A stretch of DNA of 64,000 nt from Hydrogenovibrio thermophilus. GTDB taxonomy: Bacteria; Pseudomonadota; Gammaproteobacteria; Thiomicrospirales; Thiomicrospiraceae. The position numbers and the translations under genes are program-made. Under the pieces are notes generated by a model. It had not been told where the DNA came from. It ran no database searches and saw only the letters and a program-made list of their open reading frames with translations. Location of the stretch: positions 930,001-994,000 of the forward strand of contig NZ_CP035033.1 of NCBI RefSeq assembly GCF_004028275.1, in the 5' to 3' direction. Below, piece by piece: positions 1-64,000 of the stretch (its first letter is position 1; every line of letters starts with the position of its first letter).

Positions 1-37
1 ATAGTTTTTATATTTAGCATGGCTCCATCTCAATAAT

Positions 38-169
38 ATGCTAAATTTTGACCTAAAGAATGTATTTAGCGGGATTGATGGCAGAGAGCTTAGTGGTATT
101 TGTGTTCATAATGGAAATATTAGAATAAGGGTTCATGATTGCAAACAATCTAATCGGAAAGGCCTTTGA
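38..169 (+). CDS. Small hypothetical ORF, 43 aa
   Basis: An open frame of 43 codons starts at an ATG and ends five bases before the next gene, so the two could be translated together. The frame is open only from position 5, where a stop lies just upstream, so this is either a short gene or the tail of a degraded one. Base composition is AT-rich like the following gene and unlike the rest of the window. I recognise no family and see no clear ribosome binding site. Confidence 0.3.
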   Translation: MLNFDLKNVFSGIDGRELSGICVHNGNIRIRVHDCKQSNRKGL

Positions 170-174
170 GTTAA

Positions 175-1233
175 ATGGATACAGTAATTGAAAACAGTAC
201 AAAAATAATTGCAACGCTCGGAAAACTTTTCAAACGAGATGACTCAATGCCAGAGTTTGAAGTTTTATCAAAAGGTCTATGTGATATTGAAGTGACTGGG
301 TTTGATAATTGGAACGGCGGAACCGATATATATGGAATATTTTGTCGTCTACCTATAGATGTCTACTCAAAATATGAACATGAAATTCAATCAATAGAGC
401 AAAGTATCAGAAAAAAAGCTGAAATGATATTTCGGATATACCCAAACTGTTGGGTAGGAGAGGTTGTAATTTCACCAGAGCTATCAGGTGAAATGGATGG
501 GAAGGCATATACTTTTAGTGTAGAGGAACTGTTAGAACTACTTGAGCAACAAAAAGCAATGATGATTTCTGTGTCAACTGGTGGGCCTATGATAAAAACA
601 GTGAATTCAGAATATAAAGAAAGAGCCGAAATGATAGAAGAAGGCTTGCTAGAAAGGGGCATGGTAAATACAAACCAATTTGAAGACTTATGGACTTGGC
701 ATGGGAAGTGGAGTGATGGTTCGTTGCCAAATTATGCATCAAGAAGGAAGTTTGTTTCAGAATTATTTGGCCCAATGCTGGAAGCTGTTAAAAATTTGAA
801 AAGCAAAGTTATAAACCCTGTATTTGAAGAGCCAACAGGTTGGGGAAGGGTCGATAGGAGTGTTGGTGAAATAAAGCTTAGATTAACGCAAGCCTCTACA
901 GAAGAGCAATATCAAGCTATAGGACTGCTTTGTAGAGAAACTCTAATTTCTATAGCTCAGGAGGTGTTTATCGAAGAGGTGCATCCAATACTAGATGGGG
1001 TGACAGTCAGTAAAACCGATGCGAAAAGGATGTTAGAGGCTTATATTGCTCATGAATTGTCAGGAAGCTCAAATGAGCAAGTTCGAAAACACGCGAAGGC
1101 ATCACTTGCCTTGGCAAATGATTTAACTCATAAGCGAACGGCAGAATATCGTTTGGCTGCATTATGTGCAGAAGCAACTAATGCTGTAGTTAATATAATC
1201 GCAATTATTTCCGGTAGAAGAGATCCCAGGTAA
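175..1233 (+). CDS. Hypothetical protein with HEPN-like C-terminal domain
   Basis: This 352-residue soluble protein has no signal peptide or membrane segment. The last ~60 residues (about 290-352) form a helical region with the motif NDLTHKRTAEYR followed by a conserved-looking AATNAVVNIIAIISGRRDP-type tail; such Asn/His/Arg patterns occur in HEPN and abortive-infection C-terminal domains. The N-terminal 250 residues are unrecognised. The gene is clearly richer in A+T and uses different codons from everything downstream, which suggests horizontal acquisition. A role in phage defence or RNA cleavage is only an inference; no toxin partner is visible downstream, and the upstream side lies outside the window. 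Confidence 0.6.
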   Translation: MDTVIENSTKIIATLGKLFKRDDSMPEFEVLSKGLCDIEVTGFDNWNGGTDIYGIFCRLPIDVYSKYEHEIQSIEQSIRKKAEMIFRIYPNCWVGEVVISPELSGEMDGKAYTFSVEELLELLEQQKAMMISVSTGGPMIKTVNSEYKERAEMIEEGLLERGMVNTNQFEDLWTWHGKWSDGSLPNYASRRKFVSELFGPMLEAVKNLKSKVINPVFEEPTGWGRVDRSVGEIKLRLTQASTEEQYQAIGLLCRETLISIAQEVFIEEVHPILDGVTVSKTDAKRMLEAYIAHELSGSSNEQVRKHAKASLALANDLTHKRTAEYRLAALCAEATNAVVNIIAIISGRRDPR

Positions 1234-1318
1234 ATTCTTGAGGAAGTCTTGACGCTCAGGTGGGGGGTTGTTAGTCTTTTAAACCTGTATATAAAAAAAT
1301 CCTTGTTAAAGGTTCACT

Positions 1319-3919
1319 ATGTTGCGCTTCTCCAAGATTCTATTCCCGTTTATTGCTATTGTACTTGCCGCTTGTAACTCTCCATCCGAGACCAAACCGT
1401 CTGGAACTTCGGCTAAAGCGTCCAAGTCTAACGCCTATACCGATCCGTTTTATGCGCCTCTGAATGGCGTGCCGCTGAGCCAATATGAAAACGAAGGTGG
1501 CGGTTTGTTGAAGGTGACGGAAAAGAACGATTTTGATTTGCTGCTGACGTCTCCGGGAACAACGACCGTGGTTGATACGCGTGGCATGGTGTCTTTAGGT
1601 TTGGAGAGGGGAACCTTGTATAAACAGCGTTTTGAAGGGTATTTATGGCGCTGGCATAAACGAAACGACCCGATGCCGTATCTTGGGCGATTGACGATTC
1701 AACAAAAGAGTGGTCGAAAAACGGTGATTACAGGGTCTTTTTGGGCGCGTTTCTATGAAGGTAAGGTTTTTGGAAGCAGTCCTGCCAACCTGGGGACGTT
1801 GCGAGAGGGGTTTGTTGAGAAGTATGACCGGAAAGGGCGCCTGGTCAGTCGGGAATACCATGTTTATCGTTACTCCTGGCGCTATTCAAGTTTAATGAAG
1901 CGCAGTAACGCTTCGAGTTATAAATATTACACTCAAAGAAGACTGCCCTTTATCGAAAAAGAAACCGGGCAGAAGCCCTATTATGGGTCGATGCTGCCGC
2001 AATACGAATTTGTTTTGCCAAAACCTCAGGTGCTTGTGAAAGCCTTTCCGGATGACCCGAAACGTTCGAGCTATATTCGTGAGGAATCTTTGGCCAAGGC
2101 GCTGAAAGCGAAGCAGATTTATCCTCGTCATTTATTGATTACCCCGCCTAAACCGGCTTATTTGGGGCGGTATGACTTATCGGGGCGGACGACTAAACGC
2201 GATCCAAATCGGAAATATTACTCTTGGGAGTCGCCGTTTGTGCGTGACTTAATCACCGAGACGACTTATTTACAATCCTACAATCGGAACACGCCGGTGT
2301 TGACGTTGCCGTCGTATCAGAAAATGGTGGCGACAATCCAACAACCGGAAAATGCCGTTTGTATGGGGAAAACCCGAGGCGTGGCGGTGTTGACGGGGCG
2401 TTGCGATGCGAAAGCTCCGGTGTTTCCGTTAACGGTTTTGACGCAAATGCCCAATGACCAGTTTTTGATTAATGTCTGGACGGATGCGAATAAGCGCTCG
2501 ACCTATTTGCTGAGCGGAACGCGTGATCTGGAAAGAGGCTATTATAAGTGGTCCGTGGATGCCTTTATGATTGAGAAGCCTTTTTCAACCAAAGAGACTA
2601 TGCAGGCGTTATCGACCGGCAAGGATTCGACGTCCGTGCAGTTGGCCGGGTTTGCGGAAACGAAACAAGACCAGTTGGCCTGTCGTAAGATGGTTCAGGC
2701 TGTCCAAAGTGCGGAAAACGCTTTGCAAGGTTCGATGAGGCTGGAAGAAAAGCTGGACAGCTACGAAAGAAATGTGGATATTTGGGACAATATGGGCTGG
2801 GCCGTCGAGAATATCAAGAGCGATTATTCGCCGTCCGCTTTATTCAAGAGTACGGTGTGGGACGATAGCGTTCAATTCGAAAAAGACTTCAAACAGACCG
2901 TTCAGCGTTTTACGCAAAACAAAAATGTTAATAACAGTGTGTGTCAGGCGGATAAGGCGCGAATGGAGGAGCTGACGGCGGCGCTTAACGCGCGTTCCAA
3001 GCAGATATCCAATACGCTGGATAGGCTGAATGACACTTATTATGCTCAGGCTCAGAAAAAGACTCGCGAAATTTATACTTGGCGCGGGCGACTTAAAGAA
3101 GCCAAACAACAAATGGCCATGAACCAACTTATCACCAAGATGAACCAATCCTTTGCAAAGGATGAGGCTTACCGTCGCAAGGAACGGGCGGAAATGGATC
3201 TGGCCGTACAAAGATCAAAAGATTCCGTGAAAGCGCAAATCGCCGAAGTGCAAGCACGCAATAAAGCGTATTTTGACAATCAAAAACCGGTCTATACGCA
3301 ATCCATCCCGGTGGTGGTGCCGGTGAAGCTCCCGAATCGCAGTTTGGACACCACGACGGTTGCCAAAGCGCCACAGCCGGAATCCAACTCGCGCTTGTCC
3401 ACAAAAGAAGCGATTGAACAGGCAAAAGCGAAAACGGAAAGCCTTAACCAACCGGTTGATGTGGCCCAAGCCGGTAAGAATGGAGCGGGAGCGGATAAAG
3501 CTCCTGAGGCATCGGGCGCGGCTTCGGAGTCTTCCGTGCGTCGCGGTGATGGCGGTGCGGCCATGTGCGCGGTGGCCAACCGAAATAGCACCAATACCCC
3601 GAGTGATGAAGCTTACTATTATCACTATGGGCGAACCATTTCCCCGTTGCAGGCCGATAAAGACGTGCGGAAAAAACTTCCCGACCATTACTCGGAGGTG
3701 CCGTCTTGTTGGCGTAATAAAGAGGGGCAAGTGGGCGCGATGGTGGTGGTTGTCTATGGTGGAGAAGATTCTAAGGGAACCCCTTACCAGCGCTATGGTA
3801 TGGGCTTTGGCCAGTCAGTGGACGCGGCCGAAGTCGATGCTGTCAAAAACTTGAAGATGCGGGACTGGAACTGGACGACAGCCAAAGGTTATCAAGTGGT
3901 TTTCTCTAAAAAGTATTAA
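1319..3919 (+). CDS. Large lipoprotein of unknown function, 866 aa
   Basis: The N-terminus is a lipoprotein signal (FPFIAIVLAAC, lipobox LAAC at about residues 16-19), so the mature protein should be lipidated and periplasmic or outer-membrane facing. Residues ~70-430 are rich in aromatic and charged residues without a family I can name. Residues ~440-660 are strongly helical and likely coiled coil, rich in Gln, Lys, Arg and Glu. A Pro/Ala/Ser linker (~680-735) leads to a small C-terminal domain with a VVVVYGGED strand, a YGMGFGQS motif and the ending YQVVFSKKY. It stands alone, separated by about 200 bases from the next gene. Function unknown. Confidence 0.75.
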   Translation: MLRFSKILFPFIAIVLAACNSPSETKPSGTSAKASKSNAYTDPFYAPLNGVPLSQYENEGGGLLKVTEKNDFDLLLTSPGTTTVVDTRGMVSLGLERGTLYKQRFEGYLWRWHKRNDPMPYLGRLTIQQKSGRKTVITGSFWARFYEGKVFGSSPANLGTLREGFVEKYDRKGRLVSREYHVYRYSWRYSSLMKRSNASSYKYYTQRRLPFIEKETGQKPYYGSMLPQYEFVLPKPQVLVKAFPDDPKRSSYIREESLAKALKAKQIYPRHLLITPPKPAYLGRYDLSGRTTKRDPNRKYYSWESPFVRDLITETTYLQSYNRNTPVLTLPSYQKMVATIQQPENAVCMGKTRGVAVLTGRCDAKAPVFPLTVLTQMPNDQFLINVWTDANKRSTYLLSGTRDLERGYYKWSVDAFMIEKPFSTKETMQALSTGKDSTSVQLAGFAETKQDQLACRKMVQAVQSAENALQGSMRLEEKLDSYERNVDIWDNMGWAVENIKSDYSPSALFKSTVWDDSVQFEKDFKQTVQRFTQNKNVNNSVCQADKARMEELTAALNARSKQISNTLDRLNDTYYAQAQKKTREIYTWRGRLKEAKQQMAMNQLITKMNQSFAKDEAYRRKERAEMDLAVQRSKDSVKAQIAEVQARNKAYFDNQKPVYTQSIPVVVPVKLPNRSLDTTTVAKAPQPESNSRLSTKEAIEQAKAKTESLNQPVDVAQAGKNGAGADKAPEASGAASESSVRRGDGGAAMCAVANRNSTNTPSDEAYYYHYGRTISPLQADKDVRKKLPDHYSEVPSCWRNKEGQVGAMVVVVYGGEDSKGTPYQRYGMGFGQSVDAAEVDAVKNLKMRDWNWTTAKGYQVVFSKKY

Positions 3920-4177
3920 TCTTTCGTTCGGTTGTGACATCGTGTTTTGATGGTGGCTCTCCTTTCAACAAAACAATCATGTTGGCGCCGCTGTTAAAAC
4001 CAAGCGTTCTGGTAACAAATGAAACGTTTCCTGCACCAAGTCGGTTCATATTGTGATTTTTTTTACCTCCCAGTAAAAAACGATTCCTATAACATTATGA
4101 TTTAATAAAACTAATTTTTTTTGGTATGGCATATGTTTTACCAGTTTGAATTTGGTTTGATTATAGGAGGGGCGATT

Positions 4178-4843
4178 TTGGCAGATCTTAAAGTGTTATT
4201 GGTCAGTGACGACGTTGACAATGCTGGAACATTGAAATCTGGCTTGAGTCAATCCGGGGCGAATTACGTTGATGTAATGTCCGTTTCGGAGGACTTGTTG
4301 TCCAAACTATCGTCAGACGACTACGGTTTATTGGTGTTGGAGTGTAAGTTTCCGACCGAACGTTTCTTTGAAGCCTTTGCGGACATTTGCGGCGCCATCG
4401 AAATTCCAATCATTTGTTTCAGTAACGAGCGCGATTCGCGTGTCATCGCCAAATCGGTGGAAGCCGGTGTGGTGTCCTACATTGTGGATGATAAAAGCAT
4501 CAGTCGCATTCAGCCGATTGTGGACGTGGCCTTGGCGCGTTTCAACGAGCGTAAGTCCTTGAAGAAGGAGCTGGCGCAATTGAAAGATAAGCTGGCCAAG
4601 CGCGCCTTGATTGAAAAGGCAAAAGGCCTGTTGATTCAAGCGAAAAAAATGACCGAGGATGATGCATATCATTACATGCGCAAGAAAGCGATGAACCAAG
4701 GGCGCCGCTTGACGGATGTGGCGCAAGAGGTGTGTGATGGCTTGGCGTCTTCATCCATGGCGGCTTCCGACTATGCCGCAGGCGGTCATTTTATGGCGTC
4801 TGGCGATGATGGAATGCGTCCGGTGGCGATGGGGCAGGATTGA
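4178..4843 (+). CDS. ANTAR-domain response regulator (AmiR/NasT-like antiterminator)
   Basis: The C-terminal ~60 residues are a classic ANTAR RNA-binding domain (ALIEKAKGLLIQAKKMTEDD, then a MRKKAMNQGRRLTDVAQEV helix), which in AmiR and NasT binds paired hairpins in leader RNA to prevent termination. The N-terminus is a receiver-like fold (KVLLVSDD), but strand 3 reads LLVLECKFP, so the usual phospho-accepting Asp is absent and it is probably a pseudo-receiver. I place the start at TTG 4178 because a strong AGGAGGGG lies at 4166-4172; the frame stays open upstream to an ATG with no such signal. An EAL protein follows 33 bases later, suggesting a shared transcript. Confidence 0.88.
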   Translation: MADLKVLLVSDDVDNAGTLKSGLSQSGANYVDVMSVSEDLLSKLSSDDYGLLVLECKFPTERFFEAFADICGAIEIPIICFSNERDSRVIAKSVEAGVVSYIVDDKSISRIQPIVDVALARFNERKSLKKELAQLKDKLAKRALIEKAKGLLIQAKKMTEDDAYHYMRKKAMNQGRRLTDVAQEVCDGLASSSMAASDYAAGGHFMASGDDGMRPVAMGQD

Positions 4844-4876
4844 GTTGAGCGTCGGATTAGAAGTTGAACGATTTAA

Positions 4877-6136
4877 ATGACAGCGAATAACACTAATTTT
4901 CATATGCAGAGCCGAGAGCCGGTTGCCGGAAGCAAAACATTGAAGCTGGAAGACAAAAAGCTGTTTTCGGTCTTTCAGCCGATTTACAGTTTTTCCAATC
5001 AGGCATGTATTGGTGTCGAAGCCTTGGTGCGCGGTCGTTCGGTCGAGACTGGGTTTCAGATTCCCGTGGATGAGTGTCTGGCTGTGCCGGAAGACATGGC
5101 GCAGGCTAAATTCAGTCATGCCTTGAATCGTCTGCATGTCGAGAACTGGCAGCAATCGCGTTTGCCGGACAGTTGGTTGTTTTTGAACCTGGATTTTGAA
5201 GGCGTTAACGACTTGAGCGAAATCTGCATCGAGCAGGTTTTGAAAGATTTGCGGGTCAAGGGGCATGAAATCGTCATCGAGGTGGTGGAAAGCGAAATCA
5301 CCGACGAGAAGCTGTTTGAGGAGATTATTGCCACTTTGCGTCGTTTGGGCTGCTTGATTGCGTTGGACGATTTCGGGGCGGGGCATTCCAATGTGGACCG
5401 TATCTGGAAGGCGCAACCGGACATTGTGAAGCTGGATCGCGGCGTGCTGCTGGAAGCGTCGAAAAGCCTGCGCAGCCAAAGTATTTTGAAGAATCTGACG
5501 CGTCTGATTAAAGAAGCCGGCAGTGTGTGCTTGTTAGAGGGGATTGAAACCAAAGAGCAAGCGCTGCTGGCGATGGATGTGGGCGTGGACTTGGTGCAGG
5601 GTTTTTATTTTGCCCGCCCGAGACAGTTACTGGATCAGGTCAAAAAGGGCCAGGCCTGCATTAAGGAAGTGATTGACGAATACCCGCTGTACATTCAAGA
5701 GCAGCAGTTCATTAAGAATATTCAACGTCGTGGCTATGAAACCTTGTTCGAACGCGTCGATGACATTAACAGTTTCCGCTCACTGGAAGGTGAGATGGTG
5801 AAAAAGGTTATGGACTTGTCGTTCGTGAAACGTTATTTTATTTTGGATCAGGAAGGGTTTCAGGTCAGTGACGAGTGCAACTCGCCGGATGTCAGTGATC
5901 GAGTCGAAGTCTTGAAAAAAGGCAAAGGCCTGTGCTGGAAGAATCGCCGTTACTTTGTGAAGGCTTTTCAAACGCCGGGGCGGGTGTATGTGTCTCAGCC
6001 ATATCGCTCGTTAATCGATATGCAATTGTGTTTTACCATTTCCAAACAGATTACATTGGATGAAGGTGAATTTGTCGCCTGTTTCGATGTGGTCTATCAT
6101 GACAAATCCATGGAGTCGGTCCAGATTTCCGTGTAA
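4877..6136 (+). CDS. EAL-domain cyclic-di-GMP phosphodiesterase, YkuI-like
   Basis: Hydrolyses cyclic di-GMP if active. The EAL domain (about residues 30-270) carries all expected active-site elements: EALVRG, LFLNLD, VIEVVES, ALDDFGAGHSN, VKLDRG, LLEGIET and VQGFYFARP. Residues ~280-419 form a C-terminal sensor-like domain (YFILDQEGFQVSDE, RYFVKAFQTPGRVYVSQPY) resembling the PAS/PDC-like domain found after EAL in YkuI. There is no membrane segment, so it should be cytoplasmic. It follows the ANTAR regulator closely. The substrate and the ligand of the C-terminal domain cannot be read from sequence. Confidence 0.9.
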   Translation: MTANNTNFHMQSREPVAGSKTLKLEDKKLFSVFQPIYSFSNQACIGVEALVRGRSVETGFQIPVDECLAVPEDMAQAKFSHALNRLHVENWQQSRLPDSWLFLNLDFEGVNDLSEICIEQVLKDLRVKGHEIVIEVVESEITDEKLFEEIIATLRRLGCLIALDDFGAGHSNVDRIWKAQPDIVKLDRGVLLEASKSLRSQSILKNLTRLIKEAGSVCLLEGIETKEQALLAMDVGVDLVQGFYFARPRQLLDQVKKGQACIKEVIDEYPLYIQEQQFIKNIQRRGYETLFERVDDINSFRSLEGEMVKKVMDLSFVKRYFILDQEGFQVSDECNSPDVSDRVEVLKKGKGLCWKNRRYFVKAFQTPGRVYVSQPYRSLIDMQLCFTISKQITLDEGEFVACFDVVYHDKSMESVQISV

Positions 6137-6311
6137 CCGCCGCCTTATTTCTTCTTTGGCGAGTCTCTTTCTTTTTTAGCGTGTTTTTGGTTCAAATTGG
6201 TGCATATTTACGGTTGATGGAAGGCTGTAAAAATTAAGTTATTGATACCGAATAGAAAATTTATTTTGGCTTGTATGTCGCTATTTACTTATATAAGTAA
6301 GAGGTGATGCA

Positions 6312-7178
6312 ATGCAAGAGTTTATTAGCTTATACAATGAGCACAAACCGGAAATCGAGAAGTTTCTGGTGGAGACCATTTGTAACAACGCGCAGTTAAT
6401 GAGCTTGGAAACAAAAGGGGCGCAGCAATTCTACACGATTTTCTCGTGTCTGGAATTGATTTACATTGCCGACTCCGAATACATCCAGACCTCTCCGAAT
6501 ATCTACAAAAACAAACAAAACGACGCGGCCATCGGTAAAAACCGTTCCTATCTGGTCTCGCATGTCGATCATGAAGAACAAGGCGTGTCGGTGACGTCGC
6601 CTTATATCAGTTCGGCGACAGGGGAATCCTGCGTCACGGTGATTGTCAGTGCCAATGGCCGGTTCTTCTTTTTCGATTTCAATGTCGTGTCTTTATTGAT
6701 GCGCCTCGGTCTGCTGGAGCTGCACCCGGTCTTCAATAAAGTGACCAAAAGCTTTTATTTGGCCATTGGTCTGTCATTAATGTTTTTCTCAATCATGTCA
6801 ATCGGTTATGCTTTTTATGACTACTTTCTGCAATGGCGTCATCCCGACACCTATACGCTGGAAAGTGTGTTCAAACCGATTGTCGCTTTAACGATGGGGT
6901 TGGCGATTTTCGATTTGGCTAAGACCCTGTTGGAACGGGAGGTGTTCTTTAAAGCCTATTCGGACAAGAAGGACGAATCCCGGTTGCTCTCGAAATTTCT
7001 GATTGCGATTATCATCGCACTGTCCATCGAAGCCTTGATGGTGGTGTTTAAAATCGCGTTGAACGATCCGACCTTGATGCTGCATGCGCTGTATCTGATT
7101 ATCGGTATCGCATTGATTATTCTGTCACTGGCGTTTTATTCCCATTGGGTGAAAAAAGCGCCTGGCAAACAAAACTGA
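6312..7178 (+). CDS. PDC-sensor-like domain protein with four C-terminal membrane helices
   Basis: The first ~140 residues look like a PDC/Cache-type sensor (IYIADSEYIQTSPNIY, YLVSHVD, VSVTSPYISSATGESCVTV), followed by four hydrophobic helices near residues 155-175, 188-208, 226-246 and 254-274. Unusually there is no membrane helix before the sensor, so that domain would face the cytoplasm unless the topology is atypical. No output domain is present. An AGAGGTG ribosome site precedes the ATG. It stands after the EAL gene with a 175-base gap and before the sugar-phosphate genes. A signalling role is an inference. Confidence 0.65.
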   Translation: MQEFISLYNEHKPEIEKFLVETICNNAQLMSLETKGAQQFYTIFSCLELIYIADSEYIQTSPNIYKNKQNDAAIGKNRSYLVSHVDHEEQGVSVTSPYISSATGESCVTVIVSANGRFFFFDFNVVSLLMRLGLLELHPVFNKVTKSFYLAIGLSLMFFSIMSIGYAFYDYFLQWRHPDTYTLESVFKPIVALTMGLAIFDLAKTLLEREVFFKAYSDKKDESRLLSKFLIAIIIALSIEALMVVFKIALNDPTLMLHALYLIIGIALIILSLAFYSHWVKKAPGKQN

Positions 7179-7193
7179 TTGAAGGGGAAAGGT

Positions 7194-8006
7194 GTGTCGA
7201 AGCTGATCATCTTTACGGATCTGGACGGAACGCTGCTCAACCATAACACCTACGATTACGAGGTGGTGCTGCCGATGTTCGAGCGCTTGAAGCGGTTGGG
7301 CATTCCGGTGGTGCTCAATTCCAGCAAGACCTTGTCCGAACTGGAAGAGTGGAAATCCAAACTGAAACTGGACACGCCGGTCATTGCCGAAAACGGCGGT
7401 GTCATGACCGTGCCGGCCACTTCGTCGCAAGCTGCAGAAAAGGTGTTGATCGGCCATCCTTACAAAGACATTCGTTCTTATATCAAACATCTGCGCAAGC
7501 GTCACGATTGGCAATTTGAAGGTTTTGGCGACTGGACGTTGTCTCAAGTCATGAACCATACCGGCTTGCATCATAAAGAAGCCCTGTTGGCTACCGAGCG
7601 AGAAGTCACCGAACCGATTCTCTGGCAGGATTCGGACGAGAACCTGCAACGCTTTAAAGAGGCGCTCGCCGAAGAACATTTAACGTTGAAAAAAGGGGGA
7701 CGTTTTTATCATGTGATGGGTAAACATGATAAGGCGGATGCCATGCATTTTTTAGTGAACAAAGAATATTTTTCCTGTGGGCGGGATTGTGTGGTGATGG
7801 CGTTGGGCGATAGCGACAACGACATCGCCATGTTGAATTACGCGGATATTCCGATTGTGATTTCCAACCCGGCCGGAAAAGGTATTGAAATACCGAGTGC
7901 GATTTACACCGATGCGGAAGCGCCGCATGGCTGGATTGAAGCGGTGGAAGCCGTTTTGGCGAAGCCCGAAAACGAATTAACCAAAAGCTCAAGGGGGAGT
8001 GTATGA
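7194..8006 (+). CDS. HAD-family mannosyl/glucosyl-3-phosphoglycerate phosphatase
   Basis: Removes phosphate from a hexosyl-3-phosphoglycerate to give hexosylglycerate, a compatible solute. It shows the HAD motif I (FTDLDGTLL), motif II (VLNSSKT), and motif III/IV (ALGDSDNDIAML), and the length matches the MPGP/YedP family. I prefer the GTG at 7194 because AAGGGG lies six bases upstream; a TTG directly after the previous stop at 7179 is the alternative. Its stop overlaps the ATG of the next gene, a GT81-like synthase, so glucosyl rather than mannosyl substrate is the more likely choice here. Family assignment is firm, the exact sugar is inferred. Confidence 0.85.
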   Translation: MSKLIIFTDLDGTLLNHNTYDYEVVLPMFERLKRLGIPVVLNSSKTLSELEEWKSKLKLDTPVIAENGGVMTVPATSSQAAEKVLIGHPYKDIRSYIKHLRKRHDWQFEGFGDWTLSQVMNHTGLHHKEALLATEREVTEPILWQDSDENLQRFKEALAEEHLTLKKGGRFYHVMGKHDKADAMHFLVNKEYFSCGRDCVVMALGDSDNDIAMLNYADIPIVISNPAGKGIEIPSAIYTDAEAPHGWIEAVEAVLAKPENELTKSSRGSV

Positions 8007-9214
8007 GTGATTTCTTTCAAAACGGAACCGTTACGACGTTCCACAACATCACGGATCGTCCGGTTGATGACATGGAAGCGGAGCTGTGCCGTCACGGCAA
8101 CAAAAAACCGTTAGGGCTGATTCTGCCGTCTTTGTTCAGCGAGCTGGAAGGCCCGGCTCTGGGCAACATTGTTGAAGAGCTGAAGAAGGTGCCGTATCTG
8201 AACCAAATCGTCATTGGTTTGGACCGGGCGGATGAAAAGCAGTTTGAATACGCCAAGGAATATTTCTCCGGTTTGCCGCAGGATGCCAAAATCATCTGGA
8301 ACGACGGCCCGCGCATGCAAGCCATTACCAATAAATTGAAAGAAAAAGACCTGGCTCCCCGTGAGCGTGGGAAAGGCAGTAATGTCTGGAACTGCTTCGG
8401 GTACATTCTGGCCTCCGGCAAGGCCGAAGCGGTGGCGTTGCACGATTGCGATGTCGTCACCTATGACCGCAGTTTGCTGGCACGATTGATTTATCCGGTG
8501 GCTCATCCGACCTTCAACTTCGTGTTCTCCAAAGGCTATTACCCGCGTTACTCGGAAGGCAAGTTGAACGGGCGGGCCTCTCGCTTGTTGGTGACGCCGT
8601 TGCTGCGTGCCTTGAAAGGCGTGTTGGGGAATGACGACTTGCTGACGTATTTGGACAGTTTCCGTTATCCGTTGGCGGGTGAGTTCGCGATGGATGTGCA
8701 GTGTTTGAAAGAAATTCGTATTCCTTCCGATTGGGGGCTGGAAATCGGTGTGATGTCCGAGGTTTTGAAGAACTATTCCAACCGCCGCGTATGTCAGGTC
8801 GACATCGCCGACGTTTATGACCATAAGCACCAGGAAGTTTCGTTTGAGGACAAGCAAAAAGGCCTGTCGCGCATGAGTCAGGACATCGCCAAGTCGTTGT
8901 TCCGAAAACTGGCGGTGCGCGGACACCAATTCTCGCAAAGTACCTTGCGTACCATCCGAGCCAAGTATTACCGTACGGCGCTGGATCAGCTTGAATCCTA
9001 TGCGTTCGATGCGGAAATGAACGGTTTGAAAATCGACTTGCACAGTGAAGAACAGGTCATCGAACTTTTCGCGCAGAACATTCTCGATGCCGGTAAGGCC
9101 TTTATCGAATCGCCGAGTGAAATTCCGTTCATGCCAAACTGGAACCGGGTGATGAGTGCCTGCCCGGATATTCTGGAGAACATTTACGAGGCGGTCGAAG
9201 AGGATAATAAATAG
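8003..9214 (+). CDS. Glucosyl-3-phosphoglycerate synthase-like glycosyltransferase
   Basis: A GT-A fold glycosyltransferase of about 400 residues resembling GpgS (GT81), which transfers glucose from an NDP-glucose to 3-phosphoglycerate. The metal-binding acidic motif appears as ALHDCDVVTYDR near residue 150, with a preceding RGKGSNVWNCFGY segment. A strong GGGGGAG site precedes the ATG, which overlaps the stop of the upstream phosphatase by four bases, so the two-step pathway is translationally coupled. Downstream lies a GH13_18 phosphorylase that could reverse the pathway. The donor nucleotide cannot be read from the sequence. Confidence 0.85.
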   Translation: MSDFFQNGTVTTFHNITDRPVDDMEAELCRHGNKKPLGLILPSLFSELEGPALGNIVEELKKVPYLNQIVIGLDRADEKQFEYAKEYFSGLPQDAKIIWNDGPRMQAITNKLKEKDLAPRERGKGSNVWNCFGYILASGKAEAVALHDCDVVTYDRSLLARLIYPVAHPTFNFVFSKGYYPRYSEGKLNGRASRLLVTPLLRALKGVLGNDDLLTYLDSFRYPLAGEFAMDVQCLKEIRIPSDWGLEIGVMSEVLKNYSNRRVCQVDIADVYDHKHQEVSFEDKQKGLSRMSQDIAKSLFRKLAVRGHQFSQSTLRTIRAKYYRTALDQLESYAFDAEMNGLKIDLHSEEQVIELFAQNILDAGKAFIESPSEIPFMPNWNRVMSACPDILENIYEAVEEDNK

Positions 9215-9258
9215 TCGACACTGAATAAGCCTGGCACAGGCAAACAAAAGGCAAAACG

Positions 9259-11025
9259 ATGAAACAAGCGATTCTGAATCAGATAAAAGACCGATTGGTA
9301 TTCTGTTACGGCGATACCGTCGGACAGGAAACCTTCGAGCGTGTCAGCGAGTTGCTGGCGGGCTCGGCAGACGGTGACTTCAACGACTCGCGCTGGTCGC
9401 AGGAAGATGTGTTGCTCATCACCTATGGCGATACCTTTTTGCGTGATGGCGAAAAACCGTTGGAAACCCTGCACGATTTCTTGAAAACCCATGTCAAGAA
9501 AGCCATCAATAACGTGCATATTCTGCCGTTTTTTCCATACAGCTCCGACGACGGCTTTTCGGTCATCGATTATCAACAGGTCAACCCCGATTTAGGCGAT
9601 TGGCCGGATGTTGAAAAAATCGGTGAAGACTATCATCTGATGTTCGATTTCGTCGTCAACCATATTTCGCGTGAAAGCCTTTGGTTCACTCATTACAAGG
9701 CGGATAACCCACCGTACAACAAATTCTTCATTGAAATGAAAGGCGACGAGGACGTGTCTCAGGTCACACGCCCAAGAAACACGCCTCTGTTGGTTCCGGC
9801 TTATACCCACCATGGGCGAACGCTGGTGTGGGCGACCTTCAGCGCCGATCAGATCGATTTGAATTTCAAGAATCCCGATGTCTTGATCAAGATGTTGGAA
9901 GTGCTGTTGTTGTATTTGCAAAAGGGCGCGCGCATCATCCGACTGGATGCCATCGCCTTTTTGTGGAAGGAACTGGGCACCAAGTGTATCCACTTGCCGC
10001 AAACCCATGAGATGGTGAAGTTGTTCCGGGACGTGATGAGTTTCGTCAAACCGGAAAGCATTTTGTTGACCGAAACCAATGTGCCGCATGCCGAAAACCT
10101 GTCGTATTTCGGCCATCAGGACGAGGCGCACATGGTGTATCAGTTCGCGTTGGCACCGTTGGTGTTGCACGCCTTACACCGTGGCGAAGGGAATTATCTG
10201 ACCGATTGGGCCATGTCGTTGGAACCGCCTCCGAAAGGCTGTACTTTCCTGAACTTCACCGCTTCGCACGACGGCATTGGGGTGCGTCCGGTGGAAGGCA
10301 TTCTGCCCGAGCGTGAGGTGGAGGATTTAATCACCAGTATGCACCGTTTAGGCGGTTTCGTAACCACCAAGTCCAATCCGGACGGTTCGGAAAGCCCTTA
10401 TGAAATCAATATCGCCTTGTTCAGTGCCTGTCGGGAGACTTATCACTCCAACGGGCCGGACCAATGGCAGGTGGATCGCTTCATCTGTTCCCAGAACATT
10501 ATGATGACGTTGCAAGGTATTCCGGCCTTTTACATTCACAGTCTGGTGGCGACTCCGAACGATTTGCAAGGCGTGGAGCAAACCGGGCGGACGCGTTCCA
10601 TCAACCGTCGTCGCTGGGATTACGAATATTTGCTGGCGCTGGTGGACAGCGGGCGAACCTCGAATGCCGAGGTCTTGAAACGGATTACCAATATCCTGCA
10701 ACGCCGTAAAAAACACAAGGCGTTCCACCCGGACACACCGCAGAAGGTTTTGAATCTGGGCCGCGACTTTTTCGCGCTTTGGCGGGATTCCGAGGATTTG
10801 CGTTTCCCGTTGTTGGCGATTCACAACCTGACCAACGACATCAAATTGATTAATCTCAGTGAAATTGAGGGCATGGAACGTTTTTCCTATTGGGTGAATC
10901 TCCTCGATAACGGCGGGGTGTCCAATGCCGAGACCAAATACGTTTTACAGCCGTATCAGTCGGTGTGGTTGATGCCGGAAACGGTGGACGATGTCTCGGC
11001 CTTGTGGGCACCTTATACCGATTAG
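9259..11025 (+). CDS. GH13_18 sugar phosphorylase, probable glucosylglycerate phosphorylase
   Basis: Member of the sucrose-phosphorylase-like GH13 subfamily 18 (588 residues). The catalytic elements are visible: nucleophile Asp in IIRLDAIAFLWK, acid/base Glu in ILLTETNVPH, and the third acidic residue in NFTASHDGIGVRP. Enzymes of this subfamily split sucrose, sucrose-6-phosphate, glucosylglycerol or glucosylglycerate with phosphate. The neighbours (GpgS-like synthase, HAD phosphatase, glycerate kinase) point to glucosylglycerate, yielding glucose 1-phosphate and glycerate. That substrate choice is an inference from context. Confidence 0.85.
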   Translation: MKQAILNQIKDRLVFCYGDTVGQETFERVSELLAGSADGDFNDSRWSQEDVLLITYGDTFLRDGEKPLETLHDFLKTHVKKAINNVHILPFFPYSSDDGFSVIDYQQVNPDLGDWPDVEKIGEDYHLMFDFVVNHISRESLWFTHYKADNPPYNKFFIEMKGDEDVSQVTRPRNTPLLVPAYTHHGRTLVWATFSADQIDLNFKNPDVLIKMLEVLLLYLQKGARIIRLDAIAFLWKELGTKCIHLPQTHEMVKLFRDVMSFVKPESILLTETNVPHAENLSYFGHQDEAHMVYQFALAPLVLHALHRGEGNYLTDWAMSLEPPPKGCTFLNFTASHDGIGVRPVEGILPEREVEDLITSMHRLGGFVTTKSNPDGSESPYEINIALFSACRETYHSNGPDQWQVDRFICSQNIMMTLQGIPAFYIHSLVATPNDLQGVEQTGRTRSINRRRWDYEYLLALVDSGRTSNAEVLKRITNILQRRKKHKAFHPDTPQKVLNLGRDFFALWRDSEDLRFPLLAIHNLTNDIKLINLSEIEGMERFSYWVNLLDNGGVSNAETKYVLQPYQSVWLMPETVDDVSALWAPYTD

Positions 11026-11043
11026 GCCGATTAGAGAAACTCG

Positions 11044-11081
11044 TCAGGCCTGGCCGGAATGTGGTTTTTGACCAGGCCTGG
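11044..11081. repeat. CCAGGCCTGG palindrome pair (one exact, one variant)
   Basis: A one-mismatch copy (TCAGGCCTGG, 11044-11053) and an exact copy (11072-11081) lie 28 bases apart in the intergenic gap after the phosphorylase gene. As both are nearly self-complementary they can also pair with each other. The second is followed by GCGTTTTC and may end transcription. Confidence 0.8.
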
Positions 11082-11092
11082 GCGTTTTCATT

Positions 11093-11109
11093 GTTTGACG
11101 GCGTCAAAC
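11093..11109. promoter_or_regulatory. Perfect 8-bp inverted repeat, possible operator
   Basis: GTTTGACG and CGTCAAAC flank a single G, about 50 bases before the ATP-grasp start. It has the size of a dimeric regulator site but no T-run for a terminator. No regulator gene lies next to it. Confidence 0.35.
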
Positions 11110-11160
11110 GAAGTTGCACTTAAACGACTCGCATTTAAATGAAGAAGGTGGATAGAACAG

Positions 11161-12612
11161 ATGAATAAACCGCTTTTGAACTACCCGATCAACAGTTTCT
11201 ACGATGAAACCATGGAAGCGCCGGATACCCCGCGCGCTTGCGCCCGTCAGTTCATTGATCAATTGCAGGATTACAGCATCAAGGATTTTGTGGAGTTGCA
11301 GAGCAACGCCAACACCACCATTGCGGAAATGGGCATTTCCTTCACCGTCTACAGCGACAAGGGCAATATCGACCGCCTTTGGCCGTTTGACGTCTTCCCG
11401 CGCATCATCGATGCCGATGAATGGGAAACGGTGTCCAAGGGTCTGAAGCAACGTTTGACTGCCTTGAATATGTTCATCGAAGACTTGTATAACGACCAAC
11501 GCATCATTAAAGCGGGCATCGTGCCGGAAGAAGTGGTGTTGTCCTCTAAGGATTACCGCCCGGAGTGCAAAGGCATGAAGCTCAAACATGGCGCCTGGGC
11601 GAGCATTTGCGGCTCCGATCTGGTGCGCGGTGGCGACGGCACCATTTATGTGTTGGAAGATAACTTGCGGGTGCCGTCCGGCGTGTCTTACATGCTGGAA
11701 AACCGGGCGGTGATGAAGCAGGTGATGCCGGAAGTCTTTCATGACATCAACATCATGCCGATTGACCATTACCCGACCAATCTGTTGTCGATGTTGAGTT
11801 CATTGTCGCCGAACGAGTCGCCGATTCCGGAAGTGGTGGTGTTGACGCCGGGCATTTTCAATTCCGCTTATTACGAACACGCTTATCTGGCCCACGAAAT
11901 GGGCGCGGAGCTGGTGGAAGGCAGCGATTTGGTGGTGTTGGAAGACGACTGTGTTTACATGAAAAACATCGACGGCTTGAAAAAAGTCGATGTGATTTAT
12001 CGCCGTATCGACGACGCCTTCATCGACCCGGAAGTGTTCCGTGAAGATTCCGCTTTGGGCGTGCGCGGTTTGATGCGCGCCTGGAAAGCCGGAAACGTCG
12101 CCATCGCCAATGCACCGGGTTGTGGCGTGGCGGACGACAAGGTGGTGTATTCCTACGTGCCGGACATCATTCGTTTCTATCTGGACGAGGAACCGCTGGT
12201 GCAGAACGTTCCCAGCTATCTGTGCAGTGTGGAAAAAGACAGACAATATGTGCTGGAGCACTTGAATGAGTTGGTGGTCAAACCGGCCAACGAATCCGGC
12301 GGTTACGGGTTGTTGATTGGGCCGAAAGCGTCGGAAGAAGAAATCGAACAATTCCGCCAACTGATTCAGGAAAATCCGCGCAATTACATCGCTCAACCGA
12401 CCTTGAGTCTGTCGACGGTACCGACCTTGTGCGATGATGCGGTGGAACCGCGTCATGTCGATTTACGACCGTTCATCTTGCAAGGACAGAAAAGTTATGT
12501 GACGGCCGGCGGCTTGACGCGTGTGGCGTTGACCAAAGGGTCGTTGGTGGTGAATTCTTCCCAAGGTGGCGGCAGTAAAGACACCTGGATTGTCAAATCG
12601 GAGGAAGGCTAA
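11161..12612 (+). CDS. Circularly permuted type 2 ATP-grasp protein
   Basis: A 483-residue protein of the family formerly DUF404/DUF407, predicted carboxylate-amine ligases with a permuted ATP-grasp fold. Visible family motifs include ISFTVYSDKGNIDRLWPFD near the N-terminus, ICGSDLVRGGDGTIYVLEDN with VPSGVSYMLENR, VDVIYRRIDDAFIDP, and the C-terminal VKPANESGGYGLLIGP nucleotide-binding loop and HVDLRPFIL. Its stop codon abuts the start of an alpha-E gene, the usual partner. These pairs are predicted to make or attach small peptides; the product is not known. It sits downstream of the glucosylglycerate genes after a 135-base gap. Confidence 0.93.
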   Translation: MNKPLLNYPINSFYDETMEAPDTPRACARQFIDQLQDYSIKDFVELQSNANTTIAEMGISFTVYSDKGNIDRLWPFDVFPRIIDADEWETVSKGLKQRLTALNMFIEDLYNDQRIIKAGIVPEEVVLSSKDYRPECKGMKLKHGAWASICGSDLVRGGDGTIYVLEDNLRVPSGVSYMLENRAVMKQVMPEVFHDINIMPIDHYPTNLLSMLSSLSPNESPIPEVVVLTPGIFNSAYYEHAYLAHEMGAELVEGSDLVVLEDDCVYMKNIDGLKKVDVIYRRIDDAFIDPEVFREDSALGVRGLMRAWKAGNVAIANAPGCGVADDKVVYSYVPDIIRFYLDEEPLVQNVPSYLCSVEKDRQYVLEHLNELVVKPANESGGYGLLIGPKASEEEIEQFRQLIQENPRNYIAQPTLSLSTVPTLCDDAVEPRHVDLRPFILQGQKSYVTAGGLTRVALTKGSLVVNSSQGGGSKDTWIVKSEEG

Positions 12613-13554
12613 ATGTTGTCGAGAGTAGCGGAAAGAGTTTATTGGTCGGCGCGTTACATTGAGCGTGTCGAAAACACTGCGCGCTTGGCGCGAGTCCATT
12701 CCCAATTGATGTTCGACTTGCCCAAAGCGGTGAAGTTGAACTGGTACACGCTGGTGCAGATCACCAGCAACGAAGCCTATTTTGAAGAAAATTACGACGG
12801 GCGTAACGAAAAAAATTGCATGACCATGCTGCTCAGCGACCGGAATAATCCGACCTCGTTGATTTCATCGCTTTGGTGGGCGCGGGAAAATATGCGCACC
12901 ACCCGTGACATTCTGCCGCGTGAAGCCTGGATTCACATCAATGAACTGTATTTGATGGTGAAGGAAAACCAGGAAGATTTTCAGTCCCGCAGCAAGCGTA
13001 ATCAACTGTTGGCGAAAATCATCAAAGCCTGCCAGGCCTGGTCGGGGATGATGTCCAGCACCATGAGCCAGAACACCACTTATCGGTTCCTGAAACTGGG
13101 TATGGGCATTGAACGGGCGGACATGACCACGCGGATGTTGGATGTCGGTGGCTTTTTCGTGGCGCAGGCCAGCGACGAAACCGAAGAGCAACCTTACGAC
13201 AGCATTCTATGGGCGAACCTGTTGAAATCGGTCAGCGCTTATTTCATGTATCGTCAAAAGGTGCAGGTGGACATTCGGGGGCAGCAGGTGGTGGACTTTT
13301 TGATTCACGACCCGGAGTTCGCCCGTTCGGTGAACTATTGCATCGACATGGTTAAAGGCATTGTCGACAAGCTGCCGAACACCGACGGCTTGATTGCGGA
13401 CTTGGAGGCGCTGGAAGCTTTTACCCGTGAAAACGAATCCTTTGAAGTCGGTTCGATGGCCTTACACGATTATCTGGATGCAGTACAATTGAAGCTTTCG
13501 TCCATTCACACGAAATTCTATGAGATTTGGTTCAACCCTAAAGAAGTCGCTTAG
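12613..13554 (+). CDS. Alpha-E domain protein (DUF403)
   Basis: All-helical protein of about 313 residues starting MLSRVAERVYWSARYIERVENTAR-like, the hallmark of the alpha-E family, with the following WWARENMRTTRDILP segment typical of it. Alpha-E proteins accompany permuted ATP-grasps, and the start here directly follows the stop of that gene. They are thought to act together in peptide synthesis or modification; no catalytic residues are identified in the family. One exact CCAGGCCTGG copy lies inside the coding sequence (13032-13041), read as Gln-Ala-Trp. Confidence 0.93.
   Translation: MLSRVAERVYWSARYIERVENTARLARVHSQLMFDLPKAVKLNWYTLVQITSNEAYFEENYDGRNEKNCMTMLLSDRNNPTSLISSLWWARENMRTTRDILPREAWIHINELYLMVKENQEDFQSRSKRNQLLAKIIKACQAWSGMMSSTMSQNTTYRFLKLGMGIERADMTTRMLDVGGFFVAQASDETEEQPYDSILWANLLKSVSAYFMYRQKVQVDIRGQQVVDFLIHDPEFARSVNYCIDMVKGIVDKLPNTDGLIADLEALEAFTRENESFEVGSMALHDYLDAVQLKLSSIHTKFYEIWFNPKEVA
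13032..13041. repeat. CCAGGCCTGG palindrome inside the alpha-E gene
   Basis: Exact copy, read in frame as part of CQAWSG. Confidence 0.85.
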
Positions 13555-13590
13555 AATCGTGCGCCCCGATAAGGATTTGGAAGCAATTTA

Positions 13591-14691
13591 ATGAAACGCA
13601 TGTTTTGCAAATGCGGGCAGGAGATATTTTTCGATAATCTCTACTGCGCCGCTTGCGGTCGTGATTTGGCCTATGACCCGACCATCGGCACCATGTGGAG
13701 TGGTGAAGTACGGAGCGATTCGCGCTTTTACCCGCACACCACCAATGGTACCAAGTTGCCGAGTTTTAAGATTTGCAATCACCGCTATTCGGTGGTGAAT
13801 TGCAATTGGCTCATCAGTCCGGAAGACGAAGGCAGTTGTCAGTGTGTGTCCTGTCGCACCACGCGGACGATTCCGGATTTGAGTTTGCCGAAAAATCCCA
13901 AGCGCTGGCGTATTCTGGAAAGAGCCAAGCGGCAATTGATGTACACCTTATTGGATTTGAAGTTGGTGGACCCGCAAGGCGCACCGGGGCATAACGTCTT
14001 GCGCTTCGACTTTCTGGAAGATCAACGCAGTAACCCGAATGTCGCGCTGGAACATGTGTTGACCGGCCACAGCAATGGATTGATTACCTTGAATGTCGCG
14101 GAAGCCGATGAAGGCTTTTTGCATGTGATGAAAGAACAGATGGGTGAACGCTATCGCACTTTGCTGGGGCACTTTCGTCATGAGGTCGCGCATTATTTCT
14201 GGCATGAAATCATTGAACAGGAAGGGCTGTTGGAGGCCTTTCGGGAAGTGTTCGGCGATGAACGCGCCGATTACGACGAATCCCTCAAAGCCTATTATGA
14301 AAAAGGATCGGTGTCGCACTGGAAAAGCCGTTACATCACCCCTTATGCCAGCAGTCACCCGCATGAAGACTGGGCGGAAACCTGGGCGCATTATCTGCAC
14401 ATGGTGGATACGCTGGAAACCGCGGTCAGTTATAGCCTGAGTGTGTATGAACCACGCCGCAACGATTTCGACGATTGGTTCAGCGAATGGAAACGGGTGT
14501 CGCAGGTGATGAACGCTCTGAACCGCAGCATGGGGCTGGCCGATCCGTATCCGTTTATTTTATCGCCGGTGGTACAAGGCAAACTCCGTTTCATCGATGA
14601 AGTGGTGGACGCTCATTTTTACAGACAATCGTTAGAGGAGAATGCTCGTGAAAACCAAACCAGTCGACAACATTCGCTGGACGGGATCTAA
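13591..14691 (+). CDS. Zinc-ribbon putative zinc-dependent metallopeptidase
   Basis: The N-terminus has a zinc ribbon (CKCGQ...CAACG) and a second Cys cluster (CQCVSC near residue 88). The catalytic motif HEVAHYFWHE near residue 205 is an HExxH zinc-peptidase signature, and the family-typical HPHEDWAETWAHYLHMVDT segment lies downstream. This family, previously a domain of unknown function, often accompanies permuted ATP-grasp and alpha-E genes, as here, and might process the ligase product or an imported peptide. Cytoplasmic by the absence of a signal sequence. Substrate unknown. Confidence 0.87.
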   Translation: MKRMFCKCGQEIFFDNLYCAACGRDLAYDPTIGTMWSGEVRSDSRFYPHTTNGTKLPSFKICNHRYSVVNCNWLISPEDEGSCQCVSCRTTRTIPDLSLPKNPKRWRILERAKRQLMYTLLDLKLVDPQGAPGHNVLRFDFLEDQRSNPNVALEHVLTGHSNGLITLNVAEADEGFLHVMKEQMGERYRTLLGHFRHEVAHYFWHEIIEQEGLLEAFREVFGDERADYDESLKAYYEKGSVSHWKSRYITPYASSHPHEDWAETWAHYLHMVDTLETAVSYSLSVYEPRRNDFDDWFSEWKRVSQVMNALNRSMGLADPYPFILSPVVQGKLRFIDEVVDAHFYRQSLEENARENQTSRQHSLDGI

Positions 14692-14694
14692 GCT

Positions 14695-15840
14695 GTGAAG
14701 ACCGTTCTCGTTGCGCCCGATTCGTTTAAAGGCTCCTTATCCGCGGTGGACTTCTGCCGCATCGTCGAACGCGCCGGCCAGGGGGTGGCCGATGGCCTGA
14801 ATTTCATTTCCCGCCCCATGTCCGACGGCGGGGAAGGCTTTGTCGAATCCATCACCTTTGCCGGGTTGGCCGAATCGCATGAAGTGATTGTACAAGACCC
14901 GTTAGGCCGCCCGGTGGCCGCCAAATTCGGTTGGCAACCGGACTCAAAAACCGCCATTGTCGAGATGGCACAGGCATCCGGGTTGCCGAGATTGGCGGAA
15001 CACGAGTTGAACCCGATGGCGGCCTCCACTTACGGCACCGGCCAGGTCTTGGCGGCGGCGATTCGACTGGGCGCGGAAAAAATTATTCTCGGGTTGGGCG
15101 GCAGTGCCACCAATGACGGCGGGGCCGGCGCTTTACAGGCGCTGGGGTTTGATTTCCGAAATGCACAGGGCGACTCGCTGGCGTTCGGTGGCGGGGCTTT
15201 GGTCGAGCTGGACCATATTGAACGAAATGCGCCAGGCCTGGTGAAAACGGATTTAAATCAGATTGAATGGGTCATTGCTTGCGACGTGTCCAACCCATTG
15301 TTGGGCGAGCAGGGGGCGACAGCGGTGTTTGGGCCGCAAAAAGGCGTGGATGAAACCACCGCACCGATTTTGGAAGCCGGGTTGAAACAGTTGGCTAAAG
15401 TGATTGAAGCCGACTGGGGCAAACGCATCGAGCATTTGCTGGGTGCCGGTGCGGCCGGCGGAATGGCCGGAACCTTTGTCGGTTTGCTGGATGCTCGTTT
15501 GGCGTCTGGCTTCGATTTACTGGCGGAACTGCTGTCTTTGAATGAAGTCCTTCGGGACGGCGATGTGCATCTGGTGATTACCGGCGAAGGCAAAATGGAC
15601 GAGCAAACCCGCTTCGGAAAATTGCCGAACCGTATCGCCGAACTGGCCGGGGATTATGATATTCCAACCGTGGGTCTCTGCGGCAAATTGGAAGCCACGA
15701 CACAGGACTTACCGGCGTTTTTCGAACTGCGCTCCATTCACGAACTGGCCCCATCTGACGCCGATTTGCTAACTTTACTGCGCTTGTCGGCACAGAATTT
15801 GGAAACCACCATTCACACCCATCTGAAAAACTGGTTGTAA
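14695..15840 (+). CDS. Glycerate kinase (type 1, GarK/GlxK family)
   Basis: Phosphorylates D-glycerate with ATP, giving 2- or 3-phosphoglycerate. The family start APDSFKGSLSAVDFC, the MSDGGEGFVE motif, LGLGGSATNDGGAG, and the VITGEGKMDEQT segment are all present, and 381 residues is the normal length. GTG start three bases after the peptidase stop. With the upstream phosphorylase it would complete recycling of glucosylglycerate into glycolysis. An exact CCAGGCCTGG lies in frame at 15232-15241 (PGLV). Confidence 0.92.
   Translation: MKTVLVAPDSFKGSLSAVDFCRIVERAGQGVADGLNFISRPMSDGGEGFVESITFAGLAESHEVIVQDPLGRPVAAKFGWQPDSKTAIVEMAQASGLPRLAEHELNPMAASTYGTGQVLAAAIRLGAEKIILGLGGSATNDGGAGALQALGFDFRNAQGDSLAFGGGALVELDHIERNAPGLVKTDLNQIEWVIACDVSNPLLGEQGATAVFGPQKGVDETTAPILEAGLKQLAKVIEADWGKRIEHLLGAGAAGGMAGTFVGLLDARLASGFDLLAELLSLNEVLRDGDVHLVITGEGKMDEQTRFGKLPNRIAELAGDYDIPTVGLCGKLEATTQDLPAFFELRSIHELAPSDADLLTLLRLSAQNLETTIHTHLKNWL
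15232..15241. repeat. CCAGGCCTGG palindrome inside the glycerate kinase gene
   Basis: Exact copy, in frame as Pro-Gly-Leu, followed by TGAAAA as at 35311 and 57457. Confidence 0.85.
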
Positions 15841-15933
15841 GGGCTTATCTAACTACGTTTTTTCGTCCAGTTGGCATTCGGATTATTCGCCGGATGCGGC
15901 TGGTTTTTCTATTTTTATCTTTGTGCGTTTGCT

Positions 15934-15967
15934 GTTAACCCATCGTTAACCCGAGTTGTTCTATACT
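15934..15967 (+). promoter_or_regulatory. Direct-repeat regulator box and -10 of the efflux/TCS operon
   Basis: Two copies of GTTAACCC start at 15934 and 15945, an 11-base period that puts them on the same helix face, as in OmpR/PhoB-family sites. TATACT at 15962-15967 fits a -10, so the repeats cover the -35 region. Likely bound by the response regulator encoded just downstream. Confidence 0.5.
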
Positions 15968-15976
15968 ATCTGAAAA

Positions 15977-15994
15977 ACGGCCAGGCCTGGCCGT
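15977..15994. repeat. 18-bp perfect palindrome containing CCAGGCCTGG
   Basis: ACGG and CCGT extend the exact core (15981-15990). It lies in the expected 5' leader of the response-regulator transcript, about 15 bases downstream of the putative -10, where a hairpin or bound protein could influence expression. Confidence 0.8.
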
Positions 15995-16010
15995 CAAAGC
16001 AAGGTGCCGA

Positions 16011-16703
16011 TTGAAAATGTTGCATGTGTTACTGGTGGAAGACGATTTGGATTTGGCGAATACGCTGGTGGATTATCTGGCGTTGGAGCAAATCGAGTGT
16101 GACCATATCGCCAATGGTTCGGCGGCGGAAAGCCTCATCAACGACAACCGTTACGATGCGTTGATCCTTGACGTCAATCTGCCGGGGCAAAGCGGGTTCC
16201 ACCTATGTGAAAAAGTGCGAGCCGACGGTAACGATACGCCGGTATTGATGCTGACCGCCCGTGATGCATTGCATGATAAGTTAACCGGCTTTGAGGTCGG
16301 CAGTGACGATTATTTGGTCAAACCGTTTGAAATGGCGGAACTGGTGGCCCGTATCAAAGCGTTGGCGATGCGCCGCAGCGGTCAGGCCAAGCGCTTTCAG
16401 GTCGCAGATTTGATGATGGACATTCAACAACATCAGGCGACACGGGGGGCGGTTGCTCTTCGTCTGTCGCCCACAGGCTGGAAGTTACTGGAAACCCTGA
16501 TGCGCGCCAGCCCGAAAGTGGTGTCCAAACAGGCGCTGGAGCATGCTTTGTGGGGCGATGAAGTACCGAATACCGACAGCCTGAAGGTGCATTTGCACAA
16601 ACTGCGCAAGCAGGTGGATTTACCAGGCCTGGAGCCGTTGATTCATACGGTGACGCATCATGGTGTGGTGCTCAAATCCGGCAGCGATAAGGAAACGGGA
16701 TGA
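16011..16703 (+). CDS. OmpR/PhoB-family response regulator
   Basis: Receiver domain (residues ~1-115) with the acidic pair in VEDD, the phospho-acceptor in ALILDVNLPG, TA in MLTARD and the Lys in YLVKPFE; winged-helix DNA-binding domain in the C-terminal ~95 residues (LSPTGWKLLETLM, LKVHLHKLRKQVD). It should bind DNA and regulate the downstream efflux genes with its cognate kinase, whose start overlaps its stop by four bases. TTG 16011 is best spaced from AAGG at 16001-16004; ATG 16017 is the alternative. A regulator direct repeat lies upstream. Confidence 0.93.
   Translation: MKMLHVLLVEDDLDLANTLVDYLALEQIECDHIANGSAAESLINDNRYDALILDVNLPGQSGFHLCEKVRADGNDTPVLMLTARDALHDKLTGFEVGSDDYLVKPFEMAELVARIKALAMRRSGQAKRFQVADLMMDIQQHQATRGAVALRLSPTGWKLLETLMRASPKVVSKQALEHALWGDEVPNTDSLKVHLHKLRKQVDLPGLEPLIHTVTHHGVVLKSGSDKETG
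16623..16632. repeat. CCAGGCCTGG palindrome inside the response regulator gene
   Basis: Exact copy, in frame as Pro-Gly-Leu. Confidence 0.85.
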
Positions 16704-18022
16704 AAGGCTTTAACCTCAGTTTGAAATATTATCTGGCCGGCACCGTCCTACTGATTGGTGTCGGGCTGGTGGTCGGGTACACCTTTTTGGCCGGTTCCTT
16801 TTTCCGTGAAGGCATCGATACCTATATCGTCAGTCAAATGGACGGCGTGGCCAAAAATTATCGCCAGCAACCGGCATTGTTTGAACAATCCCCACTGGAT
16901 GACCTGTTTTATGTGTCATCCGATTGGCAGGCCTTGCCCGGCGAATTTCAGCGGTCGTTTTCCGCCAAAGACATCGAATCCAATCGTTTGTATAAACACA
17001 AAATCGTCTCTGAAGAGCGTGCATCACGCCGTATTCTGTTCTTATTGAAAGCCACGAATGGTGACCAGCTTCCGGTGTATGTCGGCAAATCCATGAAGCC
17101 GTCGGAAGTCCCGCAAATCGGTCGTCAAAAGGCCGGTCGTTCCTTTACGTTTTTGCACGTGACCGGGGGCGTGATTCTGGTTGGGTTGATTGTTGTACTG
17201 TTTTTGTTGTTGAAATCGTTGGGACGTCCCATTGAACGGTTGGGGCAATGGGCAAGGTCGGTGTCGCCGGAAACCGTCAAGGAGCCCCTGCCGGATTTCC
17301 GTTACCGCGAACTCAATCAATTGGCGACGCTGATTCAGCAAGGCCTGCAACAAACGCACGCTACCCTGGAAAGGGAACAACAATTTTTGAATTACGCCAG
17401 CCATGAACTGCGCACGCCGATTTCGGTGATGCGCAATAACATCGAGTTACTCTACCGAATGGACAATGAGCGGTCGGAAGCCGAAACCCGTGTGCTGAAC
17501 CGATTGTACCGCGCCGGTTTGACGATGACCGATTTGATCGACACCTTGCTGTGGTTGAGTCGTGAAGAAGTTGAAGCCATTCCGGTGGCGAAAGTCCACT
17601 TGGATAACGAGGTGATGGAAGCGGTCAACAGTTTGCGCTATTTGACGGAAGGCAAACCGGTGACGCTTCATGTCGACACCGAACCTTTCGTCGGACGCTG
17701 GGCAAAAGTGCCCTGTCAGATTGTTTTGACGAATATGGTTCGCAACGCTTTCCAACACAGTTGGGAAGGTGGGGTGACCATTCGCCAAACGCAAGCCATG
17801 GTCGAAATTCGTAATCGGCTGGTGGAAGCGGAAGACGGTCGAGAACCGGCTGAACTGGGCTTTGGTCTGGGGCTTTTCTTGATTGAAAAATTGTGCCGAC
17901 AATTTGGTTGGGGCTTGCAGACGACCATGGTCGATGGCGAGCATGTGACGCGAGTCGACTTTGAATCGTCTGCCCTTAAAGAATCGGAATGGCCAAACAG
18001 TTCATCAGAGGATACAGCATGA
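16700..18022 (+). CDS. Sensor histidine kinase
   Basis: Membrane kinase with helices near residues 10-32 and 152-175 and a periplasmic sensor of about 120 residues between them. The H box is SHELRTPISVM, the N box NMVRNAFQHS and the G box GFGLGLFLIEK, so phosphotransfer should work. It pairs with the overlapping upstream response regulator. Its stop overlaps the start of the lipoprotein gene that follows, tying sensing to the efflux pump. The signal is not evident; a compound exported by the pump is a reasonable guess. Confidence 0.93.
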   Translation: MKGFNLSLKYYLAGTVLLIGVGLVVGYTFLAGSFFREGIDTYIVSQMDGVAKNYRQQPALFEQSPLDDLFYVSSDWQALPGEFQRSFSAKDIESNRLYKHKIVSEERASRRILFLLKATNGDQLPVYVGKSMKPSEVPQIGRQKAGRSFTFLHVTGGVILVGLIVVLFLLLKSLGRPIERLGQWARSVSPETVKEPLPDFRYRELNQLATLIQQGLQQTHATLEREQQFLNYASHELRTPISVMRNNIELLYRMDNERSEAETRVLNRLYRAGLTMTDLIDTLLWLSREEVEAIPVAKVHLDNEVMEAVNSLRYLTEGKPVTLHVDTEPFVGRWAKVPCQIVLTNMVRNAFQHSWEGGVTIRQTQAMVEIRNRLVEAEDGREPAELGFGLGLFLIEKLCRQFGWGLQTTMVDGEHVTRVDFESSALKESEWPNSSSEDTA

Positions 18023-19518
18023 AACGGACATTGATTTTTTTCTGTATGAGCACCTTGGTCTTGTCCGGCTGCTCAAGCATCGGTTCGCGAGAGGTGCCGA
18101 AAGAAACCGCTCCGGCTGACTGGCACAGTCAGTCAGAAAAGGCGCCGGTTGAAGCGCAGACGCCGGAACAGGCGCAGCGGGCCGCGCAAATACCTTGGTG
18201 GACAGAGCTCGATGATCCACTGTTGAACCAATTGATTCAGGAAGCGATTCAGTCGAATCCGGACGTGTTGACCGCTCAGTCCGCCATCCGGGAAGCCCGG
18301 GCTTACCGTAAGCAGGCGCGGGGCGCCTTGTTTCCGAAGGTGACGGCCAGCGGGGGTGTCGGTTCCAGCCGTAATCACGATACCGATGTCACCACCGACA
18401 CCTATTCCGCCGTGTTGGACGCCAGTTGGGAGCCGGATGTATTTGGTGCCAATCGTAGCGCTCTTTCCGCCGCCGATGCTCAGGAACTGGCTTCCCAGGC
18501 CGATTATGCCGATGTTTTGATTACCTTGAGTGCCGAGGTGGCGACCAATTATGTGGCCTTGCGGGGGTATCAGGCGCAATTGGCGGTGACGGAAGACTCC
18601 CTGAAAACCTGGCGGGAAACCGTGCAGTTGACCGTTTGGCAACAAATGGCGGGGATGGTGACACAACTGGATGTGGAGCAGGCCAAGCGCAGTTATGAAC
18701 AGACGCTGGCGTCGATTCCGTCATTAAGACAAAACATTATTGAAGCTCAATATCAGATTGCGGTGCTATTGGGGCGTCAGCCGGAGAATTTGCCTGATGG
18801 TTTGGGGAAATCGGCGCCGTTACCCCTGTCTCCGGAATCGGTATTCCTACCGATGCCGGCAGACGTTTTACGTCAACGGCCAGATGTCCGCGCCGCCGAG
18901 CAACGCGTGATTTCAGCCATGGCGCAAACCGATGTCGCCAAAGCCAATCGCCTACCGAGTTTTGCACTCGGGGGCAGCCTGGCTTGGAATTCGACGAATT
19001 TGAGCGATTTGTTCAGCGTGGGGTCGTTGGTCTCGAGCTTGACAGCCGGTGTGGCGCAAACAGTGTTTGACGGCGGCCAGTTGGCAGCTCAGGTGGAAAT
19101 ACAGCAGGAAGTGGAACAGCAGGCTCTGCTCAGTTATCAGAAAACGGTGCTGGCCGCGTTGCAGGAAACCGAAAATGCTTTATCGAATTTGCACAACAGT
19201 CGCGAAACCTATAAAGCTTTGAAACGGGCCTTGAATACGTCGTTGTTGGAAGAGAAACTGGCGATTATTCAGTATGAAGCGGGGGAGGCCAATTTCACCG
19301 ATGTATTGGATGCCCAAAGAACACGATTGACTCTACGAAAACAAAGTATCGAGGCCCAGGCAACGGAACTGGCACAAGTTATCACCTTATCGAAAGCGGT
19401 CGCCGGAAACTGGGCGATGAAACAAGCGCAACAACAAAATCAGGCCCAACAACATCAGACCGAACCAAATGATGTGAATCAGAGTGGAGGTTCAAGCAAT
19501 GCAAACAACAAACCATAA
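18019..19518 (+). CDS. NodT-type outer-membrane efflux lipoprotein (TolC family)
   Basis: Outer-membrane channel of a tripartite exporter. The start at ATG 18019 follows AGAGGA and gives a lipoprotein signal with lipobox LSGC (STLVLSGCSS). Two repeats of the TolC-like helical fold follow, with typical segments such as WWTELDDPLLNQLIQEA, SAVLDASWEPDVFG and RQRPDVRAAEQRV. About 500 residues, normal for the family; a Gln-rich tail closes it. Sits between the kinase and the adaptor gene, so the pump is encoded complete. Confidence 0.93.
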   Translation: MKRTLIFFCMSTLVLSGCSSIGSREVPKETAPADWHSQSEKAPVEAQTPEQAQRAAQIPWWTELDDPLLNQLIQEAIQSNPDVLTAQSAIREARAYRKQARGALFPKVTASGGVGSSRNHDTDVTTDTYSAVLDASWEPDVFGANRSALSAADAQELASQADYADVLITLSAEVATNYVALRGYQAQLAVTEDSLKTWRETVQLTVWQQMAGMVTQLDVEQAKRSYEQTLASIPSLRQNIIEAQYQIAVLLGRQPENLPDGLGKSAPLPLSPESVFLPMPADVLRQRPDVRAAEQRVISAMAQTDVAKANRLPSFALGGSLAWNSTNLSDLFSVGSLVSSLTAGVAQTVFDGGQLAAQVEIQQEVEQQALLSYQKTVLAALQETENALSNLHNSRETYKALKRALNTSLLEEKLAIIQYEAGEANFTDVLDAQRTRLTLRKQSIEAQATELAQVITLSKAVAGNWAMKQAQQQNQAQQHQTEPNDVNQSGGSSNANNKP

Positions 19519-20791
19519 TGATATGGACAATTTAAAACAGCAGTTGAACCTGGATAAGTCGCCGAGCGCCAAGTGGTGGCGATGGCTGATTCTGTTTGTC
19601 TTGCTGTTGGCCGGAGGGTATGCGACCTGGTTCTTCGCATTGTCCAAACCGTCGGCCGGCCCGGTTTACGATACCGGAAAGGTGACAACTGGGGATATTC
19701 GCGCGACCGTTTCCGCCACCGGTACCTTGCAACCGACCAATGAGGTCGAGGTGGGCAGTGAATTGTCCGGCACCATCGACGAAGTATTGGTCGATTACAA
19801 TGATGAGGTCAAGGTCGGTCAGTTATTGGCGAAGCTGAATACCGATAAGTTGGAGGCACAGGTGTTGCAATCCAGAGCCGCTTTGCAGGTGGCCGAAGCC
19901 GGTGTATTGGAAGCGGAAGCCACCTTGCAGGAAAGTCTTGCTCAAAACGCGCGTTTGGAAAATATTCGTAAACTGACCGACGGCAAGTTGCCGTCCAAAG
20001 CCGATTTGATTTCTGCGGAGGCGTCCATGAAACGGGCCAAGGCCGCGAAGCAGACCGCCATTGCCCAAGTCGATCAGGCCAAGGCCAGTTTGGAGCAGAA
20101 TCTGACCGATATCGCCAAGGCCAAAATCGTTTCGCCGATTAACGGCATTGTCCTGATTCGTTCCATTGAGGTCGGGCAGACAGTGGCTGCGTCCATGACG
20201 GCACCGGTTTTGTTCACACTGGCCGAAGATTTGACCAAAATGGAGCTGCAGGTTGATGTGGATGAAGCCGATGTGGGTCAAGTCGAAGCCGGACAAAAAG
20301 CGACTTTCACGGTCGATGCCTATCCGAACCAAAAGTTTCCGGCCAAAATCAAGCAGGTACGTTATGGCGCGGAAACCACCGATGGCGTTGTGACTTATAC
20401 CACTTTATTGGAAGTCGCCAATCCGAATTTGAAATTGCGTCCGGGCATGACGGCCACGGCCGATATTCTGGTGAAGGAAAAGAACGGCATTATGATGGTG
20501 CCGGTGGCGGCCTTACGTTTCACACCGGAACTGTTGGGCAATGAATCCGATAAGGCGGAAAAGAGTGTGATGGAATCCTTGATGCCGCGTCCACGCCGCC
20601 GCAGTGGGATGAACATTAAAAAAGAAACCGTTGAAGCCGGATATCATCGTATCTGGCGTTTGGTGAATGGTCAGCCGGAACCACTATTGATTAAAACTGG
20701 CGAAAGCAGTGGACGAATGATCGAAGTGACGGAAGGCGATGTGAAAGTCGGCGACGAGGTCATTGTCGGGGTCGAGGTGCCGTTGCAATGA
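19499..20791 (+). CDS. MacA-like periplasmic adaptor (HlyD/RND family)
   Basis: Links the inner-membrane ABC transporter to the outer-membrane channel. One N-terminal membrane helix (WWRWLILFVLLLAGGYATWFF), then lipoyl/barrel-sandwich halves (VEVGSELSGTIDEV... ISPINGIVLIRSIEVGQTV-type) flanking a coiled-coil hairpin. ATG 19499 follows GGAGG at 19486-19490 and overlaps the end of the lipoprotein gene in another frame; an earlier GTG at 19484 lies inside the ribosome site. Its stop overlaps the start of the ATPase gene. Confidence 0.93.
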   Translation: MQTTNHNDMDNLKQQLNLDKSPSAKWWRWLILFVLLLAGGYATWFFALSKPSAGPVYDTGKVTTGDIRATVSATGTLQPTNEVEVGSELSGTIDEVLVDYNDEVKVGQLLAKLNTDKLEAQVLQSRAALQVAEAGVLEAEATLQESLAQNARLENIRKLTDGKLPSKADLISAEASMKRAKAAKQTAIAQVDQAKASLEQNLTDIAKAKIVSPINGIVLIRSIEVGQTVAASMTAPVLFTLAEDLTKMELQVDVDEADVGQVEAGQKATFTVDAYPNQKFPAKIKQVRYGAETTDGVVTYTTLLEVANPNLKLRPGMTATADILVKEKNGIMMVPVAALRFTPELLGNESDKAEKSVMESLMPRPRRRSGMNIKKETVEAGYHRIWRLVNGQPEPLLIKTGESSGRMIEVTEGDVKVGDEVIVGVEVPLQ

Positions 20792-21510
20792 GCGTTGACC
20801 ATGAAAGCGAACCTCAAGCGCTGATTGAGTTCCAGGGCATCGTCAAGTCTTATGGCAAGGGCGCGTCCGAATTCAAGGCGTTGAAGGGCGTGGATTTCAA
20901 GATACAGGAAGGTGAATTCGTTGCCATCATGGGCCCGAGTGGTTCCGGAAAATCAACGGTAATGAACACCTTGGGGTGTTTGGATACGCCGACGTCCGGC
21001 CATTATTTGTTTCAGGGCATCCATGTGGAAGCCTTAACCCGTGATCAGCGAGCGTTATTACGCCGTCATTATCTGGGGTTCGTTTTTCAAGGGTTCAATT
21101 TGTTAGCCCGAACGTCTGCGTTGGAAAACGTTGAATTGCCATTGGTGTACCGAGGCATGAAACGTTCGCAGCGTCATGCCGAAGCTCGACGGGCATTGAA
21201 GCTGGTGGGGTTGGATGGCTGGGAAGACCATGCGCCGGGCGAATTGTCCGGTGGGCAGCAGCAACGTGTTGCCATTGCCCGGGCATTGGTGACCAACCCG
21301 AAAGTTTTGCTGGCGGATGAGCCGACCGGGAACCTGGATACGGCGCGCAGTCGTGAAATCATGGAACTGCTCAGTCAGTTGAATCGGGAACTGGGCATTA
21401 CCGTTCTGATGGTGACTCATGAACCGGAAATGGCGGCTTATGCCAGCCGCTTGATTCATTTCGTGGATGGAAAAGTGGAACAGGATCAGTATCAGGAGCA
21501 ATCAACATGA
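20788..21510 (+). CDS. MacB-like ABC transporter ATPase subunit
   Basis: ATP-binding subunit of 240 residues with Walker [11 protein letters not shown]-loop VFQGFNLL, signature [15 protein letters not shown], Walker [13 protein letters not shown] and the switch His in MVTHE. The sequence belongs to the LolD/MacB group. In MacB the ATPase and permease are one chain; here they are separate genes overlapping by four bases, as in many split MacAB systems. It should energise export through the adaptor and channel encoded upstream. Confidence 0.95.
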
Positions 21511-22715
21511 TTTGGAATGCTTTTTTACTGGCGGTCAGGGAAATTCGCCGAAACATGATGCGTTCGGCCTTGACGATGCTGGGCATCATTATTGGTGTGG
21601 CGGCGGTGATCACCATGGTGACGCTGGGGAATGGCGCCACGGCGAAAGTGGCGCAGGAAATTTCCAGCCTTGGAAGTAACCTGCTGATGGTGCGCCCTGG
21701 GCAACGAATGGGGCCGGGTCGAGACAGCAGCGGCGCCAAACCCTTTAAGATTGAGGACGTGGAGGCCATTCGCAATGAGGTGGTGTCCGTCGTGGCGGTG
21801 GCGCCGACGGTCAGTGCCAGTGTGACAGCGGTGCGCGGTAACGAAAACTGGTCGACCTCTGTGGTCGGTACCAATAACGACTACTTTATTACCGGGAACT
21901 GGGAGTTGGCGGAAGGCCGGTTGTTTTCCGAAACGGAGCTTAAAGCCGGCAAAACGAGCTGTGTCATTGGTAATACCGTTTCCAAAGAATTGTTGGGCGG
22001 TGAAGACGCGTTGGGGAAAAAGCTCCGGCTGGGCAGTTTTTCCTGCGATGTGATTGGCGTTTTGGAGCCGAAAGGCCAGTCGATGATGGGCAACGACCAA
22101 GACGATGTCATCATCATGCCGACAAAAACGGTTCAGCGCCGTTTGACCGGGAATCAGGACGTGCGCATGATTCGAATCTCGGTGAAACCGGACATCGATA
22201 CCGATGTCGTGAACCGGGCCATTACCTTACTTTTGCGCGATCGTCGCCATTTAAGCGATAACGAAAAAAATGATTTTTCGGTGATGGATACACGGGAAAT
22301 TACCAACACTCTGACCGGCACCACCCGCGTCATGACCATGTTGCTCGGCGCTGTGGCCGCGGTGAGTCTGGTGGTCGGTGGTATCGGTATTATGAACATC
22401 ATGCTGGTATCGGTCACGGAACGGACTCGAGAAATCGGGATTCGTATGGCGATTGGCGCCTTGGAAAGGGAAGTTCTGTTGCAATTTCTGGTGGAAGCGG
22501 TGGTGCTGTCGTCGCTGGGGGGATTGATTGGTATTGTGTTGGCCTTAATCGCATCGGCGTTGGGCAGTATGTTGATGGGGATTCCGTATATGTTGGATTA
22601 CGGCATTATCTCGCTGGCATTTGTGTTTTCGGCGATGGTGGGGGTTGTGTTCGGGTATTTTCCGGCACGCAATGCGGCGCGCTTGAACCCGATTGATGCC
22701 CTAAGGCATGAGTGA
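21507..22715 (+). CDS. MacB-like ABC transporter permease (FtsX family)
   Basis: 402 residues with one N-terminal helix (TMLGIIIGVAAVITMV), a large periplasmic domain, and three C-terminal helices (~280-385) containing the FtsX-type VTERTREIGIRMAIGA motif and the PARNAARLNPIDALRHE ending. Works as a homodimer in the inner membrane with the overlapping ATPase. Last gene of the six-gene operon. The substrate is unknown: macrolides, peptides or lipids are exported by relatives. Confidence 0.95.
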   Translation: MIWNAFLLAVREIRRNMMRSALTMLGIIIGVAAVITMVTLGNGATAKVAQEISSLGSNLLMVRPGQRMGPGRDSSGAKPFKIEDVEAIRNEVVSVVAVAPTVSASVTAVRGNENWSTSVVGTNNDYFITGNWELAEGRLFSETELKAGKTSCVIGNTVSKELLGGEDALGKKLRLGSFSCDVIGVLEPKGQSMMGNDQDDVIIMPTKTVQRRLTGNQDVRMIRISVKPDIDTDVVNRAITLLLRDRRHLSDNEKNDFSVMDTREITNTLTGTTRVMTMLLGAVAAVSLVVGGIGIMNIMLVSVTERTREIGIRMAIGALEREVLLQFLVEAVVLSSLGGLIGIVLALIASALGSMLMGIPYMLDYGIISLAFVFSAMVGVVFGYFPARNAARLNPIDALRHE

Positions 22716-22733
22716 AATTTTGGTTAAGAAGCC

Positions 22734-22770
22734 AAAATAAAAAGCCCGCGCCAGACAGAAACGACGCGGG
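22734..22770 (-). terminator. Rho-independent terminator of soxB
   Basis: On the minus strand a CCCGCG/CGCGGG stem is followed by CTTTTTATTTT, about 60 bases after the soxB stop codon. Confidence 0.8.
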
Positions 22771-22828
22771 AAACAACGGTATCTTGAATCCAGTCTTGGA
22801 GGCCATCGTTGAAAATGGCGGCGGGTGA

Positions 22829-24733
22829 TTAAATCAATTTGCCGGCATAATCTTCGATGCCCGGGTTATCGGCAATGCCTTTCAACGTCGGGTGATTGAC
22901 TTTTTTAAGTTTCATGTCCGAACGCTGGCCGCGTAAGTGGTCGGCGACCACATCCCAGATCAAACGACCGTCACCGACTTCCTCCACTTGCCCCCAGCCA
23001 GCGACGGTGTAGGTTTTATTCGGTTCAATCGGTGTGCCGTCGTCCAGTTGCATATGGGTAATACGTTGGCCGAGCGAGGCCTTCGGTTTGCAGGTGTAAT
23101 CCATGCCGCCGAGTCGAACCATGTCACCGCCGGATTGCAGGTAAGGGTCTTTCTGGAAAATGTTCTCACATACGCCTTCCAAGGTGTCTTTGATTTGCGC
23201 ACCGGTCAATTCGGCTTTGTAGGTTTCCCCATAGGTCATGGAGGTTTCGTCCATCACGCGTTCCATGGTGATGGTTTCGCCCGCCAGCACCGAGGTGCCC
23301 CAGCGCACACCCGCGGACATGGCGATTTGGGTGTCGTGTTCTTCGCGCAGGGCGTTGACGATGATTTGGTCCCAAGTGCCCATAAAGTTACCGCGACGGT
23401 ATAAGGTGTCTTCGGCCACGGCCAATTCTTCGCTGAGAATCTGCTCGTAGGTTTTGCCGAGGCGTTCCGGGTTATAGGCGTATTTTGGGTTACGCGATTC
23501 GACAATCGACTTGGTGTACTGCGTTTGACGCAGATTGGTGATGAACTGGTCCACACCGGCATCGGCCGCCAACTCGTTGGAGAAGACCGGCAGCAGGCGA
23601 TAATGCATGCCGCGCAATTTGCCGTTTCGGATATCCAGGTCCATACAGCCGACGAACTTGCCGTTGGAACCGGCGTTGGTCACTTGGCAAACATGCCCGT
23701 CCGGAGCTTTCACCGGAATGGCTTTTGGAATGCCGTCGTGCGTGTGGCCACCGAAAATGGCGTCGATGCCGTTGACGCGTGATGCCATTTTGATGTCCAC
23801 GTCCATGCCGTTATGAGAAATCATAATCACCGCCGCGACTTTTTCGTTTTCGCGGATGTGATTGACCGTTTCCTGCATGGAATCCTCCCGCAAACCGAAG
23901 GACCAATCCGGGAAGTTGGCGCGCGGGTTGGCGTTGGCGGTTCTCGGGAAGGCTTGGCCGATGACGGCGATACGTTCGCCGTTTACCACCTTGACGGTGT
24001 AAGGCTTGAACGGCAGGGCGCTGTCTTCGTCGTATAAACCGATGCCACCGTGTTTTTCGGTCATGTCACGATAGGCATCGCCGAACAGTGAATCTTCTTT
24101 GATGCGCATGTTCTGGGCCAGAAATTCGCCTTTGAATTTCTGAATATTGGTCAACACCTCGTCTTCATGATAGGTGAATTCCCAATGCCCGGTCATGATG
24201 TCCACGCCGATCAGGTTCGACGCTTCCACCATGTCTTGACCACGTGTCCAAAGCGCCGTGCCCGAACCGTGCCATAAATCTCCTCCATCCATTGTCAGGG
24301 TATTTTGCTGGCCACCCGCTTGCTCTCTGAGTTTGTCAAGTAGGGTTTTGAGATGGGCGAAGCCGCCCACTTTGCCATATTGTTCCGCCGCATCCTGAAA
24401 GTTCAGGAACGAAAACGCATGGGCCAAGGGTGTGTTGTCGGCAATGTTCAGTTCTTTCAGAAGTTTGTGGCCGACCACGTGTGGCAGTTGACCGTAAGCG
24501 GGACCGACGCCGAGGTTGACGTTGGGTTCGCGGAAATAAACCGGTTTCAATTGCGCATGGGAGTCGGTGATGTGCAAAATGCGAGCGGTGCCTTGCATGG
24601 GCACCTGATAGATGTCTTTTGAAATGGCCGTTCCTTTGGGTTGGGAAGACATCGCCAGGCCGGTGCCGGGTAATAGGCCTGCGGCGGCGGCCATGGACAT
24701 AACGTGTAAAAACTCGCGTCGATTCAGAGACAT
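22829..24733 (-). CDS. soxB: SoxB thiosulfohydrolase
   Basis: Periplasmic Mn-dependent enzyme of the Sox thiosulfate-oxidation complex; it hydrolytically releases sulfate from the SoxYZ-bound intermediate. The N-terminus is a Tat signal (LNRREFLHVMSMAAAAG). The 5'-nucleotidase-type metal motifs are present: ITDSHAQ, DGGDLWHGSGT, the SoxB-type TGHWEFTYH, MISHNGMDVD and GGHTHDG. ATG at 24733 follows AAAGGAGAG. No other sox genes are next to it, as in Thiomicrospira relatives where sox genes are dispersed. A tetrathionate/thiosulfate-type sensor pair lies upstream on the same strand, and a structured repeat element lies in between. Confidence 0.97.
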   Translation of the reverse strand: MSLNRREFLHVMSMAAAAGLLPGTGLAMSSQPKGTAISKDIYQVPMQGTARILHITDSHAQLKPVYFREPNVNLGVGPAYGQLPHVVGHKLLKELNIADNTPLAHAFSFLNFQDAAEQYGKVGGFAHLKTLLDKLREQAGGQQNTLTMDGGDLWHGSGTALWTRGQDMVEASNLIGVDIMTGHWEFTYHEDEVLTNIQKFKGEFLAQNMRIKEDSLFGDAYRDMTEKHGGIGLYDEDSALPFKPYTVKVVNGERIAVIGQAFPRTANANPRANFPDWSFGLREDSMQETVNHIRENEKVAAVIMISHNGMDVDIKMASRVNGIDAIFGGHTHDGIPKAIPVKAPDGHVCQVTNAGSNGKFVGCMDLDIRNGKLRGMHYRLLPVFSNELAADAGVDQFITNLRQTQYTKSIVESRNPKYAYNPERLGKTYEQILSEELAVAEDTLYRRGNFMGTWDQIIVNALREEHDTQIAMSAGVRWGTSVLAGETITMERVMDETSMTYGETYKAELTGAQIKDTLEGVCENIFQKDPYLQSGGDMVRLGGMDYTCKPKASLGQRITHMQLDDGTPIEPNKTYTVAGWGQVEEVGDGRLIWDVVADHLRGQRSDMKLKKVNHPTLKGIADNPGIEDYAGKLI

Positions 24734-24769
24734 GGATTGACTCTCCTTTGTTGAGGGCAATTCGGTTAA

Positions 24770-24991
24770 CCTTTAGTGGATTCTGGCAACGCCAAATTCG
24801 TCAGATCAAGGCGTGAAGTTGCAGGAATGTCTAGACCTTGCAAGACTTCACAACGTGGAGGTGACCGAATTTGGCTAAGCCCCTTCGGGCGGAACTAGAA
24901 GACGACATCTTAGTTGTTGTGACTGGTAACTAAGGTCAGCGAGCCACGCCTAGAATATGCAGTCCTTTAGTTCCGCAGAATTTCACTAAGG
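24770..24991. repeat. 222-bp nested inverted-repeat element upstream of soxB
   Basis: The ends are imperfect inverted repeats (CCTTTAGTGGATTCTG at 24770 and CAGAATTTCACTAAGG at 24976). Inside lie three arms: CCAAATTCG.../CGAATTTGG (24792-24874, with inner GTGAAGT/ACTTCAC), a small hairpin GCCCCTTCGGGC (24879-24890), and GCGGAACTA/TAGTTCCGC (24889-24976, with inner CTTAGTT/AACTAAG). The whole would fold as a closed junction. TTAA lies next to the left end and ATTAAT next to the right. It may be a small non-autonomous mobile element or a structured leader RNA of soxB; I cannot tell which. No ORF is inside. Confidence 0.6.
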
Positions 24992-25082
24992 ATTAATCGA
25001 GTTGCCCTTTAATATTCACTTATGGGATTTGAAACTCAAAACCAGTTTACGAATTTCTCATGAAAACCATATTGGGAGGGTT

Positions 25083-25108
25083 CCTAAATCGATTAGGGTT
25101 TTCCCTAA
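25083..25108. promoter_or_regulatory. Symmetric CCTAA/TTAGG cluster, candidate regulator site for soxB
   Basis: CCTAA (25083), TTAGGG (25093) and CCCTAA (25103) form two overlapping dyads with 5-base and 4-base spacers. They lie about 350 bases upstream of soxB, just downstream of the NarL/FixJ-type regulator gene. The half-sites are about 10 bases apart, suiting a dimeric helix-turn-helix protein. There is no T-run on either side that would make it a good terminator. Confidence 0.45.
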
Positions 25109-25145
25109 GTTTTTGAAGATTGAGCCATTTTGGGTGGGAAAACGA

Positions 25146-25775
25146 TTAGCTTTCCGATGATGGGACGGGGTGGTCTTTACCAGCTTCGATGGCGAGCCGA
25201 ACCAGTTCGGTGACGGTTTTGACGTCGAGTTTCGACATTAGGTTCGCACGATGCACTTCGATGGTTTTGATGCTCAGGCACAATTGGTCGGCGATGATTT
25301 TATTGGGGTGACCTTGCAGGACGCCGGTCAATACTTGGGATTCGCGTTTGGAGAGCTGTTCGAAGCGGTTTTGCAAGGCATCGGTCTTTTCCTGATGTTT
25401 CTGCAAATCGTCGTAATGGTGAATCGCCAGTTGGATACGTTCCAGCATGTGTTGGTCGTTATAGGGTTTTTCGATGAAGTCGAAGGCGCCTTCTTTCATG
25501 GCACGAATCGCCATCGGCACGTCGGCATGACCGGTGACGATGATGACCGGAAAATCCGGGTCAATGTGTTTGATGGACTGATGCAGTTCCATGCCGTTCA
25601 GGCCGGGCATTCGTACGTCGAGCACCACGCAACCGGGCAGGCCTGGTGAAAATGCGTCCAAAAAGGCCTGGCCGTTTTCATACAGGCGGGTTTGCAGGTT
25701 GACCGATTCCAGCAACCATTCCAACGACTCCCGTACCAGACGATCGTCGTCCACAACATACACGCAAGGTTCCAT
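25146..25775 (-). CDS. FixJ/TtrR-like response regulator
   Basis: Receiver domain with VDDD, phospho-acceptor in CVVLDVRMPG, VTGHAD and EKPYND, followed by a LuxR-type helix-turn-helix (LSKRESQVLTGVLQGHPNKI, IKTIEVHRANLMSKL). The start is ATG 25775, which overlaps the stop of the kinase gene (TGATG) and follows GGAGG; a longer frame upstream lies inside the kinase gene. It belongs to the FixJ/TodT/TtrR group. With its kinase and the neighbouring soxB it probably controls thiosulfate or tetrathionate metabolism. Confidence 0.92.
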   Translation of the reverse strand: MEPCVYVVDDDRLVRESLEWLLESVNLQTRLYENGQAFLDAFSPGLPGCVVLDVRMPGLNGMELHQSIKHIDPDFPVIIVTGHADVPMAIRAMKEGAFDFIEKPYNDQHMLERIQLAIHHYDDLQKHQEKTDALQNRFEQLSKRESQVLTGVLQGHPNKIIADQLCLSIKTIEVHRANLMSKLDVKTVTELVRLAIEAGKDHPVPSSES

Positions 25776-28186
25776 CACGCGTTTTCCTCCGAAGTGTTTT
25801 TGCGAGCCTTCCCAGCTTCGCACAAGGGTAATTCAAACATAAATTGCGCGCCTTCGTGAGTGTTGCAGACGTGCAATTGGCCGTAATGCGCCTCGACGAT
25901 GCTGCGGCAAATCGCCAGCCCCAGGCCCATGCCATCGGATTTCGAGGAATGGAAGGCATCGAAAACATGGGGCAAATCTTTTTCCGGAATACCGGGGCCG
26001 GTGTCGGACACCAGAATGCGCGCGGTATCGGTTTGAGGATGAATGTCAACCGATACACAGCCGTTTTCCTCGCACGCATCAATGGCGTTGCGAATCAAAT
26101 TCAGCAAGACCTGTTCGATTTGAACCGGGTCGCCGACGACACAGACATCGCCCTGCAAGGATGGCGGAATCAATGTTACGGTATGTTGTTTGGCTTCCGA
26201 GTCCAGCAATGACAACACGCGTTTCAAAGTGGCATTGAGTTGGAAGGCTTCTTGGCGTCGTGCGCCGGTTTGCACGAATTCGCGCAGACGACGGATGATG
26301 TTGGTGGCGCGATCAAGGCTTTCCAAAGACCGGGTCAGGCCGGTTTTGAGATGTGACGGTTGGCTGTCGTCCAGACGTCTCAGGCTACCGCTGATGTAAT
26401 TGGTGGCGGCGGTCAGCGGCTGGTTGATTTCATGCGCCAGACCGGAGGCCATTTCGCCGACGGTGAACAGGCGGGTGACTTTGCCGAGTTGGGTGCGATA
26501 TTTGTCATGCTCGGTTTCGATGTCCTGACGCTCGATGCTGGAGCCAATCCATTGGGTGATGAGGCGCAATAACTCTTCGTCCACTTCGGCCAGTTGCCAT
26601 TGTGCGATGTTCTGCCCCACGAACACCAGCACGCAGTGCGGTTGACCATTGACCTGTACGGTGAAAGTGATGACCTGGCCGGCGCAAGGCGTGTCGGAAA
26701 ATTGCAGAATGGCTTGGCTTTTGAATTCCGGCAAGTGACTTTCCAGACACTGTTTCAGTTTGGACTCTTCGGGGATGTCCCCGTCGGAAACGCACAACGA
26801 CAGCGCCGGGTGTGGGCCGTCGGGCAGTTTGTACAAAAACGCGGCGTCCATGCGGAAATGGCGGCGCGCCAATTGAATCAAACGCAACAGTTTTTCCGAT
26901 TGGGGGAGACGAGTGTCGACGGAAATTTCGTAAACTCCTTGCAGCGCGGCGCGGCTGCGACGTAACGTATCTTCCACCTTTTCCCGGGCTTCGATGTCTT
27001 GTTCCAGCGCTTGGTTGACTTGCGAGAGTTCCACCGTGCGGTCGGCGACTTCTTTTTCCAGGTTGTCGCGGTGTTTGGCGAGTTCGGATTGGGAAACCGC
27101 CAGTTTCCGGTTGATGCGGCTCATGCGCGCGGAAAAAGCCGACAACATCAGAATCAATACCACAATCAAGCCGACGGCGAGGCCGTGTTCCTGCAAGATG
27201 GCCTTGAGACTGATCTGCTTGCTCGGCTCGTAAGGTGGCAGCTTCAGGGCGCGAAGCAAACCATGCACGGTGGTGAAGTCTTCGGCGCGGGTCCAGCCAT
27301 AGTGCGGGTTATAGGTGCCGGGCGCGGTGCTTTTCGGCATGGCTTGCAGGGTGCGGGAAACCTGGCGGGCCAGCGCAATATCGGTGTGTGCCAATCGGAT
27401 CATCGACCATTCCGGATAGAGAATGCTGCTGTGCAGCAACGGGTAAGGGCCGGTGTGCTGCGGGTGGATGACTTTGATTTGGTTGGCGGGCAGTTGGTTT
27501 TGGTCCAACAGCGATTCGATCAAACCGGAACGGATAATGCCGATATCGGCTTCTTCATTGATGATGGCGCGAATAATCGCTTCTTGAGACCCGTTGGTGA
27601 ACAGCAGGTTGAAAAAGTCTTTTTTGGGGGCGATGCCGGCCAGTTGCAGTTCTCGCCAGATCATCTGGTAGCCGCCGAATTCCGACGGCGACACCGCCAT
27701 GACGCTTTGACCCTTCAAGTCGGACAGGCGTTTCAGGTCACTGCGGTCGGCCCGGGTGATGAGTGCGGCACCGAAATGACTGTAAGGCCGAGTCTCATAA
27801 CGGGTTTGCAGCGTGGCGATGGGGTGGACATCGTCGGTTTTTTCCAGCGCGACGATTTGCGACGGATTGGTGATGGCGAAATCGAGCTGTTGTTTGTTAA
27901 TGGCGTGGGTCAGGCATTCCGGTCCCATGGATTTGATGACGAACTGGTGGTTGGGAATTTCTTTGGAAAGCCATTGTGCGGTCTTCGCCCAAAAGGCTTT
28001 GTCGGCTTCGGTATTGCGCAAATTCAACACGCCGATGTCGACGATGTCGGCCCGAACGGCGGACAACGGCATCAGCAGGGTGATGGCTAATAACCCGATT
28101 GAAATGCGTAATGGAAAGGGAGAGTGAAGCAAGAGGTTGGCCTTTTTAAAATGGTTCAATGTCGTCGTATTTGCTTTTTTTAGCAT
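25775..28186 (-). CDS. TtrS/ThsS-like sensor histidine kinase with PhnD-type periplasmic sensor
   Basis: Signal/anchor helix (RISIGLLAITLLMPLS), then a periplasmic-binding-protein-like sensor of about 270 residues (VDIGVLNLRN, DFAITNPSQIVALE), a second membrane helix (VGLIVVLILMLSAF), a coiled linker, a GAF-like segment and a kinase core with SGLAHEINQPLTAAT, NLIRNAIDAC and SDTGPGIP/GMGLGLAI. Kinases of this architecture sense tetrathionate (TtrS) or thiosulfate (ThsS). ATG 28186 is chosen as the first Met that keeps the signal helix near the N-terminus. The sulfur-compound ligand is inferred from architecture and the linked soxB. Confidence 0.88.
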   Translation of the reverse strand: MLKKANTTTLNHFKKANLLLHSPFPLRISIGLLAITLLMPLSAVRADIVDIGVLNLRNTEADKAFWAKTAQWLSKEIPNHQFVIKSMGPECLTHAINKQQLDFAITNPSQIVALEKTDDVHPIATLQTRYETRPYSHFGAALITRADRSDLKRLSDLKGQSVMAVSPSEFGGYQMIWRELQLAGIAPKKDFFNLLFTNGSQEAIIRAIINEEADIGIIRSGLIESLLDQNQLPANQIKVIHPQHTGPYPLLHSSILYPEWSMIRLAHTDIALARQVSRTLQAMPKSTAPGTYNPHYGWTRAEDFTTVHGLLRALKLPPYEPSKQISLKAILQEHGLAVGLIVVLILMLSAFSARMSRINRKLAVSQSELAKHRDNLEKEVADRTVELSQVNQALEQDIEAREKVEDTLRRSRAALQGVYEISVDTRLPQSEKLLRLIQLARRHFRMDAAFLYKLPDGPHPALSLCVSDGDIPEESKLKQCLESHLPEFKSQAILQFSDTPCAGQVITFTVQVNGQPHCVLVFVGQNIAQWQLAEVDEELLRLITQWIGSSIERQDIETEHDKYRTQLGKVTRLFTVGEMASGLAHEINQPLTAATNYISGSLRRLDDSQPSHLKTGLTRSLESLDRATNIIRRLREFVQTGARRQEAFQLNATLKRVLSLLDSEAKQHTVTLIPPSLQGDVCVVGDPVQIEQVLLNLIRNAIDACEENGCVSVDIHPQTDTARILVSDTGPGIPEKDLPHVFDAFHSSKSDGMGLGLAICRSIVEAHYGQLHVCNTHEGAQFMFELPLCEAGKARKNTSEENA

Positions 28187-28221
28187 AGCTATTTTTTTCA
28201 GGACGGCAAGGTGGTTTTTGA

Positions 28222-28231
28222 CCAGGCCTGG
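28222..28231. repeat. CCAGGCCTGG palindrome in the divergent promoter gap
   Basis: Exact copy just upstream of the sensor kinase start. The surrounding 23 bases (28211-28233) are identical to 11061-11083. Confidence 0.85.
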
Positions 28232-28417
28232 GCAGAATGCTGATTGATCGTGGCCCAAATCCAAGGATAGAAGCCGTTTATGTTGTTCTTAAAAATAATT
28301 GATTTAGCTTAAGTTTTATTTGATAGCTGGCGGGCATCTATTGCGTTATACTCGTTGCAAAATATACTACGTATTTTTGATAGAACAATTGATGAAACAA
28401 GATTGAACAGGCCCGAT

Positions 28418-31036
28418 GTGAACCCACTGACTCCCCATAAAACCAAACACAAAAAGAACCTGAAACAGACCATGTTGGCAGGGGCGTTGATTACCGCTCT
28501 GGCGGTTTTCATCATCACCTTGTTTGCCGCATCACAGATTTTCACCCAGCGTTTCAGTGAGCAAAGCGTGGAAAACGCTGAAAGCCTGAGTCAGCTGTCG
28601 TTCGATAACATGTATCAGCTGATGAGCAAAGGTTGGAACCGTGAACAATTGCTGAAATTCCGCGCGGATTTGAAGCAGACTTACCAGGACCACGACATGA
28701 CCTTTTCGATTTACCGTTCGGATATTGTCAATCGTCAATTTGGCTTTCTGGCGTCGGACGTGTCGGACAGCATGCAGCCGTTTTTTCAGGAAGTGTTGAA
28801 ATCGAAGAAGCCGATGCAAATCAAACAGGACGAGTGGGTGCGCAGCTTCCGACCGTTGGTGGCGCAGAACGCCTGCCTGCAATGTCATACTCAAGCGAAG
28901 GTCGGGGATGTGCTGGGGGTTATGGGCATCGAGCAGAACATCGGGCAGGTGTTGAAGCCGGCTCGCAACGAATTTTTGGTTTGGATGCTGTTATTGATGC
29001 CGATTCCGGTGTTATTGGCACTGTGGGTGGGGCGACGTTTTTCGAAAAGCCTGTTGCGCAGTGTGCATGATTTGAACCAGCAGGTGGTGTCCATCAATCA
29101 AATCGACGATTTGAAGAAGTTGGCGCACGGCAAATCGGTGTTCGATTACACCGAGTTCGACCAGCTGAATGACAGCTTGAATCAACTGGGCGACAAGATT
29201 AAGAACATCGCCATTGACCGCGACATTCTCGACTTTGAAATCCAGTTGCTCGACAAACTGGTGCTGTCGTCGGAAATTGTCAAAGACTGGAAACAACACA
29301 TCTGTTTGTTGATGGAGGAAATCAACCAGATTCTGCCGTTGTACACGTTGTTCGTGGTGTTTCGAACCGATGATGCTGAACAATATGTCATTGAAGTTTT
29401 CTGGTTGGGAAAACCGGAAAAAGCCATTGAAAAAGAACTGGAAGTGCATGCCAAGCAAATTCTCAGCGAAGTGTCGATTTTCGAACAGGGCTCGGTCTTC
29501 AAGGTCAATCACAGCTATGCCACCAAAGAGCCGCTGGCGGTTGAGAACCGCATCCAGACGCAAAGCAAGAGTTTGATTCTGGATACGCCGAAAATCGGCG
29601 GAGTGGTCGGTTTGGGGGTTAAGACTTTCCCGCCGAAAGATTCCTCCCGTTCCGTGGTGGTGGAAAGTATTTTGACGACTTTGGTCAACGTCATTGGTTC
29701 CATCAAGGCCATCAATAAATTCACCAAGGAGCTGGAATATTACGCCACGCGCGACCCGTTGACGCATTTGTTCAATCAGCGGGTGTTTCATGAGATGTTG
29801 GCCTATGAGGTGGGGCGTGCACACCGTCATCATTACGATTTCGGTTTGATGTTATTGGACTTCGATAATTTCAAATTGATTAACGACCAGTTCGGTCATG
29901 CGTTTGGCGATGAAGTGTTGCAGCAGTTCGCCTTGGCGGCCAAAAATGCTTTGCGGGAAGGGGATATTTTCGCACGTTACGGAGGGGATGAATTCTGTGT
30001 GATTTTCCCGGAAACCGGTTTCGCGGAAGTGCAGGAACTGGCGCACAAGGTACTGGACGCGACACACGGCATCGAATTGCTGGCACCGAGCGGCCAGCCG
30101 GTACACATTACCTGTTCCATCGGTATCAGTATGTATCCGGATCATGCACACGACAAGGAAGATTTGTTCATGGTGGCGGACAACATGTTGTACCGTGCCA
30201 AGGGTAGCGGCAAAAATGCCATTTCGTATCCGCAGGAAGCCGATTTGGTGGAGGTATACAAGGAATCCAACGACCAGAGTCTGTTCATCATGAAAGCGCT
30301 GGAAACCGGCGAACCGATCGAACCGAATTATCAGCCGATTGTCAGTATGGAAACCGGCGAAATCGAAGTGCATGAACTTTTGATGCGGTTGCGCCAAGAT
30401 GACGAACTCATCAGCGCCGGGCGCTTTATTGAAACCGCCGAACACATGGGCTTGGTGAATCAGATGGACATGATTCTGATCGATAAAGCCTTGGCGGATG
30501 CCAACCGTTCCGGTTATGAGGGTGTGTTGTTCATTAACCTGTCGCCGAAAGCGATTGTGGCCAGTGAGTTCATTCAACGGATTCAGGATTTGACTGAAAG
30601 CTATCAAATTGACCACGAACGCATCGTGTTTGAAATCACCGAACGTGAGACAGTGCATAATGTCGCCTTGCTGGAGAAGTTCGTGCGTGAACTGCGCTCG
30701 GAAGGCTTCCGCTTCGCCATTGACGATTTCGGTTCCGGCTTTTCGTCTTTCCAATATTTGAAGCGCTTCCCGGTGGATTTCATTAAGATCGAAGGCGAGT
30801 TCATCAACAATATGTCCAAAAACGAGATTGACTTGGCGTTTGTGGAAAGCGCGGTGTCGATGGCGAAATCCCTCGGCATTGAAACCATTGCGGAATTCAT
30901 CGAGAACGAGGAAACCCTCGACTTAGTCAAAAGCCTGGGCATTGATTATGCGCAGGGCTATTTGTTGGCCACGCCGCAACCGGATTTTTCCAAACAGTTG
31001 GATGCGGACATCAAAACACGGATTCAAACCCTTTAA
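28418..31036 (+). CDS. Haem-c sensor GGDEF-EAL protein (Tll0287-like domain)
   Basis: One membrane helix near residues 20-40, a periplasmic sensor with a c-type haem site CLQCH (Cys153, Cys156, His157) of the Tll0287-like/DUF3365 type, a second helix (~195-215), a GAF-like region, then GGDEF (RYGGDEFCVIFP) and EAL domains. In the EAL domain the motif reads ELLMR, and INLSPK, FEITERE, IDDFGSGFSS, IKIEGE, AEFIENEE and YAQGY are present, so both activities may persist. GTG 28418 has an ACAGG six bases before; an upstream TTG at 28355 lacks one. It likely ties redox state or a gas to c-di-GMP. Confidence 0.88.
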   Translation: MNPLTPHKTKHKKNLKQTMLAGALITALAVFIITLFAASQIFTQRFSEQSVENAESLSQLSFDNMYQLMSKGWNREQLLKFRADLKQTYQDHDMTFSIYRSDIVNRQFGFLASDVSDSMQPFFQEVLKSKKPMQIKQDEWVRSFRPLVAQNACLQCHTQAKVGDVLGVMGIEQNIGQVLKPARNEFLVWMLLLMPIPVLLALWVGRRFSKSLLRSVHDLNQQVVSINQIDDLKKLAHGKSVFDYTEFDQLNDSLNQLGDKIKNIAIDRDILDFEIQLLDKLVLSSEIVKDWKQHICLLMEEINQILPLYTLFVVFRTDDAEQYVIEVFWLGKPEKAIEKELEVHAKQILSEVSIFEQGSVFKVNHSYATKEPLAVENRIQTQSKSLILDTPKIGGVVGLGVKTFPPKDSSRSVVVESILTTLVNVIGSIKAINKFTKELEYYATRDPLTHLFNQRVFHEMLAYEVGRAHRHHYDFGLMLLDFDNFKLINDQFGHAFGDEVLQQFALAAKNALREGDIFARYGGDEFCVIFPETGFAEVQELAHKVLDATHGIELLAPSGQPVHITCSIGISMYPDHAHDKEDLFMVADNMLYRAKGSGKNAISYPQEADLVEVYKESNDQSLFIMKALETGEPIEPNYQPIVSMETGEIEVHELLMRLRQDDELISAGRFIETAEHMGLVNQMDMILIDKALADANRSGYEGVLFINLSPKAIVASEFIQRIQDLTESYQIDHERIVFEITERETVHNVALLEKFVRELRSEGFRFAIDDFGSGFSSFQYLKRFPVDFIKIEGEFINNMSKNEIDLAFVESAVSMAKSLGIETIAEFIENEETLDLVKSLGIDYAQGYLLATPQPDFSKQLDADIKTRIQTL

Positions 31037-31054
31037 AACAACAGGAGAGACGTG

Positions 31055-31303
31055 ATGGCGTTGGCGACGATACAAGCGTTTTTGGGCTGGAGTGTGCTGT
31101 TGAATTGGGCGGTGTTGATTGTATGGGCGGCGATGTTTATTGGCGCCCACGATGTGATTTATCGCTTGCATACCCGATGGTTCGAGTTGGATCGGGCCGC
31201 GTTTGACCGTATTCACTATATCGGGATGGCGATTTATAAGCTGGCGATTATTTTGTTTTGCCTGGTGCCGTATTTATCGCTGTTGATTCTGCAAAGCCGT
31301 TAA
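31055..31303 (+). CDS. Small two- to three-helix membrane protein
   Basis: 82 residues with hydrophobic stretches near 10-32 and 58-78 and a conserved-looking central segment (HDVIYRLHTRWFELDRAAFD). An AGGAGA at 31043-31048 precedes ATG 31055. It starts 18 bases after the GGDEF-EAL gene, so it is probably cotranscribed. It resembles short conserved membrane proteins of unknown function; no role can be assigned. Confidence 0.7.
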   Translation: MALATIQAFLGWSVLLNWAVLIVWAAMFIGAHDVIYRLHTRWFELDRAAFDRIHYIGMAIYKLAIILFCLVPYLSLLILQSR

Positions 31304-31307
31304 GGGC

Positions 31308-31333
31308 AAAAACCGCCAGGCCTGGCGGTTTTT
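31308..31333. terminator. Bidirectional terminator built on CCAGGCCTGG
   Basis: A 26-bp perfect palindrome, core 31316-31325, with A5 on the left and T5 on the right: a GGCC-looped hairpin with a U tract in either direction. It separates two convergent genes. Confidence 0.85.
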
Positions 31334-31354
31334 ACAAACAGTTCGGTTCAAGGG

Positions 31355-33400
31355 TTAGTCGATTTTGTTGTCGGCACCGGTCTCGTCGCTTAAGTGTGGT
31401 ACCGAATCGCCGCTGACTTTGAAGAAGTCCACCTGGCGGCTCATCTGATAGGCCGCTTCTTTCATTTGCTGCGCGTTCTGCGCGGTTTGCTCCACAATCA
31501 AAGCATTTTGCTGGGTGTCTTTGTCCAGGCTGACAATGGCCTGGTTGATGTGCTCCACCGCCTTGGCCTGTTCTTCGGACGAGGTGGTGATTTCGGAAAT
31601 GATGCTGGTCACTTTGGTGATGACTTCGTTGATTTCACTCAACGATTCCTTGGATTGATTGACGTAATCCGCGCCTTCGTGGATTTTTTGCACGCTGTCT
31701 TCAATCAGGGTTTTGATTTGGCGGGCGGCATCAGCCGATTTTTGCGCCAGGTTGCGCACTTCACCGGCGACCACCGCAAAACCACGCCCGTGCTCGCCGG
31801 CACGTGCTGCTTCCACGGCGGCGTTCAGGGCTAAGAGGTTGGTCTGGAAAGCGATGCTGTCAATCAGGGTGATGATGTCGGCAATCTGGTTGCTGGATTT
31901 GGTGATCTGATCCATCGACTGAACCGCCACTTCATTGATTTGAGCGCCTTTGTGGGCTTTTTCCTGCGCTTGACGCGCCAGGGCATTGGCATTGCGGGCC
32001 GAATCGGTGTTCTGGCGGACGGTGGCGGTGATTTCTTCCGTCGAGGCGGAGGTTTCTTCCAGCGTGGCGGCTTGGTTCTGGGTTTTTTCCGAGAAAGCCA
32101 TGGCGCTTTGAGCCAGTTCTTCCGACATGCGGGAAACGCTTTCGGCACTGTGGTTAATCTGCAAAATGGTGGTGCCGACTTTGTCACAGGTGGTGTGCAG
32201 TGCGGAATCCAGGCGTTTGAGGTCTCCGGTCAATTGAATGTCGCTTTTCGGGTCGTAGTTCCCGGAAGCCTGACGACTCAATGCTTCGGAAATATGAGTG
32301 ATGGCTTCTTCCACCGAGTCCAGTGACTGGTTGATATTGTGTTCCAGTTTTTCGAATTCGCCTTTGACGTCGATGCTGATGCGGCGGTCGAATTTACCGG
32401 TGCTCATTTCCGACATCACCAGGTTGATTTCTTCAAAGGACAGTTTCAACGAGTTTACCACCGACTCGGTGTTTTCCAGAATGTGTTTGAAGCGTCCTTC
32501 CAGCCCGTTGATGGTTTGGACATCGAACACGCCCTTCATTTCGGTGTGAATCGAGACATCGGTATTGCCGCGAGCGACGTTGGCCATGACCGATTGAATT
32601 TCTTCAATGGTGTTGGCGAGAAACTGAATATGGTGGTTGAAGTCGGCGGAAATGCGACCGATTTCATCGTTCCCGCGGATGGAAATGGTTTGTGACAGGT
32701 CGCCGTCGTTACTGACCCGCTGCATGATTGAGGACATTTCTTTCAACGGACGGTTAATGGCGTTGAAGACCCAATAGGCGACCCCGATACTGATGGCGAT
32801 TAAAAACGCCAGAATCGCGAAATGGCTGATGAGTGTGGCGTAGAAGGCTTCGTTGACGTCGTCAATGTAAATCCCGGTGCCGAGAATCCAATTCCAGCCG
32901 GGAATTTCTTTCACGAACGACATTTTCGGTACCGGTACGGTTTGGTTGGGCTTGGTCCAGAAGTATTCCACATAGCCCTGACCGGATTTTTCGGCGGTTT
33001 TGGCCATATTGACGAACAGCAAATTGCCTTTTTTGTCTTTGTATTCGCTCAGGTCGGAACCGTCCAGGCTGGGTTTCAACGGGTGCATGATCATGTTGGG
33101 ATGAAAGTCGTTAATCCAGACGTAGTTGTTGCCATCGTAGCGAAACGAACTGACGATGTCCTTGGCCTCTTTCTGGGCGGCCTCCATCGTGAGCTTGCCT
33201 TCTTTGACCTGGTTCTGCAGGGCATGGATTTGCGATGAAATCCCGGTGATGATGGTTTCCACGCGCTCTTTTTTGGCATCCATCATGATTTGTTTTTCGG
33301 TGATGCTGTCGTAGATGGTGATGAATGACATCCCGACCAGGGTCACCAATACTAACAAGATGAGTTTTGCTTTAATCGTCAGATTCATTAAACCGTTCAT
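31355..33400 (-). CDS. Methyl-accepting chemotaxis protein with single Cache domain
   Basis: 681-residue transmembrane chemoreceptor. Helix at ~8-28, an sCache_2-like ligand domain (~30-190; [27 protein letters not shown]), a second helix at ~192-212, HAMP-like and helical linker regions, and the signalling tip [20 protein letters not shown] with [15 protein letters not shown]. The methylation helices flank it. Relays ligand binding to CheA/CheW; cheW and cheA are not in this window. sCache_2 receptors often bind small organic acids, which is not testable here. Terminated by the palindrome at 31308. Confidence 0.95.
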
Positions 33401-33680
33401 TTGCCTGCCTCTATTACTCTGTCTTGGGTGTGCGTAATTTTTAGTATGTTGTTTTTATTAGGTTTTTTTGGGTCGCTAAAAGTTTAATTTATTAATGTTT
33501 ATAAGGTTTTTCGTCACTTTCTTTATAGCGCAACTATTTTTGGAAAACAAAGCCTTTCGGTGTTTTTGAGTGAAAAAAATCGTTTTAAGTCAAAATGTTA
33601 CAGAGATGTCATCTTTTTGGTTCGAGTTTGGAGGTGACGGTAAAAATGGAAGCGGGAATGGTTTTTATTCAGAAAAGGTC
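33401..33680. other. Intergenic stretch upstream of the chemoreceptor
   Basis: AT-rich and without a convincing gene. It should carry the chemoreceptor promoter on the minus strand; I see no clear sigma-28 site. A 23-codon ORF (33646-33717) follows GGAGG but runs through the next terminator palindrome and is doubtful. Confidence 0.5.
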
Positions 33681-33681
33681 A

Positions 33682-33705
33682 AAAACGCCCAGGCCTGGGC
33701 GTTTT
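33682..33705 (-). terminator. 24-bp palindromic terminator of the rhlE-like gene
   Basis: Perfect palindrome around CCAGGCCTGG (33689-33698), flanked by AAAAC and GTTTT. On the minus strand the stem is followed by TTTTTG shortly after the helicase stop codon. Confidence 0.8.
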
Positions 33706-33733
33706 GAAAGCGTTTAAATCATTAATTGATGAA

Positions 33734-35116
33734 TCAATGCTGGGTGTTTTTGGGGGAACGGTTTGGCCGTTTTCCGGATGGGTTTTGGCCGGAACGATTT
33801 TGAGACGGCTTACGGTTGGACGCGGGTTTGCGTCTTCGGGAAGGCGCCGGTTTTTTGTTGGATGGGGTGTCGTTTGTAGCACCTTCATTCGCTGTTTGGC
33901 CTTGAGGAGCGTTGGGTTTTTTGGGCTTCTTCGGTTTTTTTGGCTTTTTCGGACGGTGGTTCAAACGGGTTTCCGGCAAGTCGGTTTCGGGTTCAAAACC
34001 GTCTTCAATATGACGTGGAATTTGTTTTTGAATCAGGTTTTCGATGTCGGAGAGTTGTTTGATTTCGTCGGCGCTGACCAGTGAAATGGCTTGCCCGGTC
34101 GCGCCGGCGCGTCCGGTACGCCCAATGCGGTGAACGTAGTCTTCGGCCACATTGGGCAGGTCGAAATTGATCACTTGCGGCAATTGATCGATGTCCAGCC
34201 CGCGTGCGGCGATGTCGGTGGCGACCAGTACCTGAATCTTGCCGTCTTTGAACTCGCTCAAGGCGCGTGTTCGGGCGGCCTGGCTTTTGTTGCCGTGAAT
34301 GGCAGCGGCGCGGATGCCTTTGGTTTCCAGCTGACGAGTTAAGCGGTTCGCACCGTGTTTGGTGCGCGAGAAGACCAATACTTGAAACCACTTATGTTCT
34401 TGAATTAAATGAACCAGCAGAGCGGATTTACGGTTTTTATCGACTGGGTAAACTTGTTGGGTGACGGTTTCGGCGGTGGAGTTGCGGGGTGTGACAGAAA
34501 TTTCCACCGGGTTGGTAACGAAGCTTTGCGCCAGCTTCCGAATCTCATCGGAGAAAGTGGCGGAGAATAATAGGTTCTGACGGTCTTTCGGTAACAGACG
34601 TGCAATCCGTTTCAAGTCGTGAATGAAGCCCATGTCGAGCATCCGGTCGGCTTCATCCAATACCAGTATTTCCAATTGATCGAATTTGACGGCGTTTTGG
34701 CTGTGCAAGTCGAGCAGACGGCCGGGCGTGGCAATCAGAATGTCCACGCCACCGCGCAGGCGCATCATTTGCGGATTGATTTTGACGCCGCCGAATACCA
34801 CGGTGGATTTGAGCGGTAAATGTTGGCCGTAAGTGGCCACGCTGTCGGCGACTTGTGCCGCCAGTTCACGTGTGGGGGTCAGAATCAAAGCGCGCGCTTG
34901 GTTGGCTTTAGGAGACGGCCCTTTTGATAAGCGTTCCAATATCGGCAACGTAAAGCCGGCGGTTTTGCCGGTGCCGGTTTGGGCGGCGGCCATGACGTCG
35001 CGGCCCTCCAGTACGACAGGGATGGCTTGCTGCTGAATCGGGGAGGGCGTTTCATAGCCTTGCTGTTGAATGGCGTCAAGAATGGGGGCGGATAAACCAA
35101 GGGCGTTAAAGCTCAT
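33734..35116 (-). CDS. rhlE: RhlE-type DEAD-box ATP-dependent RNA helicase
   Basis: ATP-dependent RNA helicase for ribosome assembly or RNA decay. All core motifs are visible: Q motif ([12 protein letters not shown]), [50 protein letters not shown] and [10 protein letters not shown]. The C-terminal ~90 residues are a basic, low-complexity tail with repeated KKPKKPKK, typical of RhlE and used for RNA binding. 460 residues, normal length. Confidence 0.94.
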
Positions 35117-35307
35117 AAAAGATGGATCTCATAAGGGTTGCGTAAGGCGTTGTTTCGGTCAAACAGAGTCAAACAGAAATGAATCGAGGCATTTGCATCG
35201 AAAAGGGAACCTAGCTTACCCTAATTTGAGGAATAAAGCGATGTTTAGTTCGATGGCGCTTTGATTGGGAAAGTATTAAGTTGTTGATTATCGGGGAGAT
35301 ACAAAAG

Positions 35308-35323
35308 TCACCAGGCCTGGTGA
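35308..35323. repeat. 16-bp perfect palindrome containing CCAGGCCTGG
   Basis: TCA and TGA extend the core at 35311-35320. It lies in the gap between the yceI terminator and the helicase start, with A-rich DNA on both sides. Confidence 0.85.
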
Positions 35324-35361
35324 AAAGGTTACGTGTTGCGGTGATGGGTTGTTGAAGGCGA

Positions 35362-35394
35362 TAAAAAATCCGCTGGTTCGGGGGAAGCCAGCGG
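35362..35394 (-). terminator. Rho-independent terminator after yceI
   Basis: On the minus strand CCGCTGG and CCAGCGG form a stem followed by ATTTTTTAT, about 90 bases beyond the yceI stop. Confidence 0.85.
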
Positions 35395-35483
35395 TAACGT
35401 CTTAGGAGACTCTTTTATGTATTATTCGATTCGATTAAAGCTTGTAACGTGGCTCTCTAAAGAAAGTCTTTACGATAAAGCCC

Positions 35484-36086
35484 TTACTGACGAACGCCTT
35501 CCAAGTTGAGCTGGAAATAGACTTCCGTGGAGGCCGGCCCGAGGTTATACGTAATGCCATAATCCGCCAGTTTGATTAAGGTGGTTCCGGTGAACCCGGC
35601 ACGGTAGCCGCCCCAAGGGTCTTTACCTTCGCCGACTTTGCTGGCTTGGATTTCAATCGGTTTGGTGACGCCGTGTAATGTCAGGTCACCTTTGACGGTC
35701 AGAGTTTTGTCGGCGTTTTCGGTGATTTCCGTACTGACGAAGGTCGCTTTCGGGAATTTCTTCACGTCCAAGAAGTCACCGCTGCGCAAGTGCTTGTCGC
35801 GCTCGGCATGGTTGGTGTTGACACTGTCGGTGTCGATGCTGACATCCACTTTACTGTTGGATGGCTTTTCGGAATCGTACACGAAAGTGCCGCCAAACTG
35901 GTCGAAACGACCGGTCAACCAGCTGTAGCCCAAGTGTTGGATTTTAAAATTCACCGAGGCGTGCATGCCTTTGGTGTCGATTTGATAATTGGCCGGTGCG
36001 GCGACAGCCGTAGCCGACAGCCCCAGAGAGGCGATGGAAAGGCCGGTGGCCAGGAAAGTGCGTTTAAGCCAAGTTAGGGTGTTCAT
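35484..36086 (-). CDS. yceI: YceI-family periplasmic protein
   Basis: 200 residues with a cleavable signal peptide (LATGLSIASLGLSATAVAA) and a lipocalin-like YceI fold that binds isoprenoid-type lipids (YQIDTKGMHASVNFKIQHLG, VKGDLTLHGVTKPIEIQ, GFTGTTLIKLADYGI). The cytochrome b561 gene ends about 60 bases upstream on the same strand, the usual YceJ-YceI pair, so a role in quinone or lipid handling is inferred. A GGAGA site precedes the ATG. Confidence 0.94.
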   Translation of the reverse strand: MNTLTWLKRTFLATGLSIASLGLSATAVAAPANYQIDTKGMHASVNFKIQHLGYSWLTGRFDQFGGTFVYDSEKPSNSKVDVSIDTDSVNTNHAERDKHLRSGDFLDVKKFPKATFVSTEITENADKTLTVKGDLTLHGVTKPIEIQASKVGEGKDPWGGYRAGFTGTTLIKLADYGITYNLGPASTEVYFQLNLEGVRQ

Positions 36087-36146
36087 AAGGATTCTCCTTT
36101 CAAGAGTGTTTTAAGATAAAGTTGTGTTGGATGGTTAATAAAGTCG

Positions 36147-36701
36147 TCATTCGTCGGTGGCTTTCAGCATGCGTTTCAAGGTGACGTCTTTGTCGATGAA
36201 ATGATGCTTCAGCGCCGCCAGCATGTGTAAGCCTGCCAGTGCGATTAAGGTAACGGCAATCCAATAATGGAATTCGCCGGCAATATCGGCCTGGTTTTCA
36301 ATGCCCAGCGGATAGGCCGGCACCGTAAACCAGTTGAATACGTCGATGCCGTGACCTTCAGCGGTGGAAATAAAATACCCGCTCACGCCCAAGGCGAACA
36401 CCAGCAGGTACAACAGTGCATGGGCGCTGTGGGCCGCGAAGGTGACGAACCGGGAATGATTGGCCGGTGGTTTTGGGGTTGGATTGCCCCAGCGCCACAC
36501 CAGACGCAACGCCATTAGGCCGATCAACAGCACACCGAGGCTTTTATGGATCGCCGGGGCGTCGTGATACCAGGGGCTGTAAAAGCTCAGGTCCACCATC
36601 CACAGGCCGAGTGCAAACAAGCCGATGATGCCCACGGCAATCACCCAATGCAGTGCGATGCTGATCCAGCCATAGCCTGAAAAACTGTTGGTTAATTTCA
36701 T
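36147..36701 (-). CDS. Cytochrome b561 family protein (YceJ-like)
   Basis: Inner-membrane di-haem cytochrome of 184 residues with four helices. Candidate haem-binding His residues appear in IALHWVIAVG, HKSLGVLLIG, AHSAHALLYL and AGLHMLAALKHHF. Typical of YceJ proteins next to YceI. Could move electrons between quinol and a periplasmic partner. Divergent from a LysR regulator that may control the pair. Confidence 0.92.
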   Translation of the reverse strand: MKLTNSFSGYGWISIALHWVIAVGIIGLFALGLWMVDLSFYSPWYHDAPAIHKSLGVLLIGLMALRLVWRWGNPTPKPPANHSRFVTFAAHSAHALLYLLVFALGVSGYFISTAEGHGIDVFNWFTVPAYPLGIENQADIAGEFHYWIAVTLIALAGLHMLAALKHHFIDKDVTLKRMLKATDE

Positions 36702-36835
36702 GTGTCTGCCTTTGTGTCGGGTTCGTGTTTGTATTGCGTTTCAACGTTATGAATAGCGTACATTTTTGTTGTATGGTTTAGAATGGTTAAATAATAAAAA
36801 GACTTTTTCCAAATAAAGAACAATCGAGCAGGCTT

Positions 36836-37780
36836 ATGAAAAACCGTCACGACAGTTTGGAAGGCATCAGTACCTTTGTGCAGGTGGTGGAATCCGGCAG
36901 TTTTACCGAAGCGGCGTCGGTGTTGGGGCATTCGGTGTCGTATATCAGTAAGGAAGTCACCCGTTTGGAAGAGCGGCTGGGCGCACGCTTGTTGAATCGC
37001 ACCACCCGCAGTTTGAGTTTGACCGACATCGGACGGGTCTATTTCGAAAAAACACGCGGCCTCTTGATGGAAGCGCGTGAAGCCGAAATGAGCATCGACA
37101 CCTTGCAGCAAAAGCCGGTGGGGCGTTTGAAAGTGAGTTTGCCGGCCAGTTTCGGCCAATCGCACCTATTGCCGGTGGTGGCGACGTATATGCAGCGTTA
37201 TCCGGACATCAAACTCAATGTGGATTTCAGCAGTCGTCTGGTGGATTTGGCTGGCGAAGGTTTTGACCTGGCGGTGCGGATGGGAGAGTCGAAGGATTCC
37301 AACCTGATTAGCCGCAAAATACTCTCGTTTCGAATGATTACGGTGGCCACGCAAGCGTATCTCGACGAACACGGTACACCGCAGCACCCGAATGACTTAC
37401 GCACGCATCAGGCGGTGAAGTACCTGTATAACCAGGTGCCGATTACCTGGGAATATGTGAATGAAAAAGGCGAGGTCATCAATGTCGATATCGGGCATAT
37501 TGCCGAAACCAATAACCTGCAGATGCAGCAGACGTTGGTCAGTGCCGGCGTCGGCATCGGGCGTTTGCCGGAATTTCTCTGTCAGCCTTTGATTGAGCAG
37601 GGTGAACTGGTTGAGGTGTTGGCCGAATACGAACTGCCGCCTCATGGTGTGTATGCGGTGTTTCCGCATCGTCACTATTTGTCGGCCAAGGTTCGCGCTT
37701 TTGTGGATTTATTGACCGAACATTTCAGCCCGAAAGGTAAAAAGGCGGCTATAAAATCGTCGTCATCCATTCACGAGTAA
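36836..37780 (+). CDS. LysR-family transcriptional regulator
   Basis: N-terminal winged helix (GISTFVQVVESGSFTEAAS, VTRLEERLGARLLNRTTRS) and a C-terminal substrate-binding domain (RLKVSLPASFGQ, VDLAGEGFDLAVRMG). 314 residues, CrgA-like subgroup. Its start faces the cytochrome b561 gene across 134 bases, the typical arrangement for a LysR protein controlling its divergent neighbour. The inducer is unknown. The CCAGGCCTGG copy at 37795 follows closely and may end its transcript. Confidence 0.93.
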   Translation: MKNRHDSLEGISTFVQVVESGSFTEAASVLGHSVSYISKEVTRLEERLGARLLNRTTRSLSLTDIGRVYFEKTRGLLMEAREAEMSIDTLQQKPVGRLKVSLPASFGQSHLLPVVATYMQRYPDIKLNVDFSSRLVDLAGEGFDLAVRMGESKDSNLISRKILSFRMITVATQAYLDEHGTPQHPNDLRTHQAVKYLYNQVPITWEYVNEKGEVINVDIGHIAETNNLQMQQTLVSAGVGIGRLPEFLCQPLIEQGELVEVLAEYELPPHGVYAVFPHRHYLSAKVRAFVDLLTEHFSPKGKKAAIKSSSSIHE

Positions 37781-37794
37781 AACACGCCTTATGA

Positions 37795-37804
37795 CCAGGC
37801 CTGG
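37795..37804 (+). repeat. CCAGGCCTGG palindrome, terminator-like
   Basis: Exact copy 15 bases after the LysR stop, followed by CGGTTTTTC; possible weak terminator for the plus strand. Confidence 0.8.
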
Positions 37805-37811
37805 CGGTTTT

Positions 37812-38669
37812 TCAGAAAAGGTTTTCAAGTGCCTTATCAAGCGTTGGGTATTGGAAGCGGAACCCGGCTTTGGTCAATTGGGTGGGCACCACGGCTTGGC
37901 TGACGGTGAGCACCTGCGCGCCGTCGCCGAGCAGTAACCACAGTTGCCAGCGGAAAACCGGCAACCAGAAAGGGCGGTGTAGCTGGCGGGCCAGTTGGCG
38001 GCCGAATTCGGCCTGCGAAACCGGTTGCGGGCTGGTGAGGTTGAAGGTGCCGTGCATCTCCGGATGGTCGAGCGCAAATAAAAAACCTTGTGCCAGGTCA
38101 TCGATGTGGACCCAGGAAAAACATTGCTGGCCACCGGCAATGGGGCCGCCCAGCCCCAGTTTAAACGCGGGCAACATCTTCTTCAAAGCGCCGCCATGCG
38201 CGGCCAGGACCACTCCGAATCGAAAGGTGACCAGCCGTTCCGGCGCAGCGAGTTGTTGTGTGGCTTTTTCCCAGGCCTGGACCAAATCGCCGAAAGCGTT
38301 CTGTCCGGCGTCGGTGTGGGATTCGTCCATGGGATGGTCGCAATCGGATTCCGGATAAAAGCCGATGGCGGAGGCGGCGATGACGCGCTTCGGTGGCTCA
38401 TCCAGCGATTGCAGCACGTCGGCCAAGCGTTGGTTTAAATCCACGCGGCTGGACCAGATGCGTTTTTGGTGTGTGGCGGTCCAACGCTGGCCGATATTCG
38501 CACCGCTCAATTGAATCAGACAATCGAGGCCATTGAGTTCGGAAGCCAGATCAAATTCCGGATCGAACGCCTCATGGCCATAAGCCTTGACGGCATGCCC
38601 GCCTTGTTCGAGTCGCGGTTTTAAATAGGAACCAACCAGGCCGGTGCCGCCCAGAATTACGATGCGCAT
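37812..38669 (-). CDS. TIGR01777/YfcH-type SDR epimerase
   Basis: NAD(P)-binding Rossmann protein of 285 residues with the GGTGLVGSYL nucleotide motif and the family-typical LSGANIGQRWT, SSRV and GVVLAAHGGALKKMLPAF segments. An atypical short-chain dehydrogenase of unknown substrate. The start lies five bases after the stop of the methionine sulfoxide reductase gene, so they form one transcript. An exact palindrome copy at 38271 is in frame as QAWE. Confidence 0.9.
   Translation of the reverse strand: MRIVILGGTGLVGSYLKPRLEQGGHAVKAYGHEAFDPEFDLASELNGLDCLIQLSGANIGQRWTATHQKRIWSSRVDLNQRLADVLQSLDEPPKRVIAASAIGFYPESDCDHPMDESHTDAGQNAFGDLVQAWEKATQQLAAPERLVTFRFGVVLAAHGGALKKMLPAFKLGLGGPIAGGQQCFSWVHIDDLAQGFLFALDHPEMHGTFNLTSPQPVSQAEFGRQLARQLHRPFWLPVFRWQLWLLLGDGAQVLTVSQAVVPTQLTKAGFRFQYPTLDKALENLF
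38271..38280. repeat. CCAGGCCTGG palindrome inside the SDR gene
   Basis: Exact copy, read on the minus strand in frame as Gln-Ala-Trp. Confidence 0.85.
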
Positions 38670-38674
38670 GCGGA

Positions 38675-40009
38675 TTACTCCGTGTTGTTTGCGTTATTTT
38701 CCGGAGGGTCCGGTACGAATTTCAGCACATTGCCGTTGATGCAGTAGCGCTTATGGCTCGGCGGCGGGCCGTCATTGAACACGTGGCCTAAGTGGATGCC
38801 GGAACTGGCACTGCGGACTTCAATGCGGTGCATGCCGTGGCTGAAATCTTCATGTTCGGTGATGGCGCCTTCTACCGGGTTGAAAAAGCTTGGCCAGCCG
38901 GAGCCGCTCTCGAATTTGGTATCGCTGCGGAACAACGCCGCACCGGTGATGGGGTCCACAAAGGTGCCGGGGCGTTTTTCATCGAGATGCGACCCGGTAA
39001 AGGCTTGTTCGGTGCCTTGTTCAAAGGCGATACGTCGTTGTTCCGGTGTCAGCAAACGGAAGCCGATCCATTTCCAGAAACGGGCTTTGTCACCGTTGTA
39101 GCCGGTGAAACGTGAGACTTCTTTGCCATCTTCAAACAACACGATGGTCGGTGTCGCAAACAGGCTTTTCTCCAGTGTCCAACCTTCCGGTGGGTTTGGA
39201 TTTAACGTGGTGGTCACGTCCACATCGGTTTGCCAGTCGTCGAGGATTTCCGCTTTGAATTGCTTACAGAAAGCACAGTCTTCAGCCTCGAACACCACCA
39301 GCTGACGCGTTTGGTTGAGGTCGCTGCCTTGCAAACGCGGTGCGGACGGTTCGCTTTTCGGCATCGGTGACTTACCGTCGCCGGGGTATTTCACCCCGGT
39401 TCCGCCCAGGCCGCAGTAGCCATTGGGATTTTTCTGCAAATAGTTCTGGTGGTATTCCTCGGCGGTGATGTAGTTATGAAGTGGCGCGATTTCGGTGGTG
39501 ATTTTCGAGTAACCGGCTTGAGTCAGAGCGGTTTGATAAGCCGCTTCGGTTTGTTTGGCGATGGCGGTTTGGGCGTCGTTATGGGTGTAGATGGCACTGC
39601 GGTAATTGGTGCCGACATCGTTGCCCTGGCGGTCGCCTTGAGTTGGATCATGATTTTCCCAAAAATGAATCAGAATGGTTTCCAGGTCGACTGTTTGAGG
39701 GTCGAAGGTCACCTTGACGACTTCCGCATGATTGCGTTGGTCGGTTTTACCGTAACGGATTTCTTTTTCCAGGCCGAGTACGTCGTAATAACCGGCGTTT
39801 TCGGCATCGCCGCCGGCGTAGCCGCTTTCGACGTCAATCACGCCGGGAATTTCGCTCATGCGTTTTTCGGCACCCCAGAAACAACCCATTCCCAGAACGA
39901 TGTAATCCGTGTTTTCGGCGGTTGGTGTGTTCATTTCCGGCTCCTTGGCACAGGCACTCACCGACAGGGTGGCGGCGAGAGCCAGTAGAGTTAACAGTTT
40001 GCGTAACAT
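38675..40009 (-). CDS. MsrA - thioredoxin-like - MsrB fusion lipoprotein
   Basis: Repairs both epimers of methionine sulfoxide in periplasmic proteins. Lipoprotein signal (LALAATLSVSAC), then MsrA (~35-200, active site GMGCFWG), a thioredoxin-like domain (~230-320, CAFC motif, FATPTIVLF), then MsrB (~325-435) with the catalytic Cys in KRYCINGN. The order differs from the Trx-MsrA-MsrB of neisserial PilB. MsrB lacks the zinc Cys pairs, and the usual SGCGWPSF reads SGSGWPSF, so the resolving Cys is apparently Ser and the thioredoxin domain may reduce it directly. Confidence 0.93.
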   Translation of the reverse strand: MLRKLLTLLALAATLSVSACAKEPEMNTPTAENTDYIVLGMGCFWGAEKRMSEIPGVIDVESGYAGGDAENAGYYDVLGLEKEIRYGKTDQRNHAEVVKVTFDPQTVDLETILIHFWENHDPTQGDRQGNDVGTNYRSAIYTHNDAQTAIAKQTEAAYQTALTQAGYSKITTEIAPLHNYITAEEYHQNYLQKNPNGYCGLGGTGVKYPGDGKSPMPKSEPSAPRLQGSDLNQTRQLVVFEAEDCAFCKQFKAEILDDWQTDVDVTTTLNPNPPEGWTLEKSLFATPTIVLFEDGKEVSRFTGYNGDKARFWKWIGFRLLTPEQRRIAFEQGTEQAFTGSHLDEKRPGTFVDPITGAALFRSDTKFESGSGWPSFFNPVEGAITEHEDFSHGMHRIEVRSASSGIHLGHVFNDGPPPSHKRYCINGNVLKFVPDPPENNANNTE

Positions 40010-40101
40010 GGCGGTTCCTTTTTCTGTATCCGTTTACTCATTAGACCGCGGCAAGCGTGAAATCTTTCCCCGGATTCATTGAGGAACCCTGACGAATGAA
40101 T

Positions 40102-40650
40102 TTAAGGTGACCCTTCCTGCAACGTTTTCAAATCCTTTAATACGATGGCGACGTGCGCTTCCGGGTCGACATCACGATAAATTCTAACGATTTTTCCATT
40201 CGGGTTGATGATGAAACTGTGACGTTTCGCCAGTTTGAATAAAAAATAGTCGCCGAGCGAACCATATTGTTCGGCCACTTTGCCGTCCGGGTCGGACAGC
40301 AGGTTAAACGGCAGTTGGTGTTTTTCGGCAAAGGCTTGGTGGCTGGCGGAATCGTCCAGGCTGACACCGAGAATCACCGCCTGACGTTGAATCAAGCGGT
40401 TGATATTGTCGCGAAAACTACAGGCTTCGGTGGTGCAGCCGGGCGTGTCGTCTTTTGGATAAAAATACAAGACGACCCATTGACCCCGGTAATCCGATAA
40501 ACGGACAGTGTCGCCTTTTTGATTGGTTAAGGCGAAATCCGGTGCACTTTCGCCGACGGCGAGTGACGCACTCCAAGCGAAAGGAGTGAAACAAAACGCC
40601 AGGAAAAGCATTGTCAGGGGTGTCCAGTAAAGCGCGAATCGTGGTGTCAT
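40102..40650 (-). CDS. Peroxiredoxin of the BCP/PrxQ family, exported
   Basis: Thiol peroxidase with the peroxidatic motif in DDTPGCTTEACSFRD; the resolving Cys (PxxCxxxxC type) is in the same motif. A signal sequence (LTMLFLAFCFTPFAWSAS) places it in the periplasm, unlike cytosolic BCP. About 180 residues. It follows the Msr fusion gene on the same strand after a 92-base gap and fits a periplasmic oxidative-repair set. Confidence 0.92.
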   Translation of the reverse strand: MTPRFALYWTPLTMLFLAFCFTPFAWSASLAVGESAPDFALTNQKGDTVRLSDYRGQWVVLYFYPKDDTPGCTTEACSFRDNINRLIQRQAVILGVSLDDSASHQAFAEKHQLPFNLLSDPDGKVAEQYGSLGDYFLFKLAKRHSFIINPNGKIVRIYRDVDPEAHVAIVLKDLKTLQEGSP

Positions 40651-40859
40651 CCGATGGCCTCTTTGTAATCGGTAGGAATGAATATAGGTTCCATCTTACA
40701 GGTTCGGTGGCCGCTGTAAAGAGGAGAAGTGGGTCATAATGGGAGCAAGGGGACATAATGGTTTTTTGTTCGCGATGAGACAAAAATTGTTATACTTAAA
40801 ACCACGAATGATTTGAAGCGTTTGAAACGTTTTTCAATTTAAAATCAAAGGGTTTGGCG

Positions 40860-42362
40860 ATGATCAAAGCAAGGGTGAATCCCAATTCCGGATGGCATTG
40901 GGTGTATTACTGGGCCATTGCCTTGATAGGCGCGGGCGCCCTGTGTTTTCAATTGTATGTCGGGGTTGAGCAAACCGAAAAACGTTTCGACCAGAAAATT
41001 CAAACCCTGTCGGAAGGCGTGCGCGGTTCCTTTTACGATATGGAACGTCACCTGAAGGAAAGTTATAACTTTCTGTTATTGCACTATGGTCAAAACCCGC
41101 AATTGACTGAGTTGGTTCACCCGCAAAACCGCCAGGCGCTCTACGATTTTCTCAAACCGGAATACGATGCGATGCGGCAGTTGCAACCGAATCTGTTCGT
41201 CATGCATTTTATCGACCCCAATAATGTCACCATCCTACGGATGCACCGTCCTGAGTTCGCTGGTGATGATTTAACGGAAGTGCGCCCGATTGTGGTGGCC
41301 GTCAATCAAAGCCGTAAACAGGCCAGTGGCTTTGAAACCGGCCGTAATGGGTTTGCGTATCGCATCACCAGTCCGTTGTTTGACGCCGATAAACATTATC
41401 TCGGCGTATTGGAATTCGGTGTACGCCCGGAATATTTCATCCATCGTCTGAATCATCAGTTTGCCATTAAATCGCAGGTACTGGTCAAGTCCGAGAAATT
41501 GCAGCCCTTGGAACACAAAGCAACGTATCCGATTGTCGGTGACTATTCAGTGGTTTATACCGATCCGATTTTCAACCATCTGCCCGTGGACGAAAACAAA
41601 GTTTCTCAACTGATACACCGGCATGATCGGACCTATCTGGTGGTGACCGGTGTGCATCTCGGGTCTTTTGATGGTGAGCCGGTCGCCAAGTTTCAGATGC
41701 TGGAAGACATCACCGACTTCTATCAAACCCATTTGCGAAACCTTTGGGGGCAAATCATTTTAGGTGGCTCGGCCTTGCTGGTGTTCCTGGTATTGCTGTA
41801 TCTGATCTTGCGCAGTTACAGCCGTCGCTTGGTGGCCACCTTGGATGAAATCGATGTGTTGCAGCACAAAAACAAAGTGATTAAACATGCCAGCGAAGTG
41901 GATGAATTGACCAAGGCCTATAATCGCCGTTATTTCAATAAGCAGTTGTATTGGTTGATTCAGCAGCTTGACCGTCGAGAACCGGTGTCGATTTTGTTTT
42001 ACGACATTGACCATTTCAAGAAAATCAACGACACCCACGGTCATTTGGTGGGAGACGAGATTCTCAAAGGCTTGACGCGTTTTGTGCGCAACCATATTCG
42101 GTCCGACGACGATTTGATTCGGTGGGGCGGTGAAGAATTCGCGGTGATTCTGCGTAAAGTGGGATTGCGTGAAGCGGTTGAAAAGGCCGAAGCTTTACGC
42201 CTCGGTGTTGAACAGATTACCTGGACGCATGACATCAAATTCACCATCAGTATCAGTGTGGTTCAACTGCACGCTCAGCACACACCTAAAGACGTACAGG
42301 GACAGTTGGACAAGCTGCTGTATCAAGCCAAGCAATCCGGACGTAATCGCGTCGAACACTGA
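40860..42362 (+). CDS. Diguanylate cyclase with dCache-like periplasmic sensor
   Basis: Makes c-di-GMP. Helix at ~14-34, a long periplasmic Cache-type sensor (MHFIDPNNVTILRMHRPE, YRITSPLFDADKHYLGVLEFG), a helix at ~298-320, then a GGDEF domain with the signature WGGEEFAVIL and the metal-binding YDIDHFKKIND. ATG 40860 follows AAAGGG at 40847-40852; a TTG six bases earlier is less likely. Stands alone, convergent with the next gene. Confidence 0.93.
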   Translation: MIKARVNPNSGWHWVYYWAIALIGAGALCFQLYVGVEQTEKRFDQKIQTLSEGVRGSFYDMERHLKESYNFLLLHYGQNPQLTELVHPQNRQALYDFLKPEYDAMRQLQPNLFVMHFIDPNNVTILRMHRPEFAGDDLTEVRPIVVAVNQSRKQASGFETGRNGFAYRITSPLFDADKHYLGVLEFGVRPEYFIHRLNHQFAIKSQVLVKSEKLQPLEHKATYPIVGDYSVVYTDPIFNHLPVDENKVSQLIHRHDRTYLVVTGVHLGSFDGEPVAKFQMLEDITDFYQTHLRNLWGQIILGGSALLVFLVLLYLILRSYSRRLVATLDEIDVLQHKNKVIKHASEVDELTKAYNRRYFNKQLYWLIQQLDRREPVSILFYDIDHFKKINDTHGHLVGDEILKGLTRFVRNHIRSDDDLIRWGGEEFAVILRKVGLREAVEKAEALRLGVEQITWTHDIKFTISISVVQLHAQHTPKDVQGQLDKLLYQAKQSGRNRVEH

Positions 42363-42370
42363 GGCATTCT

Positions 42371-42841
42371 TTACAAACGTTTTTCCGTAGCGGGGACATT
42401 GTTTTGATTGGTATCCGGTCGGCTTAACCGTCGACCGTCGCGGGCATTCAATGTCATGAGATAAAAATTGACCAGGCCTGCGGTCAACTCCAGCATTTGA
42501 ACACCGTAAAACAGTTCGTCGAACTCACCGATATCCGCTTTGTGGGCGAGAAACACCGCCGACGGTAACAGAATCAGCAGGCCGTTCAATGCAATGATGG
42601 GCATGCGTTTCAGTTTGCGGTCAACCAACGGATTAAGGCGACCGCAACTCAAGCGAAAACCGCTGATTCCGGCGGTGATGATTGACGGAATTAAAATCGC
42701 CATGCCATAGAGAATAAACGTTTTGACGGCTTGAATGTCAGCCGGATTCCCCAGTGTTTCCGACACAAGAGTGCTGCTCCAAAAAATCAAAATTAAACAC
42801 CAGGCCAAGCTGGCGCTGGTAATGTGTATCCATCGTGTCAT
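42371..42841 (-). CDS. Four-helix membrane protein of unknown function
   Basis: 156 residues from ATG 42841, which follows GGAG; a longer frame overlaps the regulator gene. Predicted helices near 8-28, 42-62, 78-98 and 108-130. It lies directly downstream of, and on the same strand as, the MarR gene, so it is probably cotranscribed and controlled by it. I do not recognise the family. A one-mismatch palindrome copy (CCAGGCCTGC, 42472) lies within. Confidence 0.7.
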   Translation of the reverse strand: MTRWIHITSASLAWCLILIFWSSTLVSETLGNPADIQAVKTFILYGMAILIPSIITAGISGFRLSCGRLNPLVDRKLKRMPIIALNGLLILLPSAVFLAHKADIGEFDELFYGVQMLELTAGLVNFYLMTLNARDGRRLSRPDTNQNNVPATEKRL

Positions 42842-42857
42842 GACGTGCTCCTTTACG

Positions 42858-43307
42858 TTAACCCGGCGGTGTTTCATGTAAGTCTTTCAGTTTTTCCAAT
42901 ACCATGAGCGTTGTGTGCAGATCGGTTGCGGAAAATGCGTGTTCGATGTCTTCCAGGTGGGTATACCAACGGTTCTGTATTTGGTGATAACGTGCTTCGC
43001 CTTCGTCGGTGAGCCGGTAAAGCGGAGAGCGCTTGTTCATCGGGTTGGGGTGTTTTTCCACCAGGGCTTCGGCTTCCAACAGGTTCAATTGTTTCAACGC
43101 GCCTTGGCGGGTGACGCCCATACTGTTCGCCATTTGTGGGGCCGTCATCGGATGGTCGGAAAATATCAGGGCGCCCAGCATTTGCCACCGTGCACTGGTG
43201 AGATCGAATTGCCCGGTCAAACCGTCTCCCCAATGAAGCAGTTGCCCGTTGGCGCGAAAAATCTGAATAACGGTATCGGTAATGAGCGTTTGTTTGCTGT
43301 TCGGCAT
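42858..43307 (-). CDS. MarR-family transcriptional regulator
   Basis: Winged-helix repressor of about 149 residues (LTSARWQMLGALIFSDHPMT, SMGVTRQGALKQLNLLE, SPLYRLTDEGEARY). ATG 43307 has a GGAGG site. A 38-bp inverted-repeat operator starts 15 bases upstream and is shared with a divergent DODA-type dioxygenase gene, so the regulator likely represses itself, the membrane protein and the dioxygenase until a phenolic or oxidised ligand binds. Ligand inferred only from the neighbour. Confidence 0.92.
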   Translation of the reverse strand: MPNSKQTLITDTVIQIFRANGQLLHWGDGLTGQFDLTSARWQMLGALIFSDHPMTAPQMANSMGVTRQGALKQLNLLEAEALVEKHPNPMNKRSPLYRLTDEGEARYHQIQNRWYTHLEDIEHAFSATDLHTTLMVLEKLKDLHETPPG

Positions 43308-43322
43308 GTGGCCTCCTAAATG

Positions 43323-43369
43323 CCATATTGACAACTAGTTTACATAATGAAAACTAGTTGTCAATATGG
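43323..43369. promoter_or_regulatory. Perfect 19-bp inverted repeat, MarR operator
   Basis: CCATATTGACAACTAGTTT (43323-43341) is exactly mirrored at 43351-43369 across a 9-base spacer. Each arm contains AACTAGTT and a TTGACA, so both arms could also be -35 elements. It lies between marR and the dioxygenase gene. Confidence 0.85.
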
Positions 43370-43549
43370 GCGGTATTTTGGGATCTATATGTCAATAATG
43401 GCTTTAAGGTGAGGGTTATTAAGTCTTATTTGGAAAGACTGTTGTGCCGAATAGCCACTTTATTCCGGTGTCGTTTTTTGGCGTAATAGGCTCAACTAAA
43501 CATCACTCAACATAACTCCATAAACCCAGAAAATATTTCGAGAAAGCCC

Positions 43550-44383
43550 ATGAGTCACTATTCCTTGCAAACCCTGATGAACTATTTAAGTCGGTTCGAA
43601 AAAACGCCGCAAACCATGCCGGTTTTGTTTATTGGGCATGGCAATCCGATGAATGCGGTCACGCAAAACGATTTCACCCGTAATTGGCAAGCCATCGGTC
43701 AGGCATTACCCAAACCGAAAGCGATTTTATCGATTTCGGCACATTGGATTACGCCGGGCAAAACCCAGGTGTTGACGACGGCCAAACCGGAAACCATTCA
43801 CGATTTTTATGGGTTTCCACCCGTCTTGTTCGAGCAACACTATCCGAGTGATGGCGCGCCGGCCTTGGCCGAACAGACCCAACAGCTGGCACCCGACACT
43901 GTGAGTCTGACCGACGACTGGGGCTTGGATCACGGAACCTGGTCGGTGTTGTTGTCGATGTTTCCGAAGGCGGAGGTGCCGGTGTATCAACTCAGTATCG
44001 ACTACCGAAAACCGCCGGCGTTTCATTATGAATTGGCGGCGCGCTTGAAGGACTTGCGCGAGCGGGGCGTTCTGGTCATGGCCAGCGGAAATGTGGTGCA
44101 TAACCTGTCGCAGGTGCAATGGCAGGAAAAGCCCGCTTTTGACTGGGCGTTGGAATTCAATGAACGGGTCAAGGCGGCGGTGTCGGATCGGGATGATGCG
44201 ACTTTGATTGATTTCAAAGGCTTCGGTACCTTGGGCAAACAGGCGCATCCGACCTATGATCACTATCTACCGCTTTTGTACAGCCTCGGTCTTCGCAATG
44301 CTCAGGATGAAGTGTATTTCTTCAATGATGTTATCGACATGAGCTCGGTGTCGATGCTGTCGTTCGTGTATTTACCGAATTAA
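43550..44383 (+). CDS. ygiD: DODA-type extradiol dioxygenase (YgiD family)
   Basis: Class III extradiol dioxygenase of 277 residues. Visible metal-ligand and active-site regions include FIGHGNPMNA, ISAHWITPG, LTDDWGLDHGTWSVL and ASGNVVHNLS. In E. coli YgiD opens 4,5-DOPA. Transcribed away from the MarR gene across the inverted-repeat operator, so likely derepressed by a phenolic compound. A palindromic terminator follows. Confidence 0.92.
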   Translation: MSHYSLQTLMNYLSRFEKTPQTMPVLFIGHGNPMNAVTQNDFTRNWQAIGQALPKPKAILSISAHWITPGKTQVLTTAKPETIHDFYGFPPVLFEQHYPSDGAPALAEQTQQLAPDTVSLTDDWGLDHGTWSVLLSMFPKAEVPVYQLSIDYRKPPAFHYELAARLKDLRERGVLVMASGNVVHNLSQVQWQEKPAFDWALEFNERVKAAVSDRDDATLIDFKGFGTLGKQAHPTYDHYLPLLYSLGLRNAQDEVYFFNDVIDMSSVSMLSFVYLPN

Positions 44384-44386
44384 CTA

Positions 44387-44410
44387 AAAACCACCAGGCC
44401 TGGTGGTTTT
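44387..44410 (+). terminator. 24-bp palindromic terminator after the dioxygenase
   Basis: AAAACCA and TGGTTTT flank CCAGGCCTGG (44394-44403) directly after the stop codon. Confidence 0.8.
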
Positions 44411-44539
44411 GGTGGTTCCAGTTCGATTTGACGTTCTTTTTAGTTGTCGCTCGAGTATTCGAGAAAATATAATGCTGGAAACTCGCCGTGATTGTTACAT
44501 TGAAATCGGCGGCGAATCCAAAAAGAGTGAAAATGAAAT

Positions 44540-45106
44540 ATGCCAAAAGCGAATGAACTGAAAAAAGGCATGGTGGTTGAGATCAACGACCAGCCGTATG
44601 TGGTGAAAACCGTCGATTGCAAAAGCCCGTCATCACGTGGTGCGGCGACTTTGTATAAAGTGCGTTTCAATAACGTTAAAACCGGCCAGAAGTTGGACGA
44701 ATCCTTCAAGGGCGACGACTTTTTAAAAGAGCTCGATTGCCAGCGGGTGCCGGTGCAGTTCAGTTACATGGACGGTGAAAACTATGTGTTCATGAACTTG
44801 CAGGACTTTTCGCAATATACGTTGTCGCCGGAAGACTTGGAAGGCCAAACCGGGTATTTGTATGAAGCGCTGGAAGGGATTGAAGCCTTGGTGCTGGACG
44901 AACAGGTGATTGCGATTGAATTGCCGATTGCCGTCGCACTGGAAATTGTCGAGACGGCGCCGGGCATGAAAAGTGCATCCGCCACCAGCCGAACCAAACC
45001 GGCGACTTTGAGTACCGGCTTGGAAATCCAGATTCCGGAATACATCGAACCGGGTGAAACCGTAAAGGTGAACTCCGAGACCGGCAAGTACATGAGTCGC
45101 GCTTAA
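44540..45106 (+). CDS. efpL: Elongation factor P-like protein EfpL (YeiP)
   Basis: 188 residues in three EF-P-like domains. The tip loop reads KSPSSRGAATLYK, the YeiP/EfpL pattern with Arg where EF-P has a modified Lys; EfpL rescues ribosomes stalled on proline-rich and related motifs without that modification. Canonical ends (TGLEIQIPEYIEPGETVKVN, TGKYMSR) are present. Monocistronic by context. A true efp gene is not in this window. Confidence 0.94.
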   Translation: MPKANELKKGMVVEINDQPYVVKTVDCKSPSSRGAATLYKVRFNNVKTGQKLDESFKGDDFLKELDCQRVPVQFSYMDGENYVFMNLQDFSQYTLSPEDLEGQTGYLYEALEGIEALVLDEQVIAIELPIAVALEIVETAPGMKSASATSRTKPATLSTGLEIQIPEYIEPGETVKVNSETGKYMSRA

Positions 45107-45518
45107 TCCGCTGAAAATACCGTCGACCGTCTTCGAAATTTTTTATATTAGAGTTTGCTTAAAAAGTGTTGATTTAGAACGATTTTTTTGCAAACTTCTT
45201 GCACAATTCTGCTTTCGCATTGTTTTTTCTATCTTTTTATCTGCACATTTCGGTCTGATCTTGATTTCACAAAACCGTTTATTTCCTTTGCATTGATAGG
45301 GTTTATTCAGCATAAATAAAAACTATTTGCATCTAAAATGGCGCCAAGGCTAAGTTGTTTATCGTATCTTTTTGAAATTTGAAACTGTTTGAAAAGGTGC
45401 GAACGTTTGGTTGCGCACGATAAGCACTTTAGACAAGGCGTTGCGTCTCAACCCTCATCCCGCGCCTGTTGAATCGGCCAGCGGGAAACATAACCATAAT
45501 CAAAGAGGAAAACGGTAT
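45107..45518. other. 412-bp leader region of the sulfide dehydrogenase gene
   Basis: AT-rich and with no gene I trust. It should hold the promoter; a TTGCAT (about 45290) followed by AT-rich hexamers is the only candidate. The reading frame of fccB stays open upstream to 45411 but has no ribosome site there. Confidence 0.5.
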
Positions 45519-46811
45519 ATGAAACGAAGAGACCTGTTAAAACTGGGCGCCCTGGCGGGCGCCAGCTTACTCACCGGTTGCAGTACGGCCGCCGCAGTCC
45601 GTTCCGGACCGGCTTCGGCTGGGCGAGTGGTCGTGGTCGGTGGTGGGCCGGGCGGTATTTCCGCCGCTCAGAACATCAAGAAAGCCAATCCGAATATTGA
45701 GGTGACGCTGGTCGAAAAGAACGCCGATTATTCAACCTGCTTCGGCAGTAACTGGGTGCTGGGCGGAATTGTCGGCATCGACGACATTACGTTCAATTAT
45801 AAGACGCTGCAGCAAAAGCACGGCATCAACGTTGTGCACGATGAAGTCATCGGTGTCGATCCGGACAAGCAGTTGGTGCGTTTGGCCATGGCCTCGAAAC
45901 CGTTGGCTTATGACCGCTTGGTGGTCTCGCCAGGCATTTCGTTCAAGTGGGATACCATCGAAGGGTTGGACGAATCGACGGCGTATCAAGTGCCGCATGC
46001 CTGGAAAGCGGGTTACCAAACGTTGATTTTGAAATCTCAGTTGCAGGCGATGCCCGACAATGGTGTGATGGTGATGGCGGCGCCGCCGAATCCGTTCCGT
46101 TGCCCTCCCGGGCCTTATGAGCGTGCCAGTATGATTGCGACCTTCATGAAGGCACATAAACCGAAAGCGAAATTGATCATTCTGGATTCAAAAGACAAGT
46201 TCTCGAAACAAGGTATGTTCACCGCTGGTTGGGAAGAATATTACGGTTATGGTTCGGATGATGCAATGATTGAATGGGTCTCAAAATCGAACGGCGGTGA
46301 AGTGACTCGTGTGGACCCGAAAACCAAGGAAGTGGTCACCGCCAATGGTCAGACGATTAAAGCGGATGTGGTGAATTACATTCCGTCGCAAACCGCGAAC
46401 ACGACGGCGAAACGCATGGGCTTGACCGATGCGTCCGGCTGGTGTCCGGTGAATCAGGAAACGTTTGAATCCACTTTGGTGCCGAACATTCATGTGTTGG
46501 GGGACGCCAGTGTGGCCAGTCCGATGCCGAAGTCCGGTTTCTCGGCGAATTCGCAAGGCATGGTGTGCGGAGCGGCTGTTGCCGCTTTGTTGGCCGGTCA
46601 TCAGCCGAATGCCAATGCGACGATGGGGAATCAGTGTTATTCATTGGTGACGCCGGATTACGGCATTTCCGTGGCGGCAGGTTATAAGTTAGAACAAAGC
46701 AAAATCGTTAAAACCAGCGGTGGTCTCTTCCCGAAAGACGGCAGTTTTGCCAAGGAAGCGCGTTCGGCGCACGGTTGGTATGCCGGGATTACCGGTTCTT
46801 TGTTCAAGTAG
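45519..46811 (+). CDS. fccB: Flavocytochrome c sulfide dehydrogenase, flavoprotein subunit
   Basis: Oxidises sulfide to sulfur with FAD, normally passing electrons to a cytochrome c subunit. Export signal with twin Arg and a lipobox-like LLTGC (MKRRDLLKLGALAGASLL). FAD motif VVVVGGGPGGISAAQ, redox Cys region STCFGSNW, NPFRCPPGPYERA, and a C-terminal FCSD-type flavin-binding domain with HVLGDASVASPMPKSGFSANSQG. ATG 45519 follows AGAGGA. No fccA cytochrome gene lies next to it, so the partner is encoded elsewhere. Confidence 0.94.
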   Translation: MKRRDLLKLGALAGASLLTGCSTAAAVRSGPASAGRVVVVGGGPGGISAAQNIKKANPNIEVTLVEKNADYSTCFGSNWVLGGIVGIDDITFNYKTLQQKHGINVVHDEVIGVDPDKQLVRLAMASKPLAYDRLVVSPGISFKWDTIEGLDESTAYQVPHAWKAGYQTLILKSQLQAMPDNGVMVMAAPPNPFRCPPGPYERASMIATFMKAHKPKAKLIILDSKDKFSKQGMFTAGWEEYYGYGSDDAMIEWVSKSNGGEVTRVDPKTKEVVTANGQTIKADVVNYIPSQTANTTAKRMGLTDASGWCPVNQETFESTLVPNIHVLGDASVASPMPKSGFSANSQGMVCGAAVAALLAGHQPNANATMGNQCYSLVTPDYGISVAAGYKLEQSKIVKTSGGLFPKDGSFAKEARSAHGWYAGITGSLFK

Positions 46812-46831
46812 ACTCGCGAGCTTCCTAAGCC

Positions 46832-46858
46832 ACGCTTTCCGTGTTCGGAAAGCGTTTT
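46832..46858 (+). terminator. First terminator after fccB
   Basis: ACGCTTTCCG and CGGAAAGCGT stem with TGTT loop, then TTTC. Confidence 0.75.
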
Positions 46859-46863
46859 CAACA

Positions 46864-46884
46864 CCCGCTTCGGCGGGTTTTTTT
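46864..46884 (+). terminator. Second terminator after fccB
   Basis: CCCGC-TTCG-GCGGG hairpin followed by seven T. Confidence 0.85.
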
Positions 46885-46903
46885 AGGCGTGAAAAATGTC
46901 GAG

Positions 46904-46928
46904 AAACCGCCAGGCCTGGCGGTTTTTG
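46904..46928 (+). terminator. Third terminator, 22-bp palindrome with CCAGGCCTGG
   Basis: AAACCG and CGGTTT flank the core (46910-46919); T-run follows on the plus strand. Third hairpin in a row between two convergent genes. Confidence 0.75.
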
Positions 46929-46957
46929 ATAATGGGGATACGTCGTGGCCGGGCGGG

Positions 46958-47659
46958 TTATTCGTGGGTGATTTTCACCGACTGATAGAGTTGCGGGTCT
47001 TGCGCTTTCTTTTTCAACCAGTTGTTGGCGGCACTTTGCACGGAGCGCTCAATGGCGGCGCGTTTGCCGGTGCCGGGTTGGCCCGGCTGGTTTTGCACCT
47101 TGTCTTTGGTGTTGCTGACCCAAAAGCGCCAATAAGCCACCAAGTCGCTGTTCCAGAAACGGTCCGGATTGGCGGCGACATAATGCAGGAATTTATCGAA
47201 GCTGGCGCTGGCCGCTTCCGGTGACAAGCCTTCCTCTTCGGCGTATTGCAACATGGCTTGACTGTTTTCTCGAATCAGTTGACTGAGTTTTTTGTTCAGA
47301 ATCGAGTCGGTGCTTTGGAAGCGCTTGAGGTGTTTCTTAAGGTTGTCGTCCATCAAAGCCTCGCTCACCGGCAGTTGCGCATCGGCGGGCAGGGTCAAAC
47401 CGGTTTGTTCCTGATAGGCTTTCGGGTTGATCTGGAAGATGCAGTAGTCGTCCAGATTGCGTTTTACCTGAATGATTTGCCGTTCTTCCAGTTTCAACAA
47501 TACTTTATAAAGTACTTCGTCACGCCAGAAAGCAAAGAGCTTTTCCAGTTCGTCGGTTTTAATCGGTGATTGGGTGTAATTGTATTGTAGCCAGCCGAGA
47601 AAAATCGCTTCATGCATGGAAAGCTTTTCCGCCACTTCGGTTTCAAAACGAATATTCAT
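46958..47659 (-). CDS. DnaT-like primosomal/replication protein (tentative)
   Basis: 233 residues. The N-terminus looks like a winged helix (HEAIFLGWLQYNY, LLKLEERQIIQVKRN). The middle is helical, and residues ~165-195 (FDKFLHYVAANPDRFWNSDLV ... YWRFWV pattern) resemble the DnaT DNA-binding domain. Its start lies three bases after the stop of a lambda-P-like gene, so the two are one operon. A role in helicase loading or replication restart is an inference. Confidence 0.6.
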   Translation of the reverse strand: MNIRFETEVAEKLSMHEAIFLGWLQYNYTQSPIKTDELEKLFAFWRDEVLYKVLLKLEERQIIQVKRNLDDYCIFQINPKAYQEQTGLTLPADAQLPVSEALMDDNLKKHLKRFQSTDSILNKKLSQLIRENSQAMLQYAEEEGLSPEAASASFDKFLHYVAANPDRFWNSDLVAYWRFWVSNTKDKVQNQPGQPGTGKRAAIERSVQSAANNWLKKKAQDPQLYQSVKITHE

Positions 47660-47662
47660 GCT

Positions 47663-48313
47663 TTATCCTGCGGATTGCTCGGTCAACTGACGCGCCAGCT
47701 TTTGCGATGTGCGACTGATCGTAATCAGTTTGTCGGGGCTGGTGAGGTGTTTCATGACTTCGCGCGCCTTTTTCGGGTCGCCGATTAAAACCGGCGGGGC
47801 CTTTTTCGCGCCTTCGATTTTTGAATTCTGGGCATTGATGATGCCAGTCAATTCTACCGGCGGTTGATTCTGGGCCGAGGTGCCGTACATGGCGCGGTAA
47901 GTGTTTTTGAATTCATTGGCTTTAAAGACCAGCGATTTTTCGTCCGGAATGTCGCAAATGGCCATCCAGCCGCCCATTTTATGAATGATGTGATGAATCA
48001 GCGGATCGTGAAACACCACGTCTTGATAGGCGCCGACTTTGCGAATGGCGGTTTCCACTTCGTTCCAGGCACGCAAGGCGTTGTCTTGGGTGCCGCCTTT
48101 GCAGTGTTTGATAATGTCGGAGACTTTCGGCCACCACTTGCCTTCTTCCGGGTGTTGCATGTGGGCGTTGAACGCTTCCTGAACCTGTTCGATGGAATAG
48201 TCTTTCAGTCCGTTCCAGTACATTTCAAACGTAAGGTCGGTTAAGTCCTTTTCGTAATAAGCGAAAACCCAGCTGAGGATTTTCGAGAACTTTTCCATGT
48301 CTTGTACTTGCAT
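47663..48313 (-). CDS. Lambda-P-like helicase-loader-type protein (tentative)
   Basis: 216 residues. The N-terminal ~70 residues (SKILSWVFAYYEKDLTD, EQVQEAFNAHMQHPEEGKWW, PKVSDIIKHC) follow the pattern of phage replication protein P and similar helicase loaders, and a DDD-poor basic C-terminus follows. ATG 48313 has an AGGA. Pairs with the DnaT-like gene. No integrase or phage structural genes lie nearby, so it may be a domesticated phage-derived pair. Confidence 0.6.
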   Translation of the reverse strand: MQVQDMEKFSKILSWVFAYYEKDLTDLTFEMYWNGLKDYSIEQVQEAFNAHMQHPEEGKWWPKVSDIIKHCKGGTQDNALRAWNEVETAIRKVGAYQDVVFHDPLIHHIIHKMGGWMAICDIPDEKSLVFKANEFKNTYRAMYGTSAQNQPPVELTGIINAQNSKIEGAKKAPPVLIGDPKKAREVMKHLTSPDKLITISRTSQKLARQLTEQSAG

Positions 48314-48544
48314 AGGCGTTCCTGAGCGAATTCCGGTGTCAATGACGGTTTTGGTTGTTTGAGTTTGTATGATGAATGTCGAATTATCTTATCATTTTTC
48401 ACCCAATGCTGTGGTTTCAATTCGCATTCAAATTCGACCCGGTCTGGTGAAAAATGTCATTGGATTTTGGCGGTGGTTTTGCTGTCGGCATTGGCCAAAA
48501 GCGAGTAGAATGAAAGCTTGAATTTTAACGAAGCAGGGACGTCC

Positions 48545-49876
48545 GTGAAAAAAGTGCTTTTGACAATATGCCGGCTTGGAACCGGGCCGGTTTCCGGTCG
48601 TGTGCTTGCGGGCTTGGTGCTGTCCTGCCTTGCGTCGTTTACGGCATCGGCCGCCACTTTGGAGTCGGAGCTGGCGAAAAGGCCGGCTTCGGGGCTTTTG
48701 CTATTGAACGCCGCCGAGCAACCGTTGGTGTCGAATCAAGCGGAGCGGTTATTGATTCCGGCTTCCACCACCAAGCTGGTGACCGGCTATTTGGCGTTGG
48801 ATCACTGGGGGCGCAACTATCGTTTTAAAACCGACTTCCGTGTGGTCAGGCGGGCGTCGGACGGCACGGTGGTTTTGTGGGTGAAAGGTTATGGCGACCC
48901 GTTTTTGGTGTCGGAGGAGTTGCAAACCATTGCATCGCGTCTGGCTTCCGCCTTGGGGGATAGAGGCGTGTCGCATCTGGATGCGATTTATTTGGATGCC
49001 GGTTATTTTCAGCCCGGCCTGGTTTTGCCCGGTACCACCGATACTCTGAATCCTTATGATGCGCATCCGAGTGCGTTGGCGGCGAATTTCAATACTTTGT
49101 TTTTGAAGTCGGATGACGGTGAAATTGTGTCGGCCGAATCGCAAACACCTTTGACGCGCTTGGCGGTTAAGATCGGTCATGAAACCGACCTCAGTGAGGG
49201 ACGCTTTAATCTGGGGCCGGACGTGCGTTTGGGACAGCGTTATTTCGCCGAGTTGTTGGGTGCGTTCTTGAAACGACAGGGTGTGACGGTGGCGGATGAT
49301 ATTGAATGGCATCCGATGGTTGAAGCCAAAGGCTCGGGACTGCGCGAGCTATTGAGTTATCGCCACCTGAACTCCTTGACGCTGGGGGAAATGGTGGCGC
49401 CGATGATGCGTTATTCGACCAATTTTATCGCCAATCAACTCGCGCTGAAGCTGGCGGCGGACGCCTATGGCGAACCGGCCACGGCGGATAAGGTGAAGCA
49501 GTTGCTGAACAGTCGTTTAAAGCGCCGTTTCGGTTGGCGGGATTTTTATTTGGAAGACGGTGCCGGTTTGTCGCGTGAAAATCGGTTGAGTGCGCGGCAA
49601 TTGGTGGACGTGCTGGAGCGTTTCCGCCCTTGGAAAGACCTGTTGCCGGAAGTGGAACCGGATGTGTATGCCAAAACCGGTACCTTAATCGGGGTCAGTG
49701 CTTTGGCGGGTTACATCAAAAACGACCAGGCCTGGTCACCGTTTGCCTTGCTGGTGAATCAGAAGGTGCCGTTTCATTATCGTAACCAAGTGGCACTGCA
49801 ATTAAAGCAACGTTTGGCGGACGAGGCGGCGGCGCAACTCAGTCAACGCCCAGAATCTTATGGGTCTGTAAACTGA
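48545..49876 (+). CDS. dacB: D-alanyl-D-alanine carboxypeptidase/endopeptidase, PBP4 family (DacB)
   Basis: Periplasmic serine peptidase (family S13) that trims or cuts peptidoglycan peptides. Signal peptide (VLAGLVLSCLASFTASAA), catalytic SxxK in PASTTKLVTG, SxN in RYSTNFIANQ and KTG in YAKTGTLIG. GTG 48545 follows CAGGGA; an upstream TTG has no signal. The 3' end overlaps the convergent queE gene by 38 bases. An exact palindrome copy lies in frame at 49726 (DQAWS). Confidence 0.93.
   Translation: MKKVLLTICRLGTGPVSGRVLAGLVLSCLASFTASAATLESELAKRPASGLLLLNAAEQPLVSNQAERLLIPASTTKLVTGYLALDHWGRNYRFKTDFRVVRRASDGTVVLWVKGYGDPFLVSEELQTIASRLASALGDRGVSHLDAIYLDAGYFQPGLVLPGTTDTLNPYDAHPSALAANFNTLFLKSDDGEIVSAESQTPLTRLAVKIGHETDLSEGRFNLGPDVRLGQRYFAELLGAFLKRQGVTVADDIEWHPMVEAKGSGLRELLSYRHLNSLTLGEMVAPMMRYSTNFIANQLALKLAADAYGEPATADKVKQLLNSRLKRRFGWRDFYLEDGAGLSRENRLSARQLVDVLERFRPWKDLLPEVEPDVYAKTGTLIGVSALAGYIKNDQAWSPFALLVNQKVPFHYRNQVALQLKQRLADEAAAQLSQRPESYGSVN
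49726..49735. repeat. CCAGGCCTGG palindrome inside dacB
   Basis: Exact copy, in frame as Gln-Ala-Trp within NDQAWSP, flanked by GA/TC. Confidence 0.85.
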
Positions 49877-50510
49877 GTTTCCATTGCGGGTGCGCCAGAC
49901 AATAGTCCAGAGTGGCTTTGAGGTTTCGGGCCTGAATCGTTGGGTCGGCATCGTCCATGGCCTGCAGATAGAAATGGTCAAACGGCAAACCGGCGACTTT
50001 TTCCGGTGGACAATCTGCCTGCGGGTACACCAGTTTCAATTCATTCCCCTCATCCAAAATCAATGGCGCATTGGCCTTGGGGCTGACGCAAACCCAATCG
50101 ATGCCCTGCGGTGCCTTTTGTGTGCCGTTGGTTTCAATTGCAATTTCAAAACCATGCTCGTGAAACGAATCCACCAGCGTTTGGTCGACCTGTAACAGCG
50201 GCTCTCCGCCGGTCAAAACCACAAACGGATGGGGGTGAGCGTGAGCCGGTTCCTTGTCGGTGGGGTTGGTTTTCGGCCAGAGGGTCAATAGATGTTCGGC
50301 CAGGTCGTCAGCGGTTTTAAATTGCCCGCCGTTTTGGCCGTCGGTGCCGAGAAAGTCGGTATCGCAAAACTGGCAAACGGCTTGCGCTCGATCCGCTTCT
50401 CGCCCGGTCCAGAGGTTGCAGTTGCTGAAACGGCAGAAAATGGCCGGGCGGCCGGAATGAAACCCTTCTCCTTGCAGTGAATAAAATGCTTCTTTGATGC
50501 GGTAGCCCAT
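49839..50510 (-). CDS. queE: 7-carboxy-7-deazaguanine synthase QueE
   Basis: Radical SAM enzyme of the queuosine pathway, converting 6-carboxytetrahydropterin to 7-carboxy-7-deazaguanine. The iron-sulfur cluster motif is the QueE variant CX14CX2C (from CNLWTG to CQFCDTD), and GGEPLLQ is the SAM-binding motif. 223 residues, usual length. Convergent overlap with dacB. Confidence 0.95.
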   Translation of the reverse strand: MGYRIKEAFYSLQGEGFHSGRPAIFCRFSNCNLWTGREADRAQAVCQFCDTDFLGTDGQNGGQFKTADDLAEHLLTLWPKTNPTDKEPAHAHPHPFVVLTGGEPLLQVDQTLVDSFHEHGFEIAIETNGTQKAPQGIDWVCVSPKANAPLILDEGNELKLVYPQADCPPEKVAGLPFDHFYLQAMDDADPTIQARNLKATLDYCLAHPQWKLSLQTHKILGVD

Positions 50511-50576
50511 GGCGTGTTTCCCGGTTGTTTCTCGATGCGGTTGGATGCTATTTTTTACAATGAAAGGGTTTGAAAA

Positions 50577-50585
50577 TGCTATAAT
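50577..50585 (+). promoter_or_regulatory. Extended -10 promoter of the leu operon
   Basis: TGCTATAAT is a consensus extended -10; a near-consensus TTTACA lies 20 bases before the hexamer, rather far. About 165 bases of leader precede leuC; no attenuator or T-box evident. Confidence 0.55.
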
Positions 50586-50752
50586 GATTAGCTATTTTTT
50601 AGACCTTATTGTTGACCTTGATTCGTATCAATTACGTTGAATTAAAACAGAATAGGGTTTATGCGTCGGTTGAAATGACTTTTCAGAGCGTTTAAACGCC
50701 GGTTTCATCAGAGCATTTCACGTCACATATTTTTAGGAGAGAGATTATACCA

Positions 50753-52177
50753 ATGTCTGCCAAGACCTTATACGATAAATTGTGGGACAGCCATGTCGTC
50801 CGTCAGGAAGAAGACGGGACGGCGTTGATTTACATTGACCGTCAGTTGTTGCATGAAGTGACTTCGCCTCAAGCGTTTGAGGGCCTGCGTCTCGCCAATC
50901 GTAAACCTTGGCGCGTCAACGCCAACTTGGCGACGCCGGATCATAACGTGCCGACCACGCCGTATAAAACGGTGGACGACATCGCCGATCCGATTTCGCG
51001 GATTCAGGTACAGACATTGGATGCCAATACCAAACATTTCGGGATTACCGAATTCGGTATCGGCGACATTCGCCAGGGCATCGTGCACGTAGTCGGGCCG
51101 GAAGAAGGGATGACTTTGCCGGGCATCACGTTGGTGTGCGGTGACTCTCATACGGCGACGCACGGAGCTTTAGGTGCTTTGGCACATGGTGTGGGGACAT
51201 CGGAAGTGGAGCACGTGCTGGCCACGCAATGCTTGATTCAAAAGAAAATGAAAAACATGTTGATCAAGGTGGACGGTCAATTGCAGCCGGGGGTCACACC
51301 GAAAGATGTGGTCTTGGCGATTATCGGCAAAATCGGTACCGCCGGCGGCAACGGTCATGCTATCGAATTCGGCGGACAGGTGTTCCGGGATATGTCGATC
51401 GAAGGGCGTATGACCGTGTGTAACATGGCGATTGAAGCCGGTGCGCGTGTTGGTTTGGTGGCGGTGGATGATAAGACCATCGAATATGTAAAAGGCCGCC
51501 CGATGGCACCGAAAGACGACCAGTGGGAAATGGCCGTTCAGGCCTGGCAAGATTTGAAATCCGACGATGATGCCGTGTTCGATAAGGTGGTGGAAATCGA
51601 CGGTGCCAGCATCGAACCACAAGTGTCTTGGGGAACGTCGCCGGAAATGGTCTTGGACGTCAATGGCAAAGTGCCGAATCCAGCCAACGAGTCCGACGAA
51701 GTCAAAGCCAGCGGCATTCGCCGCGCGTTGGAATACATGGGTCTGGAAGCCGATATGGCGATTACCGATATTCCGGTGGATTATGTCTTCATCGGTTCCT
51801 GTACCAACTCGCGCATCGAGGATTTTCGTGAAGCGGCGGCGGTGTTGAAAGGCCGTAAAGTAGCCGCTTCGGTTGAGCAAGCGATCGTGGTGCCGGGGTC
51901 CGGTCTGGTCAAACAACAAGCCGAAGCCGAAGGGTTGGATAAGATTTTCATCGAGGCCGGTTTCGAGTGGCGTAACCCGGGCTGCTCAATGTGTTTGGCG
52001 ATGAACGCCGATAAACTGCCGAGCGGTAAGCACTGTGCCTCCACGTCGAACCGTAACTTCGAAGGGCGTCAGGGCGCTGGCGGGCGCACGCATTTGGTCA
52101 GTCCGCAAATGGCCGCTGCCGCAGCGGTGGCCGGGCATTTTGTGGACGTACGTGACATGATGAAAGAAGCGGTTTAA
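50753..52177 (+). CDS. leuC: 3-isopropylmalate dehydratase large subunit
   Basis: Iron-sulfur subunit of isopropylmalate isomerase in leucine synthesis. The cluster Cys residues lie in [12 protein letters not shown] and [10 protein letters not shown], and the aconitase-type [13 protein letters not shown] motif is present. Full length (474 residues). AGGAGAGAG precedes the ATG. Operon leuC-leuD-leuB with small gaps. A one-mismatch palindrome (TCAGGCCTGG) occurs at 51538. Confidence 0.98.
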
Positions 52178-52186
52178 GGAGACAAG

Positions 52187-52822
52187 ATGGAAAAGTTTAC
52201 GAAATTTACCGCCATCGTGGCGCCAATGGATCGTGCCAATGTGGATACCGATGCGATTATCCCCAAGCAGTTTCTGAAATCCATTAAACGCACTGGTTTC
52301 GGACCGAACTTGTTTGATGAGTGGCGTTACGAAGACGTCGGCGAGCCGGGACGAGATAATTCCAAACGTCCGTTACGCAAAGACTTTGTGTTGAACCAGC
52401 CGCGTTATCAGGGTGCGCAAATTTTGATTGCGCGTGAAAACTTCGGCTGTGGTTCCAGTCGCGAACACGCGCCATGGGCTTTGAAAGACTACGGTTTCGA
52501 CGTTATCATCGCGCCGAGTTTTGCCGATATTTTCTTTAATAACAGTTTTAAAAACGGAATCTTGCCAATCGTGCTGGACGAGCAGACGGTGGACGGTTTG
52601 TTTAAAGAAATTTTCGCGCAGGAAGGTTATGAGCTGACCATCGATTTGGAAAACCAGCAAATCATCAAGCCGAACGGTGAGGCAATCGGGTTTGAGGTGG
52701 ATGCCTTCCGTAAACATTGTTTGTTGAACGGGTTGGATGATATCGGTTTGACCTTGCAGCATGAAGATGAAATCAAAACCTTTGAAACCAAGCATAAGGC
52801 GACCTCGCCTTGGCTGTTTTGA
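52187..52822 (+). CDS. leuD: 3-isopropylmalate dehydratase small subunit
   Basis: Swivelling-domain subunit partnering Leu[15 protein letters not shown] near the start and the [13 protein letters not shown] motif identify it. 211 residues. An AAGGAGA site lies in the nine-base gap after leuC. Confidence 0.98.
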
Positions 52823-52884
52823 TTTGCGGCTCATTGACTCATTGAATAAGTAATTTAATAAAAGACACTGTAGAGACACTGTAA

Positions 52885-53958
52885 ATGACAAAAGAAGTAC
52901 TGATTTTACCTGGGGACGGCATTGGGCCGGAAATTACCGCCGAAGCGGTGAAAGTGCTGGAAGCCTTGCAAAAAAGCGATGGCCTGGACATCAAGATGAC
53001 TCACGACTTGGTCGGGGGTGCGGCTTACGATGTACACGGTGTACCGCTGGCGGATGAAACCTTGGAAAAAGCCAAACAGTCCGATGCGATTTTGCTGGGC
53101 GCTGTTGGCGGGTATCAGTGGGAGTCGTTGGATATTTCGGTTCGCCCGGAAAAAGGGTTGTTGTCTCTACGCTCCAATTTGGAGTTGTTTGCCAACTTGA
53201 GACCTGCATATTTGTTCCCGCAATTGGCGGATGCGTCCACGCTGAAGCCGGAGGTCGTGGCCGGGCTGGATATTTTGATTGTGCGTGAATTGACCGGTGG
53301 GATTTACTTCGGCCAGCCACGCGGTATCCGTACTTTGGAAAACGGCGAACGCCAAGGTTACAACACCTATGTGTATTCCGAGTCCGAAATCAAACGTATT
53401 GCGCGCGTGGCCTTCGATGCGGCGATGAAGCGTAACAAAAAGTTGTGTTCTGTCGATAAGGCCAATGTGTTGGAAGTGACGGAAATGTGGCGTGAAATCA
53501 TCGATGAAGTCGCCAAGGATTATCCGGAAGTATCGGTTCAGCATATGTATGTCGATAACGCCGCCATGCAGTTGGTGTTGAATCCGAAGCAATTCGACGT
53601 CATGGTGACCGGTAATATGTTCGGCGATATCTTGTCGGATGAAGCGTCTATGTTGACCGGTTCCATCGGCATGTTGGCGTCGGCGTCATTGGATGCCAAC
53701 AATAAAGGGATGTATGAACCAAGTCACGGTTCCGCTCCGGACATCGCCGGGCAGAATATCGCCAATCCATTGGCGACCATCCTGTCGGCGGCGATGATGT
53801 TGCGTTACAGTCTGGGGCATGAAGATTTGGCCTTAAAAATTGAAAACGCGGTCAGCAAGGTCTTGGATCAAGGCTTGAGAACCGGTGATATCTGGTCGGA
53901 AGGCTTGACGAAAGTCTCGACTTCGGAAATGGGGGATGCGGTCGTCGCGGCACTGTAA
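52885..53958 (+). CDS. leuB: 3-isopropylmalate dehydrogenase
   Basis: Third enzyme of leucine synthesis; oxidative decarboxylation with [13 protein letters not shown], the [13 protein letters not shown] substrate segment, [11 protein letters not shown] and GSAPDIAGQ are canonical. 357 residues, normal. Confidence 0.98.
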
Positions 53959-54046
53959 AAGCGACGAACGATTCGTGCATTTTTCGTGTAAACGTGTAAA
54001 CTGCACAAAACGCCTTTTGAGATGAACAGGAAGCCTCCCGTTTAAG

Positions 54047-54997
54047 ATGAAGAATCATTTTACAATCACCATCAGCGATGTACACGGTTCCCGCCATTTT
54101 TCGTTTAAGCAGTTCATGCGAAAAATCGCCTTATTCGTGGTGTTGTTCATCTTTTTGTTGTTGGCCGGATCGGCGGCCGTCATCTGGTGGCTGAACCAGG
54201 AAATTGTCGATATTGAGGACAAGCGGGAAAACGCCGAGCAGGAATATCGCACCGTGCTGGAAAAAAGCAAAAGTGCTTACCTGTCGTTGGAAACCGAAAA
54301 GAAAAAACTGCAAACGCAGTTGGATAACCGGACCAAGCAGATTCAGTTTCTGGACCAGACGCTGAAGGGCCTGGAAGACTTGATTGGCGTCAAACCGGAT
54401 GAAGATGCGTTGGTGACCGATCGGGTCAAGATTGTTCAACTCACCACGTTGGAAAAGCAGGTGATGTTGGAAGATATTCCGAATGGCCGTCCGGTAAAAG
54501 ACTACAAAGGCGTCAGCAGTAGTTTCGGCTGGCGGACGCACCCGGTCAAAGGGACGCGTGAATTCCACCGTGGCATCGATTATCGCGGCAAGCGAGGTGA
54601 CGGCGTCATCGCGACAGCCAGTGGTGTCATTGAATACGCCGGCTACCATAAACAAAGCGGTTATGGTCGTTTAATCATTATCTCGCATGACTACGGGTTT
54701 AAAACGCTTTACGGTCACATGAGTAAATTGTTGGTTAAAACCGGTCAGGTGGTGAAAAAGGGTGAGTTGATTGGTGAAATCGGTTCATCCGGTTTGTCTT
54801 CAGGGCCTCATTTGCATTATGAGGTCAGTTTTGTGCAGCGTAAGCTGAATCCCGTTCCGTTCATCAACTGGGATTTAAAAGATTACGATGAAATATTTAA
54901 AAAGGTAAAAGGTGTACCATGGGGATCTTTAAGTCAAATGGTTCAGGATCGCGTCCAGCAGGTGGAAAAACAATTATTGCTGCGGGATGTAAAATAA
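54047..54997 (+). CDS. M23-family peptidoglycan endopeptidase
   Basis: Membrane-anchored LytM-type peptidase. Helix at ~28-50, coiled coil ~55-110 (EKSKSAYLSLETEKKKLQ), then the M23 domain (~155-280) with zinc ligands in FHRGIDYRG and HLHYE and the typical GYGRLIIISHDYG. The last 79 bases overlap the bactofilin gene in another frame. The pair resembles Csd1-CcmA of Helicobacter, which shape the cell wall. Confidence 0.93.
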   Translation: MKNHFTITISDVHGSRHFSFKQFMRKIALFVVLFIFLLLAGSAAVIWWLNQEIVDIEDKRENAEQEYRTVLEKSKSAYLSLETEKKKLQTQLDNRTKQIQFLDQTLKGLEDLIGVKPDEDALVTDRVKIVQLTTLEKQVMLEDIPNGRPVKDYKGVSSSFGWRTHPVKGTREFHRGIDYRGKRGDGVIATASGVIEYAGYHKQSGYGRLIIISHDYGFKTLYGHMSKLLVKTGQVVKKGELIGEIGSSGLSSGPHLHYEVSFVQRKLNPVPFINWDLKDYDEIFKKVKGVPWGSLSQMVQDRVQQVEKQLLLRDVK

Positions 54998-55419
54998 GCG
55001 GTGAGATTAAAGACCTGGGTGGTGCCTTACATATAGACGGGCATATCGATGGGATCATTGAAACCGATTACGATGTGTCCATCGGTGACAAAGGCATTGT
55101 CACCGGATTGGTGAAAGCCAAGACCATTGTGGTGAGTGGCACGCTGGAAGGGAAAGTGGCTTGTGAGAGCATTGATATTCTGTCCAGCGGGAAGATGCTC
55201 GGTGAAGTGGTCTGCGGCGAGATGATGATTGAATCCGGCGGGAAATTCATTGGTGAAAGCCGTGAATTGACCGAGGGCGGGTTGATTGTCAGCTTCCCGG
55301 AAGATGAAAAAACCAAATTGGAAAACCAAGCGAAATCCGTAGTGGAGATGATAAAAAGTAAAAACGCCATTACGGACGATATCAAAGCAACGGATGCAGA
55401 AGCCGTTTCAACGAAATAA
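54919..55419 (+). CDS. Bactofilin (CcmA-like polymer-forming protein)
   Basis: Cytoskeletal protein of 166 residues with a right-handed beta-helix core (GEIKDLGGALHIDGHIDGII, GLVKAKTIVVSGTLEGKV, IDILSSGKMLGEVV). Bactofilins form filaments that position cell-wall enzymes, fitting the overlapping M23 peptidase gene. A GGTGT ribosome site lies inside the upstream gene. The C-terminal ~40 residues are charged. Confidence 0.93.
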   Translation: MGIFKSNGSGSRPAGGKTIIAAGCKISGEIKDLGGALHIDGHIDGIIETDYDVSIGDKGIVTGLVKAKTIVVSGTLEGKVACESIDILSSGKMLGEVVCGEMMIESGGKFIGESRELTEGGLIVSFPEDEKTKLENQAKSVVEMIKSKNAITDDIKATDAEAVSTK

Positions 55420-55439
55420 ACAGCAAAGAAGGGAGAAGT

Positions 55440-56462
55440 ATGTCAAAGCAGTATGATGTTGCGGTCGTGGGGGCCACCGGTGCGGTTGGCGAAACCATTT
55501 TGAAAGTGTTGGAAGAACGCAACTTCCCTGTTCGGAACCTTTATCCGTTGGCGAGTAGCCGTTCGGCGGGTAAAAAACTGGAATTCAATGGCGGTTGGGT
55601 CGAAATTCAGGATCTGGCGACATTCGATTTCTCTAAAGTTCAGATTGGCCTGTTTTCACCGGGAGCCAGCGTGTCCCGCGAGTACGCGCCGAAAGCGGCG
55701 GCGGCCGGTTGCGTGGTGGTGGATAACACGTCCGAGTTCCGTTATGACGACGATATTCCATTGGTGGTGCCGGAAGTGAATCCGGATGCCGTAGCGGGTT
55801 ATAAAACGCGCGGTATTATTGCCAATCCGAACTGTTCAACCATCCAGATGCTGGTGGCGTTGAAGCCGATTCATGATGCGGTGGGCATTACGCGCATCAA
55901 CGTGGCCACCTATCAAGCGGTGTCCGGTTCCGGCAAAGAGGCGATTGATGAGTTGGCGACACAAACGGCGAACCTGTTGAATCTGAAACCGGTGGAAGCC
56001 ACGGTGTATCCGAAGCAAATCGCCTTTAACTGTATTCCGCAAATTGATGTTTTCCAAGAAAATGGTTACACCAAAGAAGAAATGAAAATGGTGTGGGAAA
56101 CTCAAAAAATCATGGGTGACGATAGCATTCTGGTGAATCCGACGGCCGTACGTGTACCGGTTTTCTACGGTCACAGTGAAGCGGTTCACATCGAGACCAA
56201 AGAAAAAATCACCGCAGAAAAAGCCAAGGAAGTATTGAAAGCGGCCGACGGCATCGTGTTGATTGATGAACACCAGGATGGTGGTTATCCGACGGCGGTG
56301 ACCGATGCAGCGGATACCAACCCGGTTTACGTCGGGCGTGTGCGTGAAGACATTTCCTGCGAAAAAGGCCTGGATTTGTGGGTCGTCGCCGACAACGTCC
56401 GTAAGGGCGCGGCAACCAACACGGTTCAAATCGCCGAACTGCTGATTAAGGATCACATTTAA
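55440..56462 (+). CDS. asd: Aspartate-semialdehyde dehydrogenase
   Basis: Makes aspartate semialdehyde for lysine, threonine, methionine and diaminopimelate. VVGATGAVGETILKVL nucleotide motif, active-site Cys in NPNCSTIQM, and SGSGKEAIDEL. 340 residues. Lies where leuB-asd is usual in gammaproteobacteria, but with the wall genes inserted between. Confidence 0.97.
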   Translation: MSKQYDVAVVGATGAVGETILKVLEERNFPVRNLYPLASSRSAGKKLEFNGGWVEIQDLATFDFSKVQIGLFSPGASVSREYAPKAAAAGCVVVDNTSEFRYDDDIPLVVPEVNPDAVAGYKTRGIIANPNCSTIQMLVALKPIHDAVGITRINVATYQAVSGSGKEAIDELATQTANLLNLKPVEATVYPKQIAFNCIPQIDVFQENGYTKEEMKMVWETQKIMGDDSILVNPTAVRVPVFYGHSEAVHIETKEKITAEKAKEVLKAADGIVLIDEHQDGGYPTAVTDAADTNPVYVGRVREDISCEKGLDLWVVADNVRKGAATNTVQIAELLIKDHI

Positions 56463-56468
56463 TCTCCA

Positions 56469-57257
56469 ATGGCGTTACTGGCAATTGGTATTGAGTATCA
56501 AGGCACGGCCTATTGCGGCTGGCAGCGACAACGTCATTGTGAGTCGGTGCAGCAGCACTTGGAAAGTGCGTTATCGGAAATTGCCAATGAACCCATCGAG
56601 TTGAATTGCGCCGGTCGAACCGATACCGGTGTGCATGCCATTGGTCAGGTTGCGCATTTTGTGACCTCGGCCGAACGTCCTGATAAAGCCTGGGTGCAAG
56701 GCGTGAATACCAAGCTCCCGCGTGATATTCGGGTGGTGTGGGCCAAGCCCATGACGGACGATTTTCATGCTCGCTTCTCGGCGGTGGCACGCCAATACCG
56801 TTATGTGATTTTCAATCGTTCCGTGCATTCGGCCATTTTGGCGCATCGTGTGACCTGGGAAAGCTGGCCGCTGGATGAACAGAAAATGCATCAGGCGGCA
56901 CAGGCACTCATCGGCGAGCGCGATTTTTCCTCTTTCCGGGCAGCAGGGTGTCAAGCGGCGCATGCACGTCGGGAAGTACAGTGGATTGAGGCGTCGCGTC
57001 GCGGCGACTTCGTGTTTGTCGATATCCGCGCCAATGCGTTTTTACACCACATGGTGCGTAATATCGTCGGTACCTTGTTGGAGGTCGGTCGCGGGGAAAA
57101 ATCGGTGACTTGGGTAACGGATTTACTGGCGAAGCAGGATCGTACCCAGGCGGGGATGACGGCGCCGGCGGATGGACTTTACTTCGTGAATGCCTTTTAT
57201 CCAGAAGCTTTTGAGCTTCCGGTGGTTGAGTTGAACGAGCTGTTATGGCAAGGATGA
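56469..57257 (+). CDS. truA: tRNA pseudouridine synthase A
   Basis: Modifies uridines 38-40 in the anticodon arm. The catalytic Asp is in NCAGRTDTGVHAIGQV; DFHARFSAVARQYRY and HHMVRNIVGTLLEVG are family motifs. 262 residues. Six bases after asd, in the truA-trp cluster. Confidence 0.97.
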   Translation: MALLAIGIEYQGTAYCGWQRQRHCESVQQHLESALSEIANEPIELNCAGRTDTGVHAIGQVAHFVTSAERPDKAWVQGVNTKLPRDIRVVWAKPMTDDFHARFSAVARQYRYVIFNRSVHSAILAHRVTWESWPLDEQKMHQAAQALIGERDFSSFRAAGCQAAHARREVQWIEASRRGDFVFVDIRANAFLHHMVRNIVGTLLEVGRGEKSVTWVTDLLAKQDRTQAGMTAPADGLYFVNAFYPEAFELPVVELNELLWQG

Positions 57258-57261
57258 CGTG

Positions 57262-57900
57262 ATGCGAACACGCATTAAAATTTGTGGCATGACGCGGTCT
57301 GAGGATGCATTGGCGGCGGCGGAAGCCGGAGCCGACGCCTTGGGATTTGTGTTTTACCCACCCAGTCCGCGTCATATTGAAATCGACCAGGCCTGGTCGA
57401 TTATCGATGTTCTGCCGGCCTTTGTGACCACGACGGCATTGTTCGTCAACCCTGAGCCAGGCCTGGTGAAAACCGTGATTCAGCGTTTGAAAATCGATTT
57501 ACTGCAGTTTCATGGCGATGAATCCGTCGAGTTTTGCGAGCAGTTTGAGCGGCCGTACATTAAAGCGGTGCGTATGCAGCCGGGTACAAATCTAGCCGAC
57601 TTATCGCAGCACTATGCGTCGGCTCAGGCATTGCTGCTCGACACCTATGTGAAAGGCGTGCCGGGCGGTACCGGCGAGGCCTTTAACTGGGATTGGGTTG
57701 CGCCCTCGAAGCGAGAGGACACCTGTTTGCCGATTATCCTGGCCGGTGGATTGACGGCGGAGAACGTCGGGCAGGCGGTTCAAACTGTTCAACCTTGGGC
57801 CGTGGACGTCAGCGGCGGAGTGGAGGCTGAACCGGGCAAAAAGTCGGTGGCACAGATTCAAGCGTTTGTGGAAGCGGTCAACGCATCCGCACGAACCTAA
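57262..57900 (+). CDS. trpF: Phosphoribosylanthranilate isomerase
   Basis: Step three of tryptophan synthesis. KICGMTRSEDA carries the catalytic Cys, and DALGFVFYPPSPR, LLQFHGDES, LAGGLTAENV and DVSGGVEAEPGKK complete the barrel. ATG 57262 follows AAGGA; a GTG three bases earlier is possible. Two exact palindromes lie 70 bases apart in this gene, one being part of a 22-bp palindrome. Confidence 0.97.
   Translation: MRTRIKICGMTRSEDALAAAEAGADALGFVFYPPSPRHIEIDQAWSIIDVLPAFVTTTALFVNPEPGLVKTVIQRLKIDLLQFHGDESVEFCEQFERPYIKAVRMQPGTNLADLSQHYASAQALLLDTYVKGVPGGTGEAFNWDWVAPSKREDTCLPIILAGGLTAENVGQAVQTVQPWAVDVSGGVEAEPGKKSVAQIQAFVEAVNASART
57381..57402. repeat. 22-bp perfect palindrome inside trpF
   Basis: AATCGA and TCGATT flank CCAGGCCTGG (57387-57396). 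In frame it encodes IDQAWSI. Confidence 0.85.
57457..57466. repeat. Second CCAGGCCTGG palindrome in trpF
   Basis: Exact copy, in frame as PGL, followed by TGAAAA. Confidence 0.85.
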
Positions 57901-57914
57901 AATTGAGATGAAAA

Positions 57915-59132
57915 GTGAGTTCAAGAATGAGTGTTGATTATTCGCAATATCCTGATTCAAAAGGACATTTCGGTATCTATGGCGGCATCTTTGCGCCGGA
58001 AACCCTGATGGCAGCGTTGGAGGATTTGAATAAACAGTATGAAAGTCTGAAAAACGACCCGGAATTTTTGGCCGAGTTGACCAAAGACTTTCAAGACTAT
58101 GTCGGGCGCCCGAGTCCGCTTTATTTCGCCGAGCGATGGACCGAATCTTTGGGCGGCGCGAAAATCTACCTGAAGCGCGAAGACTTGAATCATACCGGTG
58201 CGCATAAGATTAATAACACCATTGGACAGGCCTTATTGGCGAAGCGTCTTGGAAAAACGCGCATCATCGCCGAGACCGGTGCCGGGCAGCATGGCGTGGC
58301 GAGTGCGACTGTCGCGGCACGCCTGGGCTTGGAGTGTGTGGTGTATATGGGCGCGGATGATGTGGTGCGTCAAGCGCCCAACGTGGCCCGCATGAAAATG
58401 CTGGGCGCCGAAGTGGTGGCGGTAGAATCCGGTACCCGCACTTTGAAGGATGCCTTGAACGAGGCCATGCGTGATTGGGTGACCAATGTGGACGATACGT
58501 TTTACATTATCGGCACCGTGGCCGGCCCACATCCGTATCCGGCAATGGTGCGTGATTTTCAAGCCATCATCGGGCGTGAAGCCAAGCAGCAGCACTTGGA
58601 AAAAGAAGGGCGTTTGCCGGATGCTTTGATCGCCTGCGTGGGCGGCGGCTCTAATGCCATCGGGTTGTTTTATGATTTTTTACCGGACGAATCGGTCTCG
58701 ATTTACGGTGTCGAAGCAGGTGGTCATGGCTTGGAAACCAACGAGCATGCCGCTCCATTGTGCAAAGGCAAGCCAGGTGTGTTGCATGGTAACCGTACCT
58801 ATTTGATGGAAGACGAAAATGGGCAGATCATGGGAACGCACTCCATTTCCGCTGGTCTGGATTATCCGGGTGTCGGGCCGGAGCACTCTTGGTTAAAAGA
58901 CATTGGGCGAGTGGACTATGTCGCGATTAACGACGATGAAGCCCTGCAAGGTTTTCGCGATTTGACGCGTTATGAGGGTATTATTCCGGCGTTGGAATCG
59001 AGCCATGCCTTGGCGTATGCCACCAAGTTGGCGCCGACCATGCGACCGGATCAGACCATTGTCGTGAATTTGTCCGGCCGTGGTGATAAAGATATGAATA
59101 CCATCGCGAAGATAGAGGGGTTTGAGTTTTAA
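57915..59132 (+). CDS. trpB: Tryptophan synthase beta chain
   Basis: PLP enzyme joining indole and serine. The PLP Lys lies in [13 protein letters not shown], the phosphate loop is [10 protein letters not shown], and [10 protein letters not shown] is canonical. GTG 57915 or ATG 57927 could be the start; neither has a strong ribosome site. 405 residues. Confidence 0.97.
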
Positions 59133-59133
59133 A

Positions 59134-59952
59134 ATGAATCGAATTGATGCAACGCTGGCGGCTTTGAAAGAACAAGGCAAGACCGCTTTAATCCCTTACA
59201 TCACCGCGGGTGATCCGCATCCGGATATGACCGTTTCATTAATGCATTCGCTGGTCGAACAGGGCGCCGATATGTTGGAGCTGGGTGTGCCGTTTTCCGA
59301 TCCGATGGCGGATGGTCCGGTCATTCAAAAAGCCGTGGAACGCGCGCTGGCCTATCATGTCAGCATGAAAGATGTTTTTCGTTATGTGACGGAGTTCCGA
59401 AAAACCGATGCCAAGACCCCGATTATTTTGATGGGGTATTTGAATCCGATTGAAGCCATGGGCGTGGAAACCTTTGCGAAACATGCCAAAGAAGCCGGTG
59501 TGGACGGTGTTTTGACGGTGGATATGCCGCCGGAAGAAACCAATGGTTATTTGAGCGCTTTACAGGATGAAACCTTAAACCGCATCTTCCTGGTGTCGCC
59601 AACGACGCCGGACGGTCGTTTGAAAGCCGTCAATGATATGGGTAGCGGTTTTGTTTATTACGTGTCGTTAAAAGGCGTGACCGGTTCCAAAGCGTTGGAT
59701 GCATCGGATGTGGCGCAGCATGTTGGGCATTTGCGCCAGAAAACGGCCATGCCGGTGGCCATCGGTTTCGGGATTCGCGATGGCGACACCGCTTATCAGA
59801 TGGCGAAACTGGGCGATGCCATTATTGTCGGTTCGGCTCTGGTGAGTTTGGTTGAACAGAATGCCGATCAGCAATTATCTGTGATTGAGCAGGTATTGAG
59901 TGATAAAATGCGCGAATTCAAACAGGCGATCAATAAAGCGGACAGCGAATAG
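59134..59952 (+). CDS. trpA: Tryptophan synthase alpha chain
   Basis: Cleaves indoleglycerol phosphate. The catalytic Glu is in LELGVPFSDP, the Asp in VDMPPEE, and FVYYVSLKGVTG is the loop motif. ATG 59134 overlaps the trpB stop region (TAAAATG), with GAGGGG upstream. Confidence 0.97.
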   Translation: MNRIDATLAALKEQGKTALIPYITAGDPHPDMTVSLMHSLVEQGADMLELGVPFSDPMADGPVIQKAVERALAYHVSMKDVFRYVTEFRKTDAKTPIILMGYLNPIEAMGVETFAKHAKEAGVDGVLTVDMPPEETNGYLSALQDETLNRIFLVSPTTPDGRLKAVNDMGSGFVYYVSLKGVTGSKALDASDVAQHVGHLRQKTAMPVAIGFGIRDGDTAYQMAKLGDAIIVGSALVSLVEQNADQQLSVIEQVLSDKMREFKQAINKADSE

Positions 59953-60006
59953 CGCCTTAAATAGACAGATAAGATATGCAACAGGCCGTTACGGATTAAT
60001 GGCCGT

Positions 60007-60873
60007 TTGGAGAACATCATGAGTTGGTTTGAAAAGATTTTACCGAGTATCAAGCAAGTGGCGGAACGCAAGAAAAACGTTCCGGAAGGGCTGTGGACCA
60101 AGTGCCCGAAATGCGAAAGCACCTTGTATCGTGCCGAAGTGAAACGTAACCAGGAGGTTTGCCCGAAGTGTGATCACCATATGCGCTTGGGTGGGCGTGA
60201 TCGTTTGGAATCCTTCTTGGACGATGGAACGGCGGTTGAAATTTCGGCGAACATTTCGCCAGTCGATGCCTTGAAATTCAAGGACCTGAAGCCTTACAAG
60301 TCCCGTATTGCGCAAGCGCAAAAAGCCACCGGCGAGAAAGATTCTTTTGTGACCATGGTGGGCGAAATTCAAGGCCTGGAAGTCGTGGCCGGAGCGTTTG
60401 AATTTAAGTTCATGGGCGGTTCCATGGGATCGGTGATGGGCGAAAAATTCGTGCGCGCTGTGAATGAAGCCATTGAGCGCCGTTGCCCGTTGATTGTGTT
60501 CTCCGCCAGTGGCGGCGCGCGCATGCAGGAAGCCTTGTTTTCGTTGATGCAAATGGCCAAGACCAGTGCGGCGTTAGGCAAGTTGCGTGATCAGAATTTA
60601 CCGTTTATTTCCGTTTTGACGGACCCGACTATGGGGGGCGTCTCCGCCAGTTTTGCGATGTTGGGTGACCTGAATGTCGCCGAACCAAAAGCCCTGATCG
60701 GTTTTGCCGGACCACGCGTCATCGAGCAAACGGTGCGCGAAAAACTGCCGGAAGGCTTTCAGCGCAGTGAATTCCTGCTGGAGCACGGCGCTATTGACAT
60801 GATTATTCACCGTCATCAATTGAGTGCCGAATTGGCTTCCGTCTGCCGTATGCTTTTGAAAAAGCCGGCCTGA
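60007..60873 (+). CDS. accD: Acetyl-CoA carboxylase carboxyltransferase beta subunit
   Basis: Zinc ribbon at residues ~30-55 ([24 protein letters not shown]), then a crotonase-like domain with [25 protein letters not shown] and [13 protein letters not shown]. 288 residues, normal. Needs AccA, which is elsewhere. Confidence 0.97.
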
Positions 60874-60888
60874 TGCATTCCTGAAGCC

Positions 60889-62160
60889 GTGAAACCGACA
60901 TCCCACTCCAGTCTGCAAGCTTGGATTGATTGGCTGGTGTCCTTGCATGCCGAGGAAATCGATCTCGGTATCGAACGCGTGAAATCCGTTGCTGAAATCA
61001 TGGGGTTGCTCCCTATGGCGCCGACGGTCATTTCCGTGGCGGGGACCAACGGCAAAGGGTCCAGTGTGGCGATGCTGAACGCCATTTATCAAGCGGCCGG
61101 GTTTCGAACCGGCGTGTTTACCTCGCCTCATCTCTTGCGTTTTAACGAACGTATTCTTTTGGCCGGTCATGAAGCGACCGACCAGCAAATTGTCGACGCT
61201 TTCTGTGCCATTGAAGCCGCTCGCGGGCAAGTCAAACTGACGTATTTCGAATTTTCAACCTTGGCGGCGCTTTGGTTGTTTGCGAAACACTCGTTGGATG
61301 TGGTGATTCTGGAAGTCGGTCTTGGCGGGCGTTTGGACGCGGTCAATTTGGTGGATGCCGATGCCAGTTTGATTACGGCGATTGATGTCGATCACCAGGA
61401 TTGGCTGGGATCGGATCGCAGTCAGATTGCCGTTGAGAAGGCGGGTATCATGCGTTCGGGACGCCCCAGCGTGTGTTCCGATGCGGATGCACCGACGACC
61501 TTGTTGTATTATGCGGAGCAGTATCAAGTGCCGTTGCAGTTACTGGGGCGGGACTTTGGTTATGTTGAAAACGACCAGGCCTGGTCGTTTGGGTCGGAAG
61601 GATCGGTTCGGGATGGACTGCCGATGCCGGCATTGAAGGGCCGCTTTCAATTGCAAAATGCCGCCGGAGTGTTGGCGTTGATTGAACAGTTACAAGCGCG
61701 TTTGCCGGTGTCGGAAGCCGCTATGCATATGGGGTTGGAAACCGTCACGCATGCCGGACGGTTGCAATCCATTGAGCGGGGGGCACAACACTGGTTGGTG
61801 GATGTGGCGCACAATCCCCAAGCTGCGATGGAATTGGCCCGTTTTCTTGATACTCAACCGATCATGGATGTGGCGATTTTCTCGGTATTGGCCGATAAAG
61901 ACGCTTTGCCGATGGTTCAGGCCGTGGCGCCGTATGTGAAGAAATGGGCGATTGCCGACCTGGCGGTTCCTCGGGCCATGTCGCTGGAAAACCTGAAAGC
62001 GCTTTTGCTTCGGGCGGGCGTTTCAGCCAATAATATAGTAGAATACTCGGATATTTCGGAAGCGGTCGCCGCGCATCATGACGAACCTTGGGAGCGCATG
62101 TTGGTTTGGGGATCTTTTTTCACCGTTTCACAAGCTTTGGCCTGTTTGAACCATGACTGA
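60889..62160 (+). CDS. folC: Dihydrofolate/folylpolyglutamate synthase
   Basis: Mur-ligase-type enzyme making dihydrofolate and adding glutamates. P-loop SVAGTNGKGSSVAML, FTSPHLLRFNERI, FEFSTLAALWLF and VGLGGRLDAVN are canonical. The GTG start has no clear ribosome site and lies 16 bases after accD. Its stop overlaps the next start. A 22-bp palindrome lies inside. Confidence 0.95.
   Translation: MKPTSHSSLQAWIDWLVSLHAEEIDLGIERVKSVAEIMGLLPMAPTVISVAGTNGKGSSVAMLNAIYQAAGFRTGVFTSPHLLRFNERILLAGHEATDQQIVDAFCAIEAARGQVKLTYFEFSTLAALWLFAKHSLDVVILEVGLGGRLDAVNLVDADASLITAIDVDHQDWLGSDRSQIAVEKAGIMRSGRPSVCSDADAPTTLLYYAEQYQVPLQLLGRDFGYVENDQAWSFGSEGSVRDGLPMPALKGRFQLQNAAGVLALIEQLQARLPVSEAAMHMGLETVTHAGRLQSIERGAQHWLVDVAHNPQAAMELARFLDTQPIMDVAIFSVLADKDALPMVQAVAPYVKKWAIADLAVPRAMSLENLKALLLRAGVSANNIVEYSDISEAVAAHHDEPWERMLVWGSFFTVSQALACLNHD
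61569..61590. repeat. 22-bp perfect palindrome inside folC
   Basis: AAACGA and TCGTTT flank CCAGGCCTGG (61575-61584). In frame it encodes NDQAWSF, nearly the peptide encoded at 49726 in dacB. Confidence 0.85.
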
Positions 62161-62773
62161 TCCAATCGACAATCAGGAACTTTCCGACTTTCAAGTGTCC
62201 AAATATCGCTTGACCGGCGCGTTTGTGTGGCTGGGATTATTGGTGATTATCGTGCCGATCTGGTACAGCAATCCGGTGAATTTCGATCCGACCGCACAAA
62301 CGGATGCCGATGCATCCGACTCGAAAACCATTTTAGTGGAAAAGCCGTTTTTATTGCCGGGGCATGACCGCTCGACGGCATCGGACTCGAAGTCTTCCGA
62401 GCCGAAGCAAACGATTTCCGAAGCAACGACCAAAACAAAGTCAGAAGCCGCTGATGAGACGGTAGCGGTGGATAAAGCGCCGGTTGAAGCGGCGCCGGCC
62501 AAAGAAGAACCTGCGACGGCTGCGGCTTCCGAAGGTGATTCGGAATGGATTATTCGCTTGGTGGCCTATCGTAAAAAAGAGATGGCGGAAACGCTTCAGG
62601 GTCGGTTGAAATACGACTATGAAGCCTTTATAAAGTATTTTCCAAAGAGTAATTATTATTCGGTCAGAGTGGGGCCTTATACCTCGAAAGCACTGGCGGA
62701 AAAAGATCAAAAACGTTTGGACAGACTGTTAAGAATACAGTCGCAACTGGTTAAATTTAAACGGACGCCCTAG
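62153..62773 (+). CDS. SPOR-domain cell-division protein (DedD-like)
   Basis: Membrane helix at ~22-40 (AFVWLGLLVIIVPIWY), a low-complexity Ala/Glu/Ser/Lys linker and a C-terminal SPOR domain (~130-205; WIIRLVAYRKKEMAETL, YYSVRVGPYTSKALAEKDQ) that binds denuded septal glycan. Position between folC and purF is that of dedD. The usual cvpA gene is absent. Confidence 0.88.
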   Translation: MTDPIDNQELSDFQVSKYRLTGAFVWLGLLVIIVPIWYSNPVNFDPTAQTDADASDSKTILVEKPFLLPGHDRSTASDSKSSEPKQTISEATTKTKSEAADETVAVDKAPVEAAPAKEEPATAAASEGDSEWIIRLVAYRKKEMAETLQGRLKYDYEAFIKYFPKSNYYSVRVGPYTSKALAEKDQKRLDRLLRIQSQLVKFKRTP

Positions 62774-62820
62774 CCGTTTAAGCGTGTCGAACTGGGCTAT
62801 ATAATCGGAGAAAACTCACC

Positions 62821-64000
62821 ATGTGCGGGATCGTCGGAATCGTATCAAACACACCTGTTAACCAAGAAATCTATGATGCCTTGACGGTGTTGCAGCATCG
62901 TGGACAGGACGCGGCAGGCATTGTCACGTGTCAGGAAGGTCGTTTGTACCAACGTAAGGATAACGGTTTGGTGAAAGATGTGTTCCGCACTCGTCATATG
63001 CGTGATTTGCATGGCAATATGGGAATCGGGCATGTGCGTTATCCGACGGCGGGCAGTTCTTCCGGCGCAGAGGCGCAACCGTTTTACGTTAACTCGCCTT
63101 ACGGTATTGCGATGGGGCACAACGGTAATTTGACCAATGCCGATCAGTTAGGCAAAGAGCTTTACGAACAAGATTTACGTCACCTAAACACCAATTCCGA
63201 TTCCGAAGTGTTGCTGAATGTATTCGCCCATGAGTTGATGCAGCAGAAAAAACTGTTTGTCGATGCGGAAGATATTTTCAGTGCCATTTCTCGAGTGCAT
63301 AAACGGGCGCGTGGCGGTTATGCCGCGGTGGGTGTGATTCCGAGTGTCGGCATGTTCGGTTTTCGTGACCCGTTTGCCTTGCGCCCGATTGTTGTTGGAC
63401 AACGCCAGACTTCTGAAGGTGTCGACTATATGGTGGCGTCCGAGAGTGTGGCGCTGGATGCCGCCGGTTTTGAACTGTTGAAAGATTTGGAACCGGGTGA
63501 AGCGGTTGTTGTCAGCGAATCGGGGAACATTCAATTCAAGCAATGTGCCGACAACCCACAGTACAGCCCGTGTATTTTCGAATTTGTGTATTTTGCCCGT
63601 CCCGACTCGATGATCGATGATATTTCGGTTTATAAGTCGCGTTTGCGTATGGGGGAAAAGTTGGCCGAGCAGATTTTGCGTGATTGGCCGGAAAATGACA
63701 TTGATGTGGTGATGCCGATTCCGGACACGAGCCGGACGTCGGCCTTGCAATTAGCGGACATGTTGGGCAAACCATACCGAGAAGGGTTTATCAAAAACCG
63801 TTATATCGGGCGGACGTTTATCATGCCGGGGCAAACCTTACGCAAGAAATCCGTGCGCCAGAAGTTGAACGCAGTGCCGTTGGAGTTCGAAGGCAAAAAT
63901 ATCCTATTGGTGGACGACTCCATCGTGCGCGGCACGACGTCGGGTGAAATCGTGCAGATGGCGCGCGAAGCGGGTGCCAAGAAGGTGTATTTCGCTTCGG
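62821..64000 (+). CDS. purF: Amidophosphoribosyltransferase, 5' part
   Basis: First step of purine synthesis. The nucleophile is Cys2 in [10 protein letters not shown] (Ntn hydrolase), with [31 protein letters not shown] and the PRPP loop [18 protein letters not shown]. The gene runs off the window, about 390 codons visible of roughly 500. ATG follows a GGAGAAAA site. Confidence 0.97.

Follow-up and report, generated by a model that had tools for sequence, protein, structure and literature searches.

MITEs are usually regarded as empty passengers that are defined by their ends. Integron attC sites are variable in sequence and conserved in structure, and they form strand-specific hairpins with conserved unpaired bases. 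The folded stretch before soxB in Hydrogenovibrio thermophilus is a small non-autonomous transposon of which there are some ten to twenty copies, and inside it lies a stem-loop module that resembles attC sites in being a structure-conserved, strand-specific hairpin with conserved unpaired bases; other bases are conserved and the module resides within MITEs, and by this description the two are set apart. With IS5-family MITEs the element shares IS5-like terminal repeats, a 4-bp AT-rich duplication, an intergenic position, a length of about 260 bp and the lack of an ORF, but it differs from them in holding two inverted strand-specific stem-loops that are not in the IS and in that this stem-loop is also found in MITEs with other ends. 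The accessible portions of two accounts (PMC10969869, PMC5896051) describe QMITE1 and QMITE2 of Coxiella, Correia and ERIC as 100-300 bp MITEs with stable folds, which are sometimes transcribed or found in mRNA leaders. As far as those portions go, QMITE1 and Correia differ from the element here, which has no IHF consensus, in possessing an IHF site, and none of the four is credited with an internal module conserved across a class. REP, REPIN and BIME sequences, associated with RAYT transposases, are likewise short inverted-pair hairpins in intergenic regions of gammaproteobacteria for which single-strand recognition is plausible, and all REPs of the published set have a GT(A/G)G head (PMC2817692). 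In contrast, the module here is without this head and is not located beside Y1_Tnp genes, and the element that carries it has DDE-type ends with target duplication.

The window, i.e. the whole stretch of 64,000 nucleotides that was analysed, contains the following features of the element and its surroundings:

24755-25007, no strand: whole MITE, 253 bp here
24755-24785, plus strand: left terminal inverted repeat, GGGCAATTCGGTTAACC...ATTCTG
24976-25007, minus strand: right terminal inverted repeat
24751-24754: left copy of the 4-bp target duplication, TTGA, matching at 3 of 4 positions
25008-25011: right copy of the 4-bp target duplication, TTTA
24791-24875, plus strand: arm 1, the stem-loop module in plus orientation, CAAGGC...AACGTGGAG
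24879-24890, plus strand: small GCCC hairpin between the arms, GCCCCTTCGGGC
24891-24974, minus strand: arm 2, the second module in inverted orientation, damaged in the soxB copy
24924-24925: junction at which 11 bp (CTTGTCCTTAG) are deleted in comparison with the sister species' orthologous copy
22829-24733, minus strand: soxB (634 aa; TIGR04486, 738 bits), downstream of the element
24742-24749, minus strand: soxB Shine-Dalgarno sequence (AAAGGAGA), just outside the element
25093-25108: palindrome TTAGGG..CCCTAA, a possible regulator site

A sequence-only reading had described a 222-bp stretch with inverted ends, three internal arms and second-level inverted repeats. All of these are present, and the 222-bp stretch has a fold energy of -81.9 kcal/mol on the plus strand (z -5.0) and of -79.4 kcal/mol on the minus strand (z -5.3), with none of 200 shuffles being equally stable. 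The structure is therefore as described, but the bounds had to be corrected: with GGGCAATTCGG... and ...CGAGTTGCCC as their outer limits, the terminal repeats reach 24755 and 25007, giving a true unit of 253 bp, and the other full copies measure 262-264 bp. The four helices of the fold are the terminal repeats (24755-24785 with 24976-25007), arm 1, the small GCCC hairpin and arm 2. Neither a long ORF nor a transposase gene is present inside the 253-264 bp element. At the tip of arm 2 the soxB copy lacks 11 bp that are kept in the sister species.

The suggestion that this is a small mobile element is borne out by many copies, terminal repeats, target duplications and empty sites. The proposed BLASTN of the element against its own and related genomes gave some nine copies in the 2.61-Mb H. 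thermophilus genome, strong matches in 27 of 63 genomes of the bacterial family and, at a loose cut-off, copies in 26 of 38 near genomes; carriers include Hydrogenovibrio sp. JE_KL2, Thiomicrorhabdus cannonii, T. marina and T. chilensis. About 40 copies from this family have terminal inverted repeats of 31-32 bp in common, and an exact 4-bp target duplication flanks 17 of 40, whereas shuffling gave a mean of 1.6 and at most 6; duplications of 5 or 6 bp were not in excess. The 4-bp duplications are 86% A+T. The copies adjoin unrelated genes, and their ends fall into two families, GGGCACCTCGATTAACC and GGAACCTCTGATTGAATC, each altered on both sides together. Shorter versions have one arm (154-187 bp) or the ends alone (50-64 bp), and remnants of the latter size, consisting of nearly only the two MITE ends, are seen at C1:2594770-2594819 of the H. 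thermophilus genome and at two further loci (L113, L123). For the elements tried, plasmid and phage collections gave no match. As a MITE, the element is ordinary.

Three further observations were made on individual copies. The H. thermophilus chromosome record begins within a MITE copy, which is therefore split across the two record ends (C1:1-103 and 2612735-2612894). In one relative (G020), more than 80 matches to the end sequence were found, many of them 37-54 bp from contig ends, the pattern expected if the element was active recently, reached a high copy number and broke the assembly at its full copies. About 70 bp from another MITE copy lies a c-di-GMP-I-GGC riboswitch (L031 726-800, corresponding to C1:1184125-1184199 of the H. 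thermophilus genome; 61.9 bits, above the gathering score).

In a relative (G076), an IS5-family transposase (NF033581, 271.6 bits; DUF772 and DDE_Tnp_1) is encoded by an IS that measures about 1.26 kb and has GGGAACCTCGAATAAC at its ends, and these ends are similar to those of the MITE (GGGAACCTCGAATAAC against GGGCACCTCGAWTAACC). Because of the ends and the length of the duplication, we infer that an IS5-family transposase, acting in trans on the ends, moves or has moved the MITE. No clear target duplication flanks this IS, an autonomous element ending exactly like the MITE was not assembled, and the module was not found inside the IS5 elements examined. Given that the H. thermophilus genome gave no match to a PF01609 (DDE_Tnp_1) transposase, its own MITE copies are probably relics, i.e. 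fossils.

The two large arms are the same stem-loop module in opposite orientations. It consists of an outer stem, an internal loop ATCAAGGC/AACGCNGAG and an inner hairpin, and its invariant unpaired bases are TCAAGGC and AACGC.GA. The exact class-wide pattern ATCAAGGC-N37-41-AACGCNGAG is matched in 47 of 369 gammaproteobacterial genomes and up to 48 times in a single one, whereas a control pattern gave 0 in every listed genome. A few matches that proved to be coding sequence containing these words (L208, L213, L216; probably greA) were removed. A covariance model of the module (R1) recovers arms 1 and 2 on opposite strands at constant spacing, matches arm 1 at 24795-24870 with 60.4 bits, and finds 31 modules in the H. 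thermophilus genome and, at E <= 1e-4, modules in 107 of 398 genomes of the phylum, some outside the class, in a sample that is uneven and rich in some families. The MITEs that bear the module have very different ends (e.g. GGGAAGCTCTGATTGA, TAGTGTCCTGTCCCGCAA, TAGTGTAGTGCGTCCCAATT and GGGCCTGTTAACA), and a second type of module-bearing element, with ends GTGTAATGTCCTAAATAAAATG, is present in the H. thermophilus genome itself. The module is single in some elements and an inverted pair in many.

The statement of the sequence-only reading that no Rfam family has this outline held: no match overlapping the element attained the gathering score of its family, and at gathering and permissive thresholds no Rfam model matched on the element or the module. 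An M23 near-match on one distant copy was rejected as lying in GC-rich background. Similarly, a candidate IS with module ends (G031, inverted pairs 1085 bp apart) was rejected because ordinary genes occupy the interval. No description of the module was found in the open-licence literature. In total, a strand-specific module common to MITEs with different ends is absent from Rfam and has no published account that we found in that literature.

The fold is conserved at both levels. Among 32 full copies of the element, two-sided compensatory changes occur in 49 of 86 pairs, and 95.3% of cells pair (83.0% when shuffled, 31-50% when slid). In an alignment of 28 diverse modules, two-sided changes occur at all 24 pairs, 88.9% of the cells are paired (50.0% shuffled, 34-40% slid) and the covariation score is 1.01 as against 0.26. 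Lack of both covariation and a second copy had been named as what would speak against the earlier proposals; instead, the pairs covary and the copies are many. The same proposals had taken many copies to indicate a mobile element and covariation to indicate an RNA. Since the structure covaries and the element is mobile, both are true and the dichotomy fails.

If the module were a mere double-stranded palindrome, G.U should be about as common as A.C. This is the case in the terminal repeats (28 and 20, respectively), whereas in module orientation there are 119 G.U and 17 A.C (both stems of both module types, counted over distinct helices and ignoring kinship), and in a wider set of inner stems 41 and 3, again ignoring kinship. 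Arm 2 of the element's own family, read on the plus strand, has 8 G.U and 23 A.C, the reversed bias that is expected of a module on the minus strand. The excess of G.U over A.C argues that the module is read as a single strand; by this test it acts as one, with RNA and single-stranded DNA fitting alike. Folding of the module is confined to one strand, so that on either strand of the element there is exactly one module in the correct orientation.

Our preferred reading is that the module serves the element as a cis-acting hairpin, which would be single-stranded when recognised. Alternatively, the module could be a functional RNA made from the element, working as an sRNA or, as a structure, protecting or processing host transcripts, in which case the inverted copies would ensure that one is functional whichever way the element is transcribed. 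The single-strand signature with G.U far above A.C, the conserved internal loops and the inverted pair in many elements would all fit such an RNA, but the same G.T bias is expected from single-stranded DNA, Rfam has no match, and no consistent sigma-70-like promoter was found inside the copies. Moreover, elements with a single module lie in random orientation to flanking genes (10/7/6/6 at 29 single-module sites), which gives no hint of RNA function and led us to reject a cis-RNA with a preference for the gene strand. We consider a functional RNA unlikely, if still worth weighing. The IHF consensus WATCAANNNNTTR was found in none of 32 copies, even with one mismatch.

The compensatory changes could also stem from the mutation process, by template switching in quasi-palindromes or gene conversion between arms, and not from selection on the fold. 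Such correction occurs in long imperfect palindromes, and the terminal repeats covary in the absence of a strand bias. However, template switching would remove mismatched internal loops, yet the loops are conserved, and it predicts no excess of G.U over A.C, yet such an excess is found in the module. We regard the mutational account as improbable.

At soxB, the element lies upstream of the gene with its end 5 bp from the Shine-Dalgarno sequence. The palindrome TTAGGG..CCCTAA is kept in congeners without the element, suggesting that the insertion took place downstream of the likely promoter and so within the leader; by position, it is probably inside the soxB transcript. In the sister species (G010) the element occupies the same position, whereas three congeners with the same response-regulator/soxB order (L162-L164) have empty sites. 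Directly upstream of soxB-1 (window 25146-28264, minus strand) is a two-component system. Its response regulator is closest to FixJ/TtrR, though below both cut-offs, and its large histidine kinase, whose N-terminus looks like a periplasmic-binding type, is possibly a sensor of thiosulfate or tetrathionate. A second soxB paralog (C1:1774521-1776422; protein 81% identical) has a different upstream gene and no element.

The sequence-only reading had raised a leader RNA that controls soxB, for instance in the manner of a riboswitch or thermosensor. The 5' position, the strong covariation and the stable fold of the transcript strand (z -5.1) are what such an RNA would have, but the same element neighbours many unrelated genes, is missing from the soxB of the three same-order congeners and from the paralogous soxB, and in the soxB copy has lost 11 bp of one arm. 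In a computed fold of the leader, the element pairs with itself. Between the sister species the element has diverged by 2.8%, i.e. at the rate of the adjacent spacer (2.9%; soxB fourfold sites, 11.4%). No association of the element with soxB across species was found among the family genomes and the three congeners. A soxB-specific function thus finds no support, and we judge a regulatory leader RNA very improbable; the element at soxB is probably a passenger in the 5' leader.

Like REPs, the module might be a single-stranded DNA hairpin that a Y1 transposase (REP-associated, IS200-like) recognises. This is suggested by the two inverted hairpins per unit as in REPINs, by the single-strand signature and by Y1_Tnp genes over the cut-off in 20 of 21 module-rich as against 14 of 20 module-poor genomes, but is largely refuted and hardly credible given that no module flanks any of the 20 Y1_Tnp regions examined, that the module is without the GT(A/G)G head and that DDE-type ends with 4-bp duplications are not a Y1 product. 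In several genomes, Y1_Tnp (RAYT-like) genes (L328-L340) are flanked by inverted GGGGTCAGACTC/GACCCC-type repeats, which are apparently their own REP-like ends.

Our main explanation is a non-autonomous MITE, presumably moved by an IS5-family transposase, inside which two opposed conserved modules would function as cis-acting single-strand sites and of which any effect on soxB would be incidental, a joint reading in which we have high confidence. In this model, the transposase would act in trans on the ends, and the module would be a site of the element itself, recognised by a protein as single-stranded DNA or RNA and kept because elements carrying it multiply or persist better. The element would have inserted between the likely soxB promoter and the Shine-Dalgarno sequence in the ancestor of the two sister species, and within the soxB leader it would probably be transcribed and fold on itself.

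More tentatively, and with slightly less than even confidence, we propose that the module with the ATCAAGGC/AACGCNGAG loop represents a new class of structured single-stranded module, present singly or as an inverted pair in MITEs with unrelated ends in gammaproteobacteria and at least one other class of the phylum, which a conserved protein recognises and which has spread on several transposon systems. Here, the conserved part of a MITE is its interior, a stem-loop in which unpaired bases are invariant and pairing is strand-specific. The covariance model makes this family of modules searchable. Roughly one in four of the phylum's genomes in this uneven sample has the module, with terminal repeats that differ, which suggests that the hairpin is read by some factor of the host or of transposition. 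If this is true, one cis-element would have spread over several transposon systems by means of its recognition by a conserved protein.
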